Shown here: positions 1 through 64,000 of the stretch, one piece after another
How positions within the stretch are numbered: position 1 is the first letter of the stretch
Layout of the letters: every line of letters begins with the position of its first letter
Source of the DNA: Acidimicrobiia bacterium
Lineage (GTDB): Bacteria > Actinomycetota > Acidimicrobiia > Acidimicrobiales > Bin134
Assembly (NCBI GenBank): GCA_022822905.1
Contig: JAJDYE010000029.1
Location: 62,001 to 126,000, forward strand
Direction of reading: 5' to 3'
DNA length: 64,000 bases
Program-made: the position numbers and the translations under genes
The notes under the pieces: generated by a model
The model's database searches: none
What the model was told of the DNA's origin: nothing
Seen by the model: the letters and a program-made list of their open reading frames with translations, nothing else

Positions 1-2654
1 CTTGAGCCTACTTTCACGCAGTGCGCGATCTCATGCACGACTTTTGTCTCGTAACCCCCCTCTTCGAGTGTGTACTCAACCTCGGCAGCGTTGGTGCCTC
101 CGCTCTCCCATTTCGGCCCCCCGCCAAGCGACAGATCCAGACAACCTGTAGAAGCATTCATCACCAAATGTAACTTAGGATCAACATTTCTTCGCCACAG
201 CCAAACAGCAGCTGCACCGGCCACAAAGCCAACCACAAATCCCCCAACTGCCGCGCCTAAAGAGGTGGCAGCGGCATAGCTGGCACCTGCAGATAACACA
301 CCGCCAGTGCCACCTGTGAACACTTGTTCTGTCCAGAAGTTGTCGTCGAGGGGTGGCAGCGAGGGGTGCCAGGCGAGGTCGGGGGCGTTGGGGTTGTCGG
401 GGCCGGGGCAGGTGCCGTCGGCGGTTTTGCAGTGCCGGTGGGCCTCAGTCGTCGGGTCGCCGTCGTCGTCCATGTGCAGGTGCTTCGTGAGGCTGTGGTC
501 GATGTGGGCGGGGTGGCTCAGCTTCTGGGCCGTGGCCTGGTCAAGGCTCACCGCCAGCGGCTCGGTCCAATGGAAAGTGCAAGTGCGGGTCCAGCCGTCG
601 TCTTTATCGTTGCGCTTTGCCGCTGTGCAGTTGTCGCGGCCCAGTTCCGGGTCTTTGGTGTCGTCGGGCATGTAGCGCAGCACCTGCGGGGCGATCCAGA
701 ACCGCCCTTCGGACACGTTGACCCAGCTACCGTTCGGACTCGACCAGTGAGGACTCACACCCGCCGCACGGTTGGCGGTGAGCAGCACCGGATCGAGGGA
801 GTCACACTCGATGGTTGTAGGGGTTGTCCAGCCGGACCATTTCTGGCCGGTTCGGGCGCGGGCTCTGATCCTGATTTTGTAGGTCTCGCCCTCCCATCTT
901 TGGGCGTACACCTCGGTAGCCGGTCCCTCGTAGTTCACGCTCTCCTCTCCCGGCGCGGTGTTCTTCAAGTCATAGCGATCTGCGCCACCCACTGAATCCC
1001 ACTCAAGGTGGACCACGCCGTGGGCATTGCACGTCGCTGTGGTGAAGCCCGCGGGCTTGAACACCGCGCACTTGTCCGCAGTCACCAGACTGGACCACGG
1101 CGACTCGCGGTCCTCGCCCAACGCGACGCCTGCCGGAGCACTCGCGACGCGCACCCGCACCCGGTGGGCCCGGTTCGACTCCGCCCCATTCCACCGGTAA
1201 GCGTAGGACTCCACCGTGCTCGGCACCGACCGATAGTTGACCGAGCCGACTGTCGTCCCATCCACCTCCACCTCAAGATGAAGGCGCGGCAACAGCGGAC
1301 CCCGATGCCCCCACGACACCCGCAGCTCCCCGTCTGCCGAGCACACCGCCGACACGTTTGCGGGTGCGGGCGCGGCCAGCGAGTCAGCCGAGCAGGTCAC
1401 CGACGCACTCGCCCACTCCGACCGCCTGGCGTTGGAGAAGTGGGCACGCACCCGCACCGCGTAATCACCAGGCCCGTCCACCCAACGGGTGGCGCTGAGC
1501 ACGCGGGCCAGCCTCCCGTACTTGATTATCTTCCCATCTTTGAGCCACTGCCAATACACCCGCGCACCCGCCGGCAAAACCCACGAGGCAGACAGCACAT
1601 AACCGCCGCCAGAGTACGTACACCCCAGCGCAACACCAGACGGCACCACAACAGGAACCGGCGTCGCAGTCGGCGTCGGCGTGGCAGTCACAGATGGCGT
1701 CGCAGTCGGCGTCGGCGTGGCTGTCACAGATGGCGTCGCAGTCGGCGTCGGCGTGGCTGTCACAGATGGCGTGGCAGTCGGCGTCGGCGTGGCAGTCACA
1801 GATGGCGTCGCAGTCGGCGTCGGCACACAGTCGCTGTGGCCCTGAAGCTGCGTGCCGGTCGGGCACTCCCCCACATGCGACTTGTTGGGATCATGGCACG
1901 CCGACCCCCCATGGGTATGCAGACTCCCGCAACTCGCCGGATCAGGCCAACACGCCCCCGTCGAAGGATCGAAACGCTCCACAGGACACGGCGTCGAACT
2001 AGGAGTGGGGTGAGTGTGCGCGACAGGGCGATCCTGCCACTCGTAGTTGAACACCGCCACCTCCTCCAGGTACGGCGGCACTCGCACCTGCACCTCCCGG
2101 GTGAACGGCGCCACCCGAACCTTGTACTCCTCCAGGTACGGCGGCACTCGCACCTGCACCTCCCGGGTGAACGGCGCCACCCGAACCCGTTTTGTGAACG
2201 GCGCCACCCTAACCTTGTACTCCTCCAGGTACGGCGGCACTCGCACCTGCACCTCCCGGGTGAACGGCGCCACCCGAACCTTGTAACAACCTAGCCAGAT
2301 GCACACCGTTTCGTAGTTGAACACGTCTTCGGTCAGCGTCTTGTAGTGAAACACCGACCGAGACTTGGTCTCGTAGTTGAACACCGGACGGTCTTCGTAG
2401 TTGAACACGTCTTCGGTCAGCGTCTTGTAGTGAAACACCGACCGAGTCTTCGTCTCGTAGTTGAACACGTCTTCGGTCAGCGTCTTGTAGTGAAACACCG
2501 ACCGCTTCTGTGTGAACGGTGCCACCCGAACCCGCACCCGCTCGGTTTGATCATGAGCCGACGCCGACGGTTGAGACCCAGACGACACTGCCAGCGCCAA
2601 CCCCGCAGCCAAGACAGATGCACAAACAGCCGCAACAACGAAACAATGTTTCAC
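1..2654 (-). CDS. Secreted, repeat-rich, membrane-anchored surface protein (partial, runs off the left edge)
   Basis: An uninterrupted frame of about 884 codons starts at GTG 2654 and is still open at base 1; an in-frame TAG at 2660-2658 makes this GTG the furthest possible start. Residues 1 to about 33 form a signal peptide (KHC, a hydrophobic core, then SAS-A). Next come short degenerate repeats around HYKTLTEDVFNYE (about residues 45-119) and VRVAPFT/VRVPPYLEE (about 122-202), a Cys/His-bearing linker, a Thr/Pro repeat stalk (about 275-332), and three Ig/FN3-like beta modules with regularly placed Cys and Trp (about 339-620). A His/Asp-rich stretch lies near 710-740 and a Gly/Ala transmembrane helix ending in WLWRR near 804-826. 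The last visible residues contain HEIAH. The role is unknown; an envelope or adhesion stalk is an inference. The reading frame was checked base by base. Confidence 0.8.
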   Translation of the reverse strand, partial: MKHCFVVAAVCASVLAAGLALAVSSGSQPSASAHDQTERVRVRVAPFTQKRSVFHYKTLTEDVFNYETKTRSVFHYKTLTEDVFNYEDRPVFNYETKSRSVFHYKTLTEDVFNYETVCIWLGCYKVRVAPFTREVQVRVPPYLEEYKVRVAPFTKRVRVAPFTREVQVRVPPYLEEYKVRVAPFTREVQVRVPPYLEEVAVFNYEWQDRPVAHTHPTPSSTPCPVERFDPSTGACWPDPASCGSLHTHGGSACHDPNKSHVGECPTGTQLQGHSDCVPTPTATPSVTATPTPTATPSVTATPTPTATPSVTATPTPTATPSVTATPTPTATPVPVVVPSGVALGCTYSGGGYVLSASWVLPAGARVYWQWLKDGKIIKYGRLARVLSATRWVDGPGDYAVRVRAHFSNARRSEWASASVTCSADSLAAPAPANVSAVCSADGELRVSWGHRGPLLPRLHLEVEVDGTTVGSVNYRSVPSTVESYAYRWNGAESNRAHRVRVRVASAPAGVALGEDRESPWSSLVTADKCAVFKPAGFTTATCNAHGVVHLEWDSVGGADRYDLKNTAPGEESVNYEGPATEVYAQRWEGETYKIRIRARARTGQKWSGWTTPTTIECDSLDPVLLTANRAAGVSPHWSSPNGSWVNVSEGRFWIAPQVLRYMPDDTKDPELGRDNCTAAKRNDKDDGWTRTCTFHWTEPLAVSLDQATAQKLSHPAHIDHSLTKHLHMDDDGDPTTEAHRHCKTADGTCPGPDNPNAPDLAWHPSLPPLDDNFWTEQVFTGGTGGVLSAGASYAAATSLGAAVGGFVVGFVAGAAAVWLWRRNVDPKLHLVMNASTGCLDLSLGGGPKWESGGTNAAEVEYTLEEGGYETKVVHEIAHCVKVGS
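1660..1825 (-). repeat. 36-bp tandem repeat encoding a Thr/Pro stalk
   Basis: Four full 36-bp units start at 1660, 1696, 1732 and 1768, and a fifth partial unit starts at 1804. Each encodes the 12-residue unit TATPSVTATPTP on the minus strand. Unit length is a multiple of three, so copy number can change without a frameshift. The only differences seen between units are gct/gca and gtc/gtg, which suggests recent expansion. Confidence 0.9.
2044..2291 (-). repeat. Tandem VRVAPFT / VRVPPYLEE coding repeats
   Basis: Near-identical units of about 66 bp encode VRVAPFTREVQVRVPPYLEE followed by YK, on the minus strand. Three full units and one short unit (VRVAPFTKR) are present inside the N-terminal part of the surface protein. 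Base-level identity between units is very high, so they look recently duplicated or homogenised. Confidence 0.85.
2311..2510 (-). repeat. Tandem HYKTLTEDVFNYE coding repeats
   Basis: Three units of about 57-60 bp encode RSVFHYKTLTEDVFNYE on the minus strand, and a shorter RPVFNYE unit sits between them. They lie directly after the signal peptide of the surface protein. The repeated FNYE and FHYK blocks look like beta-strand modules; I do not recognise a named family. Confidence 0.85.
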
Positions 2655-2662
2655 GGCCTATG

Positions 2663-2693
2663 TAAATACCCCGTTTTTTTTTTTGTCTGTCAA
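2663..2693 (-). promoter_or_regulatory. Candidate promoter for the surface protein gene
   Basis: On the minus strand a perfect TTGACA (2693-2688) is followed, after 19 nt that include an 11-base A tract, by TATTTA (2668-2663). The GTG start at 2654 lies only 8 nt further on, so the mRNA would have almost no leader. The -10 match is weak and the spacer is long. The rest of the gap 2655-2945 shows no gene. Confidence 0.35.
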
Positions 2694-2945
2694 GTGCTAA
2701 CCGCGAACAGCCACCCTCCGCCAACTCCGAGCTGCACCGTGGACATCCCCTAACACTGCCCGCCACCAGGCAAAACACCGCCGACCCGCGGCCCAGCAAC
2801 CCGGCTGTGCCTGATCCTGCCACCTGCCCAATCACCTGCGGGCGTACCACCAACGCGCGCGTACCAACAGGCTGCTAACAATCGGTCCTGCCGAGAACCG
2901 TGAGGTTGCCTTCCGACCGCCGCGACCCCCAAACGGAGCCGGGAA

Positions 2946-5270
2946 CTACTCCAACGCCATTCCGAATTCGCGGAAGTCTTCTAGGAGGGCGCCGTCTACG
3001 TCGGGGGCGGGGGGGCCGGGGAGGTAGGTCACCTGGTGGATGGTGCCGGTGTAGGGGAAGGTGCCGTGGCGCTGGTAGATGTCCCATGACACCGGGGAGC
3101 GCCGGTTGAGGCCGACGTCGATGCCCTGCCAGGGCAGAAAGCCGATCATCTGGGGGACTTCGGCGAGTGTGGCGCCCTCTTGCCCGTCGGCGCTCACGGT
3201 GAAATTCCAGATGCGCCCGCCAGGGGCGGCGGCGTCGACCACAACTTCGCGGCACTCCCCCGGCAGGCTTACGGGGTCAGCGGCCAAGTACCGGCCCGAG
3301 CTGTTGACCACAAAGTGCAGGGCGTCGTTCTCGATGTAGAGCACATAACCCGATGCCTGGCTGCCGTGGGCCACCAGCACACCCTGGTCGCCGGGGCGGT
3401 GGTGCAGATCCACGGTGAAGGTGAAGTTGCCCCCGGCGATGAGCCGAGACGACCGCAATCGCTCCACGGTGGGCGATCCGGGCAGGATGCGCAGCTCCCG
3501 GGTGAGCCTGGCGTGCTCGGGCGGTTTCAACGTGCGGAAGAGCCCGGAGGCTTCGTCGAGGGGGAAGACCCGGTTTCGCCAGGCGGCCTCCTCCCAGGCC
3601 TCCACCATCTCGGCCAGCTTCTCGGGCTCGGCGTCGGCCAGGTCGTTGCGCTCGTTGAAGTCGTCGGCCAAATTGAACAGCTCCCAGCGATCCTCGCTGA
3701 ACGGGGTGTGGTGCTCGTGGAAGATGGCCGCCCCCCAGCCGTCGCGGTACATGCCCCGGTGGCCGATGCACTCGATGTACTGCTCGGTGTGGTCGGACGG
3801 GGCGTCGGCATCGCTCAGCGTGGGCGCGAACGACACCCCGTCGGGGGCGTCGGAGGCCTGTCCGTGGCGCTCGGTGGGCACGTCGAGGCCGAGCAGGTCG
3901 GCGAGGGTGGGCAGCAGGTCGGTGATGTGGGTGTACTGGTGGCGCAGCTCCCCGCCCATGGCCGTGGTGCGGGCCGGCCACGACAGCACCATGGGCACCG
4001 AGTGGCCGCCCCGGTGGGCAGTGATCTTGTAGAGCCGGAAGGGGGTGTTGCAGGCCATGGCCCATCCCCGGGGATAGTGGGGCCAGGTGGTGGGGCCGCC
4101 GATTTCGTCGGCCTCGAGGGCCTCGATCTCGAATTCGCTCACCGGCGGGGAGGGCCGGGCCCCGGTGCCGCTGTGGGTGAAATACGAAGTGCTGCCCTGG
4201 GCCCGGCCCTCTCGGGACGCCCCGTTGTCGCTGGTGAACACGAAGATGGTGTTGTCGAGCTGGCCGAGCGCCTCCAACTCGGCTGAGATGCGGGCCACGC
4301 TCTCATCGATCGACTCCACCATGGCGGCGTAAACCTCCATGTAGCGGGCCATCACCCGGCGGTCGGGCTCGGGATAGCTGTCCCAGGCTCGCACGTCCTC
4401 GTTGGGCTCGGTATTGCGGGGGGGCAGCTCGGCATCGATGGGGACGATGCCCATTTCCTTTTGCCGGGCCAAGCGCTCCTCGCGGAGCTGGTCCCAGCCC
4501 TTGTCGTAGTTGCCCCGGTGGCGGGCGGTGTCGGTGGCCTTGGCGTGCAGCGGGGCGTGGACCGCCCCGTGGGCGTAGTACAAAAAGAGCGGCTTGTCGG
4601 GGTCGGTGGTCTTTACCTCGCGGATCATGCGACACGCCCGGTCGGTGAGGTCGTCGGTCAGGTAGTAGCCCTCGGGATACTCGTCCACGTGCACGGGGTT
4701 GTTGCCCTCATAAAGCTGATGGGGGAAGTGGAAGTCGGTGAGGGCCTCCAAGAACCCGTAGTACTGGTCGAAGCCTCTCTGGAGCGGCCACGAGTGGGTG
4801 TCGCCGGCGATCGACAGGTCGGACTCCAAACAGAGATGCCACTTGCCCACCGCGGCGGTGGCGTAGCCGTTGGCCTTGAGCATCTCGGCCAGCGTTGATT
4901 GGTTGTGGGGCAGTTCGCCGGCATAGCCGGGAAAGCCGGGATCGGCGTTGGCCACGAATCCCATCCCGGCGTGGTGGGAGTTGAGACCGGTCAACAGCGC
5001 AGCCCGGGTGGGCGAGCACAGCGGGGTGACGTGGAAGTTGGTGTAACGAACCCCGGTAGCGGCGAGGGCGTCGATGGCCGGGGTGGGTATCTCCGAGCCA
5101 TAGCAGCCCAGATCGGAGTAGCCCAGATCGTCGGCCAGCACGACCACGATGTTGGGAGCATCGGCGGGCGGCGTGGGCTTGGGGGGCCACCACGACTCCG
5201 AGGTGGCGATGATGCGCCCGATCTTGCCCCCGAAACCGGGATAGTGCTCTTGCTGGCGCTGATCGGTCAT
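2946..5270 (-). CDS. Arylsulfatase-family sulfatase, copy 1
   Basis: A 774-residue member of the formylglycine-dependent sulfatases (alkaline phosphatase fold), expected to hydrolyse sulfate esters. The N-terminus has the metal-binding [10 protein letters not shown] block (D47, D48). The CSPTR motif supplies Cys85, the residue matured to formylglycine, followed by [16 protein letters not shown] is the later metal-binding segment, and the C-terminal 150 residues form a beta-rich LamG-like domain. No signal peptide is seen, so a cytoplasmic enzyme is likely. The start is supported by AGGAG a few bases upstream. It lies 63 nt downstream of a close paralog on the same strand, so the pair is probably cotranscribed. 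The substrate cannot be told from sequence, and no formylglycine-generating enzyme is in the window. Confidence 0.9.
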
Positions 5271-5333
5271 CTGTTCTCCTCGTGGCTGCGGCGGCCACTA
5301 TAGATACACCATCCCCCGGCGGGGCGGCGGGGA

Positions 5334-7652
5334 CTATTCGAGGCCCATTCCGATTTCGCGGAGTTCGGCTAGGCGGACTTCTTCGGTGTCGGGGGCGGGG
5401 GGGCCGGGAACGTAGGTCACTTGGTGGATGGTGCCGGTGTAGGGGAACGAGCCGTGGCGCTGGTGGAGCTGCCACGACACCGGGGAGCGACGGTCGACGC
5501 CCACGTCTATGCCCTCCCAGGGGATGAAGCCGTAGATCTGGGGGATGTCTGCCGCGGCGATGCCGGTCTGGCCGTCGGCACCCACCGTGATGTTCCAGAT
5601 GCGCCCGCCGGGGGCGGCGACGTCCAGAACGATCTGGCGGCACTCCCCCGGCAGGTCCATGGGGTCGAACACCATGGGCTGGCCGCCGCCGTTCACCTCG
5701 AAGTACAGGGCGCCGTCTTCGATGTAGAGCACATAGCCCGATGCCTGCCCGCCGTGGGCCACCAGCACGCCCTGGTCGCCGGGTTGGTGGTGCAGGTCGA
5801 CGGTGACGGTGAAGTTGCCCCCCGCGATGATCCGCGACGCTCGGTACCGCTCCACGGTGGGCGTGTCGGGCAGGATCCGCAGCGGCCGGGTGAGCAGGTC
5901 GTGCTCGGCGGGACGGAGCAGGCGGTATAACCCGGTGCCCTCGTCGAGGGGATAAACCCGGTTGCGCCAGGCGGCCTCCTCCCAGGCCTCTACGAGCTCG
6001 GCCAGCTTCTCAGGCTCGGCCTCGGCCAAGTCGACCCGTTCGTTGAGGTCGTCCTCCAGGTTGAACAGCTCCCAGCGGTCGGTGCTGAACGGGGTCATGA
6101 ACTCGTGGAAGGCGGCCGCCCCCCAGCCGTCGCGGTAGTAAGCCCGGTGGCCGATGCACTCGTAGTACTGCTCGGTGCGCTCGGAGGGGGCATCTGGGTC
6201 GCCCAGCGTGGCGGCAAACGACACGCCGTCGGGGCTCTCGGAGGCCAGTCCGTGGCGCTCGGAGGGGATATCTACCCCCACCATCTCCGAAAGGGTGGGC
6301 AGCAGGTCGATGATGTGGGCGTACTGGTGGCGCAGTTCCCCGCCGACCGAAGCAGTGCGGGCCGGCCACGAGAACACGAACGGCACCGAGTGGCCGCCCC
6401 GGTAGGAGGTGATCTTGTAGAGACGGAAGGGGGTGTTGCAGGCCATGGCCCAGCCTCGGGGGTAGTGGGGCCAGGTGGTGGGGCCGCCGATGGCGTCGAG
6501 GGCGTTCATCTCCTCTTCGCCCACCTCCGCCGACGACATTGCCCCGGGATTGCTGTAGGTGAAGTAGGAGGTGGTTCCCTGGGCCCGGCCCTCGCGGGAT
6601 GCGCCGTTGTCGCTGGTGAATACGAAGATGGTGTTATCGAGTTGGCCGATGGCCTCCAGCTCAGCCCGGATGCGGGCCACGCTGTCGTCGATCGACTCCA
6701 CCATGGCGGCGTACACCTCCATGTAGCGGGCCATGACCCGGCGCTCGCCCTCGGAATAGCTGTCCCACGCCCGCACGTCCTCGTCGGGCTCGAAATTGCG
6801 GGGCGGCAGCTCGGTGTCCGGCGGCACCACTCCGAGGTCGATCTGGCGGGTCAGGCGCTCTTCGCGAAGCTGGTCCCAGCCTTTGTCGTAGTTGCCTCGG
6901 TGGCGGGCGATGTCGTCGGCTTTGGCGTGCAGCGGAGCGTGGACCGCCCCGTGGGCGTAGTACAAGAAGAGCGGCTTGTCGGGGTCGGTGGCCTTTACCT
7001 CTCGGATCATGTGGCAGGCCCGGTCGGTGAGATCGTCGGTGAGGTAATACCCCTCTGGATACTCGGAGATGTCGATGGGGCTGTTGCCCTCATACATCAG
7101 GTGGGGGTGATGGAAGTTGGTGAGTGCCTCCAAGAATCCGTAGAACTGGTCGAAGCCCCGCTGGAGCGGCCATGAGTGGGTGTCGCCCGCGATCGACAAG
7201 TCGGTTTCCTTGCACAGATGCCACTTGCCCACCGCCATGGTGGCGTAGCCGCTGGCCTTGAGCATCTCGGCCAGCGTTTGCTGGTTGTGGGGCAGCTCTC
7301 CGGCATAGCCGGGGAAGCCGGGATCGGCGTTGGCCACAAAGCCCACGCCCACATGGTGGGAATTGAGCCCGGTCAAAAGCGCGGCCCGGGTGGGCGAGCA
7401 CAGCGGGGTCACGTGGAAGTTGGTGTAGCGCACTCCGGTGGCGGCCAATTCATCGATGGCCGGGGTGGCGATCTCCGAGCCGTAACAGCCCACGTCGGAA
7501 TAGCCCAGATCGTCGGCCAGCACAACCACGATGTTGGGAGCGCCCTCGGGCGGGGTGGGGCGGGGCGGCCACCACGACTCGGAGGTGGCCATGATCTTGC
7601 CCACCGTGCCCTCGAACCCGGGGTAGTGCTCCTGCTGGCGCTGATCGGTCAT
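5334..7652 (-). CDS. Arylsulfatase-family sulfatase, copy 2
   Basis: A 772-residue paralog of the downstream sulfatase, colinear over its whole length with the same N-terminus ([13 protein letters not shown]). It carries the same [10 protein letters not shown] metal site, Cys85 in CSPTR, SDNGAS, and C-terminal LamG-like domain. An in-frame start 13 codons upstream (7691) exists, but the ATG at 7652 matches the paralog's start and has AAGGAG at good spacing, so it is preferred. Differences between the copies concentrate in loops and the C-terminal domain, which fits substrate divergence after tandem duplication. The amidohydrolase gene ends 66 nt upstream on the same strand, so a three-gene transcript is possible. 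Confidence 0.9.
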
Positions 7653-7718
7653 CGGATCTCCTTGTGATTCGCCGCCGACACAATACGGCAATGGCCAACA
7701 GCCATCAGAGGGCAGCGC

Positions 7719-9104
7719 TCAGGCGGGCTGGTAGTCCTCGAGAACTGTGCCCTTGAAGAAACCGGGGTCGGCGCCGGTGCAGAGTCGCACTGCGTTGTCG
7801 CACATGAAAGCCCGGAACTGCGACTCGTCGAGCCAGCCGTTCTCCACCTGCTCATAGGCCTCCGGCATCACGTCGGCCATGTTGGCCACATCCCAGTGGG
7901 CGATATCGGAGCTGAAGACGGCGTTCAACGGGATGCCGCCCGGCAGCTCGGGATCGAAGGCCAGTCGGGTGAGGGGGTCGTCGGCCTCGCATCCGAACCA
8001 GCACGTTGTAGAGATCTGGCGGATCACGTCGTCGGGCCCGGTGATACCCGACGCCTCGAAGTCGTTCACCACGTCCGGGGTGCGGAAGAAATCGGCAAAC
8101 TGGGCGCCGAAGCCGGGCTCGGGATTGAGCTTCCCGGCGTTCTCGGCTAGCAGCCGGTCGAACCGGTCGGAGTCGAAGGCGTCAGGGTCATAGGCCGGCA
8201 GCCCTTCGGGGCCGCGCTTGTGGTAGTGGCCGATCACGTCGTGTACCAGCTGCACCGCCCAGGTGGTGCCCCCTTCGAGGAAGGCCAGCCGCAGATCGGG
8301 GAACCGGTGCAGCACACCGCCGAAGAGAAGCGACTTGAGGGTGGCCTCGCTAGCCCCGGCGAAGTTGCCCATGTGGTTGTAGGAGAAGTTGGTGATCGAC
8401 CGCCGTCCGCTCCACCCCATCGAACCGGAGTGGAAGCCGGCCACCACCCCCAGCTCCACCAGCCGCTGCCACAGCGGGTCGTAGTCATAGGCGCTGTCGA
8501 GTCCCAGCGAGTCGATCCAGGTACCCCCGCCCTCCAGGTCGCGCACCGCGAAGCCGCCCAGCATCGCAACCTTGAAGCCCAGATCGACCACCGCGTGGTC
8601 CAGCGCCGCCACCGCTTCTTGGGGAGTGGCGGTGGGGATGGTGGCCACCGGCACCAGGCGATCGCCGAAGCCGTCGTACACGTCGGCGGTGTAGCGGTTC
8701 CAAGCCCGGCACATCCCCCGGCGGATCTCGTCGTTTCGCTGGCTGGGCACCACCAGCCCCCATGTGGGGTAGCAGAGGGCCAGATCCAAGCCCAGTTCAT
8801 CCAGACGGCGGTACATCAGCTCGGGGGCCATGGCCGCAGCCAGGTCGTCGGTGTTGCCGAACGGGACGCCCCACCACGTCTGGCGGAACGGCCGCACCCG
8901 GGGGCGCTCTTCAGGGGCCACCTGGGCCCAGTGGGAACTCCCGTCGAAGGTGCCCGTGGCCCACAGCGCGTTCAGACCCTCGCTGATGCCCTCGTCCCGC
9001 ACGTAGCGATCTAGGTCGGGCCAGTGCTCCCAATAGTGGCCGTCGCTGTCCACCACCGGGTGGTCGAGCCGCTCTCTGACGTCGGCGGGAGACATCTCGC
9101 TCAT
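7719..9104 (-). CDS. Amidohydrolase family 2 metal-dependent hydrolase
   Basis: A 461-residue protein of the amidohydrolase-2 (ACMSD-like TIM-barrel) family. The first strand motif is VVDSDGHYWEHW rather than a canonical HxH. Later metal-site segments include FHSGSMGW, the LEGGTTWAVQLVHD strand, and the terminal SSDIAHWDV Asp. Family members act as decarboxylases or hydrolases on aromatic acids or cyclic compounds; the substrate here is unknown. It precedes the two sulfatases on the same strand, so a shared degradation role is possible but inferred. The start at 9104 has no clear Shine-Dalgarno sequence; a second ATG lies three codons inside. A different amidohydrolase-2 paralog is at 19394-20536. 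Confidence 0.85.
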   Translation of the reverse strand: MSEMSPADVRERLDHPVVDSDGHYWEHWPDLDRYVRDEGISEGLNALWATGTFDGSSHWAQVAPEERPRVRPFRQTWWGVPFGNTDDLAAAMAPELMYRRLDELGLDLALCYPTWGLVVPSQRNDEIRRGMCRAWNRYTADVYDGFGDRLVPVATIPTATPQEAVAALDHAVVDLGFKVAMLGGFAVRDLEGGGTWIDSLGLDSAYDYDPLWQRLVELGVVAGFHSGSMGWSGRRSITNFSYNHMGNFAGASEATLKSLLFGGVLHRFPDLRLAFLEGGTTWAVQLVHDVIGHYHKRGPEGLPAYDPDAFDSDRFDRLLAENAGKLNPEPGFGAQFADFFRTPDVVNDFEASGITGPDDVIRQISTTCWFGCEADDPLTRLAFDPELPGGIPLNAVFSSDIAHWDVANMADVMPEAYEQVENGWLDESQFRAFMCDNAVRLCTGADPGFFKGTVLEDYQPA

Positions 9105-9160
9105 GGGGTGAGATTAGTAACAGCCCCGTAGAGTGTGCCGGTGATGACGGGAGAGACCAG

Positions 9161-10171
9161 ATGACCGGCGAGCGCAATCGGCGGTGGGTGCTGCGGGCTC
9201 GGCCCCAGGGCGACATCACCGCTGACAACTTGGAGCTGACCGAATTGCCGGTGGCCAAGCCGGGCGATGGCCAGATGCTGGTGCGCAACACGTATCTGTC
9301 TATGGATCCCACCCATCGGATCTGGATGAGCGACTTGGATGCCTACATGCCCCCCATTGAGGTGGGCGAGCCCATGCGGGGGCGCACGTGGGGCACGGTG
9401 ATCGAGTCTCGTCATCCAGACTTCCAGCCCGGCGACGTGGTGACCGGGGGGCTGATCTGGGAGGAGTATTCGGTGCTCGACCGAGCCGAGGCCATTCCAA
9501 TGGACTTGGGGGTGCCGCTGGAGGCGTTCACCGGCGTGCTCGGTCCCACCGGCATGACCGCCTATTGGAGCCTGCTCGACATCGGGGAGCCCCGACCAGG
9601 CGACACCCTGGTGGTGTCGGCGGCCGCCGGGGCCACCGGCTCGGTGGCGGGGCAGATCGGCAAGATCGTGGGCTGTCGCGTGGTGGGGGTGGCCGGTGGG
9701 CCGGAGAAGTGCCGGTTCGTGACCGAGGAACTGGGCTTCGACGCTTGTGTGGACCACAAAGCCGGCAACCTGGACGAGCAGTTCCGGGCGGCATGCCCCG
9801 ACGGCATCGACGTGGACTTCGAGAACGTGGGCGGCGAGGTGATGGATGCTGTTCTGGGCCTGGTGAACAACCACGCCCGGGTGGTGCTGTGCGGCATGAT
9901 CTCCACCTACAACGCTGAGGGCGACTGGTGGTCGCCCCGACTGTTCCGCAATATCTTGTTCCGGCGGTTGAAGGTGCAGGGCGTGATCATCACCGACTAT
10001 TTCCACCGCTTCGGCGAGGCCCTCCCGATCCTGGCCCAGTGGGTGCGCGACGGGCGCATCCGCTACCGGGTAGACGTGGTGAACGGCGTCGAGAACGTCC
10101 CCGAGGCACTGGCTCGGCTCTTCGAGGGCAAGAACATCGGCAAACAGCTCGTACGAGTTTCAGCCGACTAG
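9161..10171 (+). CDS. NADP-dependent MDR oxidoreductase (CurA/PTGR-like, zinc-independent)
   Basis: A 336-residue medium-chain dehydrogenase/reductase of the CurA/leukotriene B4 dehydrogenase branch, which reduces activated double bonds with NADPH. The N-terminal half has the family block YLSMDPTHRIWM. The Rossmann segment reads VVSAAAGATGSVAGQIGKI. No structural or catalytic zinc ligands are seen, as expected for this branch. The start is preceded by GGGAGAG. It is divergent from the amidohydrolase across 56 nt and is followed directly by a SnoaL/NTF2-like gene. The substrate is unknown. Confidence 0.88.
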   Translation: MTGERNRRWVLRARPQGDITADNLELTELPVAKPGDGQMLVRNTYLSMDPTHRIWMSDLDAYMPPIEVGEPMRGRTWGTVIESRHPDFQPGDVVTGGLIWEEYSVLDRAEAIPMDLGVPLEAFTGVLGPTGMTAYWSLLDIGEPRPGDTLVVSAAAGATGSVAGQIGKIVGCRVVGVAGGPEKCRFVTEELGFDACVDHKAGNLDEQFRAACPDGIDVDFENVGGEVMDAVLGLVNNHARVVLCGMISTYNAEGDWWSPRLFRNILFRRLKVQGVIITDYFHRFGEALPILAQWVRDGRIRYRVDVVNGVENVPEALARLFEGKNIGKQLVRVSAD

Positions 10172-10181
10172 CGTGCCAGCC

Positions 10182-10649
10182 ATGACTCCTGAGGATTTGG
10201 TTGAGATCGAGGCCATTCGCCAGCTCAAGGCCCGGTACTTCCGGTTTATGGACCAGAAGCGGTGGGACGAGTGGGAGGACGTGTTCTGCGACGACGTGGT
10301 GATCTCCACTCCCGACGACACCGGTGAGGACTCCGACATCACCGGCAACAAGGCCTTCCGGGTGTACTTGGAGCCCATCTTGGCCCCGATCATCACCACC
10401 CACCATGGCCACATGAGCGAGATAAGCATCAACGGGCCTGACAGCGCCTCTGCTGTGTGGTCGATGGAGGACCACCTGGACTGGCCGCCGGAGAGTGGTG
10501 TGGGGCAGATGTGGGGTACGGGGTGGTACGAGGAGACCTACCGCAAGGGTGAGGATGGTCGGTGGCGGATCGCCACGCTCCGATTGCGTCGCCAGCGGAT
10601 CGCAGTCGAGGGCAACCGGGTGTTCCCGAAAGAGCGGCCTACGGGATAA
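10182..10649 (+). CDS. SnoaL/NTF2-like protein
   Basis: A 155-residue alpha+beta-barrel protein of the SnoaL-like (NTF2 fold) group, beginning TPEDLVEIEAIRQLKARYFRFMD. Such proteins are dehydratases, isomerases or ligand-binding subunits in small-molecule catabolism. The early Tyr (KARYFR), the Asp run (FCDDVVIST) and the central THHGHMSEI are typical pocket positions, but catalytic residues cannot be assigned with confidence. ATG 10182 is chosen over GTG 10173 because it lies 7 nt after TAGCGT, which overlaps the stop codon of the preceding gene and resembles the leaderless -10 boxes of this window. The last 11 bases overlap the convergent thiN gene. Confidence 0.8.
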   Translation: MTPEDLVEIEAIRQLKARYFRFMDQKRWDEWEDVFCDDVVISTPDDTGEDSDITGNKAFRVYLEPILAPIITTHHGHMSEISINGPDSASAVWSMEDHLDWPPESGVGQMWGTGWYEETYRKGEDGRWRIATLRLRRQRIAVEGNRVFPKERPTG

Positions 10650-11283
10650 CGGCCAGAACGACTCCCTCAGACACCGCTATTCCCGGTGAGGGGGTGGTGG
10701 CTTGATTGCTTACACCTCGGCTGGTGAGGGGTTCTAGGACCTCGTCGTTGAGGGACCAGTTGAGGCCGGTGGTGGTTACCCGGGCCGGGCCGCCGAGAGC
10801 GAACAGCGACACAGTGTCTCCCGGCATCACCTCTAGGACGCGGTGGCCGTGGACTACGACGGCTTGGGCGTTGCCTAGCCAGGCTTCTATGTCGACTCCT
10901 GACCATTGGGGGGAGGCCAGCACGTTTAGGTTGCCGATTAGGTGGTCTAGGCGGCCTCCGCCGGCGCCGATGACGATTACCCGGTCGGCGAGGCGGGCGG
11001 CTAGCTCTAGGGCTAGCTCCAGGTCGGTTTGGTCTTTGTCGGGGGGGTGGCGCTCTATGCGGGTTCCGGACTGTTCGGCGGTGATTAGGGCTTCGGGTGA
11101 CACTGAGTCCATATCTCCTATTGCCACAGCCACGGTCAGGCCAGCAGCTACCGCATGGTCAAGACCGTGGTCGGCGGCTACCACCACTGGTTTGGCGGGG
11201 AGACGGGCGATCTCTTCTGGTGTCGGGGGGTCGCCGCCCGCTACCACCACCACGGTGACGCCGGGCTCGGTTGGCGGTGTCAT
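10639..11283 (-). CDS. thiN: Thiamine pyrophosphokinase
   Basis: A 214-residue protein matching the TPK family, which makes thiamine diphosphate from thiamine and ATP. Typical segments are AADHGLDHA, AIGDMDSV (acidic metal site), HPPDKDQTDLELAL (the DKDxTD signature) and GAGGGRLDHLIGN. The upstream in-frame extension to 11364 lacks family character, so the ATG at 11283 is used. That ATG overlaps the stop of the upstream gene (TGATG), indicating translational coupling. It is therefore the third gene of the UGSC selenoprotein operon, a pairing with no obvious reason. Its stop overlaps a convergent gene by 11 bp. Confidence 0.9.
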   Translation of the reverse strand: MTPPTEPGVTVVVVAGGDPPTPEEIARLPAKPVVVAADHGLDHAVAAGLTVAVAIGDMDSVSPEALITAEQSGTRIERHPPDKDQTDLELALELAARLADRVIVIGAGGGRLDHLIGNLNVLASPQWSGVDIEAWLGNAQAVVVHGHRVLEVMPGDTVSLFALGGPARVTTTGLNWSLNDEVLEPLTSRGVSNQATTPSPGIAVSEGVVLAVIP

Positions 11284-12329
11284 CAGAATGGGCGGGTGAT
11301 GGCTCGAGTGGGGCCGAAGTTGTGGAGACCGCCGGCGTGGAGGTTGCCGAGGCCTCCGGCGCACATCACGATCACGTCGGAGGGGTGCTCCACGATGTGG
11401 GCGGTGCCGTCGGGGCTGATGCGGTCGCGCTCAGCGAGCCACTGCTTGTGGGTTTCGGGGAATTGATCGACTTGGTGGCAGGCGTTTTGCCACAGGGCTT
11501 CTTGCACGTCTTCGATGGTGGGGTAGGCCGCGGCCAGCATGTCGGCCCAGGGAGGGGGCACCACCACCATGACCTCGGCCCCCCAGTGGGAGATGTAGGC
11601 GTTGGTACCCACATAGGCCAGCGATTGGCCGATGACCCAGGCCAGTGAGCGGCCGTTGTCGGCGGCGATGTCGGCGATGTCCATGGTGCCGATGGTGCCG
11701 TAGACGGTGACCGCGTCGCCGCTCACCCCCCGGCGCTCGGCCAGCGGCGGCCACGGAGAGCGCTCCTCCCACTCCCCCATCACCAGGCCCACCACCCGGG
11801 CAGGCTGGCCCAGCACGCATTTCGACGTCTCTCCGGCCACCTGGCCGCCGACGTTGCGCATGACGAGGCGGATGGCCCGCCCGATGGCCGGCCCGGCCCC
11901 CGCAGCGCCGCCGAGGCATCCGGCCTGATAAGGCAGGTCCAGCCGGTCGCGGGCCGGGCCATTCACGAATAGACAGGGCACCACGGAACTGGTGGTGGTG
12001 TTGAGTGCGAACAGGTCAAACGGCCGCTCAGCCATGGCCTCCAGCGAGGCCATCATCAGCGGCATGGCCTCGGGAGCAGCCCCGGCCATGCAGGCGTTGA
12101 CGGCCAGTTTCTCCACCGTGCACCAGGCGTTGGCCGGGGGCACCTCCAGCAGCACCGAATCGGCCGAGCGGTCGGCAGCGGCGGTGAATTGGGCCACCCG
12201 ATCCGGTGTGGGCGGGATCAAGGGCAGGCCGTCGCCCCAGCCCTGAGCCGTGGCCCAGACCATGAACTCCGCTGGGTCGTCGGGGGCCTCGACTTGCCCG
12301 TCGGGGATGGCGTCGCAGTCAGGGCGCAT
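11283..12329 (-). CDS. Cys-containing protein of unknown function, partner of the UGSC selenoprotein
   Basis: A 348-residue protein without a domain I can name securely. It starts with an AEFMVWATAQGWGDGLPLIPPT block followed by two close cysteines in PPANAWCTVEKLAVNAC. Further cysteines lie in VVPCLFVNG, YQAGCLGG and SKCVLGQP, and glycine-rich stretches such as CLGGAAGAGPAIG suggest a compact enzyme. No signal peptide or membrane helix is seen. The ATG directly abuts the TAA of the selenoprotein gene (TAAATG), and its own TGA overlaps the thiN start, so all three are coupled. The tight linkage and the many cysteines suggest a redox partner or second subunit of the UGSC protein; this is inference. 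Confidence 0.7.
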   Translation of the reverse strand: MRPDCDAIPDGQVEAPDDPAEFMVWATAQGWGDGLPLIPPTPDRVAQFTAAADRSADSVLLEVPPANAWCTVEKLAVNACMAGAAPEAMPLMMASLEAMAERPFDLFALNTTTSSVVPCLFVNGPARDRLDLPYQAGCLGGAAGAGPAIGRAIRLVMRNVGGQVAGETSKCVLGQPARVVGLVMGEWEERSPWPPLAERRGVSGDAVTVYGTIGTMDIADIAADNGRSLAWVIGQSLAYVGTNAYISHWGAEVMVVVPPPWADMLAAAYPTIEDVQEALWQNACHQVDQFPETHKQWLAERDRISPDGTAHIVEHPSDVIVMCAGGLGNLHAGGLHNFGPTRAITRPF

Positions 12330-12863
12330 TTACAACGCCACTCCTAGCGAGTCCAGCAACGTTGGCCAGAAGTCGCGGGCAATCTGGCGCACCTCCGGTT
12401 CGGGACGGGTGTCCAGCGGATAGGGCAGTACGCACAGCCGCAGGCCGGGTCGCTCCATGTTGCGGGCCATGATCTCGGCCAGCGGCACGAACTCCTCGGT
12501 TACGACGGCGACCGCCGTCTTGCCCTGGGCCGCCACCGCAACTGCGTCGTGGACGGTCCAGGACGTGCAGCTGCCTCAATTGCCCAGGCCGACGATGGCG
12601 ATGTCGACGTCGGTGGCGAAGCCTTCCAACTCTTCGAGCACCGCGTCCTCGAGCTTCACGTCCTGGCGGGACTCCGAGCACCACGGCACCACCTCGGCCC
12701 CGGCCGCCTCCAGCTTGCGGGTCCACTCGTCGGTGGTCCACAGGAACGAGCGCCAGGTGAGGTCGTAGCGGATGCCCACCCGCTTGCCGGTCAGCGGACC
12801 GGCATCGGGGCCCCGATCAGGGTCGATCAGCGGCGGAGCAGCCGTCGGATCCATTACCAACAT
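12330..12863 (-). CDS. UGSC-family selenoprotein with in-frame UGA (selenocysteine 96)
   Basis: Read through a TGA at 12578-12576, one frame of 178 codons runs from ATG 12863 to TAA 12330. Without readthrough it appears as two adjacent in-frame ORFs. The residues at the junction are VGLGN-U-GSCTSW, which is the U-G-S-C motif that names a known selenoprotein family found in marine metagenomes and actinobacteria. The half before U (KRVGIRYDLTWRSF, VDIAIVGLGN) and the half after it (AVAVVTEEFVPLA, LPYPLDTRP) form one alpha/beta protein. A strong hairpin starts one base after the UGA. A TAGTCT hexamer 6 nt before the ATG suggests a leaderless mRNA. UGSC proteins are presumed thiol/selenol redox enzymes; the reaction is unknown. 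The selenocysteine machinery (selA, selB, selD, selC) is not in this window. Confidence 0.88.
12538..12574 (-). promoter_or_regulatory. Bacterial SECIS-like hairpin
   Basis: Starting one base after the UGA, an 8-bp stem (GCAGCUGC with GCAGUUGC, one G-U pair) continues past a 2-nt bulge to GUC/GAC, one C-C mismatch, and UGGA/UCCA closing on loop CCG. If the top A-U pair opens, the loop is ACCGU and contains the GU expected of bacterial SECIS loops. The apical loop lies about 20 nt from the UGA, within the usual range. The pairing was worked out by hand. Confidence 0.75.
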
Positions 12864-12910
12864 GGGAGCAGACTACCGGCCGGTGCCGCAGAGACCGGTG
12901 TGAGTAGTGC

Positions 12911-13720
12911 CTACCGGCCGGTGAACTCGGGCGGACGGCCCTGTTGGCGGGACTCGGCCCACTCTCGGAAGTCGGCTGAGCGCGACGACAGCTCCATGGC
13001 GAAAGCCTCGTCGCCCAGGTGGGCCTCCAGGCTGCGGCCGGAGCCGCGGTGAATGAGCATTTTGGCCAGTCCAACAGCCACAGCGGCCGAGGCAGCGAGC
13101 CGGGAGGCCAGCGCGGCGGCTTTGGCGTCGACATGGTCGGCCGGCACCGCCTGATGGATCAGCCCCCATTCTGCGGCCTCAGCCCCCGACACCTCTTCAC
13201 CCAGCATCAGCATTTGTTTGGCCCGGGCCACACCGGCCAGACGGGGCAACAACCACGACGAGCCGCTATCAGGGGTGATGCCCATGGCGGAGAAAGGGGC
13301 CCGCAGCCGGGCATCGTCGGCGACCACCGCGAAATCCGAAGCCAGCACCAGGCTGAGGCCCAGACCCACCGCCCATCCCCGCACCGCGCACACGATGGGC
13401 ACCTGCACCTCCAGCATCACTGGGATGAGCCGATTCACCAGATAGGGCATGCGCCGGGAGATGCTGCCCGGCCGGGGCCGAGAACCGTCGCCAGCCCGCC
13501 CGGCCAAGTCGAAACCGCTGCAAAAGTTCTCGCCGACCGCGTTGAGTAAAACCGCCCGAATCTCCTCGTCGGCGCTGGCCGCTTCCAAGGTGTCGATCAG
13601 GGCCAAGACGATATCGTCGGTCAGCGAGTTTCGGCGCTGGGGCCGGTCGAGAGTGAGGGTCAACACCGGCGGCGCCGAGACCACGTGCAGCCCGTCGGGC
13701 GGCGTCGGATAGGGCTTCAT
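12911..13720 (-). CDS. Enoyl-CoA hydratase/isomerase family protein (crotonase)
   Basis: A 269-residue crotonase-fold protein. Family blocks are LTLDRPQRRNSL (N-terminal CoA site), NFCSGFDLAG (first oxyanion-hole strand), CAVRGWAVGLGLSLVLASDF (second oxyanion-hole segment) and the ITPDSGSSWLLPRLAG helix. In classical hydratases one glutamate lies in the second segment (GGG/GE region) and one in the later PD-helix. Here the positions are neutral (GWAVGLG, DSGSS), so the reaction may be isomerisation or something else and not hydration. It lies just upstream of the UGSC gene on the same strand, separated by 47 nt. The start at 13720 is plausible but has no strong Shine-Dalgarno sequence. Confidence 0.85.
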   Translation of the reverse strand: MKPYPTPPDGLHVVSAPPVLTLTLDRPQRRNSLTDDIVLALIDTLEAASADEEIRAVLLNAVGENFCSGFDLAGRAGDGSRPRPGSISRRMPYLVNRLIPVMLEVQVPIVCAVRGWAVGLGLSLVLASDFAVVADDARLRAPFSAMGITPDSGSSWLLPRLAGVARAKQMLMLGEEVSGAEAAEWGLIHQAVPADHVDAKAAALASRLAASAAVAVGLAKMLIHRGSGRSLEAHLGDEAFAMELSSRSADFREWAESRQQGRPPEFTGR

Positions 13721-13736
13721 GCCCGGCCCAGGCTAA

Positions 13737-14564
13737 TCAGGATGCTACGAGCTCGGCGGCACCGAATATCACCGAGAACCTCACGCACCAGATCACCACG
13801 GTGGAGTAGCGGCTCAGGTCCACGTCGCGGGGGATCTCGTAGTTCTGCGAGCCCACGTTGCCTTTGAGGTCGCCGAGGTCGATGAAATCGTCGTCGAACT
13901 GGCCGGCGGGAGCGTCCTGGGGCGCGGAGCTCAGATACACGTTCAGGTCGGGGCCGTTGTCGGTTCGGAAGTCCTCGAACCGCAAGAACCGCTGGCCCGT
14001 GCCGTCGCCCAGCACGATGGCGTTGCCCCGAGTGGGGTGGCTGCGGTTGATGAACGGGCCTGACGCCTCCACCCGAATCTGGGGCTGCTCGGGCATGTGG
14101 GGCATTGCCTCTTCCACCTCGACCACGGCGGGCATGTCCTCTTCCTCCATGACCTCGTCCATCTCGGCCTGGAGCTCTTCTGATATCTCGTCCCCCGGCA
14201 TGGCCCCTACCGGTGGACTGTCGTCAGGGCCGGGGGCGGCATCGCCGGCCGCCGACGGGGTGGCGGCTTGGGCCGGCTCATCAGCGGGGGTCGCCGCATT
14301 TGCAGTCGAGGCATCGGTGGAAGTCGGCGCCGCGGCAGTCGTGGCGGGCTCTGGGGCGGGAGTGCCGGCTGCGACGCCGCTGTCGAACACCGGCCCGGCT
14401 TCGTCCACCTCGTCGTCGATGAAGTAGGTCTGGAACGCAAACCAGAAGAACACGGCCCAGATGGCAAAGCCCAGCAAGGCGGCCAATCCCGCTGCAATCA
14501 GCACTTTGGCCCGTATCGACAACGCCTTCAACCATCCCCACAGGAGGGATATCAGCCCTTTCAT
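13737..14564 (-). CDS. Membrane-anchored DM13-domain protein
   Basis: A 275-residue protein with one N-terminal transmembrane helix (VLIAAGLAALLGFAIWAVFFW, about residues 20-40), a long Ala/Pro/Thr and acidic linker (about 55-165), and a C-terminal DM13 domain. The domain shows GPFINRSHPTRGNAIVLGDG, the DFRTDNGPDLNVYLS strand and the terminal VVIWCVRFSVIFGAAEL block with its conserved Cys. DM13 domains are extracytoplasmic and thought to support redox or adhesion functions. The ATG at 14564 is preferred to an upstream TTG (14573); it lies 7 nt after TACATT, a leaderless-type -10. It is divergent from the next crotonase gene. Confidence 0.85.
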   Translation of the reverse strand: MKGLISLLWGWLKALSIRAKVLIAAGLAALLGFAIWAVFFWFAFQTYFIDDEVDEAGPVFDSGVAAGTPAPEPATTAAAPTSTDASTANAATPADEPAQAATPSAAGDAAPGPDDSPPVGAMPGDEISEELQAEMDEVMEEEDMPAVVEVEEAMPHMPEQPQIRVEASGPFINRSHPTRGNAIVLGDGTGQRFLRFEDFRTDNGPDLNVYLSSAPQDAPAGQFDDDFIDLGDLKGNVGSQNYEIPRDVDLSRYSTVVIWCVRFSVIFGAAELVAS

Positions 14565-14658
14565 GCCACCCAATGTATGGGAAGAAGTCCCAAACCGCAG
14601 ATGATTGCGCCTGTCTATCGACGCAGCATCTCTCCGACTACCGCGACAGACTGGCGAG

Positions 14659-15462
14659 ATGGGCTATGAGACGCTGATCGTGGAACGCGAGGGCCGGGTG
14701 GGGTGGCTGATCAACAACCGGCCCGATCAGCTCAACGCCATGAATTCCCAGATGCGCGAGGAGTTCGCCGACGCGTGGCTGGAGCTGGATCGAGACCCGG
14801 AGGTGCGGGTGATCGTCCACACCGGGGAGGGGCGGGCCTTCCAGACCGGCGTGGATGTGATGGAGCTGGCCACCGACGGACAGGGTATGGAGCGCTACCG
14901 GGAGTCGGTGGAGAACTTCGACCTGCACTTCACCTCATGGCACCAGAAAGTGCGCAAGCCGGTGATCACCGCGGTGAACGGCATCTGCTGCGGGGGCGGC
15001 TTCCACTGGGTGGCCGATGCCGACATCGTTATCGCCGCCTCCGACGCCCAGTTCTTCGACCCTCACGTGTCGGTGGGCCAAGTAGTGGCCTTGGAGGCCA
15101 TTGCGCTGTTGAAGAAGATGCCCGCCGAGACTGTTATGCGCATGGCCCTGATGGGGGCGCATGAGCGAATGTGCCCCCAGCGGGCCTACGAGCTGGGCAT
15201 GATCAGCGAGATCGTTGATCCGCCCGAGCGCCTGCGGGAGCGGGCCGGCGAGATAGCCGAAGCCATCGCCCGCAACTCCCCCTCTGCCATGGCCGCCACC
15301 AAAAAAGCCCTGTGGGATGCCATGGAGCACGGCCTCACCGAGGCCAGCAAAACCGGCGCCTTCCACATGACCGGCATCTGGGGCCATCCCGACCAAGTAG
15401 AAGGCCCCGCCGCCTTCGCCGAAAAACGCGAACCCCAATGGGAACCCCTAGACCCTGCTTAG
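14659..15462 (+). CDS. Enoyl-CoA hydratase/isomerase family protein (crotonase)
   Basis: A 267-residue crotonase-fold enzyme. VGWLINNRPDQLNAMNSQM is the N-terminal CoA-binding block. GRAFQTGVDVMEL and AVNGICCGGGFHWVADADIVI are the two oxyanion-hole segments; the second has the classical GGG with two adjacent cysteines before it. FFDPHVSVGQVVALEAIALL replaces the usual P-D/E helix. The C-terminus has the SPSAMAATKKALW helix typical of the family. A TTG start at 14605 exists, but the ATG at 14659 gives the family N-terminus. The substrate is unknown. It differs clearly from the crotonase at 12911-13720, so the two are not a recent duplication. Confidence 0.85.
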   Translation: MGYETLIVEREGRVGWLINNRPDQLNAMNSQMREEFADAWLELDRDPEVRVIVHTGEGRAFQTGVDVMELATDGQGMERYRESVENFDLHFTSWHQKVRKPVITAVNGICCGGGFHWVADADIVIAASDAQFFDPHVSVGQVVALEAIALLKKMPAETVMRMALMGAHERMCPQRAYELGMISEIVDPPERLRERAGEIAEAIARNSPSAMAATKKALWDAMEHGLTEASKTGAFHMTGIWGHPDQVEGPAAFAEKREPQWEPLDPA

Positions 15463-15473
15463 GTTGGATCCTG

Positions 15474-16697
15474 TTACATCACCTTCCACCAGGGGGCGGC
15501 GAGAACGTCGGGGGTGAGCCATTCGAGGGTTGTTCCGGTGTGGAGCAGCAGGCCGGGAGCGGCCCGGTCGGCGTACTCCGACTGGAAAGCCCGCAGGTGG
15601 GCGGCGTGGCTGAGGCGGGGGCGGTCGGCGGTTTTGATCTCGATGGGCAGCAGGCGGTCGGCGGACTCGATCACGAGGTCCACCTCCTCTCCTGTACTGG
15701 TGCGCCAATAGAACACATCGGCCTGCTCGATCCGGGCATCGCGCCAAGCCAGCACGTCGCAGAGCACCAGGTTTTCCAGATGGGCGCCTTGGGGCTCGTC
15801 TGTCTGGGCCAGATGCAGGGCCACCCCGGTATCCCCCCAATACAGCTTGGGAGACTTGACGAGCCGCTTGGTTCGGTTCACTGCGAACGCCGGAAGCCGC
15901 ACCAGCAGGTACGAAGTCTCCAACAAGTTGAGGTACCGGTGAGCTGTGGACTGGGCCAGCGCCACATCCCGGCCCAACTCCACCTGGTTGAGGATCTGTC
16001 CCAGGCGGTGGCAGGCGGCCCGCATCAACCGGCGGAAGTCGGGCAGCGACGATATCGACGAAAGGTCTCGTAGGTCGCGCTCCAGATAGGTTCTGACATA
16101 GCCGTCGAACCAGATGGCCCGCTCTTCAACAGTGTCCAGATGCACCGCAGGCTGCGGGAATCCACCCCGACGACACAAGGCCCGCCAGTCTTCGCTGTGA
16201 TCGGGCCGCGCGGCCACCAATTCCAGCCACTCCTCACCGGGGATACTCAACAGCTCCTCCCAGATACCGCTCTGGCCCAGGCCCATTTGCTCCTGACGGG
16301 TCATCGGCCACAGTGTCAGGTAGCTGGCCCGTCCGGCCAACGACTCGGAGACCTGGCTCATTAGCAGCAGATTGGCCGAACCAGTGAGCAAGAACTGTCC
16401 CGGCTTTCTGTCGCGGTCGATGGCTCGCTTGATCTCGTGGAGCAGTTCGGGCGCACGCTGAACCTCATCGATCGCTGTTGGCTGGTCGCCTCCCACCAAA
16501 GCAGAGGGGTCGCTGTGGGCCATATCGACCACATCGAGGTCGTCAAGGGTGAAATACCGCCGAGTACCCGGAATCAGCTCCTGGGCCAGGGTGCTCTTAC
16601 CCGATTGGCGTGCGCCAGTCACCACCACCGCGGGCATGACATTGAGCCGAGCCGCCAAGCTTGACGTAGCAAGACGGGGTAGGGCAGTTCCGTTCAT
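15474..16697 (-). CDS. AAA-type ATPase with C-terminal DUF4143
   Basis: A 407-residue protein of the widespread ATPase/DUF4143 family. The N-terminal domain has a Walker A in VVTGARQSGKST, then RYFTLDDLD, a Walker B region AIDEVQRAPELL, and sensor LLTGSANLL. The C-terminal domain has the DUF4143 blocks VKSPKLYWGDTGVALHL and VDLVIESADRLLPIEIKTA, the latter resembling a PD-(D/E)xK nuclease core (E, D, E-x-K). Function in the family is poorly known; links to mobile or defence DNA are common. It is convergent with the crotonase gene and has inverted repeats just upstream. A distant paralog lies at 55118-56347. Confidence 0.85.
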   Translation of the reverse strand: MNGTALPRLATSSLAARLNVMPAVVVTGARQSGKSTLAQELIPGTRRYFTLDDLDVVDMAHSDPSALVGGDQPTAIDEVQRAPELLHEIKRAIDRDRKPGQFLLTGSANLLLMSQVSESLAGRASYLTLWPMTRQEQMGLGQSGIWEELLSIPGEEWLELVAARPDHSEDWRALCRRGGFPQPAVHLDTVEERAIWFDGYVRTYLERDLRDLSSISSLPDFRRLMRAACHRLGQILNQVELGRDVALAQSTAHRYLNLLETSYLLVRLPAFAVNRTKRLVKSPKLYWGDTGVALHLAQTDEPQGAHLENLVLCDVLAWRDARIEQADVFYWRTSTGEEVDLVIESADRLLPIEIKTADRPRLSHAAHLRAFQSEYADRAAPGLLLHTGTTLEWLTPDVLAAPWWKVM

Positions 16698-16711
16698 GCG
16701 ATAAATGATAT

Positions 16712-16741
16712 CTATTCAAGTAGTGAATACAATCTATTCAC
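16712..16741 (-). promoter_or_regulatory. Operator-like inverted repeats before the DUF4143 gene
   Basis: A perfect 7-bp inverted repeat, GTGAATA - 5 nt - TATTCAC, lies at 16723-16741. A third half-site (TTGAATA on the minus strand) begins 5 nt further towards the gene, giving three evenly spaced half-sites. The array ends about 15 bp before the ATG at 16697, in a strikingly AT-rich patch. This is the geometry of an autoregulatory operator; the binding protein is unknown. Confidence 0.5.
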
Positions 16742-16794
16742 GAGGAAAATGAAAACATGGAAGGCCCTCTGTGCCCCGCTTAGGATGTGGGCCT

Positions 16795-17592
16795 ATGGGA
16801 ACGATTGTCATCACCGGATCAGCAGGCGGAATCGGCCAAGCCACTAGGGAGCGACTATCCCGAGATGGCCACGAGGTGATCGGGGTGGACATCCGCGACG
16901 CCGAGGTCATTGCCGATCTCTCAACTCCCGAGGGGCGCAACGCGATGATCGGCGCGGTGGCCGCCGCCAGCGGGGGCCGCATTGATGGCCTTGTAGCAGG
17001 CGCGGGGATCACCGGCCCCGATCCCCAGCAGGTGGTGTCGATCAACTACTTCGGGGCGGTGGCCACAGTGGAGGGCCTGCGCCCCCTGCTGGCCCAGGGC
17101 ACCGACTCCTCGGCCATCGCGATCAGCTCCAATTCCAGTACCACGCTGGTCTCCCTACCTGAAGACCTGGTGGAGGCCTGCCTCAACGACGACGAGGAAC
17201 AGGCCCGGGAGCTGGCCGGGGCCGATCCGGGCACGGCCTATGCCACCAGCAAGCTGGCCCTGGCCCGCTGGACCCGCCGCACCGCCATCGGCGCCGACTG
17301 GATCGGATCGGGCATCCGGCTCAACGCGGTGGCCCCCGGCCTCATCGACACCCCGCTTGTGGCCGACAACATCGACAAGATCATGAACCTGGGCGATGTG
17401 TACCCCATCCCCCAGAACCGCCCCGGCCGCCCCGCCGAGGTGGCCAACCTGCTGGCCTTCCTGCTGTCGCCCGACGCCAGCTTTTTCTGCGGCTCGGTGG
17501 TGTTCATGGACGGCGGCAGCGATGCCGCCCTCAACGCCGACGCCTGGCCCACCGCCAACACCACCGCCGACCGCTGGCCTGTCGGCGATTGA
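16795..17592 (+). CDS. Short-chain dehydrogenase/reductase
   Basis: A 265-residue SDR enzyme using NAD(P). The N-terminal TGSAGGIGQATRERL is the cofactor motif and GVDIRDAE ends the second strand with an acidic residue that favours NAD. ISSNSS supplies the active-site Ser, YATSK the catalytic Tyr and Lys, and NAVAPGLIDTPL the post-catalytic strand. The C-terminus ends in the standard SPDASFFCGSVVFMDGG. The ATG at 16795 is preferred to GTG 16771 because the Rossmann strand begins there and a TAGGAT hexamer (16781-16786) sits 8 nt upstream. The substrate is unknown, with similarity to 3-alpha-hydroxysteroid dehydrogenase-type SDRs. Confidence 0.88.
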   Translation: MGTIVITGSAGGIGQATRERLSRDGHEVIGVDIRDAEVIADLSTPEGRNAMIGAVAAASGGRIDGLVAGAGITGPDPQQVVSINYFGAVATVEGLRPLLAQGTDSSAIAISSNSSTTLVSLPEDLVEACLNDDEEQARELAGADPGTAYATSKLALARWTRRTAIGADWIGSGIRLNAVAPGLIDTPLVADNIDKIMNLGDVYPIPQNRPGRPAEVANLLAFLLSPDASFFCGSVVFMDGGSDAALNADAWPTANTTADRWPVGD

Positions 17593-17598
17593 TCGCCG
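17583..17598. terminator. Perfect inverted repeat between convergent genes (possible bidirectional terminator)
   Basis: CGGCGAT-TG-ATCGCCG forms a perfect 7-bp stem across the stop codon of the SDR gene, between convergent SDR and glnS. No proper U-run follows on either strand, so terminator activity is uncertain. Confidence 0.3.
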
Positions 17599-17618
17599 CC
17601 CTTTCGGACCTCAACCCC

Positions 17619-19322
17619 CTATTTGGTCCTCTGGCGCTTTTGGATGCGGGCCCACTCGTCTCTTAGGCCGACGGTGCGGTGGAACAGGTCGGGGGTTTCG
17701 GGGTCTCGGGCGAAGTAGCCGAGGCGCTCGAACTGGACTACCTGGCCGGGGGCGATGTCGTCCATGGAGGGCTCGAAACGGGCGCCCTCAATGAGCGAGG
17801 CCGAGTCGGGGTCGAGTGAATCCATGGGGTCGGCGCCGTCGGCCCCGGGGTGGGGGTCGGTGAACAGGCGTTCGTAGAGGATGGCCTGGCCTTCTAGGGC
17901 GTGCGCGGCCGACACCCAGTGGATGGTGGCCTTCACTTTGCGGCCATCGGGGGCCTGGCCTGAGCCGGTGTCGGGGTCGTAGGTGCAGCGCACCTCGGTC
18001 ACGTTGCCGTCGGCGTCGGTGTCCACCCCGGTGCAGGTCACGAAGTAGCCCGACCGCAGCCGCACTTCCCGGCCGGGGGCCAGCCGGAAGAACTTGGGGG
18101 GCGGGTCGAGCATGAAGTCGTCCTGTTCGATGTAGAGCTCCCCCGAGAACGGCACCTGCCGGGCTCCGGCTGACGGGTCCTCGGGGTTGTTGTTCGCCTC
18201 CCGCATCTCCACTTGGCCTTCGGGATAGTTCTCGATCACCAGCCGCAGCGGGTTCAGTACTGCCATCCGGCGCAGCGCCGTCGCATTGAGCTCCCGGCGG
18301 ACGAACGACTCCAGCAGCTCCACTTCCACGGTGCCGTCCACTCGGGCCACGCCGATGTGGCGGCAAAACCCCCGTATTGCCTGGGGCGGGAAGCCCCGGC
18401 GGCGAAGACCCTGCAAGGTGGGCATGCGGGGGTCGTCCCACCCGTCCACATGGCCATCGTCCACCAGCTGCGAGAGACGGCGCTTGGACAAAACGGCGTG
18501 GGTGACGTTCAAGCGGGCGAACTCGGTCTGGCGAGGGCGTTCGCCGGGCAGGTCGAGATGGTCCAAGAACCAGTCGTACAACGGGCGGTGGGCGTCGAAC
18601 TCCAGGGTGCAGATGGAGTTGGTCACGCCTTCCACTGCATCGCTCTGGCCGTGGGCCCAGTCGTAGGTGGGGTAGATGCACCATTGGTCCCCGGTGCGGT
18701 GGTGGGTCTGGTGTCGGATCCGGTACAGCACCGGGTCGCGCATGAGCATGTTCTCGTGGGCCATGTCGATTCTGGCCCGCAGCACCCGCTCGCCGTCAGC
18801 GAACTCGCCCGCCCGCATCCGCCGGAACAGGTCGAGGTTTTCTTCGGGGGTGCGGTTGCGCCATGGGCTGTCGATGCCCGGCTCGGTGAAGCTCCCCCGG
18901 CTCTCGGAGATGGCCTCGGCGTCTTGATCGTCCACGTAGGCCAGTCCAGCCCCAATCAGGTCTTCAGCCCACTGGTAGAGCTGCTCGAAGTAGTCGGAGG
19001 CGTACAGGGTGCCCCGGTCGGATTCGTAGCCGAGCCAGGCAATGTCCTCCTCGATGGCGGCCACGAAGTCGGCCCGCTCCGTCTCGGGATTGGTGTCGTC
19101 GAACCGCAGGTTGCAGGTGCCGCCGAACTCGGCGGCCAAATCGAAGTTCAAGCAGATCGACTTGGCGTGGCCGATGTGGAGGTAGCCGTTGGGCTCGGGA
19201 GGGAACCGGGTCTGCACCCGACCGCCATAGATGCCATCCGCGATGTCCTGGCGGATCAGGCTGCGGATGAAGTCGCTGCGCTCGCCGGGCTCATCTCCTC
19301 CCGGGTTCCCGGCATTGCTCAT
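17619..19322 (-). CDS. glnS: Glutaminyl-tRNA synthetase
   Basis: A 567-residue class Ib synthetase charging tRNA-Gln. The N-terminal FPPEPNGYLHIGHAKS contains the HIGH motif and VLSKRRLSQLVDDG the KMSKS equivalent. The segment CIYPTYDWAHGQSDAVEGVTNS and the C-terminal beta-barrel anticodon-binding region (VEMREANNNPEDPSAGAR, FVTCTGVDTDADGNV) are those of GlnRS, not GluRS. Start codons at 19364, 19331 and 19322 are in frame; the ATG at 19322 fits the family N-terminus and has AAGG about 9 nt upstream. Many actinobacteria make Gln-tRNA by the GatCAB route, so a discrete GlnRS is a lineage marker or a transferred gene. Confidence 0.95.
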   Translation of the reverse strand: MSNAGNPGGDEPGERSDFIRSLIRQDIADGIYGGRVQTRFPPEPNGYLHIGHAKSICLNFDLAAEFGGTCNLRFDDTNPETERADFVAAIEEDIAWLGYESDRGTLYASDYFEQLYQWAEDLIGAGLAYVDDQDAEAISESRGSFTEPGIDSPWRNRTPEENLDLFRRMRAGEFADGERVLRARIDMAHENMLMRDPVLYRIRHQTHHRTGDQWCIYPTYDWAHGQSDAVEGVTNSICTLEFDAHRPLYDWFLDHLDLPGERPRQTEFARLNVTHAVLSKRRLSQLVDDGHVDGWDDPRMPTLQGLRRRGFPPQAIRGFCRHIGVARVDGTVEVELLESFVRRELNATALRRMAVLNPLRLVIENYPEGQVEMREANNNPEDPSAGARQVPFSGELYIEQDDFMLDPPPKFFRLAPGREVRLRSGYFVTCTGVDTDADGNVTEVRCTYDPDTGSGQAPDGRKVKATIHWVSAAHALEGQAILYERLFTDPHPGADGADPMDSLDPDSASLIEGARFEPSMDDIAPGQVVQFERLGYFARDPETPDLFHRTVGLRDEWARIQKRQRTK

Positions 19323-19393
19323 ATCCACCATCCTTGACTGAATTTCGATTGACCGGCAACGCATTATGCGCTCGGTTGGCGCGAAACTGGGGC

Positions 19394-20536
19394 ATGGCTT
19401 ATTCGATCATCGACGTCGACACCCATATCACCGAGCCGGCCGACACCTGGACCAGCCGAGTGGCTGCCCGCCACCGCGACCACGTTCCCAGAGTCGAGGT
19501 GATCGACGGCCGCCAGATATGGCTGCTGGGCGACGACCGCGTCGGTGCGGTGGGCCCGACGGCCCCCGCCGGGTGGCCCAAGCCGATGCCCGACTCGCCC
19601 GCCGGCTATGACGAGGTACACCCGGCGGCCTACGACGCCCACGCCCGCCTCGAGCTGATGGACCAGCGAGGGGTGTGGGCCGAGGTGCTGTATCCCAATG
19701 TCGGCGGGTTCGGCACCCAGAAGTTCTTGTCCATCGACGACGCCGAGTTGAAGTACGAGTGCGTCCGGGCCTACAACGACTTCCTCTCCGAGTGGTGCAG
19801 CGCCGATGACCGCCGCCTCATCCCGTCGATGGCCACCCCGTTCTGGGACGTGGACAATGCGGTGGCCGAAGTGCAGCGGTGCGCGGCAATGGGCTACCGG
19901 TCGGTGAACTTCACCGGCGAGCCCCAGGTGTTCGGCCTGCCCTATCTGGGCGAGTCCCATTGGGATCCGTTCTGGTCGGCGGTGTGCGACTGCAACATGG
20001 TGGTGTCGTTCCACATCGGCAGCGGCGAGTTCAACTGGGACCACAACCGGGTGGAGCGTCGGGGCTTCGCCGAGGCTTACGCCCTGCAATCGGTGGACCT
20101 GTTCACCAAGAACGGCATCCAGGTGTGCGACCTGCTGCTGTCGGGTGTGCTCCCCCGCTACCCCAAGCTGAAGGTGGTGTCGGTGGAGTCGGGCATCGGC
20201 TGGCTGCCCTTCATGCTCGAGGCGGTGGACAACCAGTTCGTCGAAGGCGGCGGGATGAATGACCGGCCCGAGTTCGACCGGCTGCCCAGCGAATACTTCA
20301 CCCGACAGGTGTACACCACGTTCTGGTTTGAGGAGTCCGCACCCCAAGACTTGCTAGGCGGCCGGATCCCGCTCGACAACGTGCTGTTCGAGACCGACTT
20401 CCCCCACCCAACCTGCCTCTACGACAACGTGGAGGAGAAGATCGCCGCCAGCCTCGGACACTTCTCCCCTGAAGAACGCCACCAGCTCCTCTGGGGCAAC
20501 GCCGAGAAGCTGTACCGAGTGGAAGTGCCTGCCTAA
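19394..20536 (+). CDS. Amidohydrolase family 2 metal-dependent hydrolase
   Basis: A 380-residue amidohydrolase-2 (ACMSD-like) protein. The first strand reads IIDVDTHITEPADTW, with D-x-H at the metal site. FHIGSGEFNWDHN, VVSVESGIGWLPFMLEAVDNQF and VLFETDFPHPTCLYDN give the later His/Glu/Asp ligands in the usual order. Such enzymes are decarboxylases or hydrolases of aromatic or cyclic acids. ATG 19394 is chosen over an upstream in-frame start because the barrel begins immediately after it. It is followed 26 nt later by an FAD oxidoreductase, so the two may act in one degradation route. Confidence 0.87.
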   Translation: MAYSIIDVDTHITEPADTWTSRVAARHRDHVPRVEVIDGRQIWLLGDDRVGAVGPTAPAGWPKPMPDSPAGYDEVHPAAYDAHARLELMDQRGVWAEVLYPNVGGFGTQKFLSIDDAELKYECVRAYNDFLSEWCSADDRRLIPSMATPFWDVDNAVAEVQRCAAMGYRSVNFTGEPQVFGLPYLGESHWDPFWSAVCDCNMVVSFHIGSGEFNWDHNRVERRGFAEAYALQSVDLFTKNGIQVCDLLLSGVLPRYPKLKVVSVESGIGWLPFMLEAVDNQFVEGGGMNDRPEFDRLPSEYFTRQVYTTFWFEESAPQDLLGGRIPLDNVLFETDFPHPTCLYDNVEEKIAASLGHFSPEERHQLLWGNAEKLYRVEVPA

Positions 20537-20562
20537 GCGGTCGACCCACTACATTCCCGGCC

Positions 20563-21999
20563 ATGAGCAATGGATGGGACAGAGAAGCTGATGTAGTAGT
20601 GCTGGGGATGGGCGCGGCGGGGTGCGCGGCGGCCATCGCCGCGGCCGATGCAGGGGCGTCGGTCATCTTGTTGGAGAAGATGCCCGAGGGGCGCGAGGGT
20701 GGCAACACCCGCATCTCGGGGGGGATCTGGTTCAACAGCCTCGACCGCGACGGGATGGCCACCTACCTGCGGTCGCTGTGCGGCCCCTACACGCTGCCTG
20801 AAGAGATCGTGCAGGTGTGGGCCGATGAGACCTACAAGAACACCGAATGGCTGGAGGGCCTGGGGGTGACACCGGGAGTCCACGCCGACTACAAGCCTGA
20901 GTATCCCGAGATGCCTGGGGCCGAGTTCTACGGCGGCTACCTGGGGGTCAACGGGGAGATGGGCCAACAGTTGCTGTGGAAGGCCTTATCTGCCGCGGTG
21001 CGGGACAAGGGCGTAGAGGTGCTGTTGGACACCCCGGCCAACGAGTTGGTGACCGACGCCGACGGCGCGGTGGTCGGCGTGGCGGCCACGTCCGGCGGGC
21101 AGCCGCTGAGGGTGGGCGCCCGCCAGGGCGTGGTGCTGGCCACCGGTGGCTTCGAGAACAACCCGGAGATGGTGCGCGACTACTTGCAGCTTCCCGGTTC
21201 CCCGGTGTGGGGCTCGCCAGCGGGCACCGGCGATGGCATCAAGATGGCCCAGAAGGTGGGCGCCGACCTGTGGCACATGGACAACATGATGGCCGCCCTC
21301 GGCTTCGCCGCCGACGGGTTCGAGTCGGGGATGTACGTGATGTTCATCTTCTCCATGGGGTTCATCTGCGTGGGCAACGACGGCCGGCGATCCCACAACG
21401 AGATCCCGCCCCAAGGCCACGGTCACGGCTTGATCGACGGCGACTACGAGCTGTTCCAGCGCCGACCGCTACACGTGATCTTTGACGAGGCCACCCGCCA
21501 GGCCGGGCCCATCTCGCCCCCTCGGGAGATCCTGCCGGTGGGGTGGAACCTGCTCATGGAGGGGTACGAGTGGAGCGCCGACAACTCCGCCGAGATCGAG
21601 AAGGGGTGGATCAAACAGGCCGACACCCCCGCCGAACTGGCTGAGACCCTCGGCATCGACCCCGATGGGCTGGAGGCGGCGGTGGCCTCATGGAACGAGG
21701 CCTGCGCCGCCGGGCACGATCCGCTGGGCCGCCCCGCGGCCACCCTGGCGCCTCTGGCCACACCCCCGTACTACGGGTTCACCTCAGCCCCGCTCTTGGG
21801 GTGGACCAACGGCGGCCCCCGCCGCAACGAGAAGGCCCAAGTACTCGACCCCTTCGGCGAGACCATCGGCCGCCTCTACGCTGCCGGCACCGTCAGCTCC
21901 ACCTACAGCCGATGCAAAGACGGCGGTTTCCACATCGGCGACGCCCTCGCCTTCGGTCGAGTAGCCGGCCGCAACGCGGCGGCTGAAACACCTCAATAG
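20563..21999 (+). CDS. FAD-dependent oxidoreductase (fumarate reductase/ketosteroid dehydrogenase-like)
   Basis: A 478-residue flavoprotein of the FAD-binding-2 family. The N-terminal VVVLGMGAAGCAAAIAAADAGASVILLEK is the dinucleotide-binding motif, followed by GGNTRISGG. A second FAD segment reads GVVLATGGFENNPEM. The C-terminus has GGPRRNEKAQVLD and the YAAGTVSSTYS / GGFHIGDALAFGRVAGRNAA cap typical of fumarate reductase/3-ketosteroid dehydrogenase-type subunits. No heme or signal peptide is seen, so it is likely a soluble dehydrogenase or reductase. TACATT 7 nt before the ATG suggests its own leaderless promoter, although it follows the amidohydrolase closely. Confidence 0.87.
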   Translation: MSNGWDREADVVVLGMGAAGCAAAIAAADAGASVILLEKMPEGREGGNTRISGGIWFNSLDRDGMATYLRSLCGPYTLPEEIVQVWADETYKNTEWLEGLGVTPGVHADYKPEYPEMPGAEFYGGYLGVNGEMGQQLLWKALSAAVRDKGVEVLLDTPANELVTDADGAVVGVAATSGGQPLRVGARQGVVLATGGFENNPEMVRDYLQLPGSPVWGSPAGTGDGIKMAQKVGADLWHMDNMMAALGFAADGFESGMYVMFIFSMGFICVGNDGRRSHNEIPPQGHGHGLIDGDYELFQRRPLHVIFDEATRQAGPISPPREILPVGWNLLMEGYEWSADNSAEIEKGWIKQADTPAELAETLGIDPDGLEAAVASWNEACAAGHDPLGRPAATLAPLATPPYYGFTSAPLLGWTNGGPRRNEKAQVLDPFGETIGRLYAAGTVSSTYSRCKDGGFHIGDALAFGRVAGRNAAAETPQ

Positions 22000-22014
22000 G
22001 CCGACCGACTTGGC

Positions 22015-22419
22015 TTAAGGCCAGGAACGCCAGGCCGTGATGTCTATGGCGATAACCGGGCCAGGTGGGCGGGTCTCTCGGTACTGGGGGTATTTGGAAG
22101 CCAACAGGTCGAGGGCGTGGTCACGCTCGTCGCCTTCGACTAGCACTCGGGCGGCGCCGTCCACTCGGACCCACCACAGCTTCAACCAATCGTCGTCATA
22201 GAAGTCGACCATCAAGCAGGCCGCGGGATTGGCAGCCAGATTGTCCAGACGCCGAAGCGCCAAGGTGGACTTGGGCTTGGCATCCACCGCCGAATAGACC
22301 ACATCGCCCTTGAGGAAAAAGCAGCACGGCACCGCGTGAGGCTGGCCCTCCGCTGTCACAGTGCTGAGCACTCCCGAGCGAGCCTCCCCCACCCGCCGCC
22401 GCATCTCGCCCTCATCCAT
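22015..22419 (-). CDS. PPOX-class flavin/F420-binding protein
   Basis: A 134-residue split-barrel protein of the pyridoxamine 5'-phosphate oxidase-like superfamily. GVLSTVTAEGQPHAVPCCFFLKGDVVYSAVDAK is the N-terminal strand pair, LANPAACLMVDFYDDDW follows, and WWVRVDGAARVLVEGDER closes the barrel. The pattern resembles the actinobacterial branch that binds F420 or FMN. The substrate is unknown. A TAGAGT hexamer lies 6 nt before the ATG, so a leaderless mRNA is likely. The gene is convergent with the FAD oxidoreductase. Confidence 0.82.
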   Translation of the reverse strand: MDEGEMRRRVGEARSGVLSTVTAEGQPHAVPCCFFLKGDVVYSAVDAKPKSTLALRRLDNLAANPAACLMVDFYDDDWLKLWWVRVDGAARVLVEGDERDHALDLLASKYPQYRETRPPGPVIAIDITAWRSWP

Positions 22420-22508
22420 GCCTGCACTCTATGAATTCAACGGGAGATGACGCGGGCTACTTGGCAAAGGAACCGCAAGCCAGGGCGTTGGGGGGATAGA
22501 ACACAGTT

Positions 22509-23363
22509 GTGGTCCGTCTGCCCCGATCGGAGTCGGTTGCCCCTGAGCCGCTGTTCATGGTGGGAGCGGTGTCGCAGTACCTGGGCGCGGCAGTGGCCGT
22601 TCACCTGTTCGACGAGATTGCCCCGGCGGGTGTGGCACTGGTGCGGGTGCTGGGAGCGGCGGTGATGATCATCCTGCTGCGTCGCTCCTGGCAGCGCCGC
22701 TGGAAGGCCAGCGACCTGGCGTGGGCCTCGGCCTTCGGTGTGGCGCTGGCGGCCATGAACCTGTCGATCTATCTGTCCATCGATGAGCTGCCTCTGGGCA
22801 ACGCGGTGGCCATCGAGTTCACCGGGCCGATCCTGGTGGCCGCTGCCTTCACCCGAACCCTGCGCTCGGGGGCTGCACTGTTGGTGGCTGCGGGCGGGGT
22901 TGTGGTGCTGGCTGGCGTGGAAGCCGAGGGCACCATGCGGGGGGTGGGGTTCGCCCTGCTGGCCGGGATGTTCTGGGCCGGCTACATCGTGCTTGGCCAC
23001 CGGGTAGCCCGGGGTCCGGCGGCGGTCGACGGGCTGGGGCTGGGAATGCTGGTCGGGGCGGCGGCCATCAGCGGATTCGGGGCAACCGAGGTGGGAACGG
23101 CCCTTGATTCGCCGGCGGTGCTGGTGTTGGCCCTGGCCACCGGGCTGCTGTCCAACGTCATCCCCTACTGGATCGACCAGCTGGTCATGAAGCGCATCAC
23201 CCAGCACCGCTTCGCCCTCCTTCAGGCGCTGCTCCCGGTCACCGCGGTGCTGGTGGGCCTGGTCGCCCTGTTCCAGGTTCCCAGCCCTCAAGAACTGGGC
23301 GGGATCGCCCTGGTCATCATCGCCATCGCCCTGAGCCAAACCCGAGCCGAACTGGCCGGCTAG
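22509..23363 (+). CDS. EamA/RhtA-type drug/metabolite exporter
   Basis: A 284-residue inner-membrane protein with about ten hydrophobic segments arranged as two five-helix EamA repeats. The segment SIDELPLGNAVAIEFTGPILVAA is the block typical of RhtA-like amino-acid (threonine/homoserine) exporters, and the second repeat has LSNVIPYWIDQLVMKRITQHRFALLQAL. Energy would come from the proton gradient. The start is GTG at 22509, with no obvious Shine-Dalgarno sequence. The exported substrate cannot be told from sequence. Confidence 0.85.
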   Translation: MVRLPRSESVAPEPLFMVGAVSQYLGAAVAVHLFDEIAPAGVALVRVLGAAVMIILLRRSWQRRWKASDLAWASAFGVALAAMNLSIYLSIDELPLGNAVAIEFTGPILVAAAFTRTLRSGAALLVAAGGVVVLAGVEAEGTMRGVGFALLAGMFWAGYIVLGHRVARGPAAVDGLGLGMLVGAAAISGFGATEVGTALDSPAVLVLALATGLLSNVIPYWIDQLVMKRITQHRFALLQALLPVTAVLVGLVALFQVPSPQELGGIALVIIAIALSQTRAELAG

Positions 23364-23379
23364 ACCGATAGCCTGAGAC

Positions 23380-23730
23380 GTGTCATTTCTAGGCATTTAC
23401 GACGCTGACGGGGGACTCGGTGGTGAGCTCCGGTATGTGGCCGGCAAGCTGTTGGGCCGGGGGAAGTGCGCACTGTGCGACATCACCCACGGCTGGAACC
23501 CGATGGGGTCCAAGAGATGGAAGCAGGCCTGCGCGGTTTCGGACGTCAAGCTGGAGCTCTTGCACCGAAACGAGGTCACCGCCGAGCAGCTCGCCTCCGC
23601 CACCGGGCTGCCCTCCATCCTCCGAAAGGGCGAAGACGGACAGTGGCGCGAGGCAATCCCGGCCTCAGAGCTGTCCCAGTACGTAGGCGCCCCCGACGCA
23701 CTGCTGGAGCGCCTGGACCAGCTCTCGTAG
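23380..23730 (+). CDS. Small conserved protein with CALCDITHG motif, function unknown
   Basis: A 116-residue protein starting at GTG 23380, 5 nt after TAGCCT. It begins FLGIYDADGGLGGELRYVAGKLLGRGKCALCDITHG. The CxxC pair, the following His, and a third Cys in KQACAVSDVKLELLHR suggest a metal or redox site. The alpha/beta pattern with SATGLPSILRK near the C-terminus, where a cis-proline loop would sit, recalls a thioredoxin-like fold. I do not recognise a named family. It follows the EamA exporter after 16 nt and is convergent with the P450 gene. Confidence 0.75.
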   Translation: MSFLGIYDADGGLGGELRYVAGKLLGRGKCALCDITHGWNPMGSKRWKQACAVSDVKLELLHRNEVTAEQLASATGLPSILRKGEDGQWREAIPASELSQYVGAPDALLERLDQLS

Positions 23731-23739
23731 TCGCCGCAC

Positions 23740-24915
23740 TCAGTTGGTGGAGAAGGGCAGATACTCGTAGCGGCGGGTGGACCAGCCGCCGGCAAAGCGG
23801 GCGGCGTCCTCGTCTACCGAATAATGCGGGAATCGCCGCAATATCTCTTCGAGGGCAACCCGGCACTGGAGCCGGGCCACCGACGCGCCTAGGCAGTGGT
23901 GGGCACCGTAGCCCAGGGACACGATCTTGTCGATCTTGCGCTTCACGTCGAGCTCTCCGGCGGTGGGCCCGAACTCCCGCTCGTCCCGGTTGGCCGAGGC
24001 GAAGAGGAGCAGCGCCTTGTTGCCCTCGGGAATGGTGACACCGTGCAGGGTCACGTCGCGGGTCAGCGTGCGGGCCAGATTCTGAACCGGGGAGGTAAGC
24101 CGCAGCAGCTCCTCCACCGCGTTGGGAATCATCGAAGCGTCGTCGATGAGCATCTGGCGCTGGTCCCGATGGCGGTCGAGCAGCACCGTCGAGCTCCCCA
24201 GCATTCCGGTGACGGTGTCGTTACCGCCGGTGATCATCGTGAAGATGAAGCCCACAATCCACATGGCCGAGGCCACATCCTCGCCCTGTTCAACCAAGTC
24301 GGTCACCAGATCATCGCCGGGGTCGGTCTTGCGGCGCTCGATCAGGCCGGTGGCGTACTCGAACAGCTCCAGAAACGCGCTCTGGTCCTGGCCATAGGCC
24401 GCGGTGGACTCGGCCGTGGCCTGCACGATTCTCTCAGTCCAGCGGTCGAACAGCACCCGATCTTCGGGCGGGACGCCCAGATAGTGGGCCACCAGATAGC
24501 TGGGCAGAGGCTTGAACAGCGCCTGGATGATGTCGACATCGCCGGCGTCGGCCACCGCGTCGAGCTTGTCGGTGATGAACGCCCGAACCAGGTCCTCCAC
24601 CGGGGCAACCTGGCGGGGGGTCATCGGCCGGCTCACCAGCCGGCGCATGGCGGTGTGCTCGGGCGGGTCCATCATCACGATGGGGCGGGCCTTCTCATCG
24701 AAGCTGGCCATGTCGTCGGGAGCGGTGGTCAGGCCGTTGGCCGACGAGTAGGTGGCGGTGTCGCGGGCGGCGGCGAACACGTCGTCGAACCGGGACAGCA
24801 CCCAGAACTCGCCGTCGCCCACCTCGTGTACCGGATCCTCGTCGCGCAGGGCCCGGTAGTCGTCCCACGGCTCGGCCCAGGTGTCGCCGCTGCGATAGGC
24901 GAATTCGACGGCCAT
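23740..24915 (-). CDS. Cytochrome P450
   Basis: A 391-residue soluble bacterial P450. The I-helix reads FTMITGGNDTVTGML, the K-helix ExxR region is AVEELLRLTSP, and the heme-binding loop is SLGYGAHHCLGASVARLQ with the axial ligand Cys341. Length and the absence of a membrane anchor fit a class I enzyme needing ferredoxin and reductase, neither of which is nearby. The substrate is unknown. Its ATG overlaps the stop codon of mcrC (TGATG), an unexpected coupling of a metabolic gene to a restriction operon. A TAACGT 6 nt before the ATG could also give an independent leaderless mRNA. Confidence 0.92.
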   Translation of the reverse strand: MAVEFAYRSGDTWAEPWDDYRALRDEDPVHEVGDGEFWVLSRFDDVFAAARDTATYSSANGLTTAPDDMASFDEKARPIVMMDPPEHTAMRRLVSRPMTPRQVAPVEDLVRAFITDKLDAVADAGDVDIIQALFKPLPSYLVAHYLGVPPEDRVLFDRWTERIVQATAESTAAYGQDQSAFLELFEYATGLIERRKTDPGDDLVTDLVEQGEDVASAMWIVGFIFTMITGGNDTVTGMLGSSTVLLDRHRDQRQMLIDDASMIPNAVEELLRLTSPVQNLARTLTRDVTLHGVTIPEGNKALLLFASANRDEREFGPTAGELDVKRKIDKIVSLGYGAHHCLGASVARLQCRVALEEILRRFPHYSVDEDAARFAGGWSTRRYEYLPFSTN

Positions 24916-26174
24916 CAGGCCACGTTAGCTTCACCAGGGTTGGCCAGTCCTTGCGGCCTCCCCACATACTGCCTCGACCCCTGGACCAACCTGGCTCGGC
25001 CCAGAATCCACTTGGCGACCTTTTCGATCTCTGCTGTCACCGCGTCGGGCGAGCCCGCTAAGTCGATAGAAAAGGTGTGCAGCGTCTTTCCAGTGTGGAG
25101 CACGGTGACTTGGCTCTCGGTGGAGGTGTTTTCGGCATGGCAGTAGATGAGCACGCCCTCCTCCAGCCCCAGGGCTGTGGCGTAGGCCAAGAGCTGGTAG
25201 TAGTCAGCGGTGCGAGCCCGGGCATCGCTGGTCAGCTTGTACTTGATGTCGGCCACATACACCGGCTTGCCCTGGCGCAAAAGCACCAGATCGGGGCGGA
25301 TCGGCACTTTGTCCCCTTCGGCCAGATATGCCCGATATTGGCTCTTGACCTCCAATCGGCCTCGCAGCGCTCGCTCAAGCCGCCCGGTGATGAACTTCTC
25401 GAACAGGAGGTTCATGTCCACCAAGAACGATGACGCTGAGCGGTGGCCATGCCGGTCGGCCAAAGACCGGCTCCCCAGCAGCAGTCGGGCTAGGAGCAGA
25501 GGGGGTTGGTAGTGGGCGTTGAGGCGGGTGATGGCCACCTGCTCGACATCCTCAGCCCGTACCTGAACGTCTGACACCTCTTCCATCGCGGCTAGCTGGC
25601 GAAGCAGGCGTCGGCGATCATCGGAGTGGATGCCTGGCAGCCGCAGGCAATAGCGGGTTGCTGCTTTGAGGTAGCGGTTCTCGGGGATATCGGCGGTGTG
25701 CTCGTCGTAGCGGCACGGCACCGGCACCTGTATTCCGACTTGGCGAAACTGAGCCGACACATCGATACGGCCCCGCAGAGCCACCAGCTTCTCCTCGTGG
25801 AGGCGATAAGACCGCAATAGCCCGCGAGCCATTGTCGTCTCCAGGGTGCGGGCATAGAAGGCGGCCATGGCCGGGAGCAGGTCGCCGCTGGTGGCGTACT
25901 CGAACGCCTCCTGCCGCCACGCGCCGCGACCAAGTCCGACCTCGAGCATCAAGAACAGGTTCTCCAACCTGATCTTGGGGCGGATGAGCACCTTAAGATC
26001 GTCCACCACGAGGGTGCCCACGAAATTCATCGCGGTCACCCGATCGCCACTGGGGCCCTCGGCGGGTTCAACTTTGAGAACGCCTTGGGCGGCCAAGGCC
26101 AGGCGACGTGCCTGCTGGGCGTCGAGCCGAACTTCGTCCGATTCGTACTCGGTCAGCTCGATCTGCCCGCTCAC
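24915..26174 (-). CDS. mcrC: McrC-family nuclease subunit of type IV restriction system
   Basis: A 419-residue McrC protein, the nuclease partner of McrB in modification-dependent DNA cleavage. The N-terminus (GQIELTEYESDEVRL, then AMNFVGTLVVDDLKVLIRPKI) is the DNA-binding/barrel part. The C-terminal nuclease core is visible as PIRPDLVLLRQGKPVYVADIKYK (a D...DxK signature). An in-frame extension reaches 26495, but the GTG at 26174 overlaps the mcrB stop as GTGA and removes a low-complexity Arg-rich translation, so it is the true start. The stop overlaps the P450 start. Confidence 0.88.
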   Translation of the reverse strand: MSGQIELTEYESDEVRLDAQQARRLALAAQGVLKVEPAEGPSGDRVTAMNFVGTLVVDDLKVLIRPKIRLENLFLMLEVGLGRGAWRQEAFEYATSGDLLPAMAAFYARTLETTMARGLLRSYRLHEEKLVALRGRIDVSAQFRQVGIQVPVPCRYDEHTADIPENRYLKAATRYCLRLPGIHSDDRRRLLRQLAAMEEVSDVQVRAEDVEQVAITRLNAHYQPPLLLARLLLGSRSLADRHGHRSASSFLVDMNLLFEKFITGRLERALRGRLEVKSQYRAYLAEGDKVPIRPDLVLLRQGKPVYVADIKYKLTSDARARTADYYQLLAYATALGLEEGVLIYCHAENTSTESQVTVLHTGKTLHTFSIDLAGSPDAVTAEIEKVAKWILGRARLVQGSRQYVGRPQGLANPGEANVA

Positions 26175-29032
26175 CGGTCTGCGGGGTCGTGCTCGGATGC
26201 GGTCTCGGCCTCTGGGGCGGGCTCGGTTGCCGGACCTGGCGCGAGAATGCCGGTGGTGCCGGCACTCTCGACATGTCGCCGGTACACGTTGTCGAAACGG
26301 TACCTCTCTATCTGCTGCTGATCCCCGTAGAGCTGGTCTTCGATGAACGGCTCGATGTTGTACTCCCAGATGCGACGCACCGAGTCTTTGTCCAGGTTCT
26401 CCTTCATGAAGTGGCTGGGGCCGATCTGGAGGTGGGGACCGCCCAGTGCTTGATCGAGCTCTTCGTTGACGTTGGCCACCAGAACCCCCACCCATTCCGG
26501 CCCGCGGTTCCTCTCCAGCCAGCGTTCCAACAGGTCTGCCATCGGGCCGTGGTTGGGAAAGAAGGGCACAAAATGGAATCGGCGGCGCAAGGCCGCGTCC
26601 ACCAGGGCGATGGAGCGGTCGGCCGTGTTCATGGTGGCGATGAACCAGAGATTCTCAGGAAGCTCGAACTCGTCGTCGGCTCGATACAGGGTGCTCACGC
26701 TCTCGTCCCGGTATTCCAGCAGGAACAGCAACTCGCCCAGCACTTTGGGCAGGTTGGCCCGGTTGATCTCGTCGATCACCATCACATGGCGCTGACCGGG
26801 TGCTTCCGCCGCCTTTTCGGCCAATAGCGCCAGAGGCCCGGGTGTGAGGGAATAGGCCATCTCCCCGCGGGAATCAGCCTCCGGCCGGTAGCCCTCGAAG
26901 AAGTCCTCGTAAGAACTCGCCGGGTGGAACTGCACCAGCTTCCGGCGCCTCGGGTGGGGGGCGAGGGCTTCTGCCAATTTCCTGGCCAAGTAGGTCTTGC
27001 CCGTGCCCGGCGGCCCGTAGAACACAACTTGGCCCTTGTCCTCGAGGAGCTCGACAATCTCATCAAAGAACTCACGCGTCACAAGCAGTTCTTCGGAGAG
27101 GTCGTCAAGCGGATCTTGCTGAGAATCGTCGAGCAGGTCGCCAAGATCGCCGTCTTGCTGCTCAGAGCACCACAACAAGTGGTACAAGAACCCCGACATC
27201 GCAAGCGGGTCGAGAGACAGTCCCCACCTCTCGCCAGAAAAACAGCCCTTGAGTCGTTCAATGAGCAATCGGTTGGCCTCAACATGCTGTGTACCCAAAG
27301 ACCCCGAGGGCTGCTCCAATTTGAGCAGCCTCAGGATCTCCCTCTTTTGACCCATCGGGTAGATCAACAAGAACTCTTCAGGATGGGTGATCGCGAGCAG
27401 CTTCATAATGAGCGACTCGCCAAGACCCCTTATGCCCAGATCAGCCTTGTCCAATAGCCGATCTATGCGCACCGGGTGAGGATCATCGCCCCAGCACAGG
27501 TAGTGGAGCGACTTCAAAAACTCCGCGTAATCTGGCTCATCGAAATCTCGAAGGGTTTGATTGAGCTGGGGTTTTATGCCAGCACCTCCATAGTCGGCGC
27601 CCCTTTTCTTCATCCACACTTGGCGAAGGTCTTCGAGGCTGGCCGCCGTAATGGACTCGGGGGCTAGCATCTCAGCCCACTGTTCTCGTTGCGCATGATT
27701 GTCTTCGTGCCATGAGCTCGAATACTGCTCATCAACCAACCACTGGGCAGCCATGCCGGCGAGCTCATCGCCGCCGCGGTCCTCTGTCTGAGCCGGTTCT
27801 TCGGGACTCGTTCTCAGCTTGGATGATTCACTCCGGGCCAAGGTGCCCAACTCTTCGTACAACGGCTTGAGCGTGGTGGCGACATCGACAACCGTCGCCC
27901 TCAGGTCGATCTGGCCAAACTGATCACGCTCGAACCACCGCCCATAGACGAATTCACTCGGGTTGCCGAAAAATCCGAGATCATCGCCAAGATCAGATTC
28001 AGGACCAGCCAGGATGCGACATTCGGGATATTGAGCCGCTTGGATGATCCTTATCGCATCGGCGTACCACCACCTGCTCTTTGGCCCAGTGCTCAAGCCA
28101 ACCGCAGCACCGCGATCATTAACCCAGATGCGAAAGAACAGATTGGAATCTCTCTCCCGCAGATCAACTTTCACATCGGAGCGAGGACGCTCATCCTCCC
28201 AATATGGAGATGCCTTGACCACGGTGTGGTGTCGCCCCAATGCAGCCACGACATCATCGACGAGAAACTTGCCCAAGCACTCTGAGACCCCTGCCAGCGC
28301 ACGGGCATTGGTCTCCCGTTGATCCTGGTCAGCACCATTGCCACCGAGTCCGTACCCCGCACGATCGGCCAGCACCTCGTCGAGAACCACGACTTTCCGG
28401 GTCTCCCACCAAGCCGCAGTAATCTCGAAATCAGCGACGTCAGCGGCCACTTCCCGCATCCGCTCCATATAGGCGCAATACCGCGCCGCGCCGTTATCGG
28501 GCAGTTCTTCTCCCCCGAGAAACTCGACAAACGCCGCGGCGCTCTTCCAGATCACCGACCAATTCCGCTGATCGGCCAGACTCCAGAAGTAGGAGCACAA
28601 GAAGGGCACATGGCCCGGCGCCGGCTGACCTTTGACCCGTATCCCCTCCACGTAATCGACGACTGCTTGAATCTTGGATGCAGCTTCATCGATGGAGGAG
28701 GGCGTGGTCAGTGCCTCTCCCAACAGGGTCGCCAACTCCCGGGGGCTGTCCGCCAACTTGTTCATCTGATTCAACATCCCCTGACCAGAGAAACCGTTGA
28801 AGGCAAGCGTGCCCGGCTTCACCGCCCACCGCCTCATGTCCTGTATGAATGAATCCAGATCGGCAGTGCGACGCAGGTCGGTAAGCAACCCGAGCGCCTC
28901 GGGAGCACTCTCGACGAACCCGTCAACTTCCGCCCGGCTTCGCCGGTAGTGCTCCTCATCGGCCAGCAAGCCATCGCGATGGGCCTCATACCAGCGGCGG
29001 CGGAAGGCTCGCTCAGTCTCAGAAATCGCCAT
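26171..29032 (-). CDS. mcrB: McrB-family AAA+ GTPase of type IV restriction system
   Basis: A 953-residue protein with a long N-terminal recognition region and a C-terminal AAA+ motor. About residues 280-340 show a MrcB_N/DUF3578-like segment (LFFRIWVNDRGAAVGLSTG, RWWYADAIRI). A helical region around 490-620 contains GLGESLIMKLLAITHPEEFLLIYP. The motor has Walker A GPPGTGKT near residue 672, Walker B VMVIDEINRANLPKVLGEL near 750, and the McrB hallmark ATMNTADRSIALVDAALRRRF. It hydrolyses GTP to drive translocation before McrC cleavage. The start at 29032 is reasonable. The system should restrict modified foreign DNA. Confidence 0.9.
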   Translation of the reverse strand: MAISETERAFRRRWYEAHRDGLLADEEHYRRSRAEVDGFVESAPEALGLLTDLRRTADLDSFIQDMRRWAVKPGTLAFNGFSGQGMLNQMNKLADSPRELATLLGEALTTPSSIDEAASKIQAVVDYVEGIRVKGQPAPGHVPFLCSYFWSLADQRNWSVIWKSAAAFVEFLGGEELPDNGAARYCAYMERMREVAADVADFEITAAWWETRKVVVLDEVLADRAGYGLGGNGADQDQRETNARALAGVSECLGKFLVDDVVAALGRHHTVVKASPYWEDERPRSDVKVDLRERDSNLFFRIWVNDRGAAVGLSTGPKSRWWYADAIRIIQAAQYPECRILAGPESDLGDDLGFFGNPSEFVYGRWFERDQFGQIDLRATVVDVATTLKPLYEELGTLARSESSKLRTSPEEPAQTEDRGGDELAGMAAQWLVDEQYSSSWHEDNHAQREQWAEMLAPESITAASLEDLRQVWMKKRGADYGGAGIKPQLNQTLRDFDEPDYAEFLKSLHYLCWGDDPHPVRIDRLLDKADLGIRGLGESLIMKLLAITHPEEFLLIYPMGQKREILRLLKLEQPSGSLGTQHVEANRLLIERLKGCFSGERWGLSLDPLAMSGFLYHLLWCSEQQDGDLGDLLDDSQQDPLDDLSEELLVTREFFDEIVELLEDKGQVVFYGPPGTGKTYLARKLAEALAPHPRRRKLVQFHPASSYEDFFEGYRPEADSRGEMAYSLTPGPLALLAEKAAEAPGQRHVMVIDEINRANLPKVLGELLFLLEYRDESVSTLYRADDEFELPENLWFIATMNTADRSIALVDAALRRRFHFVPFFPNHGPMADLLERWLERNRGPEWVGVLVANVNEELDQALGGPHLQIGPSHFMKENLDKDSVRRIWEYNIEPFIEDQLYGDQQQIERYRFDNVYRRHVESAGTTGILAPGPATEPAPEAETASEHDPADR

Positions 29033-29122
29033 GTCTCTCTAACTCCCTTGTGCGTTCTCCCCACCCTATTGACGAGAGTGACGCCTTCTACTAGCCACTG
29101 CCTCTTTGATGGGCCGCACAGC

Positions 29123-29542
29123 TCACCGGCGGGGATCGACCAATTGCAGCTCCGGGTTGTGCTCTGCCCACGAGATGATGTCCTCATCAAAGGTGGCGAG
29201 TTCGTGGCCGCACACAATGGCGGTGGCTGCGATCACCTGGTCCATTGGGTCGGGATGAAAGCCCCTGTCGGCCAGCAGCACTGCTTCGGCAGCGATGCGG
29301 TAATCGACGGGTATGTCCACGACCCCGGTGCCCAGCAGGTTCCGGCACCACGCAAGAGGAGGCATTCCCATTGAGATCACTCCGTCTCGATTGAGCCGCA
29401 CCATCTCCAGCACCACCGCCGAGGACACCGCCAACCTCCGCTCCGCTACGAGACTGTCTGCTTCAGCTCTGAACCGCGGACCCACCCTGCCGTCATCGAG
29501 GGTAACGCCGATGAGCACGTTGGTGTCCAGAGTGAGCATCAT
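29123..29542 (-). CDS. PIN-domain toxin (VapC-like)
   Basis: A 139-residue PIN-domain ribonuclease. The acidic active site is visible as LTLDTNVLIG (first Asp), SSAVVLEMVRL (Glu), HPDPMDQVIAATA (Asp) and LATFDEDI (Asp). Such proteins cleave tRNA or rRNA when freed from their antitoxin. The longer in-frame start at 29596 lies inside the antitoxin; ATG 29542 overlaps the antitoxin stop as ATGA and has a purine-rich GAGAAGGGG just before it. Its position next to mcrBC makes a small defence cluster. Confidence 0.88.
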   Translation of the reverse strand: MMLTLDTNVLIGVTLDDGRVGPRFRAEADSLVAERRLAVSSAVVLEMVRLNRDGVISMGMPPLAWCRNLLGTGVVDIPVDYRIAAEAVLLADRGFHPDPMDQVIAATAIVCGHELATFDEDIISWAEHNPELQLVDPRR

Positions 29543-29832
29543 CCCCTTCTCGGTATGGGATTGACCACCTGCTCCGGGTTGGAGAACACCTCCCACTCAT
29601 CGATGGGAATGGCAGGCTTGTCGATGTCGCCCGACACCGTCATCACGTCCTTGAAGAAGCCGACGATGCCACCAGGTGCGGGCATCGGTACGAGCCTTGC
29701 CACCGGCTTGCGGTGCTTGGTGACAATCACCTCCTGGCCAGTCTCGGCCACCTCGTCCATGATCCGCAGACAGTGGGTCTTGAACTCGTTGGCCGGCATC
29801 ATCCTGGCCGTGTCCATCGGGACTTCTTCCAT
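29539..29832 (-). CDS. Phd/YefM-type antitoxin
   Basis: A 97-residue antitoxin. The N-terminal DNA-binding half has PANEFKTHCLRIMDEVAETGQEVIVTKHRKPVARLVP, the classical Phd/YefM block. The C-terminal half (VGFFKDVMTVSGDIDKPAIPIDEWEVF) is the toxin-binding tail. It precedes and overlaps the PIN toxin gene by 4 nt. A perfect TATAAT ends 8 nt before the ATG, so the mRNA is probably leaderless; family members repress their own promoter. Confidence 0.9.
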   Translation of the reverse strand: MEEVPMDTARMMPANEFKTHCLRIMDEVAETGQEVIVTKHRKPVARLVPMPAPGGIVGFFKDVMTVSGDIDKPAIPIDEWEVFSNPEQVVNPIPRRG

Positions 29833-29840
29833 GACCTCGG

Positions 29841-29846
29841 ATTATA
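29841..29846 (-). promoter_or_regulatory. -10 box of the toxin-antitoxin promoter
   Basis: A perfect TATAAT on the minus strand, 8 nt before the antitoxin ATG (29832). A TTGATG lies 15 nt further upstream (29867-29862). The transcription start would fall at or next to the ATG. Confidence 0.6.
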
Positions 29847-29914
29847 GTCGGAAATTCTGGTCATCAAATGAGTTAAGCTGGCACCTGGGTCCAATGAGAT
29901 CGACCGGACTGGGG

Positions 29915-31717
29915 TTAGCTCAGCTCAAGACCTTCCAGGGACCCCTCGTCGCGCCAGGCCTTGAGGAGCTTGAAGAACTCCTGGGCGCCGCCGCCGTAGG
30001 TGCCGCCGAACCAGCCGGGGCCGTCGTCGGGCTTGCCCTCGTTGTTGTAGTAGCCGGGGGTGCACGACTCCAAGAAACCGGCTCGGCGATAGGCCGACTC
30101 CATGATGAGGCGCACCCACTCGGACTCGGCCTGCTCGGTGGGCTCCACCACGGTGGACCCCGACGACAGCCCCTGGTTGACGATGTAGGCCACATGCTGG
30201 CTCTGCTCGTTGTAGAGCTCGGTGAAGTTGGGCGAGACTCCCGACTGGATGCCCCCCATGTGCAACAGGTTGGGGTAGTCCCGGCTGACCACCCCGTGGA
30301 AGGTGGACATGCCGTCGGCCCACCGCTCGCTCAGCGTCACGCCGCCCCGGCCGTAGATCTCGCAGTTGGCCCGGTGGGAGTAGTCGGTGCCCACCTCGAA
30401 CCCGGTGGCGAAGATGATGCAGTCCAGCTCGTACTCCTGGCCTCCGGCCATCACGCCCTTGGGTGTGATGCGCTCGACGCCCTGGCCGTCGGTGTCCACC
30501 AGGGTGACGTTGTCGCGGTTGAAGGTGGGCAGGTAGTCGTCGTGGAAGCACGGCCGCTTGCAGAACTGCCGGTAGTAGGGCTTGAGCGCCTCGGCGATGG
30601 ACGAGTCTTCGATCAGCTCGTCGACCCGGCTGCGGATCTGCTCCATCTTCTGGAAGTCGGCCATCTCCATGGCCTCGGCGATCTCCTCGGGGGTGCCGAG
30701 GCGGGTGCCCTCTCCCAGCGCGGTGAGGTTGCGCAGGATGTCGGTCCAGCCGTCGCTGACCAGATCCTCCTCCTGCATGCTGCCGGCCACGATGTTGCCG
30801 AAGTTCTCGATGCGGTTCTGCTGCCAGCCGGGCTCCAGCGACATGGCCCACTCCGGGTCGGTGGGGCGGTTGCCCCGCACGTCGATGGACGACGGGGTCC
30901 GCTGGAACACGTACAGGTGCTGGGCGGCCTCGCCCACGTGGGGAATGCACTGCACCGCGGTGGCGCCGGTGCCGATCACCCCGACCACCTTGTCGGACAG
31001 GTTGGTCAGGTTCCCGTTGGTGTCGCCGCCGGTGTAGTCGTAGTCCCACCGGCTGGTGTGGAAGGAGTGGCCCTCATAGGAGTCGATGCCGGCGATGCCG
31101 GGCAGCTTGGGGCGGCTGAGGGGCCCGATGGCCATGATCACAAAGCGGGCCCGCATCCGGTCGTTGTGGTTGGTGTGCAGCACCCAGCGGTGGTCGGCGT
31201 CGTCCCAGTGCATCTCGTGTACCCGGGTGCCGAAGCACACGTCGCGGTACAGGTCGAAGTGGCGGCCCAGCTCCTTGCAGTGCTCCAGGATCTCCGGGCC
31301 GTAGGAGTACTTCTCCTTGGGCATGTAGTCGAGCTCTTCCAGCAGGGGCAGGTAGATGTACGACTCGATGTCGCACTGCACTCCGGGGTACTGGTTCCAG
31401 TACCAGGTGCCGCCGAACTCGGCCCCGGTCTCGATCATCCGGATGCTCTCCACCCCCATCTGGCGAAGCCGGGCGCCGGCCAGAAGCCCGCTGAACCCGG
31501 TGCCGATGATGGCCACGTCAACCTCGTCGGTCAGCGGCTCCCGGACGATGCCAGCTTGCGACGGATCGTCCAGATAGCGGGAGAACTCCCCGTCCATGGC
31601 GATGTACTGGTCGTTGCCGTCGGACCGCAGTCGCTTGTCGCGTTCCTCGCGGTACTTCTCCCGGAGAGCGTTGGGGTCGAAGTCCATACCGGTGTCGGAA
31701 GAGAGAGTGTCGGTCAT
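29915..31717 (-). CDS. FAD-dependent monooxygenase (Baeyer-Villiger type)
   Basis: A 600-residue flavoprotein monooxygenase. VDVAIIGTGFSGLLAGARL is the FAD-binding motif and GVIGTGATAVQCIPHV the NADPH-binding motif. Between them YEGHSFHTSRWDYDY matches the Baeyer-Villiger fingerprint FxGxxxHTxxW(P/D), with Tyr for Phe. EFGGTWYWNQYPGVQCDIESYIY is the usual FAD-proximal block. An N-terminal extension of about 50 residues precedes the first Rossmann strand, as in steroid- and cyclopentadecanone-type enzymes. It likely converts ketones to esters using NADPH and O2; the substrate is unknown. The start is 20 nt from a divergent cupin gene. Confidence 0.9.
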   Translation of the reverse strand: MTDTLSSDTGMDFDPNALREKYREERDKRLRSDGNDQYIAMDGEFSRYLDDPSQAGIVREPLTDEVDVAIIGTGFSGLLAGARLRQMGVESIRMIETGAEFGGTWYWNQYPGVQCDIESYIYLPLLEELDYMPKEKYSYGPEILEHCKELGRHFDLYRDVCFGTRVHEMHWDDADHRWVLHTNHNDRMRARFVIMAIGPLSRPKLPGIAGIDSYEGHSFHTSRWDYDYTGGDTNGNLTNLSDKVVGVIGTGATAVQCIPHVGEAAQHLYVFQRTPSSIDVRGNRPTDPEWAMSLEPGWQQNRIENFGNIVAGSMQEEDLVSDGWTDILRNLTALGEGTRLGTPEEIAEAMEMADFQKMEQIRSRVDELIEDSSIAEALKPYYRQFCKRPCFHDDYLPTFNRDNVTLVDTDGQGVERITPKGVMAGGQEYELDCIIFATGFEVGTDYSHRANCEIYGRGGVTLSERWADGMSTFHGVVSRDYPNLLHMGGIQSGVSPNFTELYNEQSQHVAYIVNQGLSSGSTVVEPTEQAESEWVRLIMESAYRRAGFLESCTPGYYNNEGKPDDGPGWFGGTYGGGAQEFFKLLKAWRDEGSLEGLELS

Positions 31718-31737
31718 GGTTTACTACGATACGGCCC
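31718..31737. promoter_or_regulatory. 20-bp divergent promoter with overlapping -10 boxes
   Basis: Only 20 bp separate the divergent ATGs. On the plus strand TACGAT (31725-31730) lies 7 nt before the cupin ATG. On the minus strand TATCGT (31731-31726) lies 8 nt before the monooxygenase ATG. The hexamers overlap by five bases, so the two polymerases should exclude each other, and the -35 regions would lie within the opposite coding regions. Confidence 0.5.
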
Positions 31738-32196
31738 ATGACCTTTGAGGCTCGATTCGACTTAAGTGATGTGGACTGGACCCACATGGAGGGCGGCCCG
31801 GAGTTCGACTATCCCGTTGAGTTCGACGTGGCCGTGCTCGGCTCCCAAGCCGACCTCGGTACGCTCGACTTGCTGGTGCGCTTCGCCCCCCATTCCCACT
31901 GTCACTTCCACCGCCACGTGGCCACCACCCGCACCCTGGTGCTCCAGGGCGAGCACCATGTGTTCGATGTGGGTTCCAACGGCGAGACCGTCCACAAGAT
32001 CAAGCCCGCCGGCACCTACAGCCAAAGCCCTTCCGGCGAAATTCACATGGAGCGGGGCGGACCCGATGGGGCCATCGTGCTGTTCAACCTCCACTCCCCC
32101 ACCGGCCTGCTCTTCGAAACCCTCGACGCCGACCACAATGTGTTGGCCACCTCCACCATCGAGTCGATGTCGGAGGGCCCCTTGATGGGGGGTTAG
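31738..32196 (+). CDS. Small cupin-domain protein
   Basis: A 152-residue single-domain cupin. The metal-binding first motif is HSHCHFHRHVATTRTLVLQGEH, unusually rich in His, and the second is SPSGEIHMERGGPDGAIVLF. Such folds serve as metal-dependent dioxygenases, isomerases or ligand sensors, including ChrR-like anti-sigma domains, but no second domain is present here. It is divergent from the Baeyer-Villiger monooxygenase, so it may process or sense the same compound; that is inference. Confidence 0.8.
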   Translation: MTFEARFDLSDVDWTHMEGGPEFDYPVEFDVAVLGSQADLGTLDLLVRFAPHSHCHFHRHVATTRTLVLQGEHHVFDVGSNGETVHKIKPAGTYSQSPSGEIHMERGGPDGAIVLFNLHSPTGLLFETLDADHNVLATSTIESMSEGPLMGG

Positions 32197-32227
32197 GCCT
32201 CGCCAGGGTCGCCGCCCGATCAATAGC

Positions 32228-33766
32228 TCATTTGCCATCGGACACGGCAGCCTCGCAGAAGTTCATCACCGAGCGCACTGCCACGTTGGCGCCTTCGGTG
32301 TCGAAGGCAGCCGAATACACATTCCCTTCCCTGTCAGTGGTGGACACAACCACCGACATGACGTCATGGCCCAAGACCGCATCGAAGAGGCGGAAGCTCC
32401 CGAAGGCGTCAAAGGTCGTGAACCTCGCACCAGACCCCTCTCGGCCGGCCAAGGTGAGGACATCACCGTTGGAGAACCTGGCCTCAACCCACAAATCCCC
32501 GTTGGCGGCACCGAACACCGCATCGCCATCCCAGCCCACATAGGAGAACAACCCCCACCTATCGCTGGATTCGTAGAATTCACAGGACATTCTCAGAGTG
32601 GGAACGTTGTTGTCGGAGATACCCTCGGTTTGAAGGGCTGATGTCAGCACTCCGACTTGAACGAATTCCGAGCTGGCATAAGAGCTCCATCTTCCGTATG
32701 ACCGGGGATAGTCCAAGGGAACCGCGGGGGCGGGGTCAAAGCAGGGCCAGTCCAATTCCTCCTTTTGCCAACACAGGATTTCCTCGAACGACAAGGGATC
32801 GATCGTGCTCCGTATCCGGCACTCGTCCGTCCCATTCATGAGCGACCAAACCACCTCGGAGCACTGGTACGCCCTGATCTCCTCGTCATCGGTGTGCTCC
32901 AAGCCGAAGAGCCCATGTCCAATCTCATGGGCCACGATGTAATGGAAGCCGCCGCCGAACGGACCTCCCCAGGCTCTGAGCGATACCCGCGACGGCCCGA
33001 GGCCATTGGTGGCGTAGCCGCCGAATCTCTCGCCGCCCTCGATGTCGATCAGGATGAGAATCTGCGATCCCTGCCCTTCGGCAATTGCTGCGAAGTCGCA
33101 GGCCGAGAAGCTGCCTCGGTCAAACAGGTCGCTGAGTGTTGTGTTCTGCCAATCGAATGTCGGAGACACGATGCCTCCGACGGTGAAATACACGTTTGCG
33201 AGCCCGGATGACTCGCGGGTGTAAAACGGGGTCACGTGCTCGTTCAAGTCGGCCACCACGTCTGCCAGTTCGCTCTCGGAGTACCGTCCGGCCGGAGCGC
33301 AGTAGAACACCGGGATCGCCGCAGTCGTCCTTACCTCCCGAGGAGGTGTCTGAGTGGTCGGGGGATCAGGCTCCGGTGTGCTGGTACAACTGCCGGGCAC
33401 GATCTCGGTGTCGATGTCGAACCGACACCGGTAGACGTTGAGCAGTGCTTCTTGTGCGGCCACGAGCCGATCTCGCTCCGCTATGTCGGCACGGTTTGGG
33501 GTGCCGGTGAACGGCACCGGCGGGACCGCGGGGATGACAGGGGTACCCCCACCGCATCCCCCAGGAACAATCTCGGTGTCGACGTCGAACCGGCACCGGT
33601 AGACGTTGAGCAGTGCTTCTTGTGCGGCGACGAGCCGATCTCGCTCAACGACATCCGAGGCAGTTTGAGCTTGAGCGGGCGCTGCCAAAAGGATGGAGAG
33701 GCCCGCTCCCAGCACCATGAGAGCCATCAGCATGCAGATGCCGCGGCGCGGCGTACTAGACAGCAT
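32228..33766 (-). CDS. Secreted metzincin-like zinc metalloprotease
   Basis: A 512-residue secreted protein. Residues 1 to about 34 form a signal peptide (LMALMVLGAGLSILLAAPAQA-QT). A tandem pair of about 31-residue modules with ERDRLVAAQEALLNVYRC and DTEIVPG-C follows (about 38-70 and 93-126), then a Pro/Thr linker. The catalytic part shows AHEIGHGLFGLEH: HExxH plus a third His, but one residue longer than the classical HExxHxxGxxH. SLMNG downstream looks like a Met-turn. Several Cys pairs suggest disulfides. The C-terminal 150 residues are beta-rich (SSDRWGLFSYVGWDGDAVFG) and may bind a target. The gene ends convergent with the cupin. The start at 33766 lacks a clear Shine-Dalgarno sequence. 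Confidence 0.8.
   Translation of the reverse strand: MLSSTPRRGICMLMALMVLGAGLSILLAAPAQAQTASDVVERDRLVAAQEALLNVYRCRFDVDTEIVPGGCGGGTPVIPAVPPVPFTGTPNRADIAERDRLVAAQEALLNVYRCRFDIDTEIVPGSCTSTPEPDPPTTQTPPREVRTTAAIPVFYCAPAGRYSESELADVVADLNEHVTPFYTRESSGLANVYFTVGGIVSPTFDWQNTTLSDLFDRGSFSACDFAAIAEGQGSQILILIDIEGGERFGGYATNGLGPSRVSLRAWGGPFGGGFHYIVAHEIGHGLFGLEHTDDEEIRAYQCSEVVWSLMNGTDECRIRSTIDPLSFEEILCWQKEELDWPCFDPAPAVPLDYPRSYGRWSSYASSEFVQVGVLTSALQTEGISDNNVPTLRMSCEFYESSDRWGLFSYVGWDGDAVFGAANGDLWVEARFSNGDVLTLAGREGSGARFTTFDAFGSFRLFDAVLGHDVMSVVVSTTDREGNVYSAAFDTEGANVAVRSVMNFCEAAVSDGK
33396..33655 (-). repeat. Duplicated 31-residue Cys module in the metalloprotease
   Basis: Two copies of about 91-95 bp (33396-33486 and 33561-33655) encode the same module: ERDRLVAAQEALLNVYRC, RFD(V/I)DTEIVPG and a closing Cys. 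They differ at only a few bases and are separated by a Pro-rich spacer. Each module has two cysteines that could form a disulfide. I do not know a name for this module. Confidence 0.85.
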
Positions 33767-33779
33767 CCAGCATGTGGTA

Positions 33780-35876
33780 TCAGCGTTGGGGGCCGAACCA
33801 GGTGTCGTGGAGCCGCTCGTAGATTCCGCTTTCGACTAAGTCCAACAGCGCGAGGTTGATGTGCTCGCGCAGCTCGGGGTCGTCAGAGCTGAGCATGAAG
33901 CCGTACTGAACCCTTTGGAAGTCCGACCCCACCGTGGTGACCTCTCCGTCGCCCTCGCGGGCCGCGTGGAACTGGAGCACCGGGGCGTCGAACACCACCG
34001 CATCCACCTCTCCGTCGAGCAAAAGGGGGTAGGCGTCATCGATGTTGCCCACCAGCACTGGGCCAACCCCGATGGAGGGGAGATACGTCTCCGCCGCCGA
34101 GTGGGTGGCGGTGGCCACCCGCTTGCCCGCCAGATCGGAGGGTCCGGAGATCTCGGATCGCAGCTCGCTCACCGCCAGCGACGAGGCGATGGCCGCGGTG
34201 AAGCTGGCGAACACCAGGGTTCCCAAGGCGATCCACAACAGCGCCAGCACCCGGCCCCGCGTCCCCCGGGCCACCTTGTCGCCGTACCCGACGGTGCTCA
34301 TGGTCACCACCGACCAATAGAACGAGTCCCAGATGCCCCGCCGATAGGGCACGGCGAAATCGGGATTGTGGCGGCGCTCCGACAACCAGATCAAGTGGGC
34401 GGCGACCAGTACCGCGGCGGCGAACACGATCATCAGCCACGGCAGGTCAGACGACCAAACGGCCCGGAAGAAAGAGGCAATCCGATCGCCGATGCCTCGC
34501 GACGAATCGCTGGGCACAAGGATGGTCAGGCCGGAGTCCAACACGGGCAACGAGAAGTCCACCACCTCCTCGCGGGACTCGGTGACGGCCACCCCTCCCA
34601 GGCCGAGCCGGGCGACGCCCCGGTCGATGTCGTCTATCTGCTTGGCGGTGGTGTCAACCGCATAGATCTCAACTCCCATGCCCAGCTTGGCCGCCACCAG
34701 CCGCACCAGCTCGACCTCGAAGCCGCTGTAGATGCGGTTCTCGTAGATCACGAACGGCGGCAGCGCCCGGGCGGCCACCGTAAGGGTGCCCCCGGGACCG
34801 GCCTCTTCCCCCGAGGGCTCGGAAATGCCCACCGCGTCGGGGTCGGCCGCGGCGATCCAGCGCTCGACGGTGGCCTGATTGGCCGCCACCCACTCCTCGG
34901 CGTGGCGCCGTATGTCGGCGGGATCGCCACCCGTGGTCACCATGCGGACGTTCTGTGCGGAAATGTCGGTCAGCGGGATGACCACCTGCTCTAGCAGGCG
35001 GCCGACGGAGGGGTTGGCGAAGAGGAAATCGGTGTTGGCCACCGCCCGTATGTCGTTGGGGGGCCAGCCGGTGTGGCAGGGATCGTTGGCGCATCCCGGA
35101 ATCCCGGCAATGGTCGTGTAGTCGATCGAAGAGGCCAGGTCGGCGGGCAGAGACGGGAACGGGGTCTCCAGCCACACCACGTCTTGGCCGGGGACCAGCT
35201 CGCCCGCCGTCCAGTTGGGGGTCCAGGTGAAATAGAGCACCGGCTGTCCGTCTCGGAAACGGTCGATGGTCTCTGCAATCAGCGGCGAGTAGTCGCCCTG
35301 CACATGCTCCACCGTGCCGGTCAGGCCGTAGGCCTCCAGGTGGTGGTCGATTATGGACGCGCACGACCATCCGACGTTGCAGCCCACGAGATCGGCCACG
35401 CCGTCACCGTCGTGGTCGAACAGCTCGGCTATCGCAGGGTCGGACAGATCGCCCAGATTCGAGATGCCGTGGGCGACGGCGGTGGCCGCATCCACGAAGT
35501 AGCCCTGCAAAGCCCCGTCGTCCACTGCGGTGCCGACCACCGACACCGGGGACCCGTCGGGTATGAACACGTGGTGGGACGGGAACCAGCCGTTGACCCA
35601 CAGATCGACTTCCCCCTCGGCCACCGCACCGTAGAACTCGGCGTTGTCCATCGTGGTGGGACCGTCGACTTGATAACCCAGCCGCTCCAGCAGCAGCCGG
35701 TAGACCTCGGCCTGGAACCAGCCGGTGTCCCAAGTGGCCCGGGCCAGGCGAACCCTGGGCGCGTCGTCGGAGGTGTCCTGCGCGGTTGCTGAAGCGCCCA
35801 AGGACAGCACCAGGGCGCCCAGCACCAGAACCAATAGGGCTACCAGCGCTCGGCGGAGTGAATTATGCACTCTCAC
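33780..35876 (-). CDS. ProX-type betaine-binding domain fused to a GluR0-like potassium channel
   Basis: A 698-residue fusion read from GTG 35876 (GTG 35870 is an alternative); the longer in-frame extension lies inside the upstream gene. Residues 1-33 form a signal peptide. Residues about 42-340 are a ProX/OpuAC domain with the three cage tryptophans in NGW97FPSH, VGW170SC and TW218TPNW, plus an EF-hand-like DHDGDGVAD. Residues 363-455 are the S1 lobe of an ionotropic glutamate receptor-type domain (TESREEVVDFSLP, Arg435). TM1 is about 478-498, a pore helix leads to the potassium filter T528VGYGD533, and TM2 is about 541-568. S2 (572-698) carries VVFDAPV. Topology puts all ligand domains outside. 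It is the third gene of an operon after BCCT and ProX genes, 14 nt behind proX. A ligand-gated K+ channel is expected; betaine gating is inferred. Confidence 0.88.
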   Translation of the reverse strand: MRVHNSLRRALVALLVLVLGALVLSLGASATAQDTSDDAPRVRLARATWDTGWFQAEVYRLLLERLGYQVDGPTTMDNAEFYGAVAEGEVDLWVNGWFPSHHVFIPDGSPVSVVGTAVDDGALQGYFVDAATAVAHGISNLGDLSDPAIAELFDHDGDGVADLVGCNVGWSCASIIDHHLEAYGLTGTVEHVQGDYSPLIAETIDRFRDGQPVLYFTWTPNWTAGELVPGQDVVWLETPFPSLPADLASSIDYTTIAGIPGCANDPCHTGWPPNDIRAVANTDFLFANPSVGRLLEQVVIPLTDISAQNVRMVTTGGDPADIRRHAEEWVAANQATVERWIAAADPDAVGISEPSGEEAGPGGTLTVAARALPPFVIYENRIYSGFEVELVRLVAAKLGMGVEIYAVDTTAKQIDDIDRGVARLGLGGVAVTESREEVVDFSLPVLDSGLTILVPSDSSRGIGDRIASFFRAVWSSDLPWLMIVFAAAVLVAAHLIWLSERRHNPDFAVPYRRGIWDSFYWSVVTMSTVGYGDKVARGTRGRVLALLWIALGTLVFASFTAAIASSLAVSELRSEISGPSDLAGKRVATATHSAAETYLPSIGVGPVLVGNIDDAYPLLLDGEVDAVVFDAPVLQFHAAREGDGEVTTVGSDFQRVQYGFMLSSDDPELREHINLALLDLVESGIYERLHDTWFGPQR

Positions 35877-35890
35877 AAAAGTGTGCCGGG

Positions 35891-36949
35891 TCAGCCCCTT
35901 GCGGTTGCCAGCCAACCGTCGACGGTGTCGCGGTTGGCCTCGATCCAGTCGGCGGCGTCGGCGTTGATCTGGCTCTCGGAATAGCCCAGCTCCGCGGCGG
36001 CCATCTTGGCGTTTTGGGCCGCGATGTCCTCCAGCGGAATGGTCACGACCTCCAGCAGCCGACGCACGGGCTCGTTGTCGTCGAGGAAGTCCTCGTTGCC
36101 CACCGCACGAATACTGCTGACGGCCCAACCGAGGTTGCAGGGATCAGAGGCGCAGCCCCGCAGGCCCCGCACCTCGGTGGTCCCCTCCTCGTCGTCGAGG
36201 GCGGGCGACTCGAGCCACACGACCTGCTCACCTGGTGTCAGTACTTCGTAGGTCCAGTTGGGCGTCCAGGCGTAGAACAGCACGGGCTCGCCGGCCGCGA
36301 TGCTCTCCCGTACTCCGGCCGCCAGGCTGTTGTAATCGCCGGAGATCTGCTCGACGTTGTCGCCCCAGTCAAGATCAGCGATGTGGGAGTCGATGACCGT
36401 CTGGCAGCCCCAGCCGTCGTTGCAGCCGATCAGGTCGGCGAGCCCGTCGCCGTCGTGATCGAAGACTCGGGCCACCGATGCGTCGGCCAGCTGGCTCATG
36501 GAGGTGATCCCCATTGCGTCAGCCGTGGCCTTGTCGATCATGTAGCCCTGAAGTGCTCCCGAGCGCACCTGGTAGCCCACTGGCTCAATGGGAAGTTCGA
36601 GGGTCTCGCCGGTTACCCGCTCGCCCTCCAGGTAGATGTCGTGCAGGGGGAACCAGCCGTTGACCCAGAGGTCGAACTGCCCGCTGGCCAGTGCAGGGTA
36701 GAACCCGTTCGGGTCGCGGGTGTTCTCGGCCGGATCGCTCACCTCGTAGCCGAGCTCTCCGAGGAGCTGGGCGTAGATGGCGGCCTGCATGTGGCCGCTA
36801 TTCCAGTTGGCCCGGGCCATCGTGACCGTGCCGTCATCCTCATCGGTCCCGCAGCCGGCAAGCACCAGGGCCAGTGCGGCCAGCACGGCCACGAGGATTA
36901 CCGGCGCCCGGCCGAAGATGCGTCGGTTTGTCGCGTTCTGATTAGTCAT
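35891..36949 (-). CDS. ProX/OpuAC-type glycine betaine-binding lipoprotein
   Basis: A 352-residue solute-binding lipoprotein. The signal ends in the lipobox LVLAGC with Cys33. The cage tryptophans of E. coli-type ProX are present: NGW99FPLHD, DGW180GC and AW228TPNW, with an EF-hand-like DHDGDGLAD just before the second. A Cys pair (GLRGCASDPCNLGW) probably forms a disulfide. It should bind glycine betaine or proline betaine outside the cell. The start overlaps the BCCT stop (ATGA) and has AGGAGG upstream. No ABC permease or ATPase is near it, so it may work as a sensor or feeder for the neighbouring transporter or channel instead of an ABC importer. Confidence 0.92.
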   Translation of the reverse strand: MTNQNATNRRIFGRAPVILVAVLAALALVLAGCGTDEDDGTVTMARANWNSGHMQAAIYAQLLGELGYEVSDPAENTRDPNGFYPALASGQFDLWVNGWFPLHDIYLEGERVTGETLELPIEPVGYQVRSGALQGYMIDKATADAMGITSMSQLADASVARVFDHDGDGLADLIGCNDGWGCQTVIDSHIADLDWGDNVEQISGDYNSLAAGVRESIAAGEPVLFYAWTPNWTYEVLTPGEQVVWLESPALDDEEGTTEVRGLRGCASDPCNLGWAVSSIRAVGNEDFLDDNEPVRRLLEVVTIPLEDIAAQNAKMAAAELGYSESQINADAADWIEANRDTVDGWLATARG

Positions 36950-38799
36950 GGGGCCTCCTGTCTCACCTCTGAGGCTTCCGTGGGCCCGGCCTCAAGCCGG
37001 GACTTCATCTCCTCTATCAGGCCGCTATGGCGAGAGCGGAAGAGCGCCTCGTCGTAGTGGCCCTCCAATAGATCGAGCTCCTCGTTGAACGCCTTCTTCA
37101 GGCTCCACAGCATGATGAGGAGGATCAGAGCGAAGGGAAGGCCGGTGGACACCGCCGCGGTCTGCAACGCCGACAGTCCTCCGCCGAGCAGCAGGACCAC
37201 GGCAACCGCGCCCTCCATGATCGCCCAGAACACTCGCTGGGGCTTCGGCGAGTCGAGCTTGCCTCCCGAGGTGAGGTGGTCTACCACCAGCGACCCCGAG
37301 TCGGAGGAGGTGACGAAGAACGACACCAACAGCAGCACGCCGATCAGCGACACGACTTCGGTGAGCGGGAACGCCTCCAGCATGTCGAACAGAGCCGTGG
37401 CCACGTTGTCGTTGACTGCGGTGGCAACGTCGCGCTCGCCGCTGAGCTGCAAGTCGATGGCCGCTCCGCCGAAGACGGAGAACCACAGGAAGCACAGAGC
37501 TGAGGGCAAGAAGATGACACCGGTCAAGAGCTCGCGAACCGAGCGGCCCTTGGATATGCGGGCAATGAACATGCCCACGAACGGCGACCACGAAATCCAC
37601 CATCCCCAGTAGAAGATGGTCCAGCCGGCTTGCCAGTTGCTGCCGGTGAAAGCCTCGTTCCAGAAGCCGAACTCGGGGATGATCTGGACGTAGTAGCCGG
37701 TGCTCTGGACAAACAGCGAGAGTATGAACAGCGTCGGACCCACCAGAGCCACGAACAGCAGGAAGGCTCCGGCCAGATAGATGTTGAGCTGGCTGAGCCG
37801 CTTCACTCCGGCGTCAAGCCCTGCCACCACCGAGATGGTGGCCAAACCGGTTATGCCGGCAATGAGCAGGATTTGGAAGCCGGTGCCGTCGGGCAAGTCA
37901 TACAGCTTGTTCAGCCCGGCAGCGGCCTGCTGTGCTCCGAGGCCCAACGAGGTGGCCAGGCCGAACAGGGTGGCGACCACCGTCAGGGTGTCGATGGCGT
38001 TGCCCCAGTTCCCGTAGATCCTCGGTCCCAAGATGGGGTAGAAGATCGAGCGGAAGGTGAGCGGCAGCCCGCGGTTATAGGCGAAGAAGCCCAACGCCAG
38101 CGCCACCAGCCCGTACAGCGCCCAAGCGTGTACCCCCCAGTGCAAGAACGTGGTGGCCACTGCGGCTTTGGCCGCTTGCCCTGTGCTCGGATCGACGTCG
38201 AACAGCGGGGGCGGCGACGCCAAGTGGTAGATGGGCTCGGCCACGCCCCAGAACATCAGCCCGATGCCGATGCCCGCCGAAATGAGCATGGCGTACCAGG
38301 CTCCAGTCGAGAACTCCGGACGGGCGTACGGCCCTCCGAGCCGTATTTTCCCGTACCGGCTGAACGCGAAGTACAGCGCCATGAACAAGAAGATGTTGAA
38401 GTCGATTACGTAGAGCCACCCGAGCTTCTCGTTGATGAACGAGAGGATCTCCCCGAATACATCGCTGGCCGTGTCCTGGAAGATCAGCGTCCAGCCGATG
38501 AAGACCAGAAGGAATCCTGCCGACCAGAACGTGACTTGCGGATGGATGTCGAAGCCCCATCGCACAATGTTCTTATCACCGGGCTCTCGGTCGGCCACCT
38601 CCGGGTAGAAGTCGATATCGGGATCGATCTGGAGACCTTCGAAGGGCTTGCGGTTGTGGATTGCCTCATCCCGCAGCCGATGTTCTTCGGCCTCCCATTC
38701 ATGGAGGGCCTGCGTCGCCTCCGTGAGATCGACGTCGGTGTCATCAGGACTTCGGCGAATACGCGAATCTCCCGATGCCGTGGCGTCTGCGTCGTCCAT
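36946..38799 (-). CDS. BCCT-family betaine/carnitine/choline transporter
   Basis: A 617-residue secondary transporter with about 12 transmembrane helices. The BCCT signature is clear in TIFYWGWWISWSPFVGMFIARISKGR, and the glycine-rich GIGIGLMFWGVAEP of the third helix matches sodium-coupled betaine carriers. A hydrophilic N-terminal tail of about 85 residues and a charged C-terminal tail of about 45 residues (GHYDEALFRSRHSGLIEEMKSRLE) may sense osmotic state, as in BetP. ATG 38799 is chosen over a longer frame because GGAGG sits 8 nt upstream. It is the first gene of the osmolyte operon; its stop overlaps the proX start. Confidence 0.95.
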   Translation of the reverse strand: MDDADATASGDSRIRRSPDDTDVDLTEATQALHEWEAEEHRLRDEAIHNRKPFEGLQIDPDIDFYPEVADREPGDKNIVRWGFDIHPQVTFWSAGFLLVFIGWTLIFQDTASDVFGEILSFINEKLGWLYVIDFNIFLFMALYFAFSRYGKIRLGGPYARPEFSTGAWYAMLISAGIGIGLMFWGVAEPIYHLASPPPLFDVDPSTGQAAKAAVATTFLHWGVHAWALYGLVALALGFFAYNRGLPLTFRSIFYPILGPRIYGNWGNAIDTLTVVATLFGLATSLGLGAQQAAAGLNKLYDLPDGTGFQILLIAGITGLATISVVAGLDAGVKRLSQLNIYLAGAFLLFVALVGPTLFILSLFVQSTGYYVQIIPEFGFWNEAFTGSNWQAGWTIFYWGWWISWSPFVGMFIARISKGRSVRELLTGVIFLPSALCFLWFSVFGGAAIDLQLSGERDVATAVNDNVATALFDMLEAFPLTEVVSLIGVLLLVSFFVTSSDSGSLVVDHLTSGGKLDSPKPQRVFWAIMEGAVAVVLLLGGGLSALQTAAVSTGLPFALILLIMLWSLKKAFNEELDLLEGHYDEALFRSRHSGLIEEMKSRLEAGPTEASEVRQEAP

Positions 38800-38886
38800 A
38801 ACAGGGCCTCCAATTTGCTTTTGGTGTAAGTGGGGCATCCCGCACAAAACTGTTCAGATGCCCAAAGCGTCGGGGCCTTTTAGCTC

Positions 38887-38941
38887 AAGGAGGGCGCTAC
38901 CGTGACCCCGCTATTGATATGGGGTTCGCTCCTCCTTTTTT
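38887..38941 (+). terminator. Intrinsic-terminator-like hairpin with T run
   Basis: AAGGAGGGCG (38887-38896) pairs with CGCTCCTCCTT (38927-38937) with one bulged T. Inside it, GACCCC pairs with GGGGTTC, and a T run ends at 38941. The geometry is that of a plus-strand terminator, yet no plus-strand gene precedes it, so a small plus-strand RNA in 38800-38890 or a relic is possible. Confidence 0.45.
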
Positions 38942-39109
38942 CTGATGTGAACAACATCAACTATTGATTTACACCGGTTTACAGGCAAACCTCCTCTGAA
39001 ATCAAGGGCAATGTTTTGTACTAACAGTATATATAAAGTGATTTCATGTAATTGAAAGCCAGCCATTTTGACTATTCGCCTCGCCTGGGCGGAAGTCTTC
39101 ACCCAATTC
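38942..39109. other. AT-rich intergenic segment between tRNA-Val and the osmolyte operon
   Basis: This stretch is far richer in A and T than anything else in the window and holds no credible ORF. It includes a 6-bp inverted repeat, TGATGT-5 nt-ACATCA (38943-38959), and a TATATATAAAG run near 39030. It lies directly behind the 3' end of tRNA-Val, a favoured integration site, so it may be a degraded mobile-element remnant; no integrase is present. Confidence 0.45.
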
Positions 39110-39186
39110 TGGTGGACCGTACTGGACTTGAACCAGTGACCTCTCGCGTGTGAGGCGAGCGCTCTGGCCATCTGAGCTAACGGTCC
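39110..39186 (-). tRNA. tRNA-Val (anticodon CAC)
   Basis: A complete cloverleaf on the minus strand: acceptor GGACCGT/ACGGTCC, D arm GCTC...GAGC, anticodon stem CTCGC/GCGAG with loop CTCACAC (anticodon CAC, Val GTG codons), and T arm ACTGG-TTCAAGT-CCAGT. The discriminator is A, and the 3' CCA is encoded (39112-39110). Confidence 0.97.
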
Positions 39187-39249
39187 GGGGGTCGTTCAGG
39201 ATAGCTCAGGCCACATCGGTGGGGCGAAGAGATTGACCCCCGGTTGCCA

Positions 39250-40638
39250 TCAGGCTTCCGAAGGCCACATCGGCGGCGCAAACACTTGTTCGCAATAGGC
39301 CATGGCCTGGAGCACCTGCACATCGCCGAGCTGATGGCCCACTAGTTGGAGCCCCACCGGCATTCCGTCGGCGGCGAAGCCAGCCCTCACGCTGCCCGCG
39401 GGCCGCCGGGTCAGGTTGTACGGGTAAGTGTGGCGGATCCAGTTGTCGACGAGCTCGCCGTTGACCAGCCCCTGGCCCCCGCACTCGGGAAAATGGCCGG
39501 CCACGGTGGGGGTGAGGAGCAGGTCGGCGTCGGCCAGCACACCGTTGAGCGTCTCAGACATCTCGTAGAAGATGTCGAGCGCCCGGTTGAAATCAGCCAC
39601 TTGAGGACTGGTGGACAGCCCGAAGTAGTAGCGCAGACCGGGGGTGATCTGCTCCATCTGCTCGTCGGTCAGCTCGCCCAACTCGCCCGATACCGCGTTG
39701 GCCGAAAGCAGCACGTATTCCCATATCGGGTCGTTGAACAGGCCCTCTTCCCGGACCTCCACCGCCACGCCAGCCGCTTCCATCTGGGCCACTGCGGCCT
39801 CGCACACTGCTACCACTTCGGCGTCGGACGGCTTTCCGTCGGGCGCCGGGCACCACACCGCCCGCTTGGGCTTCCAGCCCTCGTCCAGCGCTTGGCGCCA
39901 AGACCGGCCGGGACGGGGCAGCGAGTCGAGGTCGCGGGGCGACGGCCCCATAACCAGGTCTTGCACGAAGGCGATGTCGGCCACCCGCAGCGCCATCGGC
40001 CCGTGGACCGAGAGGGGCCACAGCCGGTAGGTCCCTTCCACCGGCACCCGGCCCAGGCTGGCCTTGAAGCCGCTGAATCCACAGGCCGCGGCGGGAATGC
40101 GGATGGAGCCGCCCCCGTCGGAGCCGGTACACAACGGCACCAGACCGGCCATGAGCGCAGCCGCGGTGCCCCCCGACGACCCGCCCGGTGAGCGCTTCGG
40201 GTTCCATGGATTGCCGGTGGCCCCGAACACGGGGTTGTAGGTGTCACCGGTCCAGCCGAACTCCGGGGTATTGGTCTTGCCCATCACCACGCAGCCCGCG
40301 GCCCGCAGCCGCTCCACCAGAATGCTGTCGGCCTCAGCCGGTGGGTCGTCGGAATGCAGGAACGAGCCCTGCGTGGTCACATACCCGGCGGCGCCCTCCA
40401 AGTCTTTGACCCCGAACGGAATGCCGGCCAGCGGCCCGACCTCGTCGCCGGAGGCCAGTCGGGCGTCGATCTCGTCAGCCTCGGCCAACGACCGCTCGGG
40501 ATTCATGGCCACGAAGGCGTTCAGCTCCTGCTGGGCGTCGATGGCCACTAGCGAAGCCTCCACCATCTCCCGGGCCGACACCTCCCTGCTCTGCACCGCC
40601 GCGGCCCATTCCTGCACCGACCGCTCACGAAAGTCCAT
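39250..40638 (-). CDS. Amidase-signature family amidase
   Basis: A 462-residue amidase-signature hydrolase. The Ser-Ser-Lys triad is visible: Lys in GIPFGVKDLE, the cis-Ser in RSPGGSSGGTAAAL, and the nucleophile region GSDGGGSIRIPAAACGFSGFK. GatA-type proteins share the core, but no gatB or gatC is nearby and the C-terminus (TYPYNLTRRPAGSVRAGFAADGMPVGLQLVG) is that of stand-alone amidases acting on small amides or acylated amines. ATG 40638 is chosen because GGAGGAG lies just upstream; a longer frame starts at 40653. The substrate is unknown. Confidence 0.88.
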   Translation of the reverse strand: MDFRERSVQEWAAAVQSREVSAREMVEASLVAIDAQQELNAFVAMNPERSLAEADEIDARLASGDEVGPLAGIPFGVKDLEGAAGYVTTQGSFLHSDDPPAEADSILVERLRAAGCVVMGKTNTPEFGWTGDTYNPVFGATGNPWNPKRSPGGSSGGTAAALMAGLVPLCTGSDGGGSIRIPAAACGFSGFKASLGRVPVEGTYRLWPLSVHGPMALRVADIAFVQDLVMGPSPRDLDSLPRPGRSWRQALDEGWKPKRAVWCPAPDGKPSDAEVVAVCEAAVAQMEAAGVAVEVREEGLFNDPIWEYVLLSANAVSGELGELTDEQMEQITPGLRYYFGLSTSPQVADFNRALDIFYEMSETLNGVLADADLLLTPTVAGHFPECGGQGLVNGELVDNWIRHTYPYNLTRRPAGSVRAGFAADGMPVGLQLVGHQLGDVQVLQAMAYCEQVFAPPMWPSEA

Positions 40639-40707
40639 CTTCGTCTCCTCCATCGACCAGACCCTGACAGTACATCCAGCTACTGCCGCCGCGAGCCGCG
40701 GTCGTTC

Positions 40708-42006
40708 TCAGCCCTCGGCCAACGCAGCAGCCACCGCTTCTAGACCAGCCGCCCGACTGGCTTTGACCAGCACCGCGGTGTCGCCGTCTACCGGGCCTAG
40801 GGCGGCCACCGCGGCGATGGCATCATCCACCGGGGCCATCCCGTAGTCGGCGGTGGCCACTGGGATGACCTCGATACCAAGTTCTTGGGCCAGGGCGCCA
40901 ATGGCAGCGTGCTCGGCGACCGTCCGGTCTCCCAGCTCGGCCATTTCCCCCAGCACCGCCACCCGGCGGGGTCGGTCCACGGCAGCCAACGAGCGCAGTG
41001 CAGCGGCCATCGACATGGGGTTGGCGTTATAGGAGTCGTTGATGAGCACAGCCCCCGAGGCCAGTTCTGTCACCTCCATCCGCCACGGCGACAGTCGAGC
41101 CGAACCCAGCCCGGCGGCGATCTCATCCACCCCCACTCCGACGGCCAACGCGGCCGCGGCGGCCGCCAGCGCGTTGTCCACCATGTGCTCGCCGCACACC
41201 GCCAGGGCCACATCGGCCTGCCCATGAGGCGTCTCCAGCCGGAATCGGGGGCACAGCCCGTCGTCCAAACTCACCTTGGAGGCCCGTACCTCCCCTGCGG
41301 CGCGGCCAAAGGTCAACACCGTGGCCTCGGTCCGCTCGGCCATGGCCGCCACCAGGAGCTGATCGGCGTTGAGCACGGCAACGCCCGACGGATCTAGCGA
41401 CTCCACCAGCTCTCCTTTGGCCTCGGCCACGGCCTCCACGGTCCCGAACAACTCGGTGTGGGCCGCCCCGACGGTGGTAACCACGCCCACGGTGGGGCGG
41501 GCCAGCCAGCAGAGCCAGGCGATGTGACCCACGCCCCGAGCCCCCATCTCCACCACCACCGCCTCGACCTCCTCCGGGCAATTGGCCAAGGTGAGCGGCA
41601 CGCCCAGTTCGTTGTTGAACGACATCGGGCTGGCGTGGGTCGGTCGGTCCGCCCCGATGGCTGCTGCGGCCATGTCCTTCACCGAGGTCTTGCCCACCGA
41701 CCCGGTGATGCCCACCACCGGGCCGTCGAACCGACTGCGGGCGTGGCGGCCTAACTCAGCCAGGGCCGCAGCGGTGTCGTCCACCACCACTGCGGTGGCT
41801 CCCCGGGGGGCCTCAGAGGTCAGATAGGCAGCTACCCCGGCCGCCAAGGCGTCGTCGATGAAGTCGTGGCCGTCCCGCTCGGCCACCAACGGCACGAACA
41901 ACTCGCCTGAGGCCGCCGTCCTTGAGTCGACGGAGATTCCCGACAGTTCGACGTTGGGGCCAAAAAGACGGCCGCCGGCCGCCTCTGCCACCTCCGATGC
42001 CGACAT
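40708..42006 (-). CDS. murF: UDP-N-acetylmuramoyl-tripeptide--D-alanyl-D-alanine ligase
   Basis: A 432-residue Mur ligase adding D-Ala-D-Ala to the peptidoglycan precursor in the cytoplasm. The N-terminal domain has SGISVDSRTAASGELFVPL. The ATP-binding P-loop is GITGSVGKTSVKDM, followed by SFNNELGVPLTL, EMGARGVGHIAWL and the C-terminal INDSYNANPMSMAAAL block that identifies MurF. The longer frame to 42324 overlaps the divergent ddl gene and lacks family character; ATG 42006 begins the Mur domain and has TAAGCG 7 nt upstream. It is divergent from ddl, which makes the D-Ala-D-Ala substrate. Confidence 0.94.
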   Translation of the reverse strand: MSASEVAEAAGGRLFGPNVELSGISVDSRTAASGELFVPLVAERDGHDFIDDALAAGVAAYLTSEAPRGATAVVVDDTAAALAELGRHARSRFDGPVVGITGSVGKTSVKDMAAAAIGADRPTHASPMSFNNELGVPLTLANCPEEVEAVVVEMGARGVGHIAWLCWLARPTVGVVTTVGAAHTELFGTVEAVAEAKGELVESLDPSGVAVLNADQLLVAAMAERTEATVLTFGRAAGEVRASKVSLDDGLCPRFRLETPHGQADVALAVCGEHMVDNALAAAAAALAVGVGVDEIAAGLGSARLSPWRMEVTELASGAVLINDSYNANPMSMAAALRSLAAVDRPRRVAVLGEMAELGDRTVAEHAAIGALAQELGIEVIPVATADYGMAPVDDAIAAVAALGPVDGDTAVLVKASRAAGLEAVAAALAEG

Positions 42007-42060
42007 TCGCACACGCTTAGCCTCCCACTGTCGGGGCAATCGGTGGGGTACCGTCGGCCT

Positions 42061-43101
42061 GTGGGAACCCGCACCCGCTTGGTGCTGCTTTTCGGCGGCC
42101 GGTCGGCCGAACATGACGTGTCCTGTGTTTCGGCCCGCCATGTGGCTGCCGCGGCCGACAGAGACCGCTTCGAGACGGTGGCGCTGGGCATCACCCGAGA
42201 GGGGCAGTGGCGGCTGGCCGAGCTTCCCGATCCCCTCCCCGACCGGTTGGACGCCGACGGCGTCGCCGTGGCCCCGGCCGAGATCTTCGCCGAGCCCGAC
42301 ACGGTGGTGTTCCCCCTGATTCACGGACCCATGGGCGAAGACGGCACCATCCAGGGGCTGCTGGAAGTGGCCGACGTCCCCTATGTGGGATCAGGGGTGC
42401 TGGCCTCGGCGTTGTGCATGGACAAATCCGTGGCCAAGCTGGTGTGCGCCCAGCACGGTCTCCCCCAGTGCCGCTACCGAACTGCATCGGCCAACGATCG
42501 CTCTGAGGCAGTGGCCGAACAGGCCATTGCGGAGTTGGGACTACCGCTGTTCGTGAAGCCGGCCAACATGGGCTCGTCGGTGGGGGTGAGCCGGGCCAAT
42601 AGCGAACTTGAGACGGTCAAGGCGCTCGAGACAGCCGCCCAGTACGACGAGACGCTGATCATCGAGGAGGCTGTCACCGGCCAGGAGATCGAGGTGTCCG
42701 TGCTGGGCAACCGCGACCCCAAGGCGTCGGTACCCGGCGAGATCGTGCCCGGCGCTGACTTCTACGACTACGCCGACAAGTACCTCACCGACAGCGCCGA
42801 GCTGTTGGTTCCCGCCCAGATTTCCGAGGCAGCCATCCAGGACGTGCAACGCCTCGCGATCTCCGCCTACCGCGCCCTGCGGTGCGAGGGGATGGCCCGG
42901 GTGGACTTCCTCTACGAAGCCGAGGGCCGGGGAATGCTGCTCAGCGAGGTCAACACCATTCCCGGCTTCACCCCCATCAGCATGTACCCCAAACTGTGGC
43001 AAGCCTCCGGACTCTCCTACCCGAAGCTCATCGAGGCGCTGGTCGACCTGGCCAACGAGCGCTACGAGCGCCGCCGGCAGCACCGTCGCTCTGACCGCTG
43101 A
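42061..43101 (+). CDS. ddl: D-alanine--D-alanine ligase
   Basis: A 346-residue ATP-grasp ligase making D-Ala-D-Ala. LVLLFGGRSAEHDVSCVSA is the N-terminal signature and FPLIHGPMGEDGTIQGLLE the substrate loop. FVKPANMGSSVGVS is the ATP-grasp glycine loop, and MARVDFLYEAEGRGMLLSEVNTIPGFTPISMYP carries the metal ligands. The start is GTG 42061, 6 nt after TACCGT, giving a 54-bp divergent promoter shared with murF. The upstream in-frame codons are unlikely to be translated. Confidence 0.95.
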   Translation: MGTRTRLVLLFGGRSAEHDVSCVSARHVAAAADRDRFETVALGITREGQWRLAELPDPLPDRLDADGVAVAPAEIFAEPDTVVFPLIHGPMGEDGTIQGLLEVADVPYVGSGVLASALCMDKSVAKLVCAQHGLPQCRYRTASANDRSEAVAEQAIAELGLPLFVKPANMGSSVGVSRANSELETVKALETAAQYDETLIIEEAVTGQEIEVSVLGNRDPKASVPGEIVPGADFYDYADKYLTDSAELLVPAQISEAAIQDVQRLAISAYRALRCEGMARVDFLYEAEGRGMLLSEVNTIPGFTPISMYPKLWQASGLSYPKLIEALVDLANERYERRRQHRRSDR

Positions 43102-43185
43102 GACAATGGCTCCGCACCGCGACTATCGACTGCCAAGAGTGCGAGTGGGCTGGGGAAAAGTCCCTGGGTTTGGTAAAACACTGCG

Positions 43186-45498
43186 GTGATCTCTGATGCG
43201 CTGGCCGGCAAGCGGCTGGCGATCACCGGCACGACCGGTTTCCTGGGCACCGCTCTCGTTGAGCGGCTGCTGCGCTGCGTGCCTGAAGTGGAACTGGTGC
43301 TGCTGGTACGCCCCGGACGCCGAGGGGTCGAGCAGCGCATTCGCCGGGAGATTATTCGCAACGACGTCTTCGACCGGCTGCGCGACCAGTTGGGCACCGA
43401 CGAGTTCGAACGGCTCTGCCAGCAGCGGATCACCGGTGTGGCCGGTGACGTGGGCGTCGATGGCCTGGGGCTGGATGACACCGGCCGGGAGCTGATCGCC
43501 GGCTGCGATATCGTCATCCACTCGGCCGCCGCGGTGGCGTTCGACAATCCGCTGGACACCGCGGTGGAAGTCAACCTCATGGGGCCGGTTCGGCTGGTGA
43601 ACATGCTCAACGAGATGGGAGCGTCCCCCCACTTCATCGCGGTGTCCACCTGTTATGTGGCCGGGAGCCGCCGGGGGAACGCCCCCGAAGAGCCCCTGGC
43701 CGACGGCCCCATGTACGTGCCGGTGTCGTGGCAGGACGAGGCCGAGGCCAGCCGCCGCCGGCGCATCACCACCGAGACCGAGAGCCGCAATCCCGCCCGA
43801 CTGGAGGAATTCCGCAGCCAGGCCCGCCATGAGCTGGGGGCGGCCGGCACCCCAGCGCTGGCCGCCAAGACCGAGCAGCTCCGCAGCCGCTGGGTCCACG
43901 ACCAAATGGTGGAGGCCGGTCGGTCGCGGGCCGCCTCGCTGGGCTTCCCCGACGCCTACGCCTTCACCAAGGCGCTGGCCGAGACCGCGGTGACCGAGAT
44001 CAAGGGCGACCTAGAGGTCTCCACCGTGCGGCCGTCGATCATCGAGTCGGCCTATGCCGAGCCATTCCCGGGGTGGATCCGGGGCTTCCGCATGGCCGAG
44101 CCCATCATCATCGGCTACGGCCGGGGACTGCTCACCGACTTCCCCGGCATCCCCCAGGGAGTGCTGGACGTGATCCCGGTGGATCTGGTGGCCGCGGCCA
44201 TCTGTGCGGTGGCCGCCCGGGGCCACGACACCGACCGCCAGATCATCCAGGTGGCGTCGGGAGCGATCAACCCGTTTCGATTCAACCAGCTGGTGGATCT
44301 GGCCCACAGCTGGTTCAGCGAGAATCCCATCTACGACGACCGCGACCAGCCCATCCCCCCGCCCAACTGGACCTATCCGGGCCGGGGCCGGGTGGTCCGC
44401 CAGCTCAGACGGCTGCGGACCGGGCTGAACGCCGGTGAGCGGGTGCTGGGGCGGCTGCCCATCCGGGGCCGCCAAGCCGAGATCACCGCGGATTTGGACG
44501 AGCGGCGCGATCAAGTGGAGCGGGCGCTGGGCTACGTGGAACTCTACGGGGCCTACACCGAGTGCGAAGCCCTGTTCGGCGTAAACCGGCTGCTGGAGTT
44601 ATGGGACAGCCTGGATGACGAAGACAAAGAGCTGTACTGCTTCGACCCCCGGATCATCGACTGGCCCCACTACGTGATCGACATCCATCTGCCCACCGTG
44701 GTGGCCCAGGGCCGGGTCAAGACGGCTCCGTCGGGGCGGACGGGTCCGACCCGCAAAGACCGCCAGCGAACCCAGATCCTCTCCCCCGACCGACACATGG
44801 CGGCCTTCGATCTGGAGAACACCGTCATCGCCGCCAACGTGGTCATGGCCTACGGCTGGCTGGCCACTCGGCGACTGCCTTTGGACGAACGGGCCCGACT
44901 GGTGGCCAAGATCTTGCTGGAGGCCCCTTCGCTTCTGGCCCTGGACCACCGGGACCGCAGCGACTTCCTCCGCCACTTCTACCGCCGCTACCAAGGGGCG
45001 CCGATAGAGCAGATGGCCGAGGACTCCGGCGAGATGTTCAGCGACTTGATATTGACCCAGTCCTACCCCGCCGCCATCCGCCGGGTGCGCCAGCACCGCG
45101 CCGCCGGGCACACCACCGTGCTCATCACCGGCGCGCTGGACTTCATCGTGGAGCCGTTGCGCCCGCTGTTCGACCACATCGTGTGCGCCGAGTTGGCCCA
45201 GTCCCACGGCACCTACACCGGGCAACTCGCCGAGGTGCCGCCCACCAGCGAGTCGCGGGCCGAAGTGTTGCGTGACTTTGCCAATGCCGAGGGGCTGCTC
45301 ATGTCGGAGTCGGTGGCCTACGCCGACTCGGCCAGCGACCTGGCCCTGCTGGAGGCGGTGGGCTACCCGGTGGCGGTGAACCCCGAGCCCAAGTTGGCCA
45401 TGCTGGCCCGCAAGCGGGGCTGGCTCATCGAGTACTTCGACAAGGCCCCCGGCGGCCCCCGCAAGCTGCTCCCAATCGGAAGCCGGAAGGCGTCATGA
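43186..45498 (+). CDS. Fatty acyl-CoA reductase fused to a HAD-family domain
   Basis: A 770-residue two-domain protein. Residues 1 to about 480 form an NAD-binding-4 (male sterility-type) acyl-CoA reductase: RLAITGTTGFLGTALVERLL, IHSAAAVAFDNP, VSTCYVAG, and catalytic Tyr/Lys in DAYAFTKALAE. Residues about 535-765 form a HAD-IB domain with MAAFDLENT (Asp542, Glu544), VLITGALDFIVEPL (motif II) and YADSASDLALLEAVGYPVAVNP (motif IV). The usual second Asp of DxD is Glu544, so phosphatase activity may be altered. The start is GTG 43186. The stop overlaps the next gene as ATGA. It would reduce acyl-CoA to aldehyde or alcohol, for wax, ether or other lipids; the product is unknown. Confidence 0.85.
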   Translation: MISDALAGKRLAITGTTGFLGTALVERLLRCVPEVELVLLVRPGRRGVEQRIRREIIRNDVFDRLRDQLGTDEFERLCQQRITGVAGDVGVDGLGLDDTGRELIAGCDIVIHSAAAVAFDNPLDTAVEVNLMGPVRLVNMLNEMGASPHFIAVSTCYVAGSRRGNAPEEPLADGPMYVPVSWQDEAEASRRRRITTETESRNPARLEEFRSQARHELGAAGTPALAAKTEQLRSRWVHDQMVEAGRSRAASLGFPDAYAFTKALAETAVTEIKGDLEVSTVRPSIIESAYAEPFPGWIRGFRMAEPIIIGYGRGLLTDFPGIPQGVLDVIPVDLVAAAICAVAARGHDTDRQIIQVASGAINPFRFNQLVDLAHSWFSENPIYDDRDQPIPPPNWTYPGRGRVVRQLRRLRTGLNAGERVLGRLPIRGRQAEITADLDERRDQVERALGYVELYGAYTECEALFGVNRLLELWDSLDDEDKELYCFDPRIIDWPHYVIDIHLPTVVAQGRVKTAPSGRTGPTRKDRQRTQILSPDRHMAAFDLENTVIAANVVMAYGWLATRRLPLDERARLVAKILLEAPSLLALDHRDRSDFLRHFYRRYQGAPIEQMAEDSGEMFSDLILTQSYPAAIRRVRQHRAAGHTTVLITGALDFIVEPLRPLFDHIVCAELAQSHGTYTGQLAEVPPTSESRAEVLRDFANAEGLLMSESVAYADSASDLALLEAVGYPVAVNPEPKLAMLARKRGWLIEYFDKAPGGPRKLLPIGSRKAS

Positions 45499-47108
45499 AG
45501 GACCGAGTGCGGCCAACCCCCCGCCCGGGCATGGTGCTCGAGGTGGACCGCTCTACCCCGCCGATCCTGTTCCACCACGGCGAGGGCTTCCGCACCGAGA
45601 AGCTTCCGGCCGGGCGCAGCCGGGTGATCTACCCGGCCGAGCCGCTGCTGGGCCTGGCCGATCCCGAGGGCGCCATCCGCCGGGCGCTGCTCAACCCCAT
45701 CGACCAAGACCCGCTTCCCGCCCAGCTCCGGCCGGGCATGAAGCTCACCATCGCCTTCGACGACATCTCGCTGCCATTGCCCCCTATGCGCCGCCCCGAC
45801 ATCCGCCAGATGGTGATCGAGCAGGTGCTGGAGATGGCCGCGGCGGCGGGGGTGGACGACGTCCACATCATCGCCGCGCTGGCCCTGCACCGGCGCATGA
45901 CCGAGGACGAGCTGCGCTACTCGCTGGGCGACCGCACCTACGATGCATTCGCCCCTTCGGGCTGCCTCTACAACCACGACGCCGAGGACCCCGACGGCAT
46001 GGTGGTGCTAGGCACCACTCCCCACGGTGAGGAGGTGCAGTTCTCCAAGCGGGCCGCCGAGAGCGACCTGGTGGTGTACGTGAACATCAACCTGGTGGCC
46101 ATGGACGGCGGCCACAAAAGCACCGCCACCGGCCTGGCCGGCTACCAGGGGCTGCGCCACCACCACAACGTCAAGACGATGCAGGAGTCCAAGTCGTTCA
46201 TGGACCAGCACCGCTCCGAGTTGCACGCCTCCAACTGGCGCATGGGCAAGGTGCTGCGCGACGCCGGGGTGAAGATCTTCCAGATCGAGACCACGGTCAA
46301 CAACAACACCTTCGGGGTGGACGGGCCGCTGGCCATGCTCCAGAAGCGGGAGTGGGAGTGGACGGCCAAGGACCGGGCCGCCTTCGTGGCCATGACCACG
46401 GGTTTGAAGTACGCCCCTCCCCAGATGGCCCGCCAGATCTTCCAGTCGTGGCGGGCGCCCTATGAGCTGACCTCGGTGCAGGCCGGCGAGGTGGAAGCCG
46501 TCCACAAGGTGACCACCGAGAATGTGTACGCCCAGCACCTGGTGCCCGTGGAGGGCCAGACCGACATCTTGACCATGGGCCTGCCCTACATCTGCCCCTA
46601 CAACGTGAACTCGGTGATGAACCCGATCCTGGTGATGTGTCTGGGGCTGGGCTACTTCTTCAACCTCTATCGGGGGCGCCCGCTGGTGCGAGAGGGCGGC
46701 GTGGTCATCATGGGCCACCCCACCCGCTGGGAGTTCCACCCAGTACACCACCCCAGCTACATCGATTTCTTCGAGCAGGTGCTGGCCGACACCACCGACC
46801 CCGTCGAGATCGAGGCGAAATACGAGCGCCAGTTCGCCACCGACGAGTGGTACATACACCTGTACCGCACGTCGTACGCCTACCACGGCGTCCACCCCTT
46901 CTACATGTGGTACTGGGGGGCCCACGCCCTCCAGCACCTGGGCGAAGTCATCATCGTGGGCGGCGACACCCGGGCGGTGCAGCGCATGGGCTTCCGCCCC
47001 GCCTCCACCCTCCAAGACGCCCTGGAGATCGCCAGCGACACCGTGGGCCGCCAGCCCACCGTCACCCATCTCCACAACCCCCCCATCCTGATGGCCGATG
47101 TCAGCTAG
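45495..47108 (+). CDS. LarA-like (DUF2088) protein, nickel-pincer racemase family homolog
   Basis: A 537-residue protein whose N-terminal half matches the LarA N-terminal domain: IAFDDISLPLPPMRRPDIRQ, then VDDVHIIAALALHRRMTEDELR, the counterpart of the LarA AxGTHRxxTxxE block. MDGGHKSTATGLAGYQ contains Lys208, which aligns with the Lys that anchors the nickel-pincer cofactor, and HHHN follows. The remaining 330 residues are longer than in lactate racemase and contain LGYFFNLYRGRPLVREGGVVI and HPTRWEFHPVHHPSY. LarA homologs racemise or epimerise 2-hydroxyacids; this one sits translationally coupled between lipid genes (ATGA overlap upstream, 11-nt overlap downstream). No larB, larC or larE gene is in the window. 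Confidence 0.75.
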   Translation: MKDRVRPTPRPGMVLEVDRSTPPILFHHGEGFRTEKLPAGRSRVIYPAEPLLGLADPEGAIRRALLNPIDQDPLPAQLRPGMKLTIAFDDISLPLPPMRRPDIRQMVIEQVLEMAAAAGVDDVHIIAALALHRRMTEDELRYSLGDRTYDAFAPSGCLYNHDAEDPDGMVVLGTTPHGEEVQFSKRAAESDLVVYVNINLVAMDGGHKSTATGLAGYQGLRHHHNVKTMQESKSFMDQHRSELHASNWRMGKVLRDAGVKIFQIETTVNNNTFGVDGPLAMLQKREWEWTAKDRAAFVAMTTGLKYAPPQMARQIFQSWRAPYELTSVQAGEVEAVHKVTTENVYAQHLVPVEGQTDILTMGLPYICPYNVNSVMNPILVMCLGLGYFFNLYRGRPLVREGGVVIMGHPTRWEFHPVHHPSYIDFFEQVLADTTDPVEIEAKYERQFATDEWYIHLYRTSYAYHGVHPFYMWYWGAHALQHLGEVIIVGGDTRAVQRMGFRPASTLQDALEIASDTVGRQPTVTHLHNPPILMADVS

Positions 47109-48000
47109 GCGGGCGATCTCGAAGCTGGACTTTCCCTACCGGGCGGCCCGACCGCCCGTTGGGGTTCCGCCCGCGCCCGGCCCCAAGAATCGAGGGGCCG
47201 ACTACGACACTGAGTGGGCCCGCAAGCCGGCGGCCCGAGCCGCCCGTCGGGTTATCACCGAGGTTGTGATGCAGCCAGCGATGGCTGCGCTGGCCCGCCC
47301 TCGCCGCCAAGGGCTTGACCGGCTGGAGCGCCTCGAGGGCCCGGTGATCTTCGCCGCCAACCACCACAGCCACATCGACACCCCCCTGATGTTCACATCC
47401 ATCCCACCCAGGTGGCGCAACCGGCTGGTGGTAGGCGCCGCATCGGACTATTTCTTCACCGGGGCGGTCAAGTCGGCGGCCTCGGCTCTGGTCATCGGGG
47501 CCATCCCCATCGAACGGTCCAAGGTGGGACGGCGCTCGGCCCGGCTGGCTGCGTCACTCATCGAGGACGGCTGGAGCCTGCTCATCTTCCCCGAGGGCGG
47601 CCGCAGCCCCGACGGCTGGGGCCAGCCCTTCTTAGGCGGTGCCGGCTACCTGGCGGTGCGCTGCGGCGTGCCGGTGGTGCCGGTGCACGTGGAGGGCACC
47701 GACCGCATTCTGCCCAAAGGCCGCAACGTGCCCAAGGTGTCGGCCACCACCGTCACCTTCGGCGATCCCCTCGTGCCCACCGAGGAAGACAACGCCCGCC
47801 GGTTCGCGGCCCGCATCGAGGTGGCAGTGGCCACCCTGGCCGACGAGTGCGCCACCGACTGGTACCAGGCCCGCCGCCGAGCCCACGCCGGCACCACCCC
47901 CGGCCTCACCGGCCCCAACGTCTCCCCTTGGCGCCGGGCCTGGGCCCTCGGCGACCGCTCCCCCCGCTCCCGTCGCCAACATCGCCGCTGGCCCAAGTAG
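47098..48000 (+). CDS. 1-acyl-sn-glycerol-3-phosphate acyltransferase-like (PlsC domain)
   Basis: A 300-residue acyltransferase. The catalytic NHxxxxD motif is NHHSHID (Asn88-Asp94), and [15 protein letters not shown] is the glycerophosphate-binding motif [12 protein letters not shown] and [18 protein letters not shown] are motifs II and IV. An N-terminal basic stretch precedes the domain; no long transmembrane helix is seen, so it is peripheral or weakly membrane-bound. It overlaps the LarA-like gene by 11 nt, making the third gene of the lipid operon. It probably acylates a lipid or alcohol made by the operon. Confidence 0.88.
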
Positions 48001-48064
48001 AACCCCTCATTCGGCCAATTCCGCGACAAGGCCATTTTGCCGGAAAGCCCGTAGGATCGGAGGT

Positions 48065-50338
48065 ATGCCGGTAGCCGCCTCCACACCCATTGAGCTGATT
48101 GAAAACGTGTATTCCACCCTGGACGAGCGGGTCGACGCCGCCCGGGAACGTTTTGGCCGAGAGCTCACGTTGGCCGAGAAAATCCTGGTCAACCACCTCG
48201 ACGACCCCGCTGTCACCCCGGTGCGGGGAGCCACCTACGTGGATCTGCGCCCCGATCGGGTGGCCATGCAGGACGCCACCGCCCAGATGGCGTGGCTCCA
48301 GTTCATGACCGCCGGGCTGAACGAGGTGCAGGTGCCCACCACCACCCACTGCGACCACCTCATCTCGGCCCGCATCGACGCCCAGCGCGATCTGGCCGCC
48401 GCCCTCGACAACAACGAGGAGGTGTACGACTTTCTGGAGTCGGTATGCGCCCGCTACGGCGCCGGATTCTGGAAGCCGGGCTCGGGGATCATCCACCAGG
48501 TGGTGCTGGAGCAGTACGCCTTCCCCGGCGGCATGATGATCGGCACCGACAGCCACACCCCCAACGCCGGCGGCCTGGCCATGGTGGCGGTGGGCGTGGG
48601 CGGCGCCGACGCGGTGGATGTGATGACCGGATTCCCCTGGAACGTGCGCTGGCCCAAGCTCATCGGCGTACACCTCACCGGCGAGCTCGACGGCTGGGCC
48701 GCCCCTAAAGACGTGATCTTGAAGGTGGCCGAGATCCTCACCGTGGCCGGCGGCACCGGGGCCATCGTGGAGTACTTCGGGCCGGGCGCCCACTCACTGT
48801 CGGCCACCGGCAAGGCCACCATCTGCAACATGGGGGCCGAGATCGGCGCCACCACCTCTCTGTTCGCCTACGACGACGCCATCGCCCGCTACCTCAAGGC
48901 CACCGGCCGCGAGGCCGTGGCCGACGCGGCCAACGCCTCCGCCCACAACCTGCGGGCCGACGACACCGTGCTGGGCAACCCCGGCGGTTACTTCGACCGG
49001 GTGGTGGAGATCGACCTGTCCGAGCTGGGACCGCACATCAACGGCCCCCACACCCCCGACCGGGCCCGCCCGGTGGCCGATCTGGGGTCCGAGGCCAAGC
49101 TGAACGGCTGGCCGCTGGAGGTGAGCGCCGCTCTGGTTGGGTCGTGTACCAACTCCAGCTACGAGGACATCACCCGGGCGGCCAGCATCGCCCGTCACGC
49201 CGCGGCCCACGGGCTCACCGCCAAGTCGCCCCTCATGGTCACCCCCGGCTCCGAGCAGGTTCGGGCCACCATCGAGCGCGACGGCCTGCTGGCCGACCTG
49301 GAGTCCATCGGGGCCACCGTGTTGGCCAACGCCTGCGGGCCGTGCATCGGCCAGTGGAACCGCGACGACGTGGCCGAAGGCACCCCCAACAGCATCGTCA
49401 CCAGCTACAACCGCAACTTCCCCAAGCGCAACGACGGCTACGCCTCCACCAACGCCTTCGTCACGTCCCCGGAGACGGTGGTGGCCCTAGCGTTGGCCGG
49501 CACGCTGGACTTCGACCCGGCCAGCGACACCATCACCGCCCCCGACGGCACCGAGGTGGCGCTCATGGTGGGCCCGGGCACCGAGCTGCCCGACCAGGGC
49601 TTCGACCCCGGCGCCAGCGGGTTCTTGGCCCCGCCCGACGACGGCAGCGGCGTGGATGTACGGGTGTCGCCCGACTCCGAGCGGCTCCAGCTGCTCGAGC
49701 CTTTCTCCCTGTGGGACGGCCAGGACTTCACCGATCTGCCTGTGCTGCTCAAGGCCCAGGGCAAGTGCACCACCGACCACATCTCCATGGCCGGGCCGTG
49801 GCTGCGCTACCGGGGCCACCTGGAGAACATCTCCGGCAACCTCTACCTGGGGGCGGTGAACGCCTTCACCGGCGCGGTGGGCGAGGGCAAGAACCAGCTC
49901 GACGGCTCCACCGGGTCATTCCCCGACGTGGCTGCGGCCTACCACGCCGCCGGACAGCGCTGGGTGGTGGTGGGCGACCGCAACATCGGCGAGGGCTCGT
50001 CCCGGGAGCACGCCGCCATGGAGCCCCGCTTCCGGGGCTGCGCGGCGGTGATCGCCCGTTCCTTCGCTCGTATCCACGAGACCAACCTCAAGAAACAGGG
50101 CGTACTGGCCCTCACCTTCGCCGACCCCGACGACTACGACCGCATCGACGAGGACGACCGCATCTCGGTGCTCGGCCTGGCCGACCTGGCCCCCGGCGCG
50201 CCGGTGCTGGTGCAGGTGGCCAAGCCCGACGGGACCACGGTGGACATCACTGCCGAGCACACCCTGTCGCACGACCAGATCGAGTGGTTCCAAGCGGGCA
50301 GCGCGCTGAACCTGATCCGCCAGCGGACCATGGGCTGA
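48065..50338 (+). CDS. acn: Aconitate hydratase
   Basis: A 757-residue aconitase of the mitochondrial-type branch, interconverting citrate and isocitrate in the TCA cycle. The [4Fe-4S] ligands are in [13 protein letters not shown] and [11 protein letters not shown]. Substrate-binding segments include [14 protein letters not shown] near the N-terminus, [18 protein letters not shown], and the swivelling-domain signature [28 protein letters not shown] 48065 begins the family sequence; a longer frame overlaps the upstream gene. A TAGGAT and an immediate GGAGGT both precede the start. Citrate synthase lies about 2.5 kb downstream on the same strand. Confidence 0.95.
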
Positions 50339-50397
50339 CCGCCCGCCGAGAGCCGTCGTGGACATCCGCCCTTCCTGCCGACCGTAGATTTACGGCC

Positions 50398-51300
50398 ATG
50401 GACATCCGCCAGCTCGATGCCCTGTTGGCGATAGCCGAGCACAAGACGTTCTCCAAGGCCGCTCGGTCGCTGCACACCGTGCAGTCCAACGTGTCCAAGC
50501 ACATCGCCAAGTTGGAGGAGGAGCTGGGCGCCATCCTGGTGGACCGCGACGCCGGCACTCTCACCGAGGAGGGGGAGGCCGTATTGGCCCGAGCCCGACG
50601 CATCCGGGCCGAGACCGACGCCATCGCGTTGGACATGGCCGCCATGCGCGACGACATCTCCGGAGTCACCCGTCTGGGCACCATCGACTCCACCGCCCGG
50701 TGGCTGATCCCCATCGTCCTGCCCGCCTTGGAGGCCCAATACCCCAACATCCGCCTCGAGGTGCTCACCGCCACCACTACCAGCCTCCTCCCCCAGGTGA
50801 TCGCCGGAGATCTGCACAGCGCAGTGGTCAACCTGCCCCTGCACGATTCTGAGATCCGGGCTGAAGAGCTGTTCGCGGAAGACCGCTTGCTCATAGCCCC
50901 GCCCGACCACGCGCTGGCCCGCAAGTCGTCGGTGACCCCCGCCGAGCTGAGCCGCCACGAGCTGCTGCTGCCCCCTCCGGGCACTGCCTTTCGAGATGAG
51001 ATTGACTCCGAGCTCAAGATCCAGGGCGTGGAGCTCACCACCCGGGCCGAGATCGACGGCATGAGGATGATCGCCACCCTGGTGCTCACCGGGTTCGGCG
51101 CCGCCATATTGCCTGCTACCGCCGCCCCCGACGACGGCCCCTGGCGGCGCATCCCCATCACCGGGCTGGTGCGGCGCTCGGTAGGTCTGATCGTCAGCCG
51201 CCGGGTGGCCCCTTCGGCGGTCACCCGAGCGGTGCGAGACGTGATATTCGAAGTGGTGGGGACCCACGGCTACGACCAGGCCGGGGTGTACCCCAGTTGA
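50398..51300 (+). CDS. LysR-family transcriptional regulator
   Basis: A 300-residue LysR regulator. The N-terminal winged helix (MDIRQLDALLAIAEHKTFSKAARSLHTVQSNVSKHIAKLEEELG, residues 1-44) is followed by the linker helix and a two-lobed effector domain with GVTRLGTIDSTARWLIP, LLPQVIAGDLHSAVVN and GMRMIATLVLTGFGAAILP. A much longer frame runs from 49144, but ATG 50398 is the family start and lies 7 nt after TAGATT. It stands between aconitase and citrate synthase genes, so it may control central carbon or acyl-CoA genes; the effector is unknown. Confidence 0.93.
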   Translation: MDIRQLDALLAIAEHKTFSKAARSLHTVQSNVSKHIAKLEEELGAILVDRDAGTLTEEGEAVLARARRIRAETDAIALDMAAMRDDISGVTRLGTIDSTARWLIPIVLPALEAQYPNIRLEVLTATTTSLLPQVIAGDLHSAVVNLPLHDSEIRAEELFAEDRLLIAPPDHALARKSSVTPAELSRHELLLPPPGTAFRDEIDSELKIQGVELTTRAEIDGMRMIATLVLTGFGAAILPATAAPDDGPWRRIPITGLVRRSVGLIVSRRVAPSAVTRAVRDVIFEVVGTHGYDQAGVYPS

Positions 51301-51384
51301 CGGCGGCAGAGCCACGAGAACGTAGACTTTGCTGTCTCAGTGCTTGTCCCCTTTGAGTACGGCGCGAGACTGACAGCACTGCCT

Positions 51385-52764
51385 ATGACCGACGCCATGA
51401 CCGCCACCGGCAACCGACCCGACCGGGTCCCGCTGCGAGCCGGAGCACCGGGATCGGCCCGAGCCTGGCTGGACTCCTACGACGGCCGGGAATGCGTGGT
51501 CTTCGAAGTGGAGGACAACGAGGCCGACCGGGGGGCGCTCAGCCCGGCCGACAGCGAGACGCTGGAGCGAGCCGCCCAAGAGGCCCTTCTGCGCCGTGTG
51601 CCCTTGGTGGGGTTCATCTCCTCATCGGGCGCCGATATCGACTCGGGCATCGCGGCCACCATGGGCTGGGGCCGGGTGGCCAAGTCGGTGGTGGACTGCT
51701 CGGGTCAGGTGCCCACCATTTTCTGCGCCACCGGCCCGGCGGTGTCGGGGCCGGCCCTGCTGCTGGGCCTGGCCGACATCGCCATCGCCACCGAGGACAG
51801 CTACGCCTTCGTCTCCGGCCCCCGTATGGTCACCCAATTCACCGGCGAGGTGATCAGCAACCAGACCCTGGGCGGCGCCGGCCAGCTCTCCCGGCGCAGC
51901 GGAGTGGCCGCCTTCCTGGTGGACGACAAAGACGCCGCCTCCGACTTAGTGGGCGCGCTGTTGAGCCTGCTACCCGCCCACGCCGACGAGCTGCCTCCCC
52001 GGTATCCGGCAGACGACCCGGTCGACCGCCCCACCCCCGAGCTGCGCGACGTCCTGCCCGAATCGCCTCTGGGCAGCTACGACATCCGAGATGTTGTCCG
52101 AGCGGTGGCCGACGACGGCGACCTGCTGGAGTACAAGGCCGACTGGGCCGCCAACCTGGTGTGTGCCTTTGCCACCGTGGCCGGACGCCCGGTGGGGATC
52201 CTGGCCAACCAGCCCCAGACCCTGGCCGGAACGCTCGACATCGCGTGCAGCCAGAAGGGGGCCCGGTTCGTGTCGTTCTGCGACGCCTTCAATCTGCCGT
52301 TGGTCACCTTCGTGGACACCTCGGGCTTCCAGCCGGGCAAGGACCTGGAGTGGCGGGGCATCATCCGCCACGGGGCCCAACTGGCCTTCGCCTACGCCCG
52401 GGCCACCGTGGGCCGAGTCAACGTGACCCTGCGGAAGTCCTACGGCGGGGCCTACATCGTGATGGACTCCCGCCACATGGGAAACGACATCGCCCTGGCC
52501 TGGCCCTCAGCGGAAGTCGCGGTGATGGGCGCCCGGGGAGCAGTGGAGATTGTCCACCGCCGGTCCAGCACCGAGGAGCGGGCCGAGCTGGAGGCCGCCT
52601 ACGAGGAGCGCTACCTGAACCCCTACATCGCGGCCGAGCGGGGCTCGATCGACGCGGTGATCGACCCGGCCGACACCCGGGCCGAGGTGGCCGCGGCATT
52701 GGATCTGCTGGAGTCCAAGCGGGAGGCCCTCCCCCGCCGCCGCCACGACAACACCCCTCTGTGA
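51385..52764 (+). CDS. Acyl-CoA carboxylase carboxyltransferase subunit
   Basis: A 459-residue carboxyltransferase of the PccB/AccD type. The N-terminal half shows RRVPLVGFISSSGADIDSGIAA and CATGPAVSGPALLLGLADIAI. The C-terminal half has LVTFVDTSGFQPGKDLEWRGIIRHGAQLAFAYA, then VTLRKSYGGAYIVMDS and AWPSAEVAVMGARGAVEI, the hallmark oxyanion and CoA blocks. It is shorter than typical PccB at the N-terminus. ATG 51385 is used; a GTG at 51340 could add 15 residues. No biotin carboxylase or biotin carrier gene is nearby, so it must use partners encoded elsewhere. The acyl-CoA substrate is unknown. Confidence 0.87.
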   Translation: MTDAMTATGNRPDRVPLRAGAPGSARAWLDSYDGRECVVFEVEDNEADRGALSPADSETLERAAQEALLRRVPLVGFISSSGADIDSGIAATMGWGRVAKSVVDCSGQVPTIFCATGPAVSGPALLLGLADIAIATEDSYAFVSGPRMVTQFTGEVISNQTLGGAGQLSRRSGVAAFLVDDKDAASDLVGALLSLLPAHADELPPRYPADDPVDRPTPELRDVLPESPLGSYDIRDVVRAVADDGDLLEYKADWAANLVCAFATVAGRPVGILANQPQTLAGTLDIACSQKGARFVSFCDAFNLPLVTFVDTSGFQPGKDLEWRGIIRHGAQLAFAYARATVGRVNVTLRKSYGGAYIVMDSRHMGNDIALAWPSAEVAVMGARGAVEIVHRRSSTEERAELEAAYEERYLNPYIAAERGSIDAVIDPADTRAEVAAALDLLESKREALPRRRHDNTPL

Positions 52765-52850
52765 CCAGGGGCAACACTCTCTCTGGGGCGAATGCGACAA
52801 CCTGAGGTAAGCTGCGGCAGCGCCGGAGGGAGCAGGGAAAGGAGCCGTGC

Positions 52851-54119
52851 GTGCCTGAATCCATAACGATCACCGACAATCGGACCGGTGAGTCAATTGA
52901 GGTTCCGATTGTCGAAGGTGGTGTGGATGCCGCAGCGTGGCGAAAACTGCTCCCCAACGTCTGGTTCTTAGACCCGTCCTTCAGCACCACCGCGGCCACA
53001 ACCAGCGCCATCAGCGAGGTGGACGGCGAGAACGGCATCCTGCGCTATCGGGGCTACCCCATCGAGCAGCTGTCCGAGCACTCCACTTTCCTGGAAGTGG
53101 CCTACCTCCTGCTCCACGGCGAGCTCCCCACCCCTGGCGAATACGACGTGTGGGTACACGAGATCACCCACCACACCTTCATCCACGAGCGCTTCCGCAA
53201 GCGGTTCATGGAGTCGTTCCTCCACGATGCCCACCCCATGGGAATGTTCGTATCCACCATCGCCGCGTTGTCCACGTTCTACCCCGAGGCCAAAGACATC
53301 GAAGACCCCGAGAACCGCATGCACCAGATTGTGCGGCTCATCGCCAAAGTGCCCACCGTGGCCGCCGCGGGCTTCCGGTTCAACACCGGCATGCCCTTCG
53401 TATACCCCGACAACAACCTGGACTTCGCCACCAATTTCCTGTCGATGATGTTCAAGATCGCCGAGCCCACCTACGAGTGCGACCCGGCCTTCGCCCGGGC
53501 GCTCGACCTGCTTCTCATCACCCACGCCGACCACGGCCAGAACTGCTCCACCAGCACCGCCCGGGTGGTGGGAAGCGCCCACACCGACCCCTACTCGGTT
53601 ATCTCCGCGGCGGCCTGCTCGCTGTACGGCCCCCGCCATGGCGGAGCCAATCAGGCGGTCATGGAGATGCTCGACGAGATCGGCAGCTACGAGAACATCG
53701 ACCCGTTCATCAAGGCGGTGAAGGCCGGCGAGACCCGCCTGATGGGTTTCGGCCACCGGGTGTACAAGAACTACGACCCCCGGGCCCGCATCATCAAGCA
53801 AGCCGCCTACGACGTGTTCGAAGTGACCGGCTCCAACCCGCTGCTCGACATCGCCTTGAAGCTCGAAGAGGTAGCCCTGGCCGACGACTATTTCGTGAGC
53901 CGCCGCCTGTATCCCAACGTGGACTTCTACTCCGGGCTCATCTACCAGTCGATGGGTTTCCCCACCGACATGTTCACCGTGCTGTTCGCCATCGCCCGCA
54001 CCGCCGGCTGGCTGGCCCACTGGGTAGAGCTCCTAGAACAAGACAGCCGCATAGCCCGCCCCCGCCAGGTCTACACCGGCTCCACCGAACGCACCTACAC
54101 CCCCATCAACCAGCGCTGA
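52851..54119 (+). CDS. gltA: Citrate synthase
   Basis: A 422-residue type II citrate synthase condensing acetyl-CoA and oxaloacetate. Catalytic segments are LLITHADHGQNCST (His), AAACSLYGPRHGGANQAVMEML (His in GPRHGGAN) and MGFGHRVYKNYDPRA, with the Asp in LYPNVDFYSGLIY. It begins with GTG 52851, with AAGGAG 8 nt upstream. It follows the carboxyltransferase gene by 86 nt on the same strand. Together with aconitase it covers the first two TCA steps. Confidence 0.95.
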   Translation: MPESITITDNRTGESIEVPIVEGGVDAAAWRKLLPNVWFLDPSFSTTAATTSAISEVDGENGILRYRGYPIEQLSEHSTFLEVAYLLLHGELPTPGEYDVWVHEITHHTFIHERFRKRFMESFLHDAHPMGMFVSTIAALSTFYPEAKDIEDPENRMHQIVRLIAKVPTVAAAGFRFNTGMPFVYPDNNLDFATNFLSMMFKIAEPTYECDPAFARALDLLLITHADHGQNCSTSTARVVGSAHTDPYSVISAAACSLYGPRHGGANQAVMEMLDEIGSYENIDPFIKAVKAGETRLMGFGHRVYKNYDPRARIIKQAAYDVFEVTGSNPLLDIALKLEEVALADDYFVSRRLYPNVDFYSGLIYQSMGFPTDMFTVLFAIARTAGWLAHWVELLEQDSRIARPRQVYTGSTERTYTPINQR

Positions 54120-54129
54120 TCCCTGAGCG

Positions 54130-54309
54130 ATGGACGGCAGAATCGCGAATTTTGTCCGGCTCCTGTTCAAGAGGGAGTTGGACGCACCGGTCCCCCAAGA
54201 CGATATCGAGTCGATCTGCGGCATGGTGACTGGCACATCTGCCGACATGGCCCGCGATGGCAAACAGCCCATCGCAGAAGCAACATCTGCTGACGCACTT
54301 GCCATTTAG
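54130..54309 (+). CDS. 59-residue ORF of unknown function
   Basis: ATG 54130 to TAG 54309 encodes GRIANFVRLLFKRELDAP near the N-terminus and ends SADALAI. It lies between citrate synthase and an antitoxin-like regulator, 29 nt before the latter. Composition is protein-like (an amphipathic first helix, then an acidic turn), but I do not recognise the family and there is no clear ribosome-binding site. It may be the remnant or the partner of the toxin-antitoxin locus. Confidence 0.4.
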   Translation: MDGRIANFVRLLFKRELDAPVPQDDIESICGMVTGTSADMARDGKQPIAEATSADALAI

Positions 54310-54324
54310 TAACATATTCGTTAC
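54309..54324 (+). promoter_or_regulatory. Operator-like inverted repeat
   Basis: GTAAC-6 nt-GTTAC forms a perfect 5-bp inverted repeat 14 nt before the ATG of the antitoxin-like regulator at 54339. Such placement is typical of antitoxin autoregulation. It is short and could arise by chance. Confidence 0.35.
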
Positions 54325-54338
54325 CATCAAGCCTTAAC

Positions 54339-54656
54339 ATGCCGCTCACTCGAGAATTCAAGGAGACAGTGCAGGCTCGTGCTAAGCGCGATCCGGATTT
54401 CCGATCAGGCCTGCTGAAGGAAGGCGTCGAATGCATGCTCGCTGGAGATGTCGACACGGGCAAGACCATTTTGCGCGATTACATCAACGCGACCATCGGT
54501 TTCTCTGAGCTTGGCAAACTTACGAAGAAGCAGCCCAAGAGCCTCATGCGCATGTTGAGTTCCCATGGCAATCCTCATGCGCGCAACCTCTTTGAGATCA
54601 TCGGCTGCATCCAACACCACGAGGGAATCCAGCTTGAAGTGAATGCCACCCGATAG
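54339..54656 (+). CDS. HigA-like antitoxin / transcriptional regulator
   Basis: A 105-residue protein of a family commonly annotated as a toxin-antitoxin regulator. The N-terminus is PLTREFKETVQARAKRDPDF, and GDVDTGKTILRDYINATIGF precedes a helix-turn-helix (LGKLTKKQPKSLMRMLSSHGNP) with the conserved ARNLFEIIGCIQHHEGIQLEV end. Members usually sit beside a RelE/HigB-type toxin; no such toxin is seen here, only a 59-residue ORF upstream. Codon use and base content are less GC-biased than in neighbours, fitting acquisition. Confidence 0.75.
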   Translation: MPLTREFKETVQARAKRDPDFRSGLLKEGVECMLAGDVDTGKTILRDYINATIGFSELGKLTKKQPKSLMRMLSSHGNPHARNLFEIIGCIQHHEGIQLEVNATR

Positions 54657-54758
54657 GGCTTGCCCCGCAGAAATCGCCACCGGACAACCACGCCTCAAGG
54701 GGGTACACTGTCTCGACTGGAACTATGACGTGGCGAACTGGCGGCTAAACGAAGCGCG

Positions 54759-55004
54759 ATGATTGCAAAAGTACCCTTGGTTCTGGAGCCTCAGCCTGAA
54801 TGAGGCTACACCGTCACCTCACCATTGCTGCCGGAGCTGATAACCGAGGGCAATACCATGTCTGAGGCCATGGCGAACGTAGAGGACGCGTTTGCGGCCG
54901 TGGTGGAGATCTACCAAGACCGGGGAAGTCCGTTGCCATCAGGCATTTGTGTGGACGGCGAAGACGGTCCGCTATCCGTTGAGGCCATTGTCGCGGTGCA
55001 GTGA
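54759..55004 (+). pseudogene. hicB-like antitoxin gene broken by one nonsense codon
   Basis: From ATG 54759 the frame reads IAKVPLVLEPQPE, then TGA (54801-54803), then GYTVTSPLLPELITEG, then MSEAMANVEDAFAAVVEIYQD and on to TGA 55004. Apart from the stop it is a good HicB/UPF0150 antitoxin, in which a Gly normally sits at this position (PEGGY). A single GGA to TGA change explains it. No hicA toxin gene is recognisable on either side. Reinitiation at the internal ATG 54858 would leave only the C-terminal part. Confidence 0.75.
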
Positions 55005-55082
55005 GATTCCAGAACTGGGACGCCTTTAGATCGGTATGGAGTCTGCCTGCGAAGATGGTGTCACATAAAAATAAAATAGATC

Positions 55083-55103
55083 ATCCATATTGTGGATAAT
55101 CCA
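55083..55103 (+). promoter_or_regulatory. Operator-like repeats before the second DUF4143 gene
   Basis: Three half-sites, ATCCA-5 nt-TGGAT-1 nt-ATCCA, lie in an AT-rich patch ending 14 nt before ATG 55118. The layout recalls the three half-sites upstream of the other DUF4143 gene, although the sequences differ. Confidence 0.4.
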
Positions 55104-55117
55104 TTAGTCTTTTATGC

Positions 55118-56347
55118 ATGACCTACCTGAGGCGTCACCTCGATGACCGGCTTGCCCACTTGCTCAGCGTGCATCCCGCGTGCCTGATCGAGGGTATTCG
55201 GGGGGTTGGCAAGACCAGTACGGCCAGTCGTCTTGCGGCATCGACGCTGCGGCTTGATCATCCGCCCACAGTCGACTTGATTGAGCGCGACCCGGAAGCG
55301 GCCTGCATCTCGCTACCAAAGCCGGTGCTCATCGACGAGTGGCAGCGCGTCCCGACCGTGTGGGACGCAGTGCGGCGCATGATCGACGACGACCGGTCGC
55401 CGGGCCAGTTCATGCTGAGCGGATCGGCCAGAACTTCGGTCAGCGCCGACATTCATGCTGGCGCTGGGCGGATCATGCCCCTGCGTCTGAGACCCATGAC
55501 CCTTTCCGAGCGGCGGGGCCAGGCACCAGTGTTGGCGCTGGGAGAACTGGCGGCACACGGAATCGACTCCCTTCGGGGAGTCCGCTCGCCATTCTCTCCC
55601 GCCGAGCAGGTCGGGCCCACAGTGAACTCAGGACTGCCTGGCCATTTGGAAATGGCCGAGATCGACCACCAGGATGCGCTGCGCTCCTATCTGGATCTCG
55701 CCGTGTCACGCGACTTGGCCGAGATTGCCCCTGGTCAGCGCAATGTCCGCAAGCTGCGTAAGTACCTGCGGGCATACGGGGCCACAGTGGCCACCACCGC
55801 TGAGCACGCCACCATTCACAATGCTGCCGAAATAGCCAAGGCCACCGGCGAGACCTACCACGACTTGCTGGACCGCCTTGGGCTGATCGAGGAGTTGCCC
55901 GGCTGGTCGGACAACCGGTTGAAGCGCCTCACCAAGAGCCCCAAACGGCACCTGGTCGATCCTGCCCTGGCCGCCGCCGACCACTATGAGACCGCGTCGC
56001 AGCTCAATGAGCGCCGGGAGAGGCTTGGCGAGCTCTTTGAGAGCGCGGCCGTGGGCCAGATCACAGCAACCGCCGAGGCGCTGGGCTTGGGATGGCGGTT
56101 CTCCCACTTACGTTCAGCCGGCGGTGAGAATGAAGTCGACCTGATCGCTGATCTGCCCGACGGAGGCGTACTCGCCTTCGAGGTCAAGCTCACCGAGACC
56201 GTTTCCGCTCGCGATGGCCGACACCTCTCCACCCTTCGCAACCAACTGGGCGACGCATTCCGAGCCGGACTGGTTATCCATCCCGGAACCACCGCCCACC
56301 GCCTAGACGAGCGCATCGCCGCTGTCCCCCTCGGCACCCTGGTCTGA
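55118..56347 (+). CDS. AAA-type ATPase with C-terminal DUF4143
   Basis: A 409-residue ATPase/DUF4143 protein, a distant paralog of 15474-16697. Walker A is LIEGIRGVGKTSTASRL, Walker B VLIDEWQRVPTVWDAV, and the sensor FMLSGSARTS. The C-terminal domain has KRLTKSPKRHLVDPALAAA and the nuclease-like block ENEVDLIADLPDGGVLAFEVKLTE (D, E-x-K). The family is often found in accessory regions. It stands alone in a patch with toxin-antitoxin relics, preceded by AT-rich DNA with inverted repeats, which fits horizontal gain. Its biological role is unknown. Confidence 0.85.
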   Translation: MTYLRRHLDDRLAHLLSVHPACLIEGIRGVGKTSTASRLAASTLRLDHPPTVDLIERDPEAACISLPKPVLIDEWQRVPTVWDAVRRMIDDDRSPGQFMLSGSARTSVSADIHAGAGRIMPLRLRPMTLSERRGQAPVLALGELAAHGIDSLRGVRSPFSPAEQVGPTVNSGLPGHLEMAEIDHQDALRSYLDLAVSRDLAEIAPGQRNVRKLRKYLRAYGATVATTAEHATIHNAAEIAKATGETYHDLLDRLGLIEELPGWSDNRLKRLTKSPKRHLVDPALAAADHYETASQLNERRERLGELFESAAVGQITATAEALGLGWRFSHLRSAGGENEVDLIADLPDGGVLAFEVKLTETVSARDGRHLSTLRNQLGDAFRAGLVIHPGTTAHRLDERIAAVPLGTLV

Positions 56348-56379
56348 CCTGGCCAGAAGGACGACTCAGGCAACCAAGC

Positions 56380-57075
56380 TCAGCTCGGTCCTGTCAGGCC
56401 GTCGCGGAGGGAGGTTAGGAGGGCGGCGGTGGTTATGGCGGCGGTTTCTGAGCGTAGGACTGAGGAGCTGATGCGGATGGCGCCTAGTTGGTGACGTTCG
56501 GTATCGGACCAGCCGCCTTCGGGGCCGATTAGGACGGTGGGGTGGTTGAGGGATGGGGGGGTGCCGGTGATGTCGGCGCGGATGGCGCCGGGGTGGGCGG
56601 CCAGGGTGGCGAAGTCGGTGGGCTCGCCGATCTCGGGGAGGCGGACTTGGCGGCTCTGCATGGCGGCTTCTCGGGCTACTCGGCGGAGACGCTCGGTGTG
56701 GCGGGTTGCCCGGTCGGCCTCCCAGCGCACCACGCTGTGCTCGGCGGTGAACGGGACGATGGCGTCCACGCCCAGTTCGGTGAGCTTTTGAACCACTAGC
56801 TCGGGGCGGCCTCCTTTGATGAGGGCGAAGCCGATGGTCAGCCTTGGCTGAGGGGCTTCGACGAACACCACTTCGCCTACGGGCTCAACCTCGCCTTCGG
56901 GGCCTGACCCCAGGCAGCAGATTCGCCACGAACCGGCCCCGTCGGAAGCGGTGAAGGTGTCGCCAGGGCGCAGGCGCAGCGACCGGGTTAGGTGATGGCT
57001 GTCTTCGTCGCGCAGCTCGGGGCGTTCTAGGTCATCTACGAAGACGTGGGGGCCGTCACCGCCGCCGGGCTTCAC
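56380..57075 (-). CDS. rsmE: 16S rRNA (uracil-1498-N3)-methyltransferase
   Basis: A 231-residue SPOUT methyltransferase modifying U1498 of 16S rRNA with S-adenosylmethionine. The N-terminal PUA-like part has [20 protein letters not shown]. The trefoil-knot C-terminal part has [35 protein letters not shown] and [14 protein letters not shown]. It starts at GTG 57075, inside the last codons of dnaJ (20-nt overlap). The dnaJ-rsmE order is common in bacteria and supports both calls. Confidence 0.93.
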
Positions 57076-58183
57076 GGCGTCGTTTCCTGGTGGTGGGCGC
57101 CACCTCTTCGCCCCGCAGCTCGGCCAGCTGGTGGAGCAGGTCGATCTCGTCGTCGCTCAAACCGGTGGGCGTCTCCACCATGGCCTGCACCAGCACATCG
57201 CCCCGGCCTCGGCCCTCCAGTCGGGGCACGCCCCGGCCCCGGAAGCGGAACACATCGCCGGACTGGGTGCCAGCGGGAATGTCCAATTCCTCCACACTGT
57301 CCAGCGTCTCGTACTTGATCTTCACCCCGAGGGCGGCCTGGACCATGGTCAGATGCAGCCGGTCCACCAGGTTGTCGCCGTCGCGCTGAAAGCGGGGATG
57401 GGGCTGCACATCGATATGCACGTACAGGTCCCCCGGAGGACCGCCCCGCGGCCCAACTGCTCCCCGGCGGGCCACCCGAAGCGTGGACCCCTGGCCCACC
57501 CCGGCGGGGACGGTCACCGTGTAGTCCCGCTCCCCCACCACCCGGCCGTCGCCCCCGCACTCGCGGCACGGGTCGGCGATCACCTCGCCGCTGCCCGAGC
57601 AGGTGTCGCACACTGTGCGGGTAACCATCTGGCCGAGAATCGACTGGCGCACCCGCTGCACCTGGCCCATGCCGTCGCACATGGGGCAGGTAACCGGCTC
57701 AGTCCCTTCGGCTGCGCCCCGGCCGTCGCACGATTCGCACACCGTGGCAGTGCGCACCGTCACCTCGGCGTCGGCACCCAGCACCGCATCCTCAAACTCG
57801 AGGGTCAGCACCGCCTCCAGGTCGTCGCCCCGCTGGGGACCGGCTCGAGTCCGCCCGCCAGCAGTGCCGAACGGACTGCCCCCAAACGGGTTCGATCCTC
57901 CGAAGAAGGCGTCGAAAATGTCGTTCAGGTTCATGCCCGAGAACGGGTCACCCCCGCCGGCTGCTCCCGGCGCGGTGCCGAAGCGGTCGTAATGGGCCCG
58001 CTTCTGGGGATCGCTCAGCGTCTCGTAGGCCAGGGCGATCTCCTTGAAGCGGGCCTCAGCATCAGCATCGTCGGGATTGGCGTCGGGGTGGTACTGGCGG
58101 GCCAGCTTGCGGAACGCCTTCTTGAGGTCGTCCTCGGTGGCATCCCGGCCCACGCCGAGCAGCTCATAGAAGTCAGCAGCCAT
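57056..58183 (-). CDS. dnaJ: Chaperone protein DnaJ
   Basis: A 375-residue type I DnaJ co-chaperone of DnaK. The J-domain (residues 3-68) has [10 protein letters not shown] with the HPD tripeptide. A Gly/Phe-rich linker ([19 protein letters not shown]) follows, then four CxxCxGxG-type zinc repeats ([32 protein letters not shown]), and the C-terminal substrate domain ([28 protein letters not shown]). It follows hrcA by 3 nt in one operon and overlaps rsmE. Confidence 0.97.
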
Positions 58184-58186
58184 GGG

Positions 58187-59200
58187 CTAGGGGGCCGACA
58201 GCCTGTCGCCCAGGTTCTGGCTCACCACCGCCACCGCGGCCAGCGCCTGGGGATAGTTCATGCGGGTGGGGCCCAGCACCCCGATGGAGCCCACCGGCTG
58301 GCCGGCAACCTCGTAGGGGGCCACAATCAGCGAGCACTCGGCCAACGGCGCCACTCCGGTTTCTGAGCCGATGGCCACCGTGAGACCTCGATCCAGAATG
58401 TCTCTCACCAACGACACAACCACCAACTGCTTCTCCAATATTCCCAGAACCGAGCGAACCGTCTCGGTGGCGTCGAACAACCCGGCCACGCTGGCCGCTC
58501 CGCCAACGTAAAGCTGCTCTTCGGCATCGCTTAGATCAGCTAGCGAATCCAGCACCCGAGTCGCCAGCGGGGTCAAAGCATGGGCCAGCTCACGATCTCG
58601 AAGGGCACTGGCCGGGCTTCCTGCTAGCAGGTCGGTGAGCTGGGTGGATGCCCGAGCCATCTCCACCGAGTCGGCGGGCCGGTCCACCTCAATGGTGCGC
58701 TTGTCCACCGACCCGTTTTCGTACACCACCAGGGCCATCACCAGCCGCTCCGACAGGTCCACCAAGCTCACCGACCGGATGGTGGCGGTGGAGTGCTGGG
58801 GGGCCACCACCAAGGCGGCATAGGCGGTGAGGTCAGCCAAAAGGGCGCTGGTGTCGGCCAGCATCTGCTCGAGTTCGCTATGGGTCGTGTCGAAGAAGGC
58901 CCTCACTTGCTGGCGCTCGGTGCGGCCCAGAGTGCCGGACACGTCGGTGAGAGTGTCCACGAAATGGCGGTAGCCCTTCTCGGTGGGAATGCGCCCCGCG
59001 CTGGTGTGGGGCTGGCTCAGGTATCCGGCCTGCTCCAGGGCCAGCATCTCATTGCGGACCGTGGCCGTAGACACGCCCAAGTCAGCGATCTCGGAGACGT
59101 GGGAGGAACCCACGGGCTGGGTGGTGGAGATGTAGCCCTCTACCACGGCCCGCAACACCGCAGCCTTGCGGGCCGAAAGCGTCTCGCCTTTGGTCCCCAT
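58187..59200 (-). CDS. hrcA: Heat-inducible transcription repressor HrcA
   Basis: A 337-residue repressor of heat-shock genes. The winged helix at residues 9-80 has RKAAVLRAVVEGYISTTQPVGSSHVSE, VSTATVRNEMLALEQAGYL and PHTSAGRIPTEKGYRHFVD, diagnostic for HrcA. The C-terminal domain has the GAF-like dimerisation region ending GSIGVLGPTRMNYPQALAAV. Proteins of this type bind CIRCE elements; I see no CIRCE repeat in the 60 nt upstream of this gene. TAGTAT lies 9 nt before the ATG. Confidence 0.95.
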   Translation of the reverse strand: MGTKGETLSARKAAVLRAVVEGYISTTQPVGSSHVSEIADLGVSTATVRNEMLALEQAGYLSQPHTSAGRIPTEKGYRHFVDTLTDVSGTLGRTERQQVRAFFDTTHSELEQMLADTSALLADLTAYAALVVAPQHSTATIRSVSLVDLSERLVMALVVYENGSVDKRTIEVDRPADSVEMARASTQLTDLLAGSPASALRDRELAHALTPLATRVLDSLADLSDAEEQLYVGGAASVAGLFDATETVRSVLGILEKQLVVVSLVRDILDRGLTVAIGSETGVAPLAECSLIVAPYEVAGQPVGSIGVLGPTRMNYPQALAAVAVVSQNLGDRLSAP

Positions 59201-59260
59201 AAGGCTTGAATACTACTGGTCTGACCCGATCTGCCACCCAGCAGACGCTGGCCGGGGGCC

Positions 59261-61045
59261 TCAGTCGTCGAGTCGGAGGGCGGAGATGAACGCCTCTTGA
59301 GGCACGTCCACTCGGCCGATGGCCTTCATTTTCTTCTTGCCGGCCTTCTGGTTCTCCAGCAGTTTGCGCTTTCGAGTCACGTCGCCGCCGTACAGCTTGG
59401 CGGTGACGTCTTTGCGGAAGGCCTTGACCGTCTCCCGGGCGATGATCTTTCCGCCGATGGCCGCTTGGATGGGCACGTCGAACTGCTGGCGGGGGATCAG
59501 CTCCTTGAGCTTCTCGGTCATGCGTCGACCGTAGGAATAAGCCGAATCCCGGTGGACGATGGAGCTGAAGGCGTCCACCGGCTCGTGTTGGAGCAGAATG
59601 TCCACCTTGGTGAGGTCGGACGCGGCGTAGCCATCGGGCTCGTAGTCCAAGCTGGCGTAGCCTTGGGTGCGGCTCTTGAGCTGGTCGAAGAAGTCCACCA
59701 CCACCTCGGCCAGCGGCAGTCGATAGGCCAGCTCCACCCGCTCGGGCGACAGATACTCCATTTTCTTCATCTCTCCCCGGCGGTCCTGGCACAGCTCCAT
59801 AAGGGTGCCGGTGTAGTCGGCGGGGGCGATGATGGTGGCGGCCAGCATGGGCTCCTGGATGCCCTGCACCTCGGCGGCCGGGGGCATGGCCGAGGGGTTG
59901 TCCACCTCCACCTCTTCGCCACTGGCCAGCTCCACCCGGTAGGCCACTGAGGGAGCGGTGGCGATGAGGCTGAGGCCGAACTCCCGCTCAAGGCGCTCCC
60001 GCACGATCTCCATGTGGAGGAGTCCCAGGAAACCGCACCGGAATCCGAAGCCCAGCGCGCCCGACGACTCCGGTTGGTAGTTGAAGCTGGAGTCACTCAC
60101 CCGCAGCCGCTCCAGGGAGTCGCGGAGGGCGGCGAATTCGTCGCCGTCGATGGGATACAGCCCGCAGAACACCATCGACTTGGGCTCCTGGTAGCCGGCC
60201 AGGGGCTCGGCCGCGCCGTCGCGGGCGGTGGTCACCGTCTCCCCCGATCGGGCCTCGGCCACATTCTTCATACCGGCGATGAGGTAGCCCACCTCTCCCG
60301 GTCCCAGCTCTTCAACTGGTGTCGGCTGGGGGCGCCACACGCCGATCTCGTCAGCCTCCCGGTCGGTGCGGGCCTGCATGAACCGGATCTTGGCCCCCGA
60401 CCGCAGCCGCCCGTTCATCACCCGCACCGAGCTGACCACTCCCCGGTATTGGTCGAAGTGAGAGTCGAAGATGAGCGCCTGGAGCGGGGCGTCGGGGTCG
60501 CCCACCGGCGGCGGGGTGAGAGCCACCACCGCGTCCAGCAGCTCCTTTACGCCCTCGCCGGTTTTGGCGCTGATGTGCAGCACGTCTTCGGCGGCAATGC
60601 CCAGCACCTGCTCGATTTCCTCAGCCCGGCGCTCGGGTTCGGCCGCCGGCAAATCGATCTTGTTCAGTGCGGCCACCACCTCCAGCTCGTTCTCCAGGGC
60701 CTGATAACAGTTGGCCAGCGTTTGAGCCTCGATGCCCTGGGCCGCGTCCACCAACAAGATGACCGACTCGCAGGCGGCCAGGGAGCGGCTCACCTCATAG
60801 CCGAAGTCCACGTGTCCGGGAGTGTCAATGAGGTTTATCACGCAGCCGTCGTGGTCGAGGCGGACGCTCTGGAGCTTGATGGTGATGCCCCGCTCCCGCT
60901 CCAGATCCATGGAGTCGAGATATTGGGCGCGCATATCCCGGGGGTCCACCGCCCCGCAAAGCTCCAGCATGCGGTCGGCAAGGGTCGACTTGCCGTGGTC
61001 GATGTGGGCGATGATCGAGGTATTGCGGATGTGGGAGAGATCCAT
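59261..61045 (-). CDS. lepA: Elongation factor 4 (LepA)
   Basis: A 594-residue translational GTPase acting on the ribosome. G1 is [16 protein letters not shown], the switch region [13 protein letters not shown]3 [16 protein letters not shown], and G4 [11 protein letters not shown]. The C-terminal LepA-specific domain includes [21 protein letters not shown] and [22 protein letters not shown]. It is divergent from rpsT across 83 nt, the usual lepA-rpsT neighbourhood. Confidence 0.97.
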
Positions 61046-61128
61046 GGGAACCGAGTAACGCTACCGCCCTTATTCCCTAGGTTCCCATGTGGTTACCAGG
61101 GTTTGGGGGACGGTAGAGTTGTCATTCT

Positions 61129-61398
61129 GTGGCAAACATCAAGAGCCAGATAAAGCGCAATCGCCAAAACGAGAAGCGCCGCCAGCGAAACCGGGCCGTG
61201 CGCTCGGAGGTCATCACCCGCACCCGGACCGCGGAGGCCGCGGCAGAATACGGCGAAGCCGAGGAGACCGCCGAGGCGGCCCGCATGGCCATCAAGCGCA
61301 TCGACAAGGCCGCCAGCAAAGGGGTGCTCCACCCCAACACCGCCGCCCGTAAGAAGTCCCGCTTGATGAAGCGTCTGGCCCGGCTCCAGGCTGAGTAG
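61129..61398 (+). CDS. rpsT: 30S ribosomal protein S20
   Basis: An 89-residue basic protein (ANIKSQIKRNRQNEKRRQRN, ending KKSRLMKRLARLQ) matching S20, which binds 16S rRNA during early 30S assembly. It starts at GTG 61129, with TAGAGT ending 9 nt upstream and no Shine-Dalgarno sequence, so a leaderless or nearly leaderless mRNA is likely. It is convergent with holA. Confidence 0.96.
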   Translation: MANIKSQIKRNRQNEKRRQRNRAVRSEVITRTRTAEAAAEYGEAEETAEAARMAIKRIDKAASKGVLHPNTAARKKSRLMKRLARLQAE

Positions 61399-61419
61399 CC
61401 CCAGTCCAACCCCCAACTT

Positions 61420-62433
61420 CTAGCGATTGAGCTGGGCCAGGCGGGCCACCAGCACTTCCAGCACCGCTTCGGCAGGCATGGCCGTGGCACCTCGCAAGTC
61501 CAAGTCGGCTTGGGCCAGCAACTCGATGGATCGGGCAACCTTCTTCGGCCCCAGCTTTCGGGCTTGGCGCAGCGCCTTGCGAGCCGGAAAGGTGGAGCCC
61601 TTCATACCCAGCAATTCGGCCGCCTCCTTCTCGTCGGCAGCGTCGGCCCCGTCCAAGCGCAGCAGGCGGTTGTGGTGGTTGTAGAGAGTGGACAGCACCT
61701 GCATCTCATTGCGGCCACCGGCGTGGAGCATGCGGCGCAGCTTGTCCAAGGCGTCGGCGATGTTGCCCGACTCCACCGCATCGGTGAGCTCCCAGGGGGG
61801 CACCGACCCGGCCTCCCAAATAAACGGGGCCACGTCGTCGGCCTCCAATGCCCGATCCGGCCCATAGGCCGACGCCAGCGTGGTGAGCACCGCGGGCAGG
61901 CGGCTCATGTCCTCCCCAAGGTGGTCGGCCAGCAGCCGCTTGGCCCCGGCCCGCAGCCGGAGCCCCGCGGCGGCGATCTGCGTGTCCATCCACTTGGCGG
62001 CGCCGTCGCGGCCTCGGGGTATCCCGGCGCCCACCACGTCGCCGCCGGCTTCGGCCACCGCTTCCGATAGGCGCTTGGGCACCGCATTGAGCCGCTGGAG
62101 CGCCGGCCCCTTCTCCCACACCAGTACCAGATCGGTGGTTTCCAACGGTTGCTCCAGATAGCTCAGCAGGGGGCCGAGCGAATCCACGGTGGAGAACCGG
62201 CCCATCTCCCGGCCCACTACCACCCGCCGCTCGGTGAGGAACGGCGGGGTCTGAGCGGCGTCCACCAGCGGGGCGATGTGGTAGTCGTCGTCTTCTAGGT
62301 AGGCGGCCTCGGTCAGCTCGGCCACCATCAGCGACCGGTCGCCGTCACCCACCAGATCAGCCACCCGGTCTCGCACCGCATTGGACAACAGCACCGCGTC
62401 GTCGCCGTGAAACAGCACCACCGTGGCGCTCAT
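61420..62433 (-). CDS. holA: DNA polymerase III subunit delta
   Basis: A 337-residue clamp-loader subunit. The pattern fits HolA: LFHGDDAVLLSNAVRD near the start, TEAAYLEDDDYHIAPLVDAAQTPPFLTERRVVVGREMG in domain I, WMDTQIAAAGLRLRAGAKRLLADHLGEDMSRL, and the C-terminal collar helices GGRNEMQVLSTLYNHHNRLLRL. ATG 62433 has GGAGG 7 nt upstream; a longer frame begins at 62451. It lies two genes from comEC, a common comEC-holA neighbourhood. Confidence 0.92.
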   Translation of the reverse strand: MSATVVLFHGDDAVLLSNAVRDRVADLVGDGDRSLMVAELTEAAYLEDDDYHIAPLVDAAQTPPFLTERRVVVGREMGRFSTVDSLGPLLSYLEQPLETTDLVLVWEKGPALQRLNAVPKRLSEAVAEAGGDVVGAGIPRGRDGAAKWMDTQIAAAGLRLRAGAKRLLADHLGEDMSRLPAVLTTLASAYGPDRALEADDVAPFIWEAGSVPPWELTDAVESGNIADALDKLRRMLHAGGRNEMQVLSTLYNHHNRLLRLDGADAADEKEAAELLGMKGSTFPARKALRQARKLGPKKVARSIELLAQADLDLRGATAMPAEAVLEVLVARLAQLNR

Positions 62434-62499
62434 TGGGAATCCTCCACACACTGAAAGGAGGCGCTCATTGGGGGAGCTCCCAGCCGGTGATGGGCGCGC

Positions 62500-63342
62500 T
62501 CATGAGTGATTCCGCTGTTGTTGGAGGAGGGCGCTCATGAAGTCGGCCACCCGGCGGGTGCCGGCCACGTCATGGGCTCGGAGAATCCGACTGCCCAGCC
62601 CGACGCCCAGCGCGTGGGCCGCCAGCGTGGCCTCCCGTCGGTTGCCCACCTCGGTTCCGGTCAGCGCCCCCAAAAAGCCCTTGTTGGACACCGACAGAAA
62701 CACCGGATAGCCCAATTCCACCAACTCCTGAGACCGGCGAAGCAGTTCGGCCGACATCTCGGGGGTCTTGCCCAGATCGTGGCCGGCGTCGAGCATGATC
62801 CGCTGCGGGGGGATCCCCGCGTCCACCGCCCACTGAGCCCGCTCCGACAAGAATCGGCTCACCTCCCCCACCAGTTCGTCGTACACCGGCTCGGGATCGG
62901 CCACCCTGGGAGCGAGGCGTACGTGGCAGGCCACCACCGAGGCTCCTGCTGCCGAGGCTTCATGGAGGAAATCGGGGTCGGCGAATCCGCTGATGTCGTT
63001 GCCCACCACCGCCCCGGCGGCGTAGCTCTCCCGGGCCACCGAGGCCCGCCAAGTGTCCACCGAGATGGGCAGGTCGAAGCGCTTCCGCAGCGCCTCGATA
63101 GCCGGTACCACCCGGTCCATCTCCTCTTCCTCGGTAACCTCGGGGCCGGGACCAGCTTTCACCCCGCCAACGTCCAAGAAGTCGGCCCCCTCGGCCACCA
63201 GCTCCTCGGCTTTGGCCAAGAAAGCGTCGAAGTCCCAGTACTGGCCAGCGTCATAGAAAGAGTCGGGCGTGCGATTCAAAATGCCCATGACCAGGGCACG
63301 GGTGGTCACGTCATAGCGATGCGGCCCCAGCTCCACGATCAC
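62500..63342 (-). CDS. folP2: Dihydropteroate synthase paralog, FolP2-type
   Basis: A 280-residue TIM-barrel protein of the DHPS family. VMGILNRTPDSFYD is the first pterin-site motif. However, the second reads DVGGVKAGPG where functional DHPS has DIGGESTRPG, and the late DAGHDLGKT replaces DPGIGFGKT. These changes match the actinobacterial FolP2 group (such as mycobacterial Rv1207), reported not to replace authentic FolP. Whether it makes dihydropteroate is therefore doubtful. It starts at GTG 63342, 7 nt after TAGCGT, which overlaps the stop of comEC. Confidence 0.82.
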   Translation of the reverse strand: MIVELGPHRYDVTTRALVMGILNRTPDSFYDAGQYWDFDAFLAKAEELVAEGADFLDVGGVKAGPGPEVTEEEEMDRVVPAIEALRKRFDLPISVDTWRASVARESYAAGAVVGNDISGFADPDFLHEASAAGASVVACHVRLAPRVADPEPVYDELVGEVSRFLSERAQWAVDAGIPPQRIMLDAGHDLGKTPEMSAELLRRSQELVELGYPVFLSVSNKGFLGALTGTEVGNRREATLAAHALGVGLGSRILRAHDVAGTRRVADFMSALLQQQRNHS

Positions 63343-63352
63343 GCAGGCGACG

Positions 63353-64000
63353 CTACACCGCGCCGGTGACGATTTGGGATGCCAGCGGAGTGACCGCCAC
63401 TGCCAGGCGGGGATCGTGGGAAGTCACTTCTACAACGAGGCTGCCGATCAGGATTTGCTGGCCACTGCGGAAGGTTCGGGCGCCTCCGATGCGGTGGGCG
63501 GGTGGGGCGATGATTGTGCCTACGTACATGCGCTCTTGTAGCGAACGGATCTGGTCGCGCTGGGACTTGGTTCCCCGGTCGGCTACTGCCAAATCCACCG
63601 CGCCGACTCCGGCCCGGCGCAGGTCTTCCAGCAGCCGCTCGGTTGAGCGGCTGGGTCCGAGCACGACCACCACGGTCTGGTGGTGGCGCCACACCTCGAC
63701 TCCGGAGTCGAGCACGGTGTGGAACGGCGGGTCGGCTGTCCGCAGGGCCACCGCTGGCACCAGCAGCGCGGCAGCCAGACCGACAGCGGCCGCGGCGCGC
63801 AGAACGCGTCGGCGGGCCAGCCACCAGACCCCGGCGCCGATGGCCACCGCGATCAAATGGGGCGTCCGCAGCTCGCCGAGCCGGGCTGATGCCGACCAGC
63901 CGGCCACCCCCTGGATCCAGCCGATGCCCAGGTCGGTGGGCCAGTGGATGGCCTGAGCCAACGGTCCTCCCACCAGCCCGGCCACCAGTCCGGCCGAGAG
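63353..64000 (-). CDS. comEC: ComEC/Rec2-like DNA uptake protein, C-terminal part (partial)
   Basis: The last 215 codons of a minus-strand gene that runs off the right edge; the frame stays open from 63353 to 64000. Two hydrophobic segments (IAVAIGAGVWWLA and AAAAVGLAAALLVPAVAL) are followed by a beta-rich soluble tail (PFHTVLDSGVEVWRHHQTVVVVLG, STERLLEDLRRAGVGAVDLAV). The layout fits the end of a ComEC channel with a reduced metallo-beta-lactamase-like tail in which metal ligands are not evident. The next genes, a folP2-like gene and holA, fit the common comEC-holA arrangement. Identification rests on context as much as on sequence. Confidence 0.65.
   Translation of the reverse strand, partial: LSAGLVAGLVGGPLAQAIHWPTDLGIGWIQGVAGWSASARLGELRTPHLIAVAIGAGVWWLARRRVLRAAAAVGLAAALLVPAVALRTADPPFHTVLDSGVEVWRHHQTVVVVLGPSRSTERLLEDLRRAGVGAVDLAVADRGTKSQRDQIRSLQERMYVGTIIAPPAHRIGGARTFRSGQQILIGSLVVEVTSHDPRLAVAVTPLASQIVTGAV

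Follow-up and report, generated by a model that had tools for sequence, protein, structure and literature searches.

A split UGSC selenoprotein gene and its constant partner gene as a putative two-subunit, GrdB-like selenoenzyme

In the genome of an Acidimicrobiia bacterium, two open reading frames separated by a TGA codon form a single gene for a 177-aa protein of the UGSC family, and this gene directly adjoins a second gene that is the constant companion of UGSC genes. The best explanation, which we hold to be probable with moderate confidence, is that the UGSC protein, with its TGA decoded as selenocysteine (Sec), and the product of the partner gene constitute a two-subunit GrdB-like Sec reductase that is used in catabolism. 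The genes lie in a stretch of 64,000 nucleotides of contig JAJDYE010000029.1 (assembly GCA_022822905.1), here called the window, and the features are listed in Table 1. The UGSC family and its Pfam and NCBIfam models were already known, and the constant partner, a Sec domain apparently of the GrdB type and the six parallel copies of the genome are added here. The five further Sec-containing UGSC paralogs, the partner gene, the GrdB relation and the existing family models all lie beyond a preliminary description of this DNA.

Table 1. Features of the UGSC locus, in positions of the window.
Feature	Position	Strand	Basis and remarks
Partner protein, 348 aa	11283..12329	(-)	ATG abuts the UGSC stop (TAA/ATG); AlphaFold2 pLDDT 94.0
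UGSC selenoprotein gene, 177 aa; Sec is residue 96 (TGA); stop TAA	12330..12863	(-)	Frame and Pfam UGSC; AlphaFold2 mean pLDDT 93.7 (Cys form)
Predicted bacterial-type SECIS hairpin right after the UGA	12535..12571	(-)	GU in apical loop (about +25/+26); inferred from folding
In-frame TGA, U of U-G-S-C	12576..12578	(-)	Kept as TGA or Cys codon across homologs
Enoyl-CoA hydratase/isomerase family gene	12911..13720	(-)	PF00378, E 1.4e-43; 47 bases 5' of the UGSC ATG

On the minus strand, a single frame runs from an ATG at 12863 to a TAA at 12332-12330, and its sole in-frame stop is the TGA at 12578-12576 (codon 96), with the codons for GSC next to it (...DIAIVGLGN-U-GSCTSWTVHDAV...). The preliminary description had claimed an in-frame TGA followed by GSC, two halves in one frame and a UGSC protein broken up by standard gene callers, and this observation is confirmed. 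A homolog on the Paracoccus ferrooxidans plasmid pFER4 (L225:8411-8980) is likewise deposited as two hypothetical proteins, and its joined frame has TGA-GSC. An HMM search with the read-through product identifies Pfam UGSC (PF24696) at an E-value of 1.4e-30 and 107.1 bits over residues 3-173, past the gathering score of 25 bits, and the [U/C]-G-S-C motif is present at its conserved place. The NCBIfam model NF041046, "UGSC family (seleno)protein", covers residues 72-173 only and misses its 125-bit equivalog cut-off with 71.7 bits, so the window protein, a UGSC member as judged by Pfam, is a divergent one outside the NCBIfam equivalog core. Tested alone, the 81-aa half 3' of the TGA matches PF24696 at 6e-19 (69 bits); the 95-aa half 5' of it has no Pfam match at E<=0.001, and its ~38 bits are therefore added in context only. 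The nearest foreign homolog, at locus L069, is 95% identical in protein sequence and keeps both the TGA and the frame, which speaks against a chance arrangement. Between the two genes, 11 of the 16 changed codons 3' of the TGA (82 compared) and 6 of the 11 changed codons 5' of it (95 compared) are synonymous, and the synonymous share of the changes is about alike on the two sides.

The genome (3.80 Mb, 95.65% complete) contains the machinery for Sec insertion, which the preliminary description had named as a check of its reading. The tRNA-Sec scores 67.5 bits, above the family cut-off, and is also called as tRNA-SeC(tca) by ARAGORN; SelA scores 401 bits, SelB lies above its cut-off, and selA directly adjoins selB. 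SelD (357 bits) has an in-frame TGA of its own in GAGUAGKL, so that the signature recurs in another gene of this genome, unrelated to UGSC. The selA and selB genes are located on one contig (C12:113217-131803; L023, L024) about 16 kb from tRNA-Sec, and SelD on another (C5:52458-53402; L031). The best single hairpin 3' of the window UGA has a folding energy of -14.6 kcal/mol. Across 112 UGSC family sites caught by a regular expression, a GU is found in the apical loop at +18..+28 in 95 of 103 TGA sites versus 5 of 9 TGC sites, a small control; the mean z is -1.24 against synonymous shuffles, a value obtained from related sequences with a small control. The loop counts around the TGA are supportive of a putative SECIS element, with the control being small. 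The interpretation of the preliminary description, that the UGA of the window gene is translated as Sec, is supported by the Sec machinery of the genome and by the U or C at this site in homologs (below).

A search with PF24696 identified six UGSC genes in the genome, each with exactly one internal stop, TGA in every case; the motif is U-G-S-C in five copies and U-G-A-C in one. The window protein is 21-34% identical to its five paralogs, and its neighbors in the tree are proteins from an Acidimicrobiia MAG, Myxococcales, Frankia, Blastococcus and Pseudonocardia, not its own paralogs. As the window copy is nearer to foreign proteins than to its paralogs, the six copies are old. At the Sec site, 136 distinct motif-bearing homologs have 111 U and 25 C and no third residue, hits below 120 aa, duplicates and two rows without a G[S/A/G]C motif having been dropped. 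Homologs without both U and C, which had been named in advance as evidence against a selenoprotein, were sought and are absent from these 136 rows. One of the two rows dropped for lacking G[S/A/G]C, L201, still has U. The Sec/Cys changes on the 136-row tree number at least 6; because this FastTree tree has several long branches, only the minimum and the nearest rows are quoted. Cys99, three residues after Sec, is invariant in 48 of 48 sequences (alignment A3); some rows of alignment A2 whose stop is TGA end in a spurious residue.

The exchange of Sec and Cys also follows the presence of selA. When 395 genomes of the class were searched for UGSC, 137 of the best 150 matches had a single internal stop, TGA, and the remaining 13 were free of stops. 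A convincing selA is missing from 21 of the 138 UGSC-bearing genomes (counted by hand from two listings). Fourteen of these 21 have stop-free copies only (G023, G145, G220, G316, G340, G393, G068, G111, G146, G158, G194, G203, G206 and G218), and the one copy inspected in each has Cys at the site (14/14). Five of the 21 retain the TGA (G362, G188, G292, G361 and G377), three of them being less than 80% complete; for the remaining two (G196 and G154), the hits are only fragments. The ratio of TGA to none is 132:6 in genomes with selA versus 5:7 in the others within the best 150 matches (Fisher p 4e-6, uncorrected for kinship); the base of the selA comparison is these matches plus a repeat search of the selA-less genomes, not all copies. 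Two variants of the family stand apart. A UGSC-like protein at L077:5111-5638 has ALCDQGVTQNCC and no U/C-G-x-C motif; it adjoins a partner homolog and stands next to two intact tandem pairs. Three proteins (L041:1216-2016, L042:1489-2289 and L044:1195-2019) consist of UGSC and a fused C-terminal domain of ~90 aa with a conserved DEACAEC, for which no Pfam match of its own was found. They are candidates for the fusion of UGSC to an "Unknown_1" domain that the available part of the 2008 survey reports (PMC2398784).

The partner protein has six paralogs of ~350 aa in the genome, each adjoining one of the six UGSC genes (6/6). A scan of species genomes with the partner sequence gave at least 449 confirmed relatives, of which the best 80 were kept. 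In 73 of these best 80 loci (of at least 449), the same strand carries a UGSC gene at most 2 kb away, before the partner 59 times and after it 14 times, with a median gap of 66 bases, and the gap is below 300 bases in 69 of the 80. The other seven of the best 80 have no UGSC in the stretch examined (L082, L092, L107, L122, L129, L130 and L145); in L092 and L122 the stretch ends at the partner gene. A degenerate UGSC was sought beside these seven at a low threshold and was not found, L122 having a nine-residue CNCGSCSAW only. Since the neighbor is constant in 6/6 paralogs and in 73 of the best 80 loci (of at least 449), the pairing is not incidental. The same association is seen in the 395 genomes of the class, in which UGSC is present in 138 and the partner in 136: 133 have both, 5 have UGSC only, 3 the partner only and 254 neither (Fisher p 9e-95, uncorrected for kinship).

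The partner family is not named in Pfam or NCBIfam, six members having no match below E 0.05 in either; against PDB sequences the matches are at chance level, and in plasmid records the protein is a "hypothetical protein" or unannotated. Membership in any named family was considered and is unsupported by these searches. An hhalign comparison of the partner profile with GrdB, PrdB-like and UGSC proteins gives probabilities of at most 0.6%. The best Foldseek rows for the partner model are a Leishmania fumarase (class I; E 2.7e-4, TM 0.27) and barbiturase/cyanuric acid hydrolases, and the VIA structure comparison yields Z of at most 4.4, a weak likeness. Within residues 80-84 of the partner, a Cys is found in 41 of 49 sequences (MAGC) and an Ala in the window (MAGA). 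The 8 of 49 partners without this Cys include the window clade, which counts against the two-subunit reductase, and several members of that clade also have Cys in place of Sec in UGSC.

The AlphaFold2 model of the Cys form of UGSC (pLDDT 93.7) has five alternating strands and helices in the order E-H-E-H-E-H-E-H-E-H, with strand 88-94 before residue 96 (Cys/Sec) and helix 97-111 after it. Most rows of the structure comparison are Rossmann- or flavodoxin-like proteins with Z of ~9-10, a common arrangement, and the fold is predicted to be Rossmann-like (parallel alpha/beta), not a thioredoxin fold. GrdB and PrdB chains are absent from the structure-comparison rows shown, a result that is neutral for a GrdB relation. 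Searches of UGSC against PDB sequences gave weak matches only, the best being an ArsA ATPase at E 0.0012, whose single stretches score 2.9 or worse.

In glycine, sarcosine and betaine reductase, GrdB is the selenoprotein that activates the substrate. Read through its own TGA, an example of GrdB has VDAVILTST-U-GTSTRSGAAITTELEKAGIPA, and the UGSC counterpart of this Sec stretch is VVIEALAD-U-GSCTSCSVHDTVNLEAAGVPM. In hhalign, UGSC and GrdB align across 84-85 columns with the two Sec residues superposed (probability 94.9-95.9%, E 4e-8 to 5e-9), and controls with reversed sequences reach at most 1.2%. UGSC against PrdB-like proteins gives 80%, and GrdB against PrdB-like proteins 99.9%. An earlier, shallower GrdB alignment had given 44-85% over 29-37 columns only. 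From the sets used, the false frames L156_2510 and L197_1519 were left out, and the U-P-x-C proteins were taken out of the long set and put with the PrdB-like proteins (19 and 23 rows used). PF07355 (GRDB) has no match to 15 UGSC proteins at E<=1, yet the profiles align, so the Sec half of UGSC is best regarded as a distant homolog of the GrdB Sec domain, not as a member of that family. In the genome of the window, G000:C6:9709-10128 has a short PF07355 (GRDB/PrdB-like) match at E 1.6e-9, and the GrdB genes from a phylum search (L150-L157) have U-G-T-G at the TGA, not U-G-T-C.

The genes around the pair give a picture of uptake and breakdown of organic compounds. In the window, the enoyl-CoA hydratase gene upstream possibly belongs to the same operon as UGSC, and L069 has a same-strand ORF, known as an ORF only, at the equivalent place (6610-7416). 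An amidohydrolase, a zinc-type alcohol dehydrogenase and a SnoaL protein are encoded within 5 kb of UGSC. A survey of 112 same-strand neighbor proteins from 63 of 85 loci found TctC solute receptors to be commonest (14/112), followed by Pyr_redox_2 (4/112), by amidohydrolase, SBP, NMT1 and alpha/beta hydrolase (3/112 each), and by CoA-transferase III, enoyl-CoA hydratase, SelB and AIRS, the SelD domain (2/112 each). The glycine reductase genes grdA, grdC, grdD and grdE are not among the 25 commonest families of these 112 proteins, and no single pathway is common to the immediate neighbors of the six copies. A trxB gene is near few pairs, as 1 of 605 neighbor ORFs matches two plasmid trxB queries at E 1e-8. 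On a Roseovarius THAF8 plasmid, the partner, a Cys-containing UGSC and trxB follow one another, with TRAP transporter and CoA-transferase genes next to them, and on a Variovorax SRS16 plasmid the partner and a Cys-UGSC lie near trxB and TctC-type receptors. The Sec-UGSC island of pFER4 carries selA, selB, cysteine desulfurase, and TusA- and DsrE-type genes on the plasmid. Haloarchaea also carry the UGSC-partner pair (L085, Natrialba, with Cys; plasmids L227 and L228, in which UGSC is annotated as one protein), suggesting a two-gene cassette transferred between domains.

The most likely mechanism is borrowed by analogy from glycine reductase and D-proline reductase; the available text of PMC13188914 describes GrdB and PrdB as homologous Sec subunits that act in multi-subunit enzymes. 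UGSC and the protein encoded at 11283-12329 would form one two-subunit enzyme, in which substrate binding and specificity would fall to the partner. The UGSC subunit would contribute a parallel alpha/beta fold in which Sec96 stands at the start of the helix that follows the third strand, Cys99 coming three positions later. The selenol of Sec96 would attack the bound substrate and then be released by forming a Se-S bond with Cys99, and an NADPH-flavoprotein/thioredoxin-type donor would restore the selenol. The six copies may be parallel versions for different substrates, presumably serving to break down organic acids or CoA-linked compounds taken up by the cell. With the stop codon of UGSC abutting the start codon of its partner, less partner would presumably also be made when Sec insertion fails.

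Other readings of the locus have to be weighed against such an enzyme. That the TGA is a true stop, leaving a pseudogene or a 95-aa product, would agree with the splitting of the gene by standard callers and the two-protein annotation of the pFER4 homolog, but it is exceedingly improbable given that the single internal stop is TGA in 6/6 paralogs and in 137 of the best 150 class matches, that Cys replaces the TGA elsewhere, that the region 3' of the TGA is under purifying selection and that the genome has the full Sec machinery; the recurrence of the TGA, the Cys exchange and the codon changes led us to reject it. A thioredoxin-like thiol oxidoreductase that acts alone on protein disulfides or peroxides, with the neighbor merely a frequent companion, is suggested by the UxxC motif, which many thioredoxin-like selenoproteins share, and a thioredoxin fold was suggested for UGSC in 2008 in the available portion of PMC2398784. 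The predicted Cys-form model, with its strict alternation and mostly Rossmann- or flavodoxin-like matches, lacks the two consecutive strands of the thioredoxin core (beta-alpha-beta-alpha-beta-beta-alpha), and we reject that fold; together with the constancy of the partner noted above, this makes a lone oxidoreductase quite improbable.

A UGSC-partner enzyme could also be non-reductive, for example a lyase, isomerase or transferase, with Sec or Cys as a nucleophile and no net transfer of electrons. The likeness of the partner to class I fumarase and cyanuric acid hydrolase and the closeness of enoyl-CoA hydratase, amidohydrolase and SnoaL genes would fit such an enzyme, but that likeness is weak in the VIA comparison, the invariant Cys three residues after Sec suggests Se-S chemistry, and Sec in the relatives GrdB and PrdB serves reduction, according to the accessible part of PMC13188914. 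We consider this reading unlikely, with a small chance of being correct.

In the portion available to us, the 2008 survey lists UGSC among the commonest selenoproteins of the Global Ocean Sampling data, with 255 Sec sequences, and the family's function, called unknown in the preliminary description, has stayed unassigned since then (PMC2398784). Selenoproteins with the UGSC motif are also described for Geodermatophilaceae, where tRNA-Sec reads TAG, in the available text of PMC5330540. Neither a partner of UGSC nor a relation to GrdB was found in the accessible parts of PMC2398784, PMC13188914, PMC9312934, PMC5029168, PMC5330540, PMC9402790 and PMC7539508; the subscription literature was mostly outside this scope, and an earlier publication is possible. 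The constant partner and the GrdB link turn an "unknown thioredoxin-like protein" into a testable two-gene enzyme. The six Sec copies of this one genome are invisible to standard gene calling, and, with the pFER4 homolog annotated as two proteins, genome annotations can miss UGSC. A paper on monofluoroacetate reportedly uses the term "GrdB-like" along with selenoprotein.

More tentatively, and somewhat short of probable, UGSC and its partner may represent a widespread third branch of the Sec-reductase superfamily of GrdB and PrdB, forming a class of two-subunit selenoenzymes that has been carried into many catabolic settings in Actinomycetota, Chloroflexota, Pseudomonadota and others. Its substrate-binding subunit would belong to an undescribed family, possibly with an undescribed fold, and Cys versions would run the same chemistry in haloarchaea and Sec-less bacteria. 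Compared with the known systems, the window gene is most like the UGSC family itself (PF24696/NF041046), with a whole-length match, U-G-S-C and the TGA/Cys exchange. GrdB shares with UGSC the order strand, U, G, helix, "E..GIPT", strand and HP/YP motif, with Sec on Sec; UGSC, with 177 aa, is without GrdB's long N-terminal region and has a different partner. PrdB, known from the literature as the Sec subunit of D-proline reductase, is like UGSC a single-domain Sec subunit that works with a second subunit, whereas its motif is U-P-x-C in place of U-G-S-C and it is nearer to GrdB than UGSC is.

Follow-up and report, generated by a model that had tools for sequence, protein, structure and literature searches.

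The closest described relatives of the protein reported here are the GluR0 channels, namely, Synechocystis GluR0, NpGluR0 (2pyy), and the Group 1 sequences of Ger et al. (2010, PMC2950845). These channels are arranged as S1-TM-pore-TM-S2 with a K+ filter, possess the Arg/Asp pair of the ligand-binding core, and lack an M4 helix. The described members have no amino-terminal domain. OpuAC is not named in the domain list which Ger et al. gave for 100 sequences (PMC2950845), and a 2019 paper (PMC6385376) and a 2025 review (PMC12551409) likewise present GluR0 or the prokaryotic receptors as lacking an amino-terminal domain. Animal ionotropic glutamate receptors (AMPA, NMDA, and delta), in contrast, carry a binding-protein domain N-terminal to the S1-pore-S2 core; this domain is of the LIVBP type, and the receptors have an M4 helix and no K+ filter. 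Some bacterial Cys-loop channels also carry a binding-protein domain, an N-terminal PBP-I domain proposed to preconcentrate or sense the ligand (Tasneem et al. 2004, PMC549065), but those channels belong to an unrelated pentameric superfamily and use another binding-protein family. Ligand-gated channels that respond to betaine are represented by LGC-41 and ACR-23 of Caenorhabditis elegans (PMC9860315), which are nervous-system Cys-loop receptors passing chloride or cations in general and which have no ProX domain. Escherichia coli ProX (1r9l), whose fold and betaine cage recur in the protein described below, serves the ProU ABC transporter.

The window analyzed here, a stretch of 64,000 nucleotides from an Acidimicrobiia genome assembly, encodes a ProX domain and a GluR0-type channel within one uninterrupted frame of 698 codons that begins with GTG. 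The gene and its parts are as follows:

33780..35876, minus strand: ProX-GluR0 fusion gene, 698 amino acids, GTG start (single open frame; Pfam and NCBIfam domains)
35796..35867, minus strand: N-terminal hydrophobic helix, residues 4-27, probable Sec signal peptide (sequence and model helix 4-27)
34842..35756, minus strand: ProX/OpuAC domain, approximately residues 41-345, with Trp97, Trp170, Trp218, His101, and Cys172 (PF04069, 1r9l alignment, Foldseek)
34785..34841, minus strand: variable linker, residues 346-364 (length and sequence vary among members; low pLDDT at 349-360)
34497..34784, minus strand: S1 lobe, residues 365-460, with invariant Thr432 and Arg435 (Pfam, alignment, conservation)
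34155..34445, minus strand: TM1, pore helix, filter, and TM2, residues 478-574 (Ion_trans_2, Lig_chan, model helices)
34278..34295, minus strand: K+ selectivity filter TVGYGD, residues 528-533 (sequence; 54 of 55 members)
33792..34154, minus strand: S2 lobe, residues 575-695, with invariant Asp630 and no M4 helix after it (Pfam, alignment, conservation, model)

Pfam placed OpuAC at residues 41-331 (E 6e-45; 154 bits against a curated cut-off of 21.2) and SBP_bac_3 at residues 366-695 (E 4e-24), the latter split around Ion_trans_2 (512-567; E 3e-14) and Lig_chan (480-586; E 3e-13), both of which were also above their curated cut-offs. The NCBIfam ProX equivalog model scored 335.8 bits, more than 100 above its cut-off of 215, while the ProX half fell far below the cut-off of the NCBIfam choline-binding model. 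In a comparison with sequences of solved structures, E. coli ProX (1r9l; E 6e-64) and the Nostoc GluR0 ligand-binding core (2pyy; E 1e-38) were the best matches, and behind them came amino-acid-binding proteins and animal NMDA receptors. An AlphaFold2 monomer model built on the family alignment (mean pLDDT 80.8, pTM 0.49) was confident within the domains, uncertain in the placement of ProX relative to the channel, and poor at the filter, and it contained helices at 478-503, 511-527, and 539-574. The top Foldseek match of the model in the PDB was ProX with glycine betaine bound (1r9l; TM-score of 0.89 on the target), and animal AMPA and delta glutamate receptors came after ProX. The first-pass annotation, made from the letters alone, had read a complete ProX domain with all three cage tryptophans and a glutamate-receptor-type channel of the order S1-TM-pore-TM-S2 with a TVGYGD filter as a single protein, and it had proposed a search for OpuAC (PF04069), SBP_bac_3, and Ion_trans_2. 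All three domains were found above their curated cut-offs, and each part of that reading was borne out: the single protein by the frame, the Pfam and NCBIfam matches, and 54 homologs; the channel order by the split SBP_bac_3 match and the model helices; the filter by its conservation; and the cage by alignment to 1r9l.

In that alignment, W97, W170, and W218 correspond to W65, W140, and W188 of E. coli ProX, giving the three-tryptophan trimethylammonium cage of ProX/OpuAC proteins. Across the 55-member fusion family W97 and W170 are invariant, the W218 position is aromatic throughout (Trp in 48, Phe in 6, and Tyr in 1), His101 is kept in 47 members, and Cys172 is invariant. The ProX domain looks built to grip betaine. 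The channel half has the S1-TM-pore-TM-S2 order, the K+ signature filter, and the S1 Arg and S2 Asp of GluR0-type channels; when aligned with NpGluR0 (2pyy), the protein has R435 and D630 at these two positions, and both residues, like T432, are invariant in all 55 fusions. With a glutamate ligand, the S1 Arg holds the alpha-carboxyl and the S2 Asp the alpha-amino group (Ger et al., PMC2950845). Because S1-S2 keeps an amino acid site of its own, a two-ligand channel is more probable than one that takes only betaine. Eukaryotic-type receptors differ in both of their added elements, as the amino-terminal domain here is OpuAC rather than LIVBP and no helix follows S2. Lys412 and Asp415 (window 34641-34632, minus strand), located where an S1 helix begins, show the same invariance across the 55 fusions; the residue corresponding to Lys412 is Glu in NpGluR0, and the pair is possibly tied to ligand choice.

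The filter is intact in 54 of the 55 members. Two actinobacterial fusions, the Haloactinopolyspora protein (L063:5851-7947, plus strand) and a gapped Phytoactinopolyspora copy (L082:6154-8044, plus strand), read TPFGAGNN at that place, and these channels may have lost K+ selectivity or conduction. An unfused GluR0-like protein from the same taxonomic order as the window (L019:113-1363, plus strand) has no recognizable K+ filter, reading ITGGEAVK.

In a whole-genome search, the complete fusion turned up in four related genomes (99, 87, 85, and 74% identity), and a scan of 84,980 species genomes yielded 54 full-length single-frame homologs, the four related species among them, with identities to the window protein down to 40%. 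All 55 members match OpuAC, SBP_bac_3, Ion_trans_2, and Lig_chan. The carriers belong to Acidimicrobiia, Nitriliruptoria, Jiangellaceae (Actinomycetota), "Deltaproteobacteria", Cyanobacteria, Chloroflexota, and Bacteroidota; many of those in Acidimicrobiia derive from sponge or coral metagenomes, judged by bin names, and the cultured carriers include Salsipaludibacter albus AS10, Haloactinopolyspora alba, and Halomicronema sp. CCY15110. No relative was found in a scan of viral contigs, and no plasmid record covered 80% of the query. Between close pairs, dN/dS was approximately 0.05 to 0.2 in ProX, S1, the pore, and S2 (approximately 0.1 to 0.2 for ProX itself) and approximately 0.3 to 0.45 in the linker in most pairs, making the linker the fastest-evolving segment, in which the frame is nevertheless kept. 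Both halves of the fusion are under purifying selection. These data also bear on the chance that two genes were joined by a frameshift, a chimeric contig, or chance read-through; the first-pass annotation had named a frameshift or assembly error near residues 340-365 as one danger to its reading. In one relative (L083:5838-8054), ProX and the channel are split between two frames that overlap, which reflects either a sequencing indel or genes that are not fused, but the window itself gives such an artifact no support. The 54 further homologs come from many assemblies, isolates included, and purifying selection spans the join; since each of these homologs carries both halves at full length in one frame, joined by linkers that differ in length and sequence, an assembly or frameshift join is ruled out, and we regard the probability of any such artifact as negligible.

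In a tree of the channel part, which included few unfused channels, the fusions formed one group against channels without ProX with a support of 95/96, and in a tree of the ligand-binding core to which NpGluR0 was added, the support for the fusion group was 90/89. The channel part thus forms its own group relative to the described GluR0 channels. The fused ProX domains also grouped together, except for that of L085, which was placed among deep branches, and the neighboring stand-alone ProX proteins formed a separate group with a support of 99. Because the neighboring and fused ProX domains form separate groups, a recent tandem duplication of the neighbor into the channel gene is ruled out. The trees fit a single old fusion event followed by spread, partly across phyla. 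L085 itself was rejected as a diverged fusion: the Chloroflexaceae protein (L085:293-2465, plus strand) has no channel and combines ProX with an entire amino-acid-binding protein that by eye resembles AapJ. It represents a second kind of ProX fusion. Two adjacent ProX matches in open frames of equal length (738 amino acids) were seen at G007:C1:1133260-1135167 (L007) and are probably a tandem double-ProX protein; similar pairs occur in G014, G015, and G018. A fifth related genome has a decayed fusion (L017:5005-6056, G005), where neither the BCCT gene nor the stand-alone ProX is present, the fused ProX domain is mostly missing, and the remaining channel is frame-shifted.

Two genes in the window, in the order BCCT - ProX - fusion, adjoin the fusion:

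36946..38847, minus strand: BCCT family transporter (Pfam BCCT, E 6e-190)
35891..36949, minus strand: stand-alone ProX, 352 amino acids, with a lipobox-like LAGC motif (Pfam OpuAC, NCBIfam ProX equivalog)

The BCCT and ProX genes overlap by 4 nucleotides, and 14 nucleotides separate ProX from the fusion. On the other side, 13 nucleotides downstream of the fusion, is a gene for a secreted protein (window 32228-33766, minus strand) with two similar N-terminal repeats and a HEIGH motif, which is protease-like and had no match in Pfam or NCBIfam; it is found in G019 and G005 and is not at that place in G021. The neighbors of the fusion are thus a BCCT carrier, a lone ProX, and an unassigned secreted protein, and there is no ATPase and permease alongside as is expected for the binding protein of an ABC transporter. 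The fused ProX domain differs in this respect from its E. coli counterpart, being joined to a channel beside a BCCT carrier. By sequence reading only, a probable ABC cluster with its own OpuAC-family protein lies on another contig of the source genome. A simple scan for promoters and terminators gave nothing above chance. No second BCCT gene was found in the source genome assembly. In NCBIfam the carrier comes closest to the betaine BCCT model, scoring below that model's cut-off, and its nearest solved structure is a trimethylamine transporter (8zw8). Its solute would be a methylated ammonium compound, most likely betaine.

The association with BCCT carriers extends beyond the window. When the gene context of 57 other fusion loci was determined by tblastn, 43 had a BCCT gene next to the fusion, and 39 had a nearby gene for a stand-alone ProX or another OpuAC-type protein, nearly always with BCCT. 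Among these 57 loci, BCCT was not adjacent in those of Cyanobacteria and several others. Relative to the fusion, the BCCT gene lies in at least four configurations (divergent, convergent, or on the same strand either upstream or downstream), and because the arrangement varies, the link is more than the inheritance of one block. In control loci, BCCT was present in 1 of 13 with ProX only and in none of 4 with an unfused channel. BCCT is rare in the order (10 of 298 genomes), occurring in all 6 genomes with the fusion versus 4 of the 292 without it; the 8 genomes that have an unfused channel all lack BCCT. Fisher's exact test gave a p value of 2e-10 for the co-occurrence, a value which ignores shared ancestry and overstates independence, as the six fusion genomes represent three genera in two families. 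In four "Deltaproteobacteria" loci (L059, L076, L081, and L083), a different OpuAC-type protein of approximately 306 amino acids accompanies BCCT and the fusion, which suggests that BCCT carriers may work with extracellular binding proteins.

Betaine replaces cytoplasmic K+ as an osmolyte, and cells let K+ out once betaine becomes available. BCCT carriers such as BetP are coupled to Na+. We hypothesize that the fusion is a K+-selective GluR0-type receptor whose ProX amino-terminal domain gates K+ efflux alongside solute uptake by BCCT, a reading to which we give an even chance. Export by the predicted signal peptide would put ProX and the S1-S2 clamshell outside the cell, and four subunits would form one pore. 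On binding glycine betaine or a closely related methylammonium compound, ProX would close, and the flexible linker would pass this closure to the S1-S2 clamshell, biasing it toward pore opening, so that an amino acid on S1-S2 and the solute on ProX jointly open the K+ pore. K+ would then exit while the adjacent BCCT carrier brings in solute, replacing K+ as the osmolyte, and its exit would offset the inward charge of the cation-coupled carrier. The export, the tetramer, the betaine ligand, the direction of gating, the conduction and efflux of K+, and the physiological role are all points that we infer. In its broader form, the proposal of a class of dual-ligand channels, gated by betaine at ProX and an amino acid at S1-S2 for BCCT-coupled K+ efflux and arisen independently of the animal receptors, is tentative, and we hold it slightly more likely to fail than to stand.

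Several other functions could be assigned to the same protein. One point against betaine as the sensed solute is that the partner BCCT is nearest to a trimethylamine carrier; the identity of the ligand is for that reason not certain, and the solute could be another methylated ammonium compound. The same device might then respond to trimethylamine, TMAO, proline betaine, DMSP, or choline, and the Phe or Tyr found at the third cage position in 7 of 55 members would agree with this. However, the ProX half clears the cut-off of the NCBIfam glycine betaine/proline model by a wide margin and falls well short of the one for choline binding. The betaine model is the best NCBIfam match of the BCCT itself, and we consider another solute unlikely. 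ProX might instead be a capture device that concentrates betaine and hands it over to BCCT, with the channel as an anchor or an amino-acid-controlled K+ leak. The stand-alone ProX or OpuAC-type proteins at so many of the loci do suggest teamwork between BCCT carriers and binding proteins, but a cheap lipoprotein in the same cluster already does this job. Capture would need neither the conserved K+ filter nor the conserved S1-S2 site, and the fusion is kept in Cyanobacteria without an adjacent BCCT; we think this role unlikely.

A largely structural role for ProX, with the domain aiding tetramer assembly as amino-terminal domains do in animals and contributing little ligand signaling, would be compatible with the variable linker, and animal receptors can function without the domain, as does a working chimera that lacks it (PMC6385376). 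A ligand cage is not needed by a domain that serves structure alone, whereas this domain retains W97 and W170 in every member, an aromatic residue at position 218, and His101 in most, at the low dN/dS of the ProX domain, and we judge this role decidedly unlikely. The polarity could also be the opposite of that proposed, with betaine shutting the channel so that K+ is retained while solutes are gathered under osmotic stress. The direction of coupling cannot be read from sequence, but general osmophysiology has K+ released when betaine arrives, which an opening channel fits better, and we view reversed polarity as very improbable.

Bacteria do put an amino-terminal binding-protein domain on a glutamate receptor channel, contrary to current reviews, and it comes from a family other than that used by animals. 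The first-pass annotation had recognized that the two domains differ in family, and with OpuAC here and LIVBP in animals the addition does look independent. It also knew of no described example, and we found no published description of a ProX-GluR0 architecture in the open-licence literature searched, which takes in few subscription journals. The family offers an independent test of the effect of an amino-terminal domain on gating, and cultured carriers such as Salsipaludibacter albus AS10 and Halomicronema sp. CCY15110 make ProX-GluR0 testable. The channel is also a possible missing piece of osmoregulation, as it could couple the sensing of compatible solutes outside the cell to the release of K+, beside a single-component importer. 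If this is true, solute uptake and K+ release would constitute one unit.
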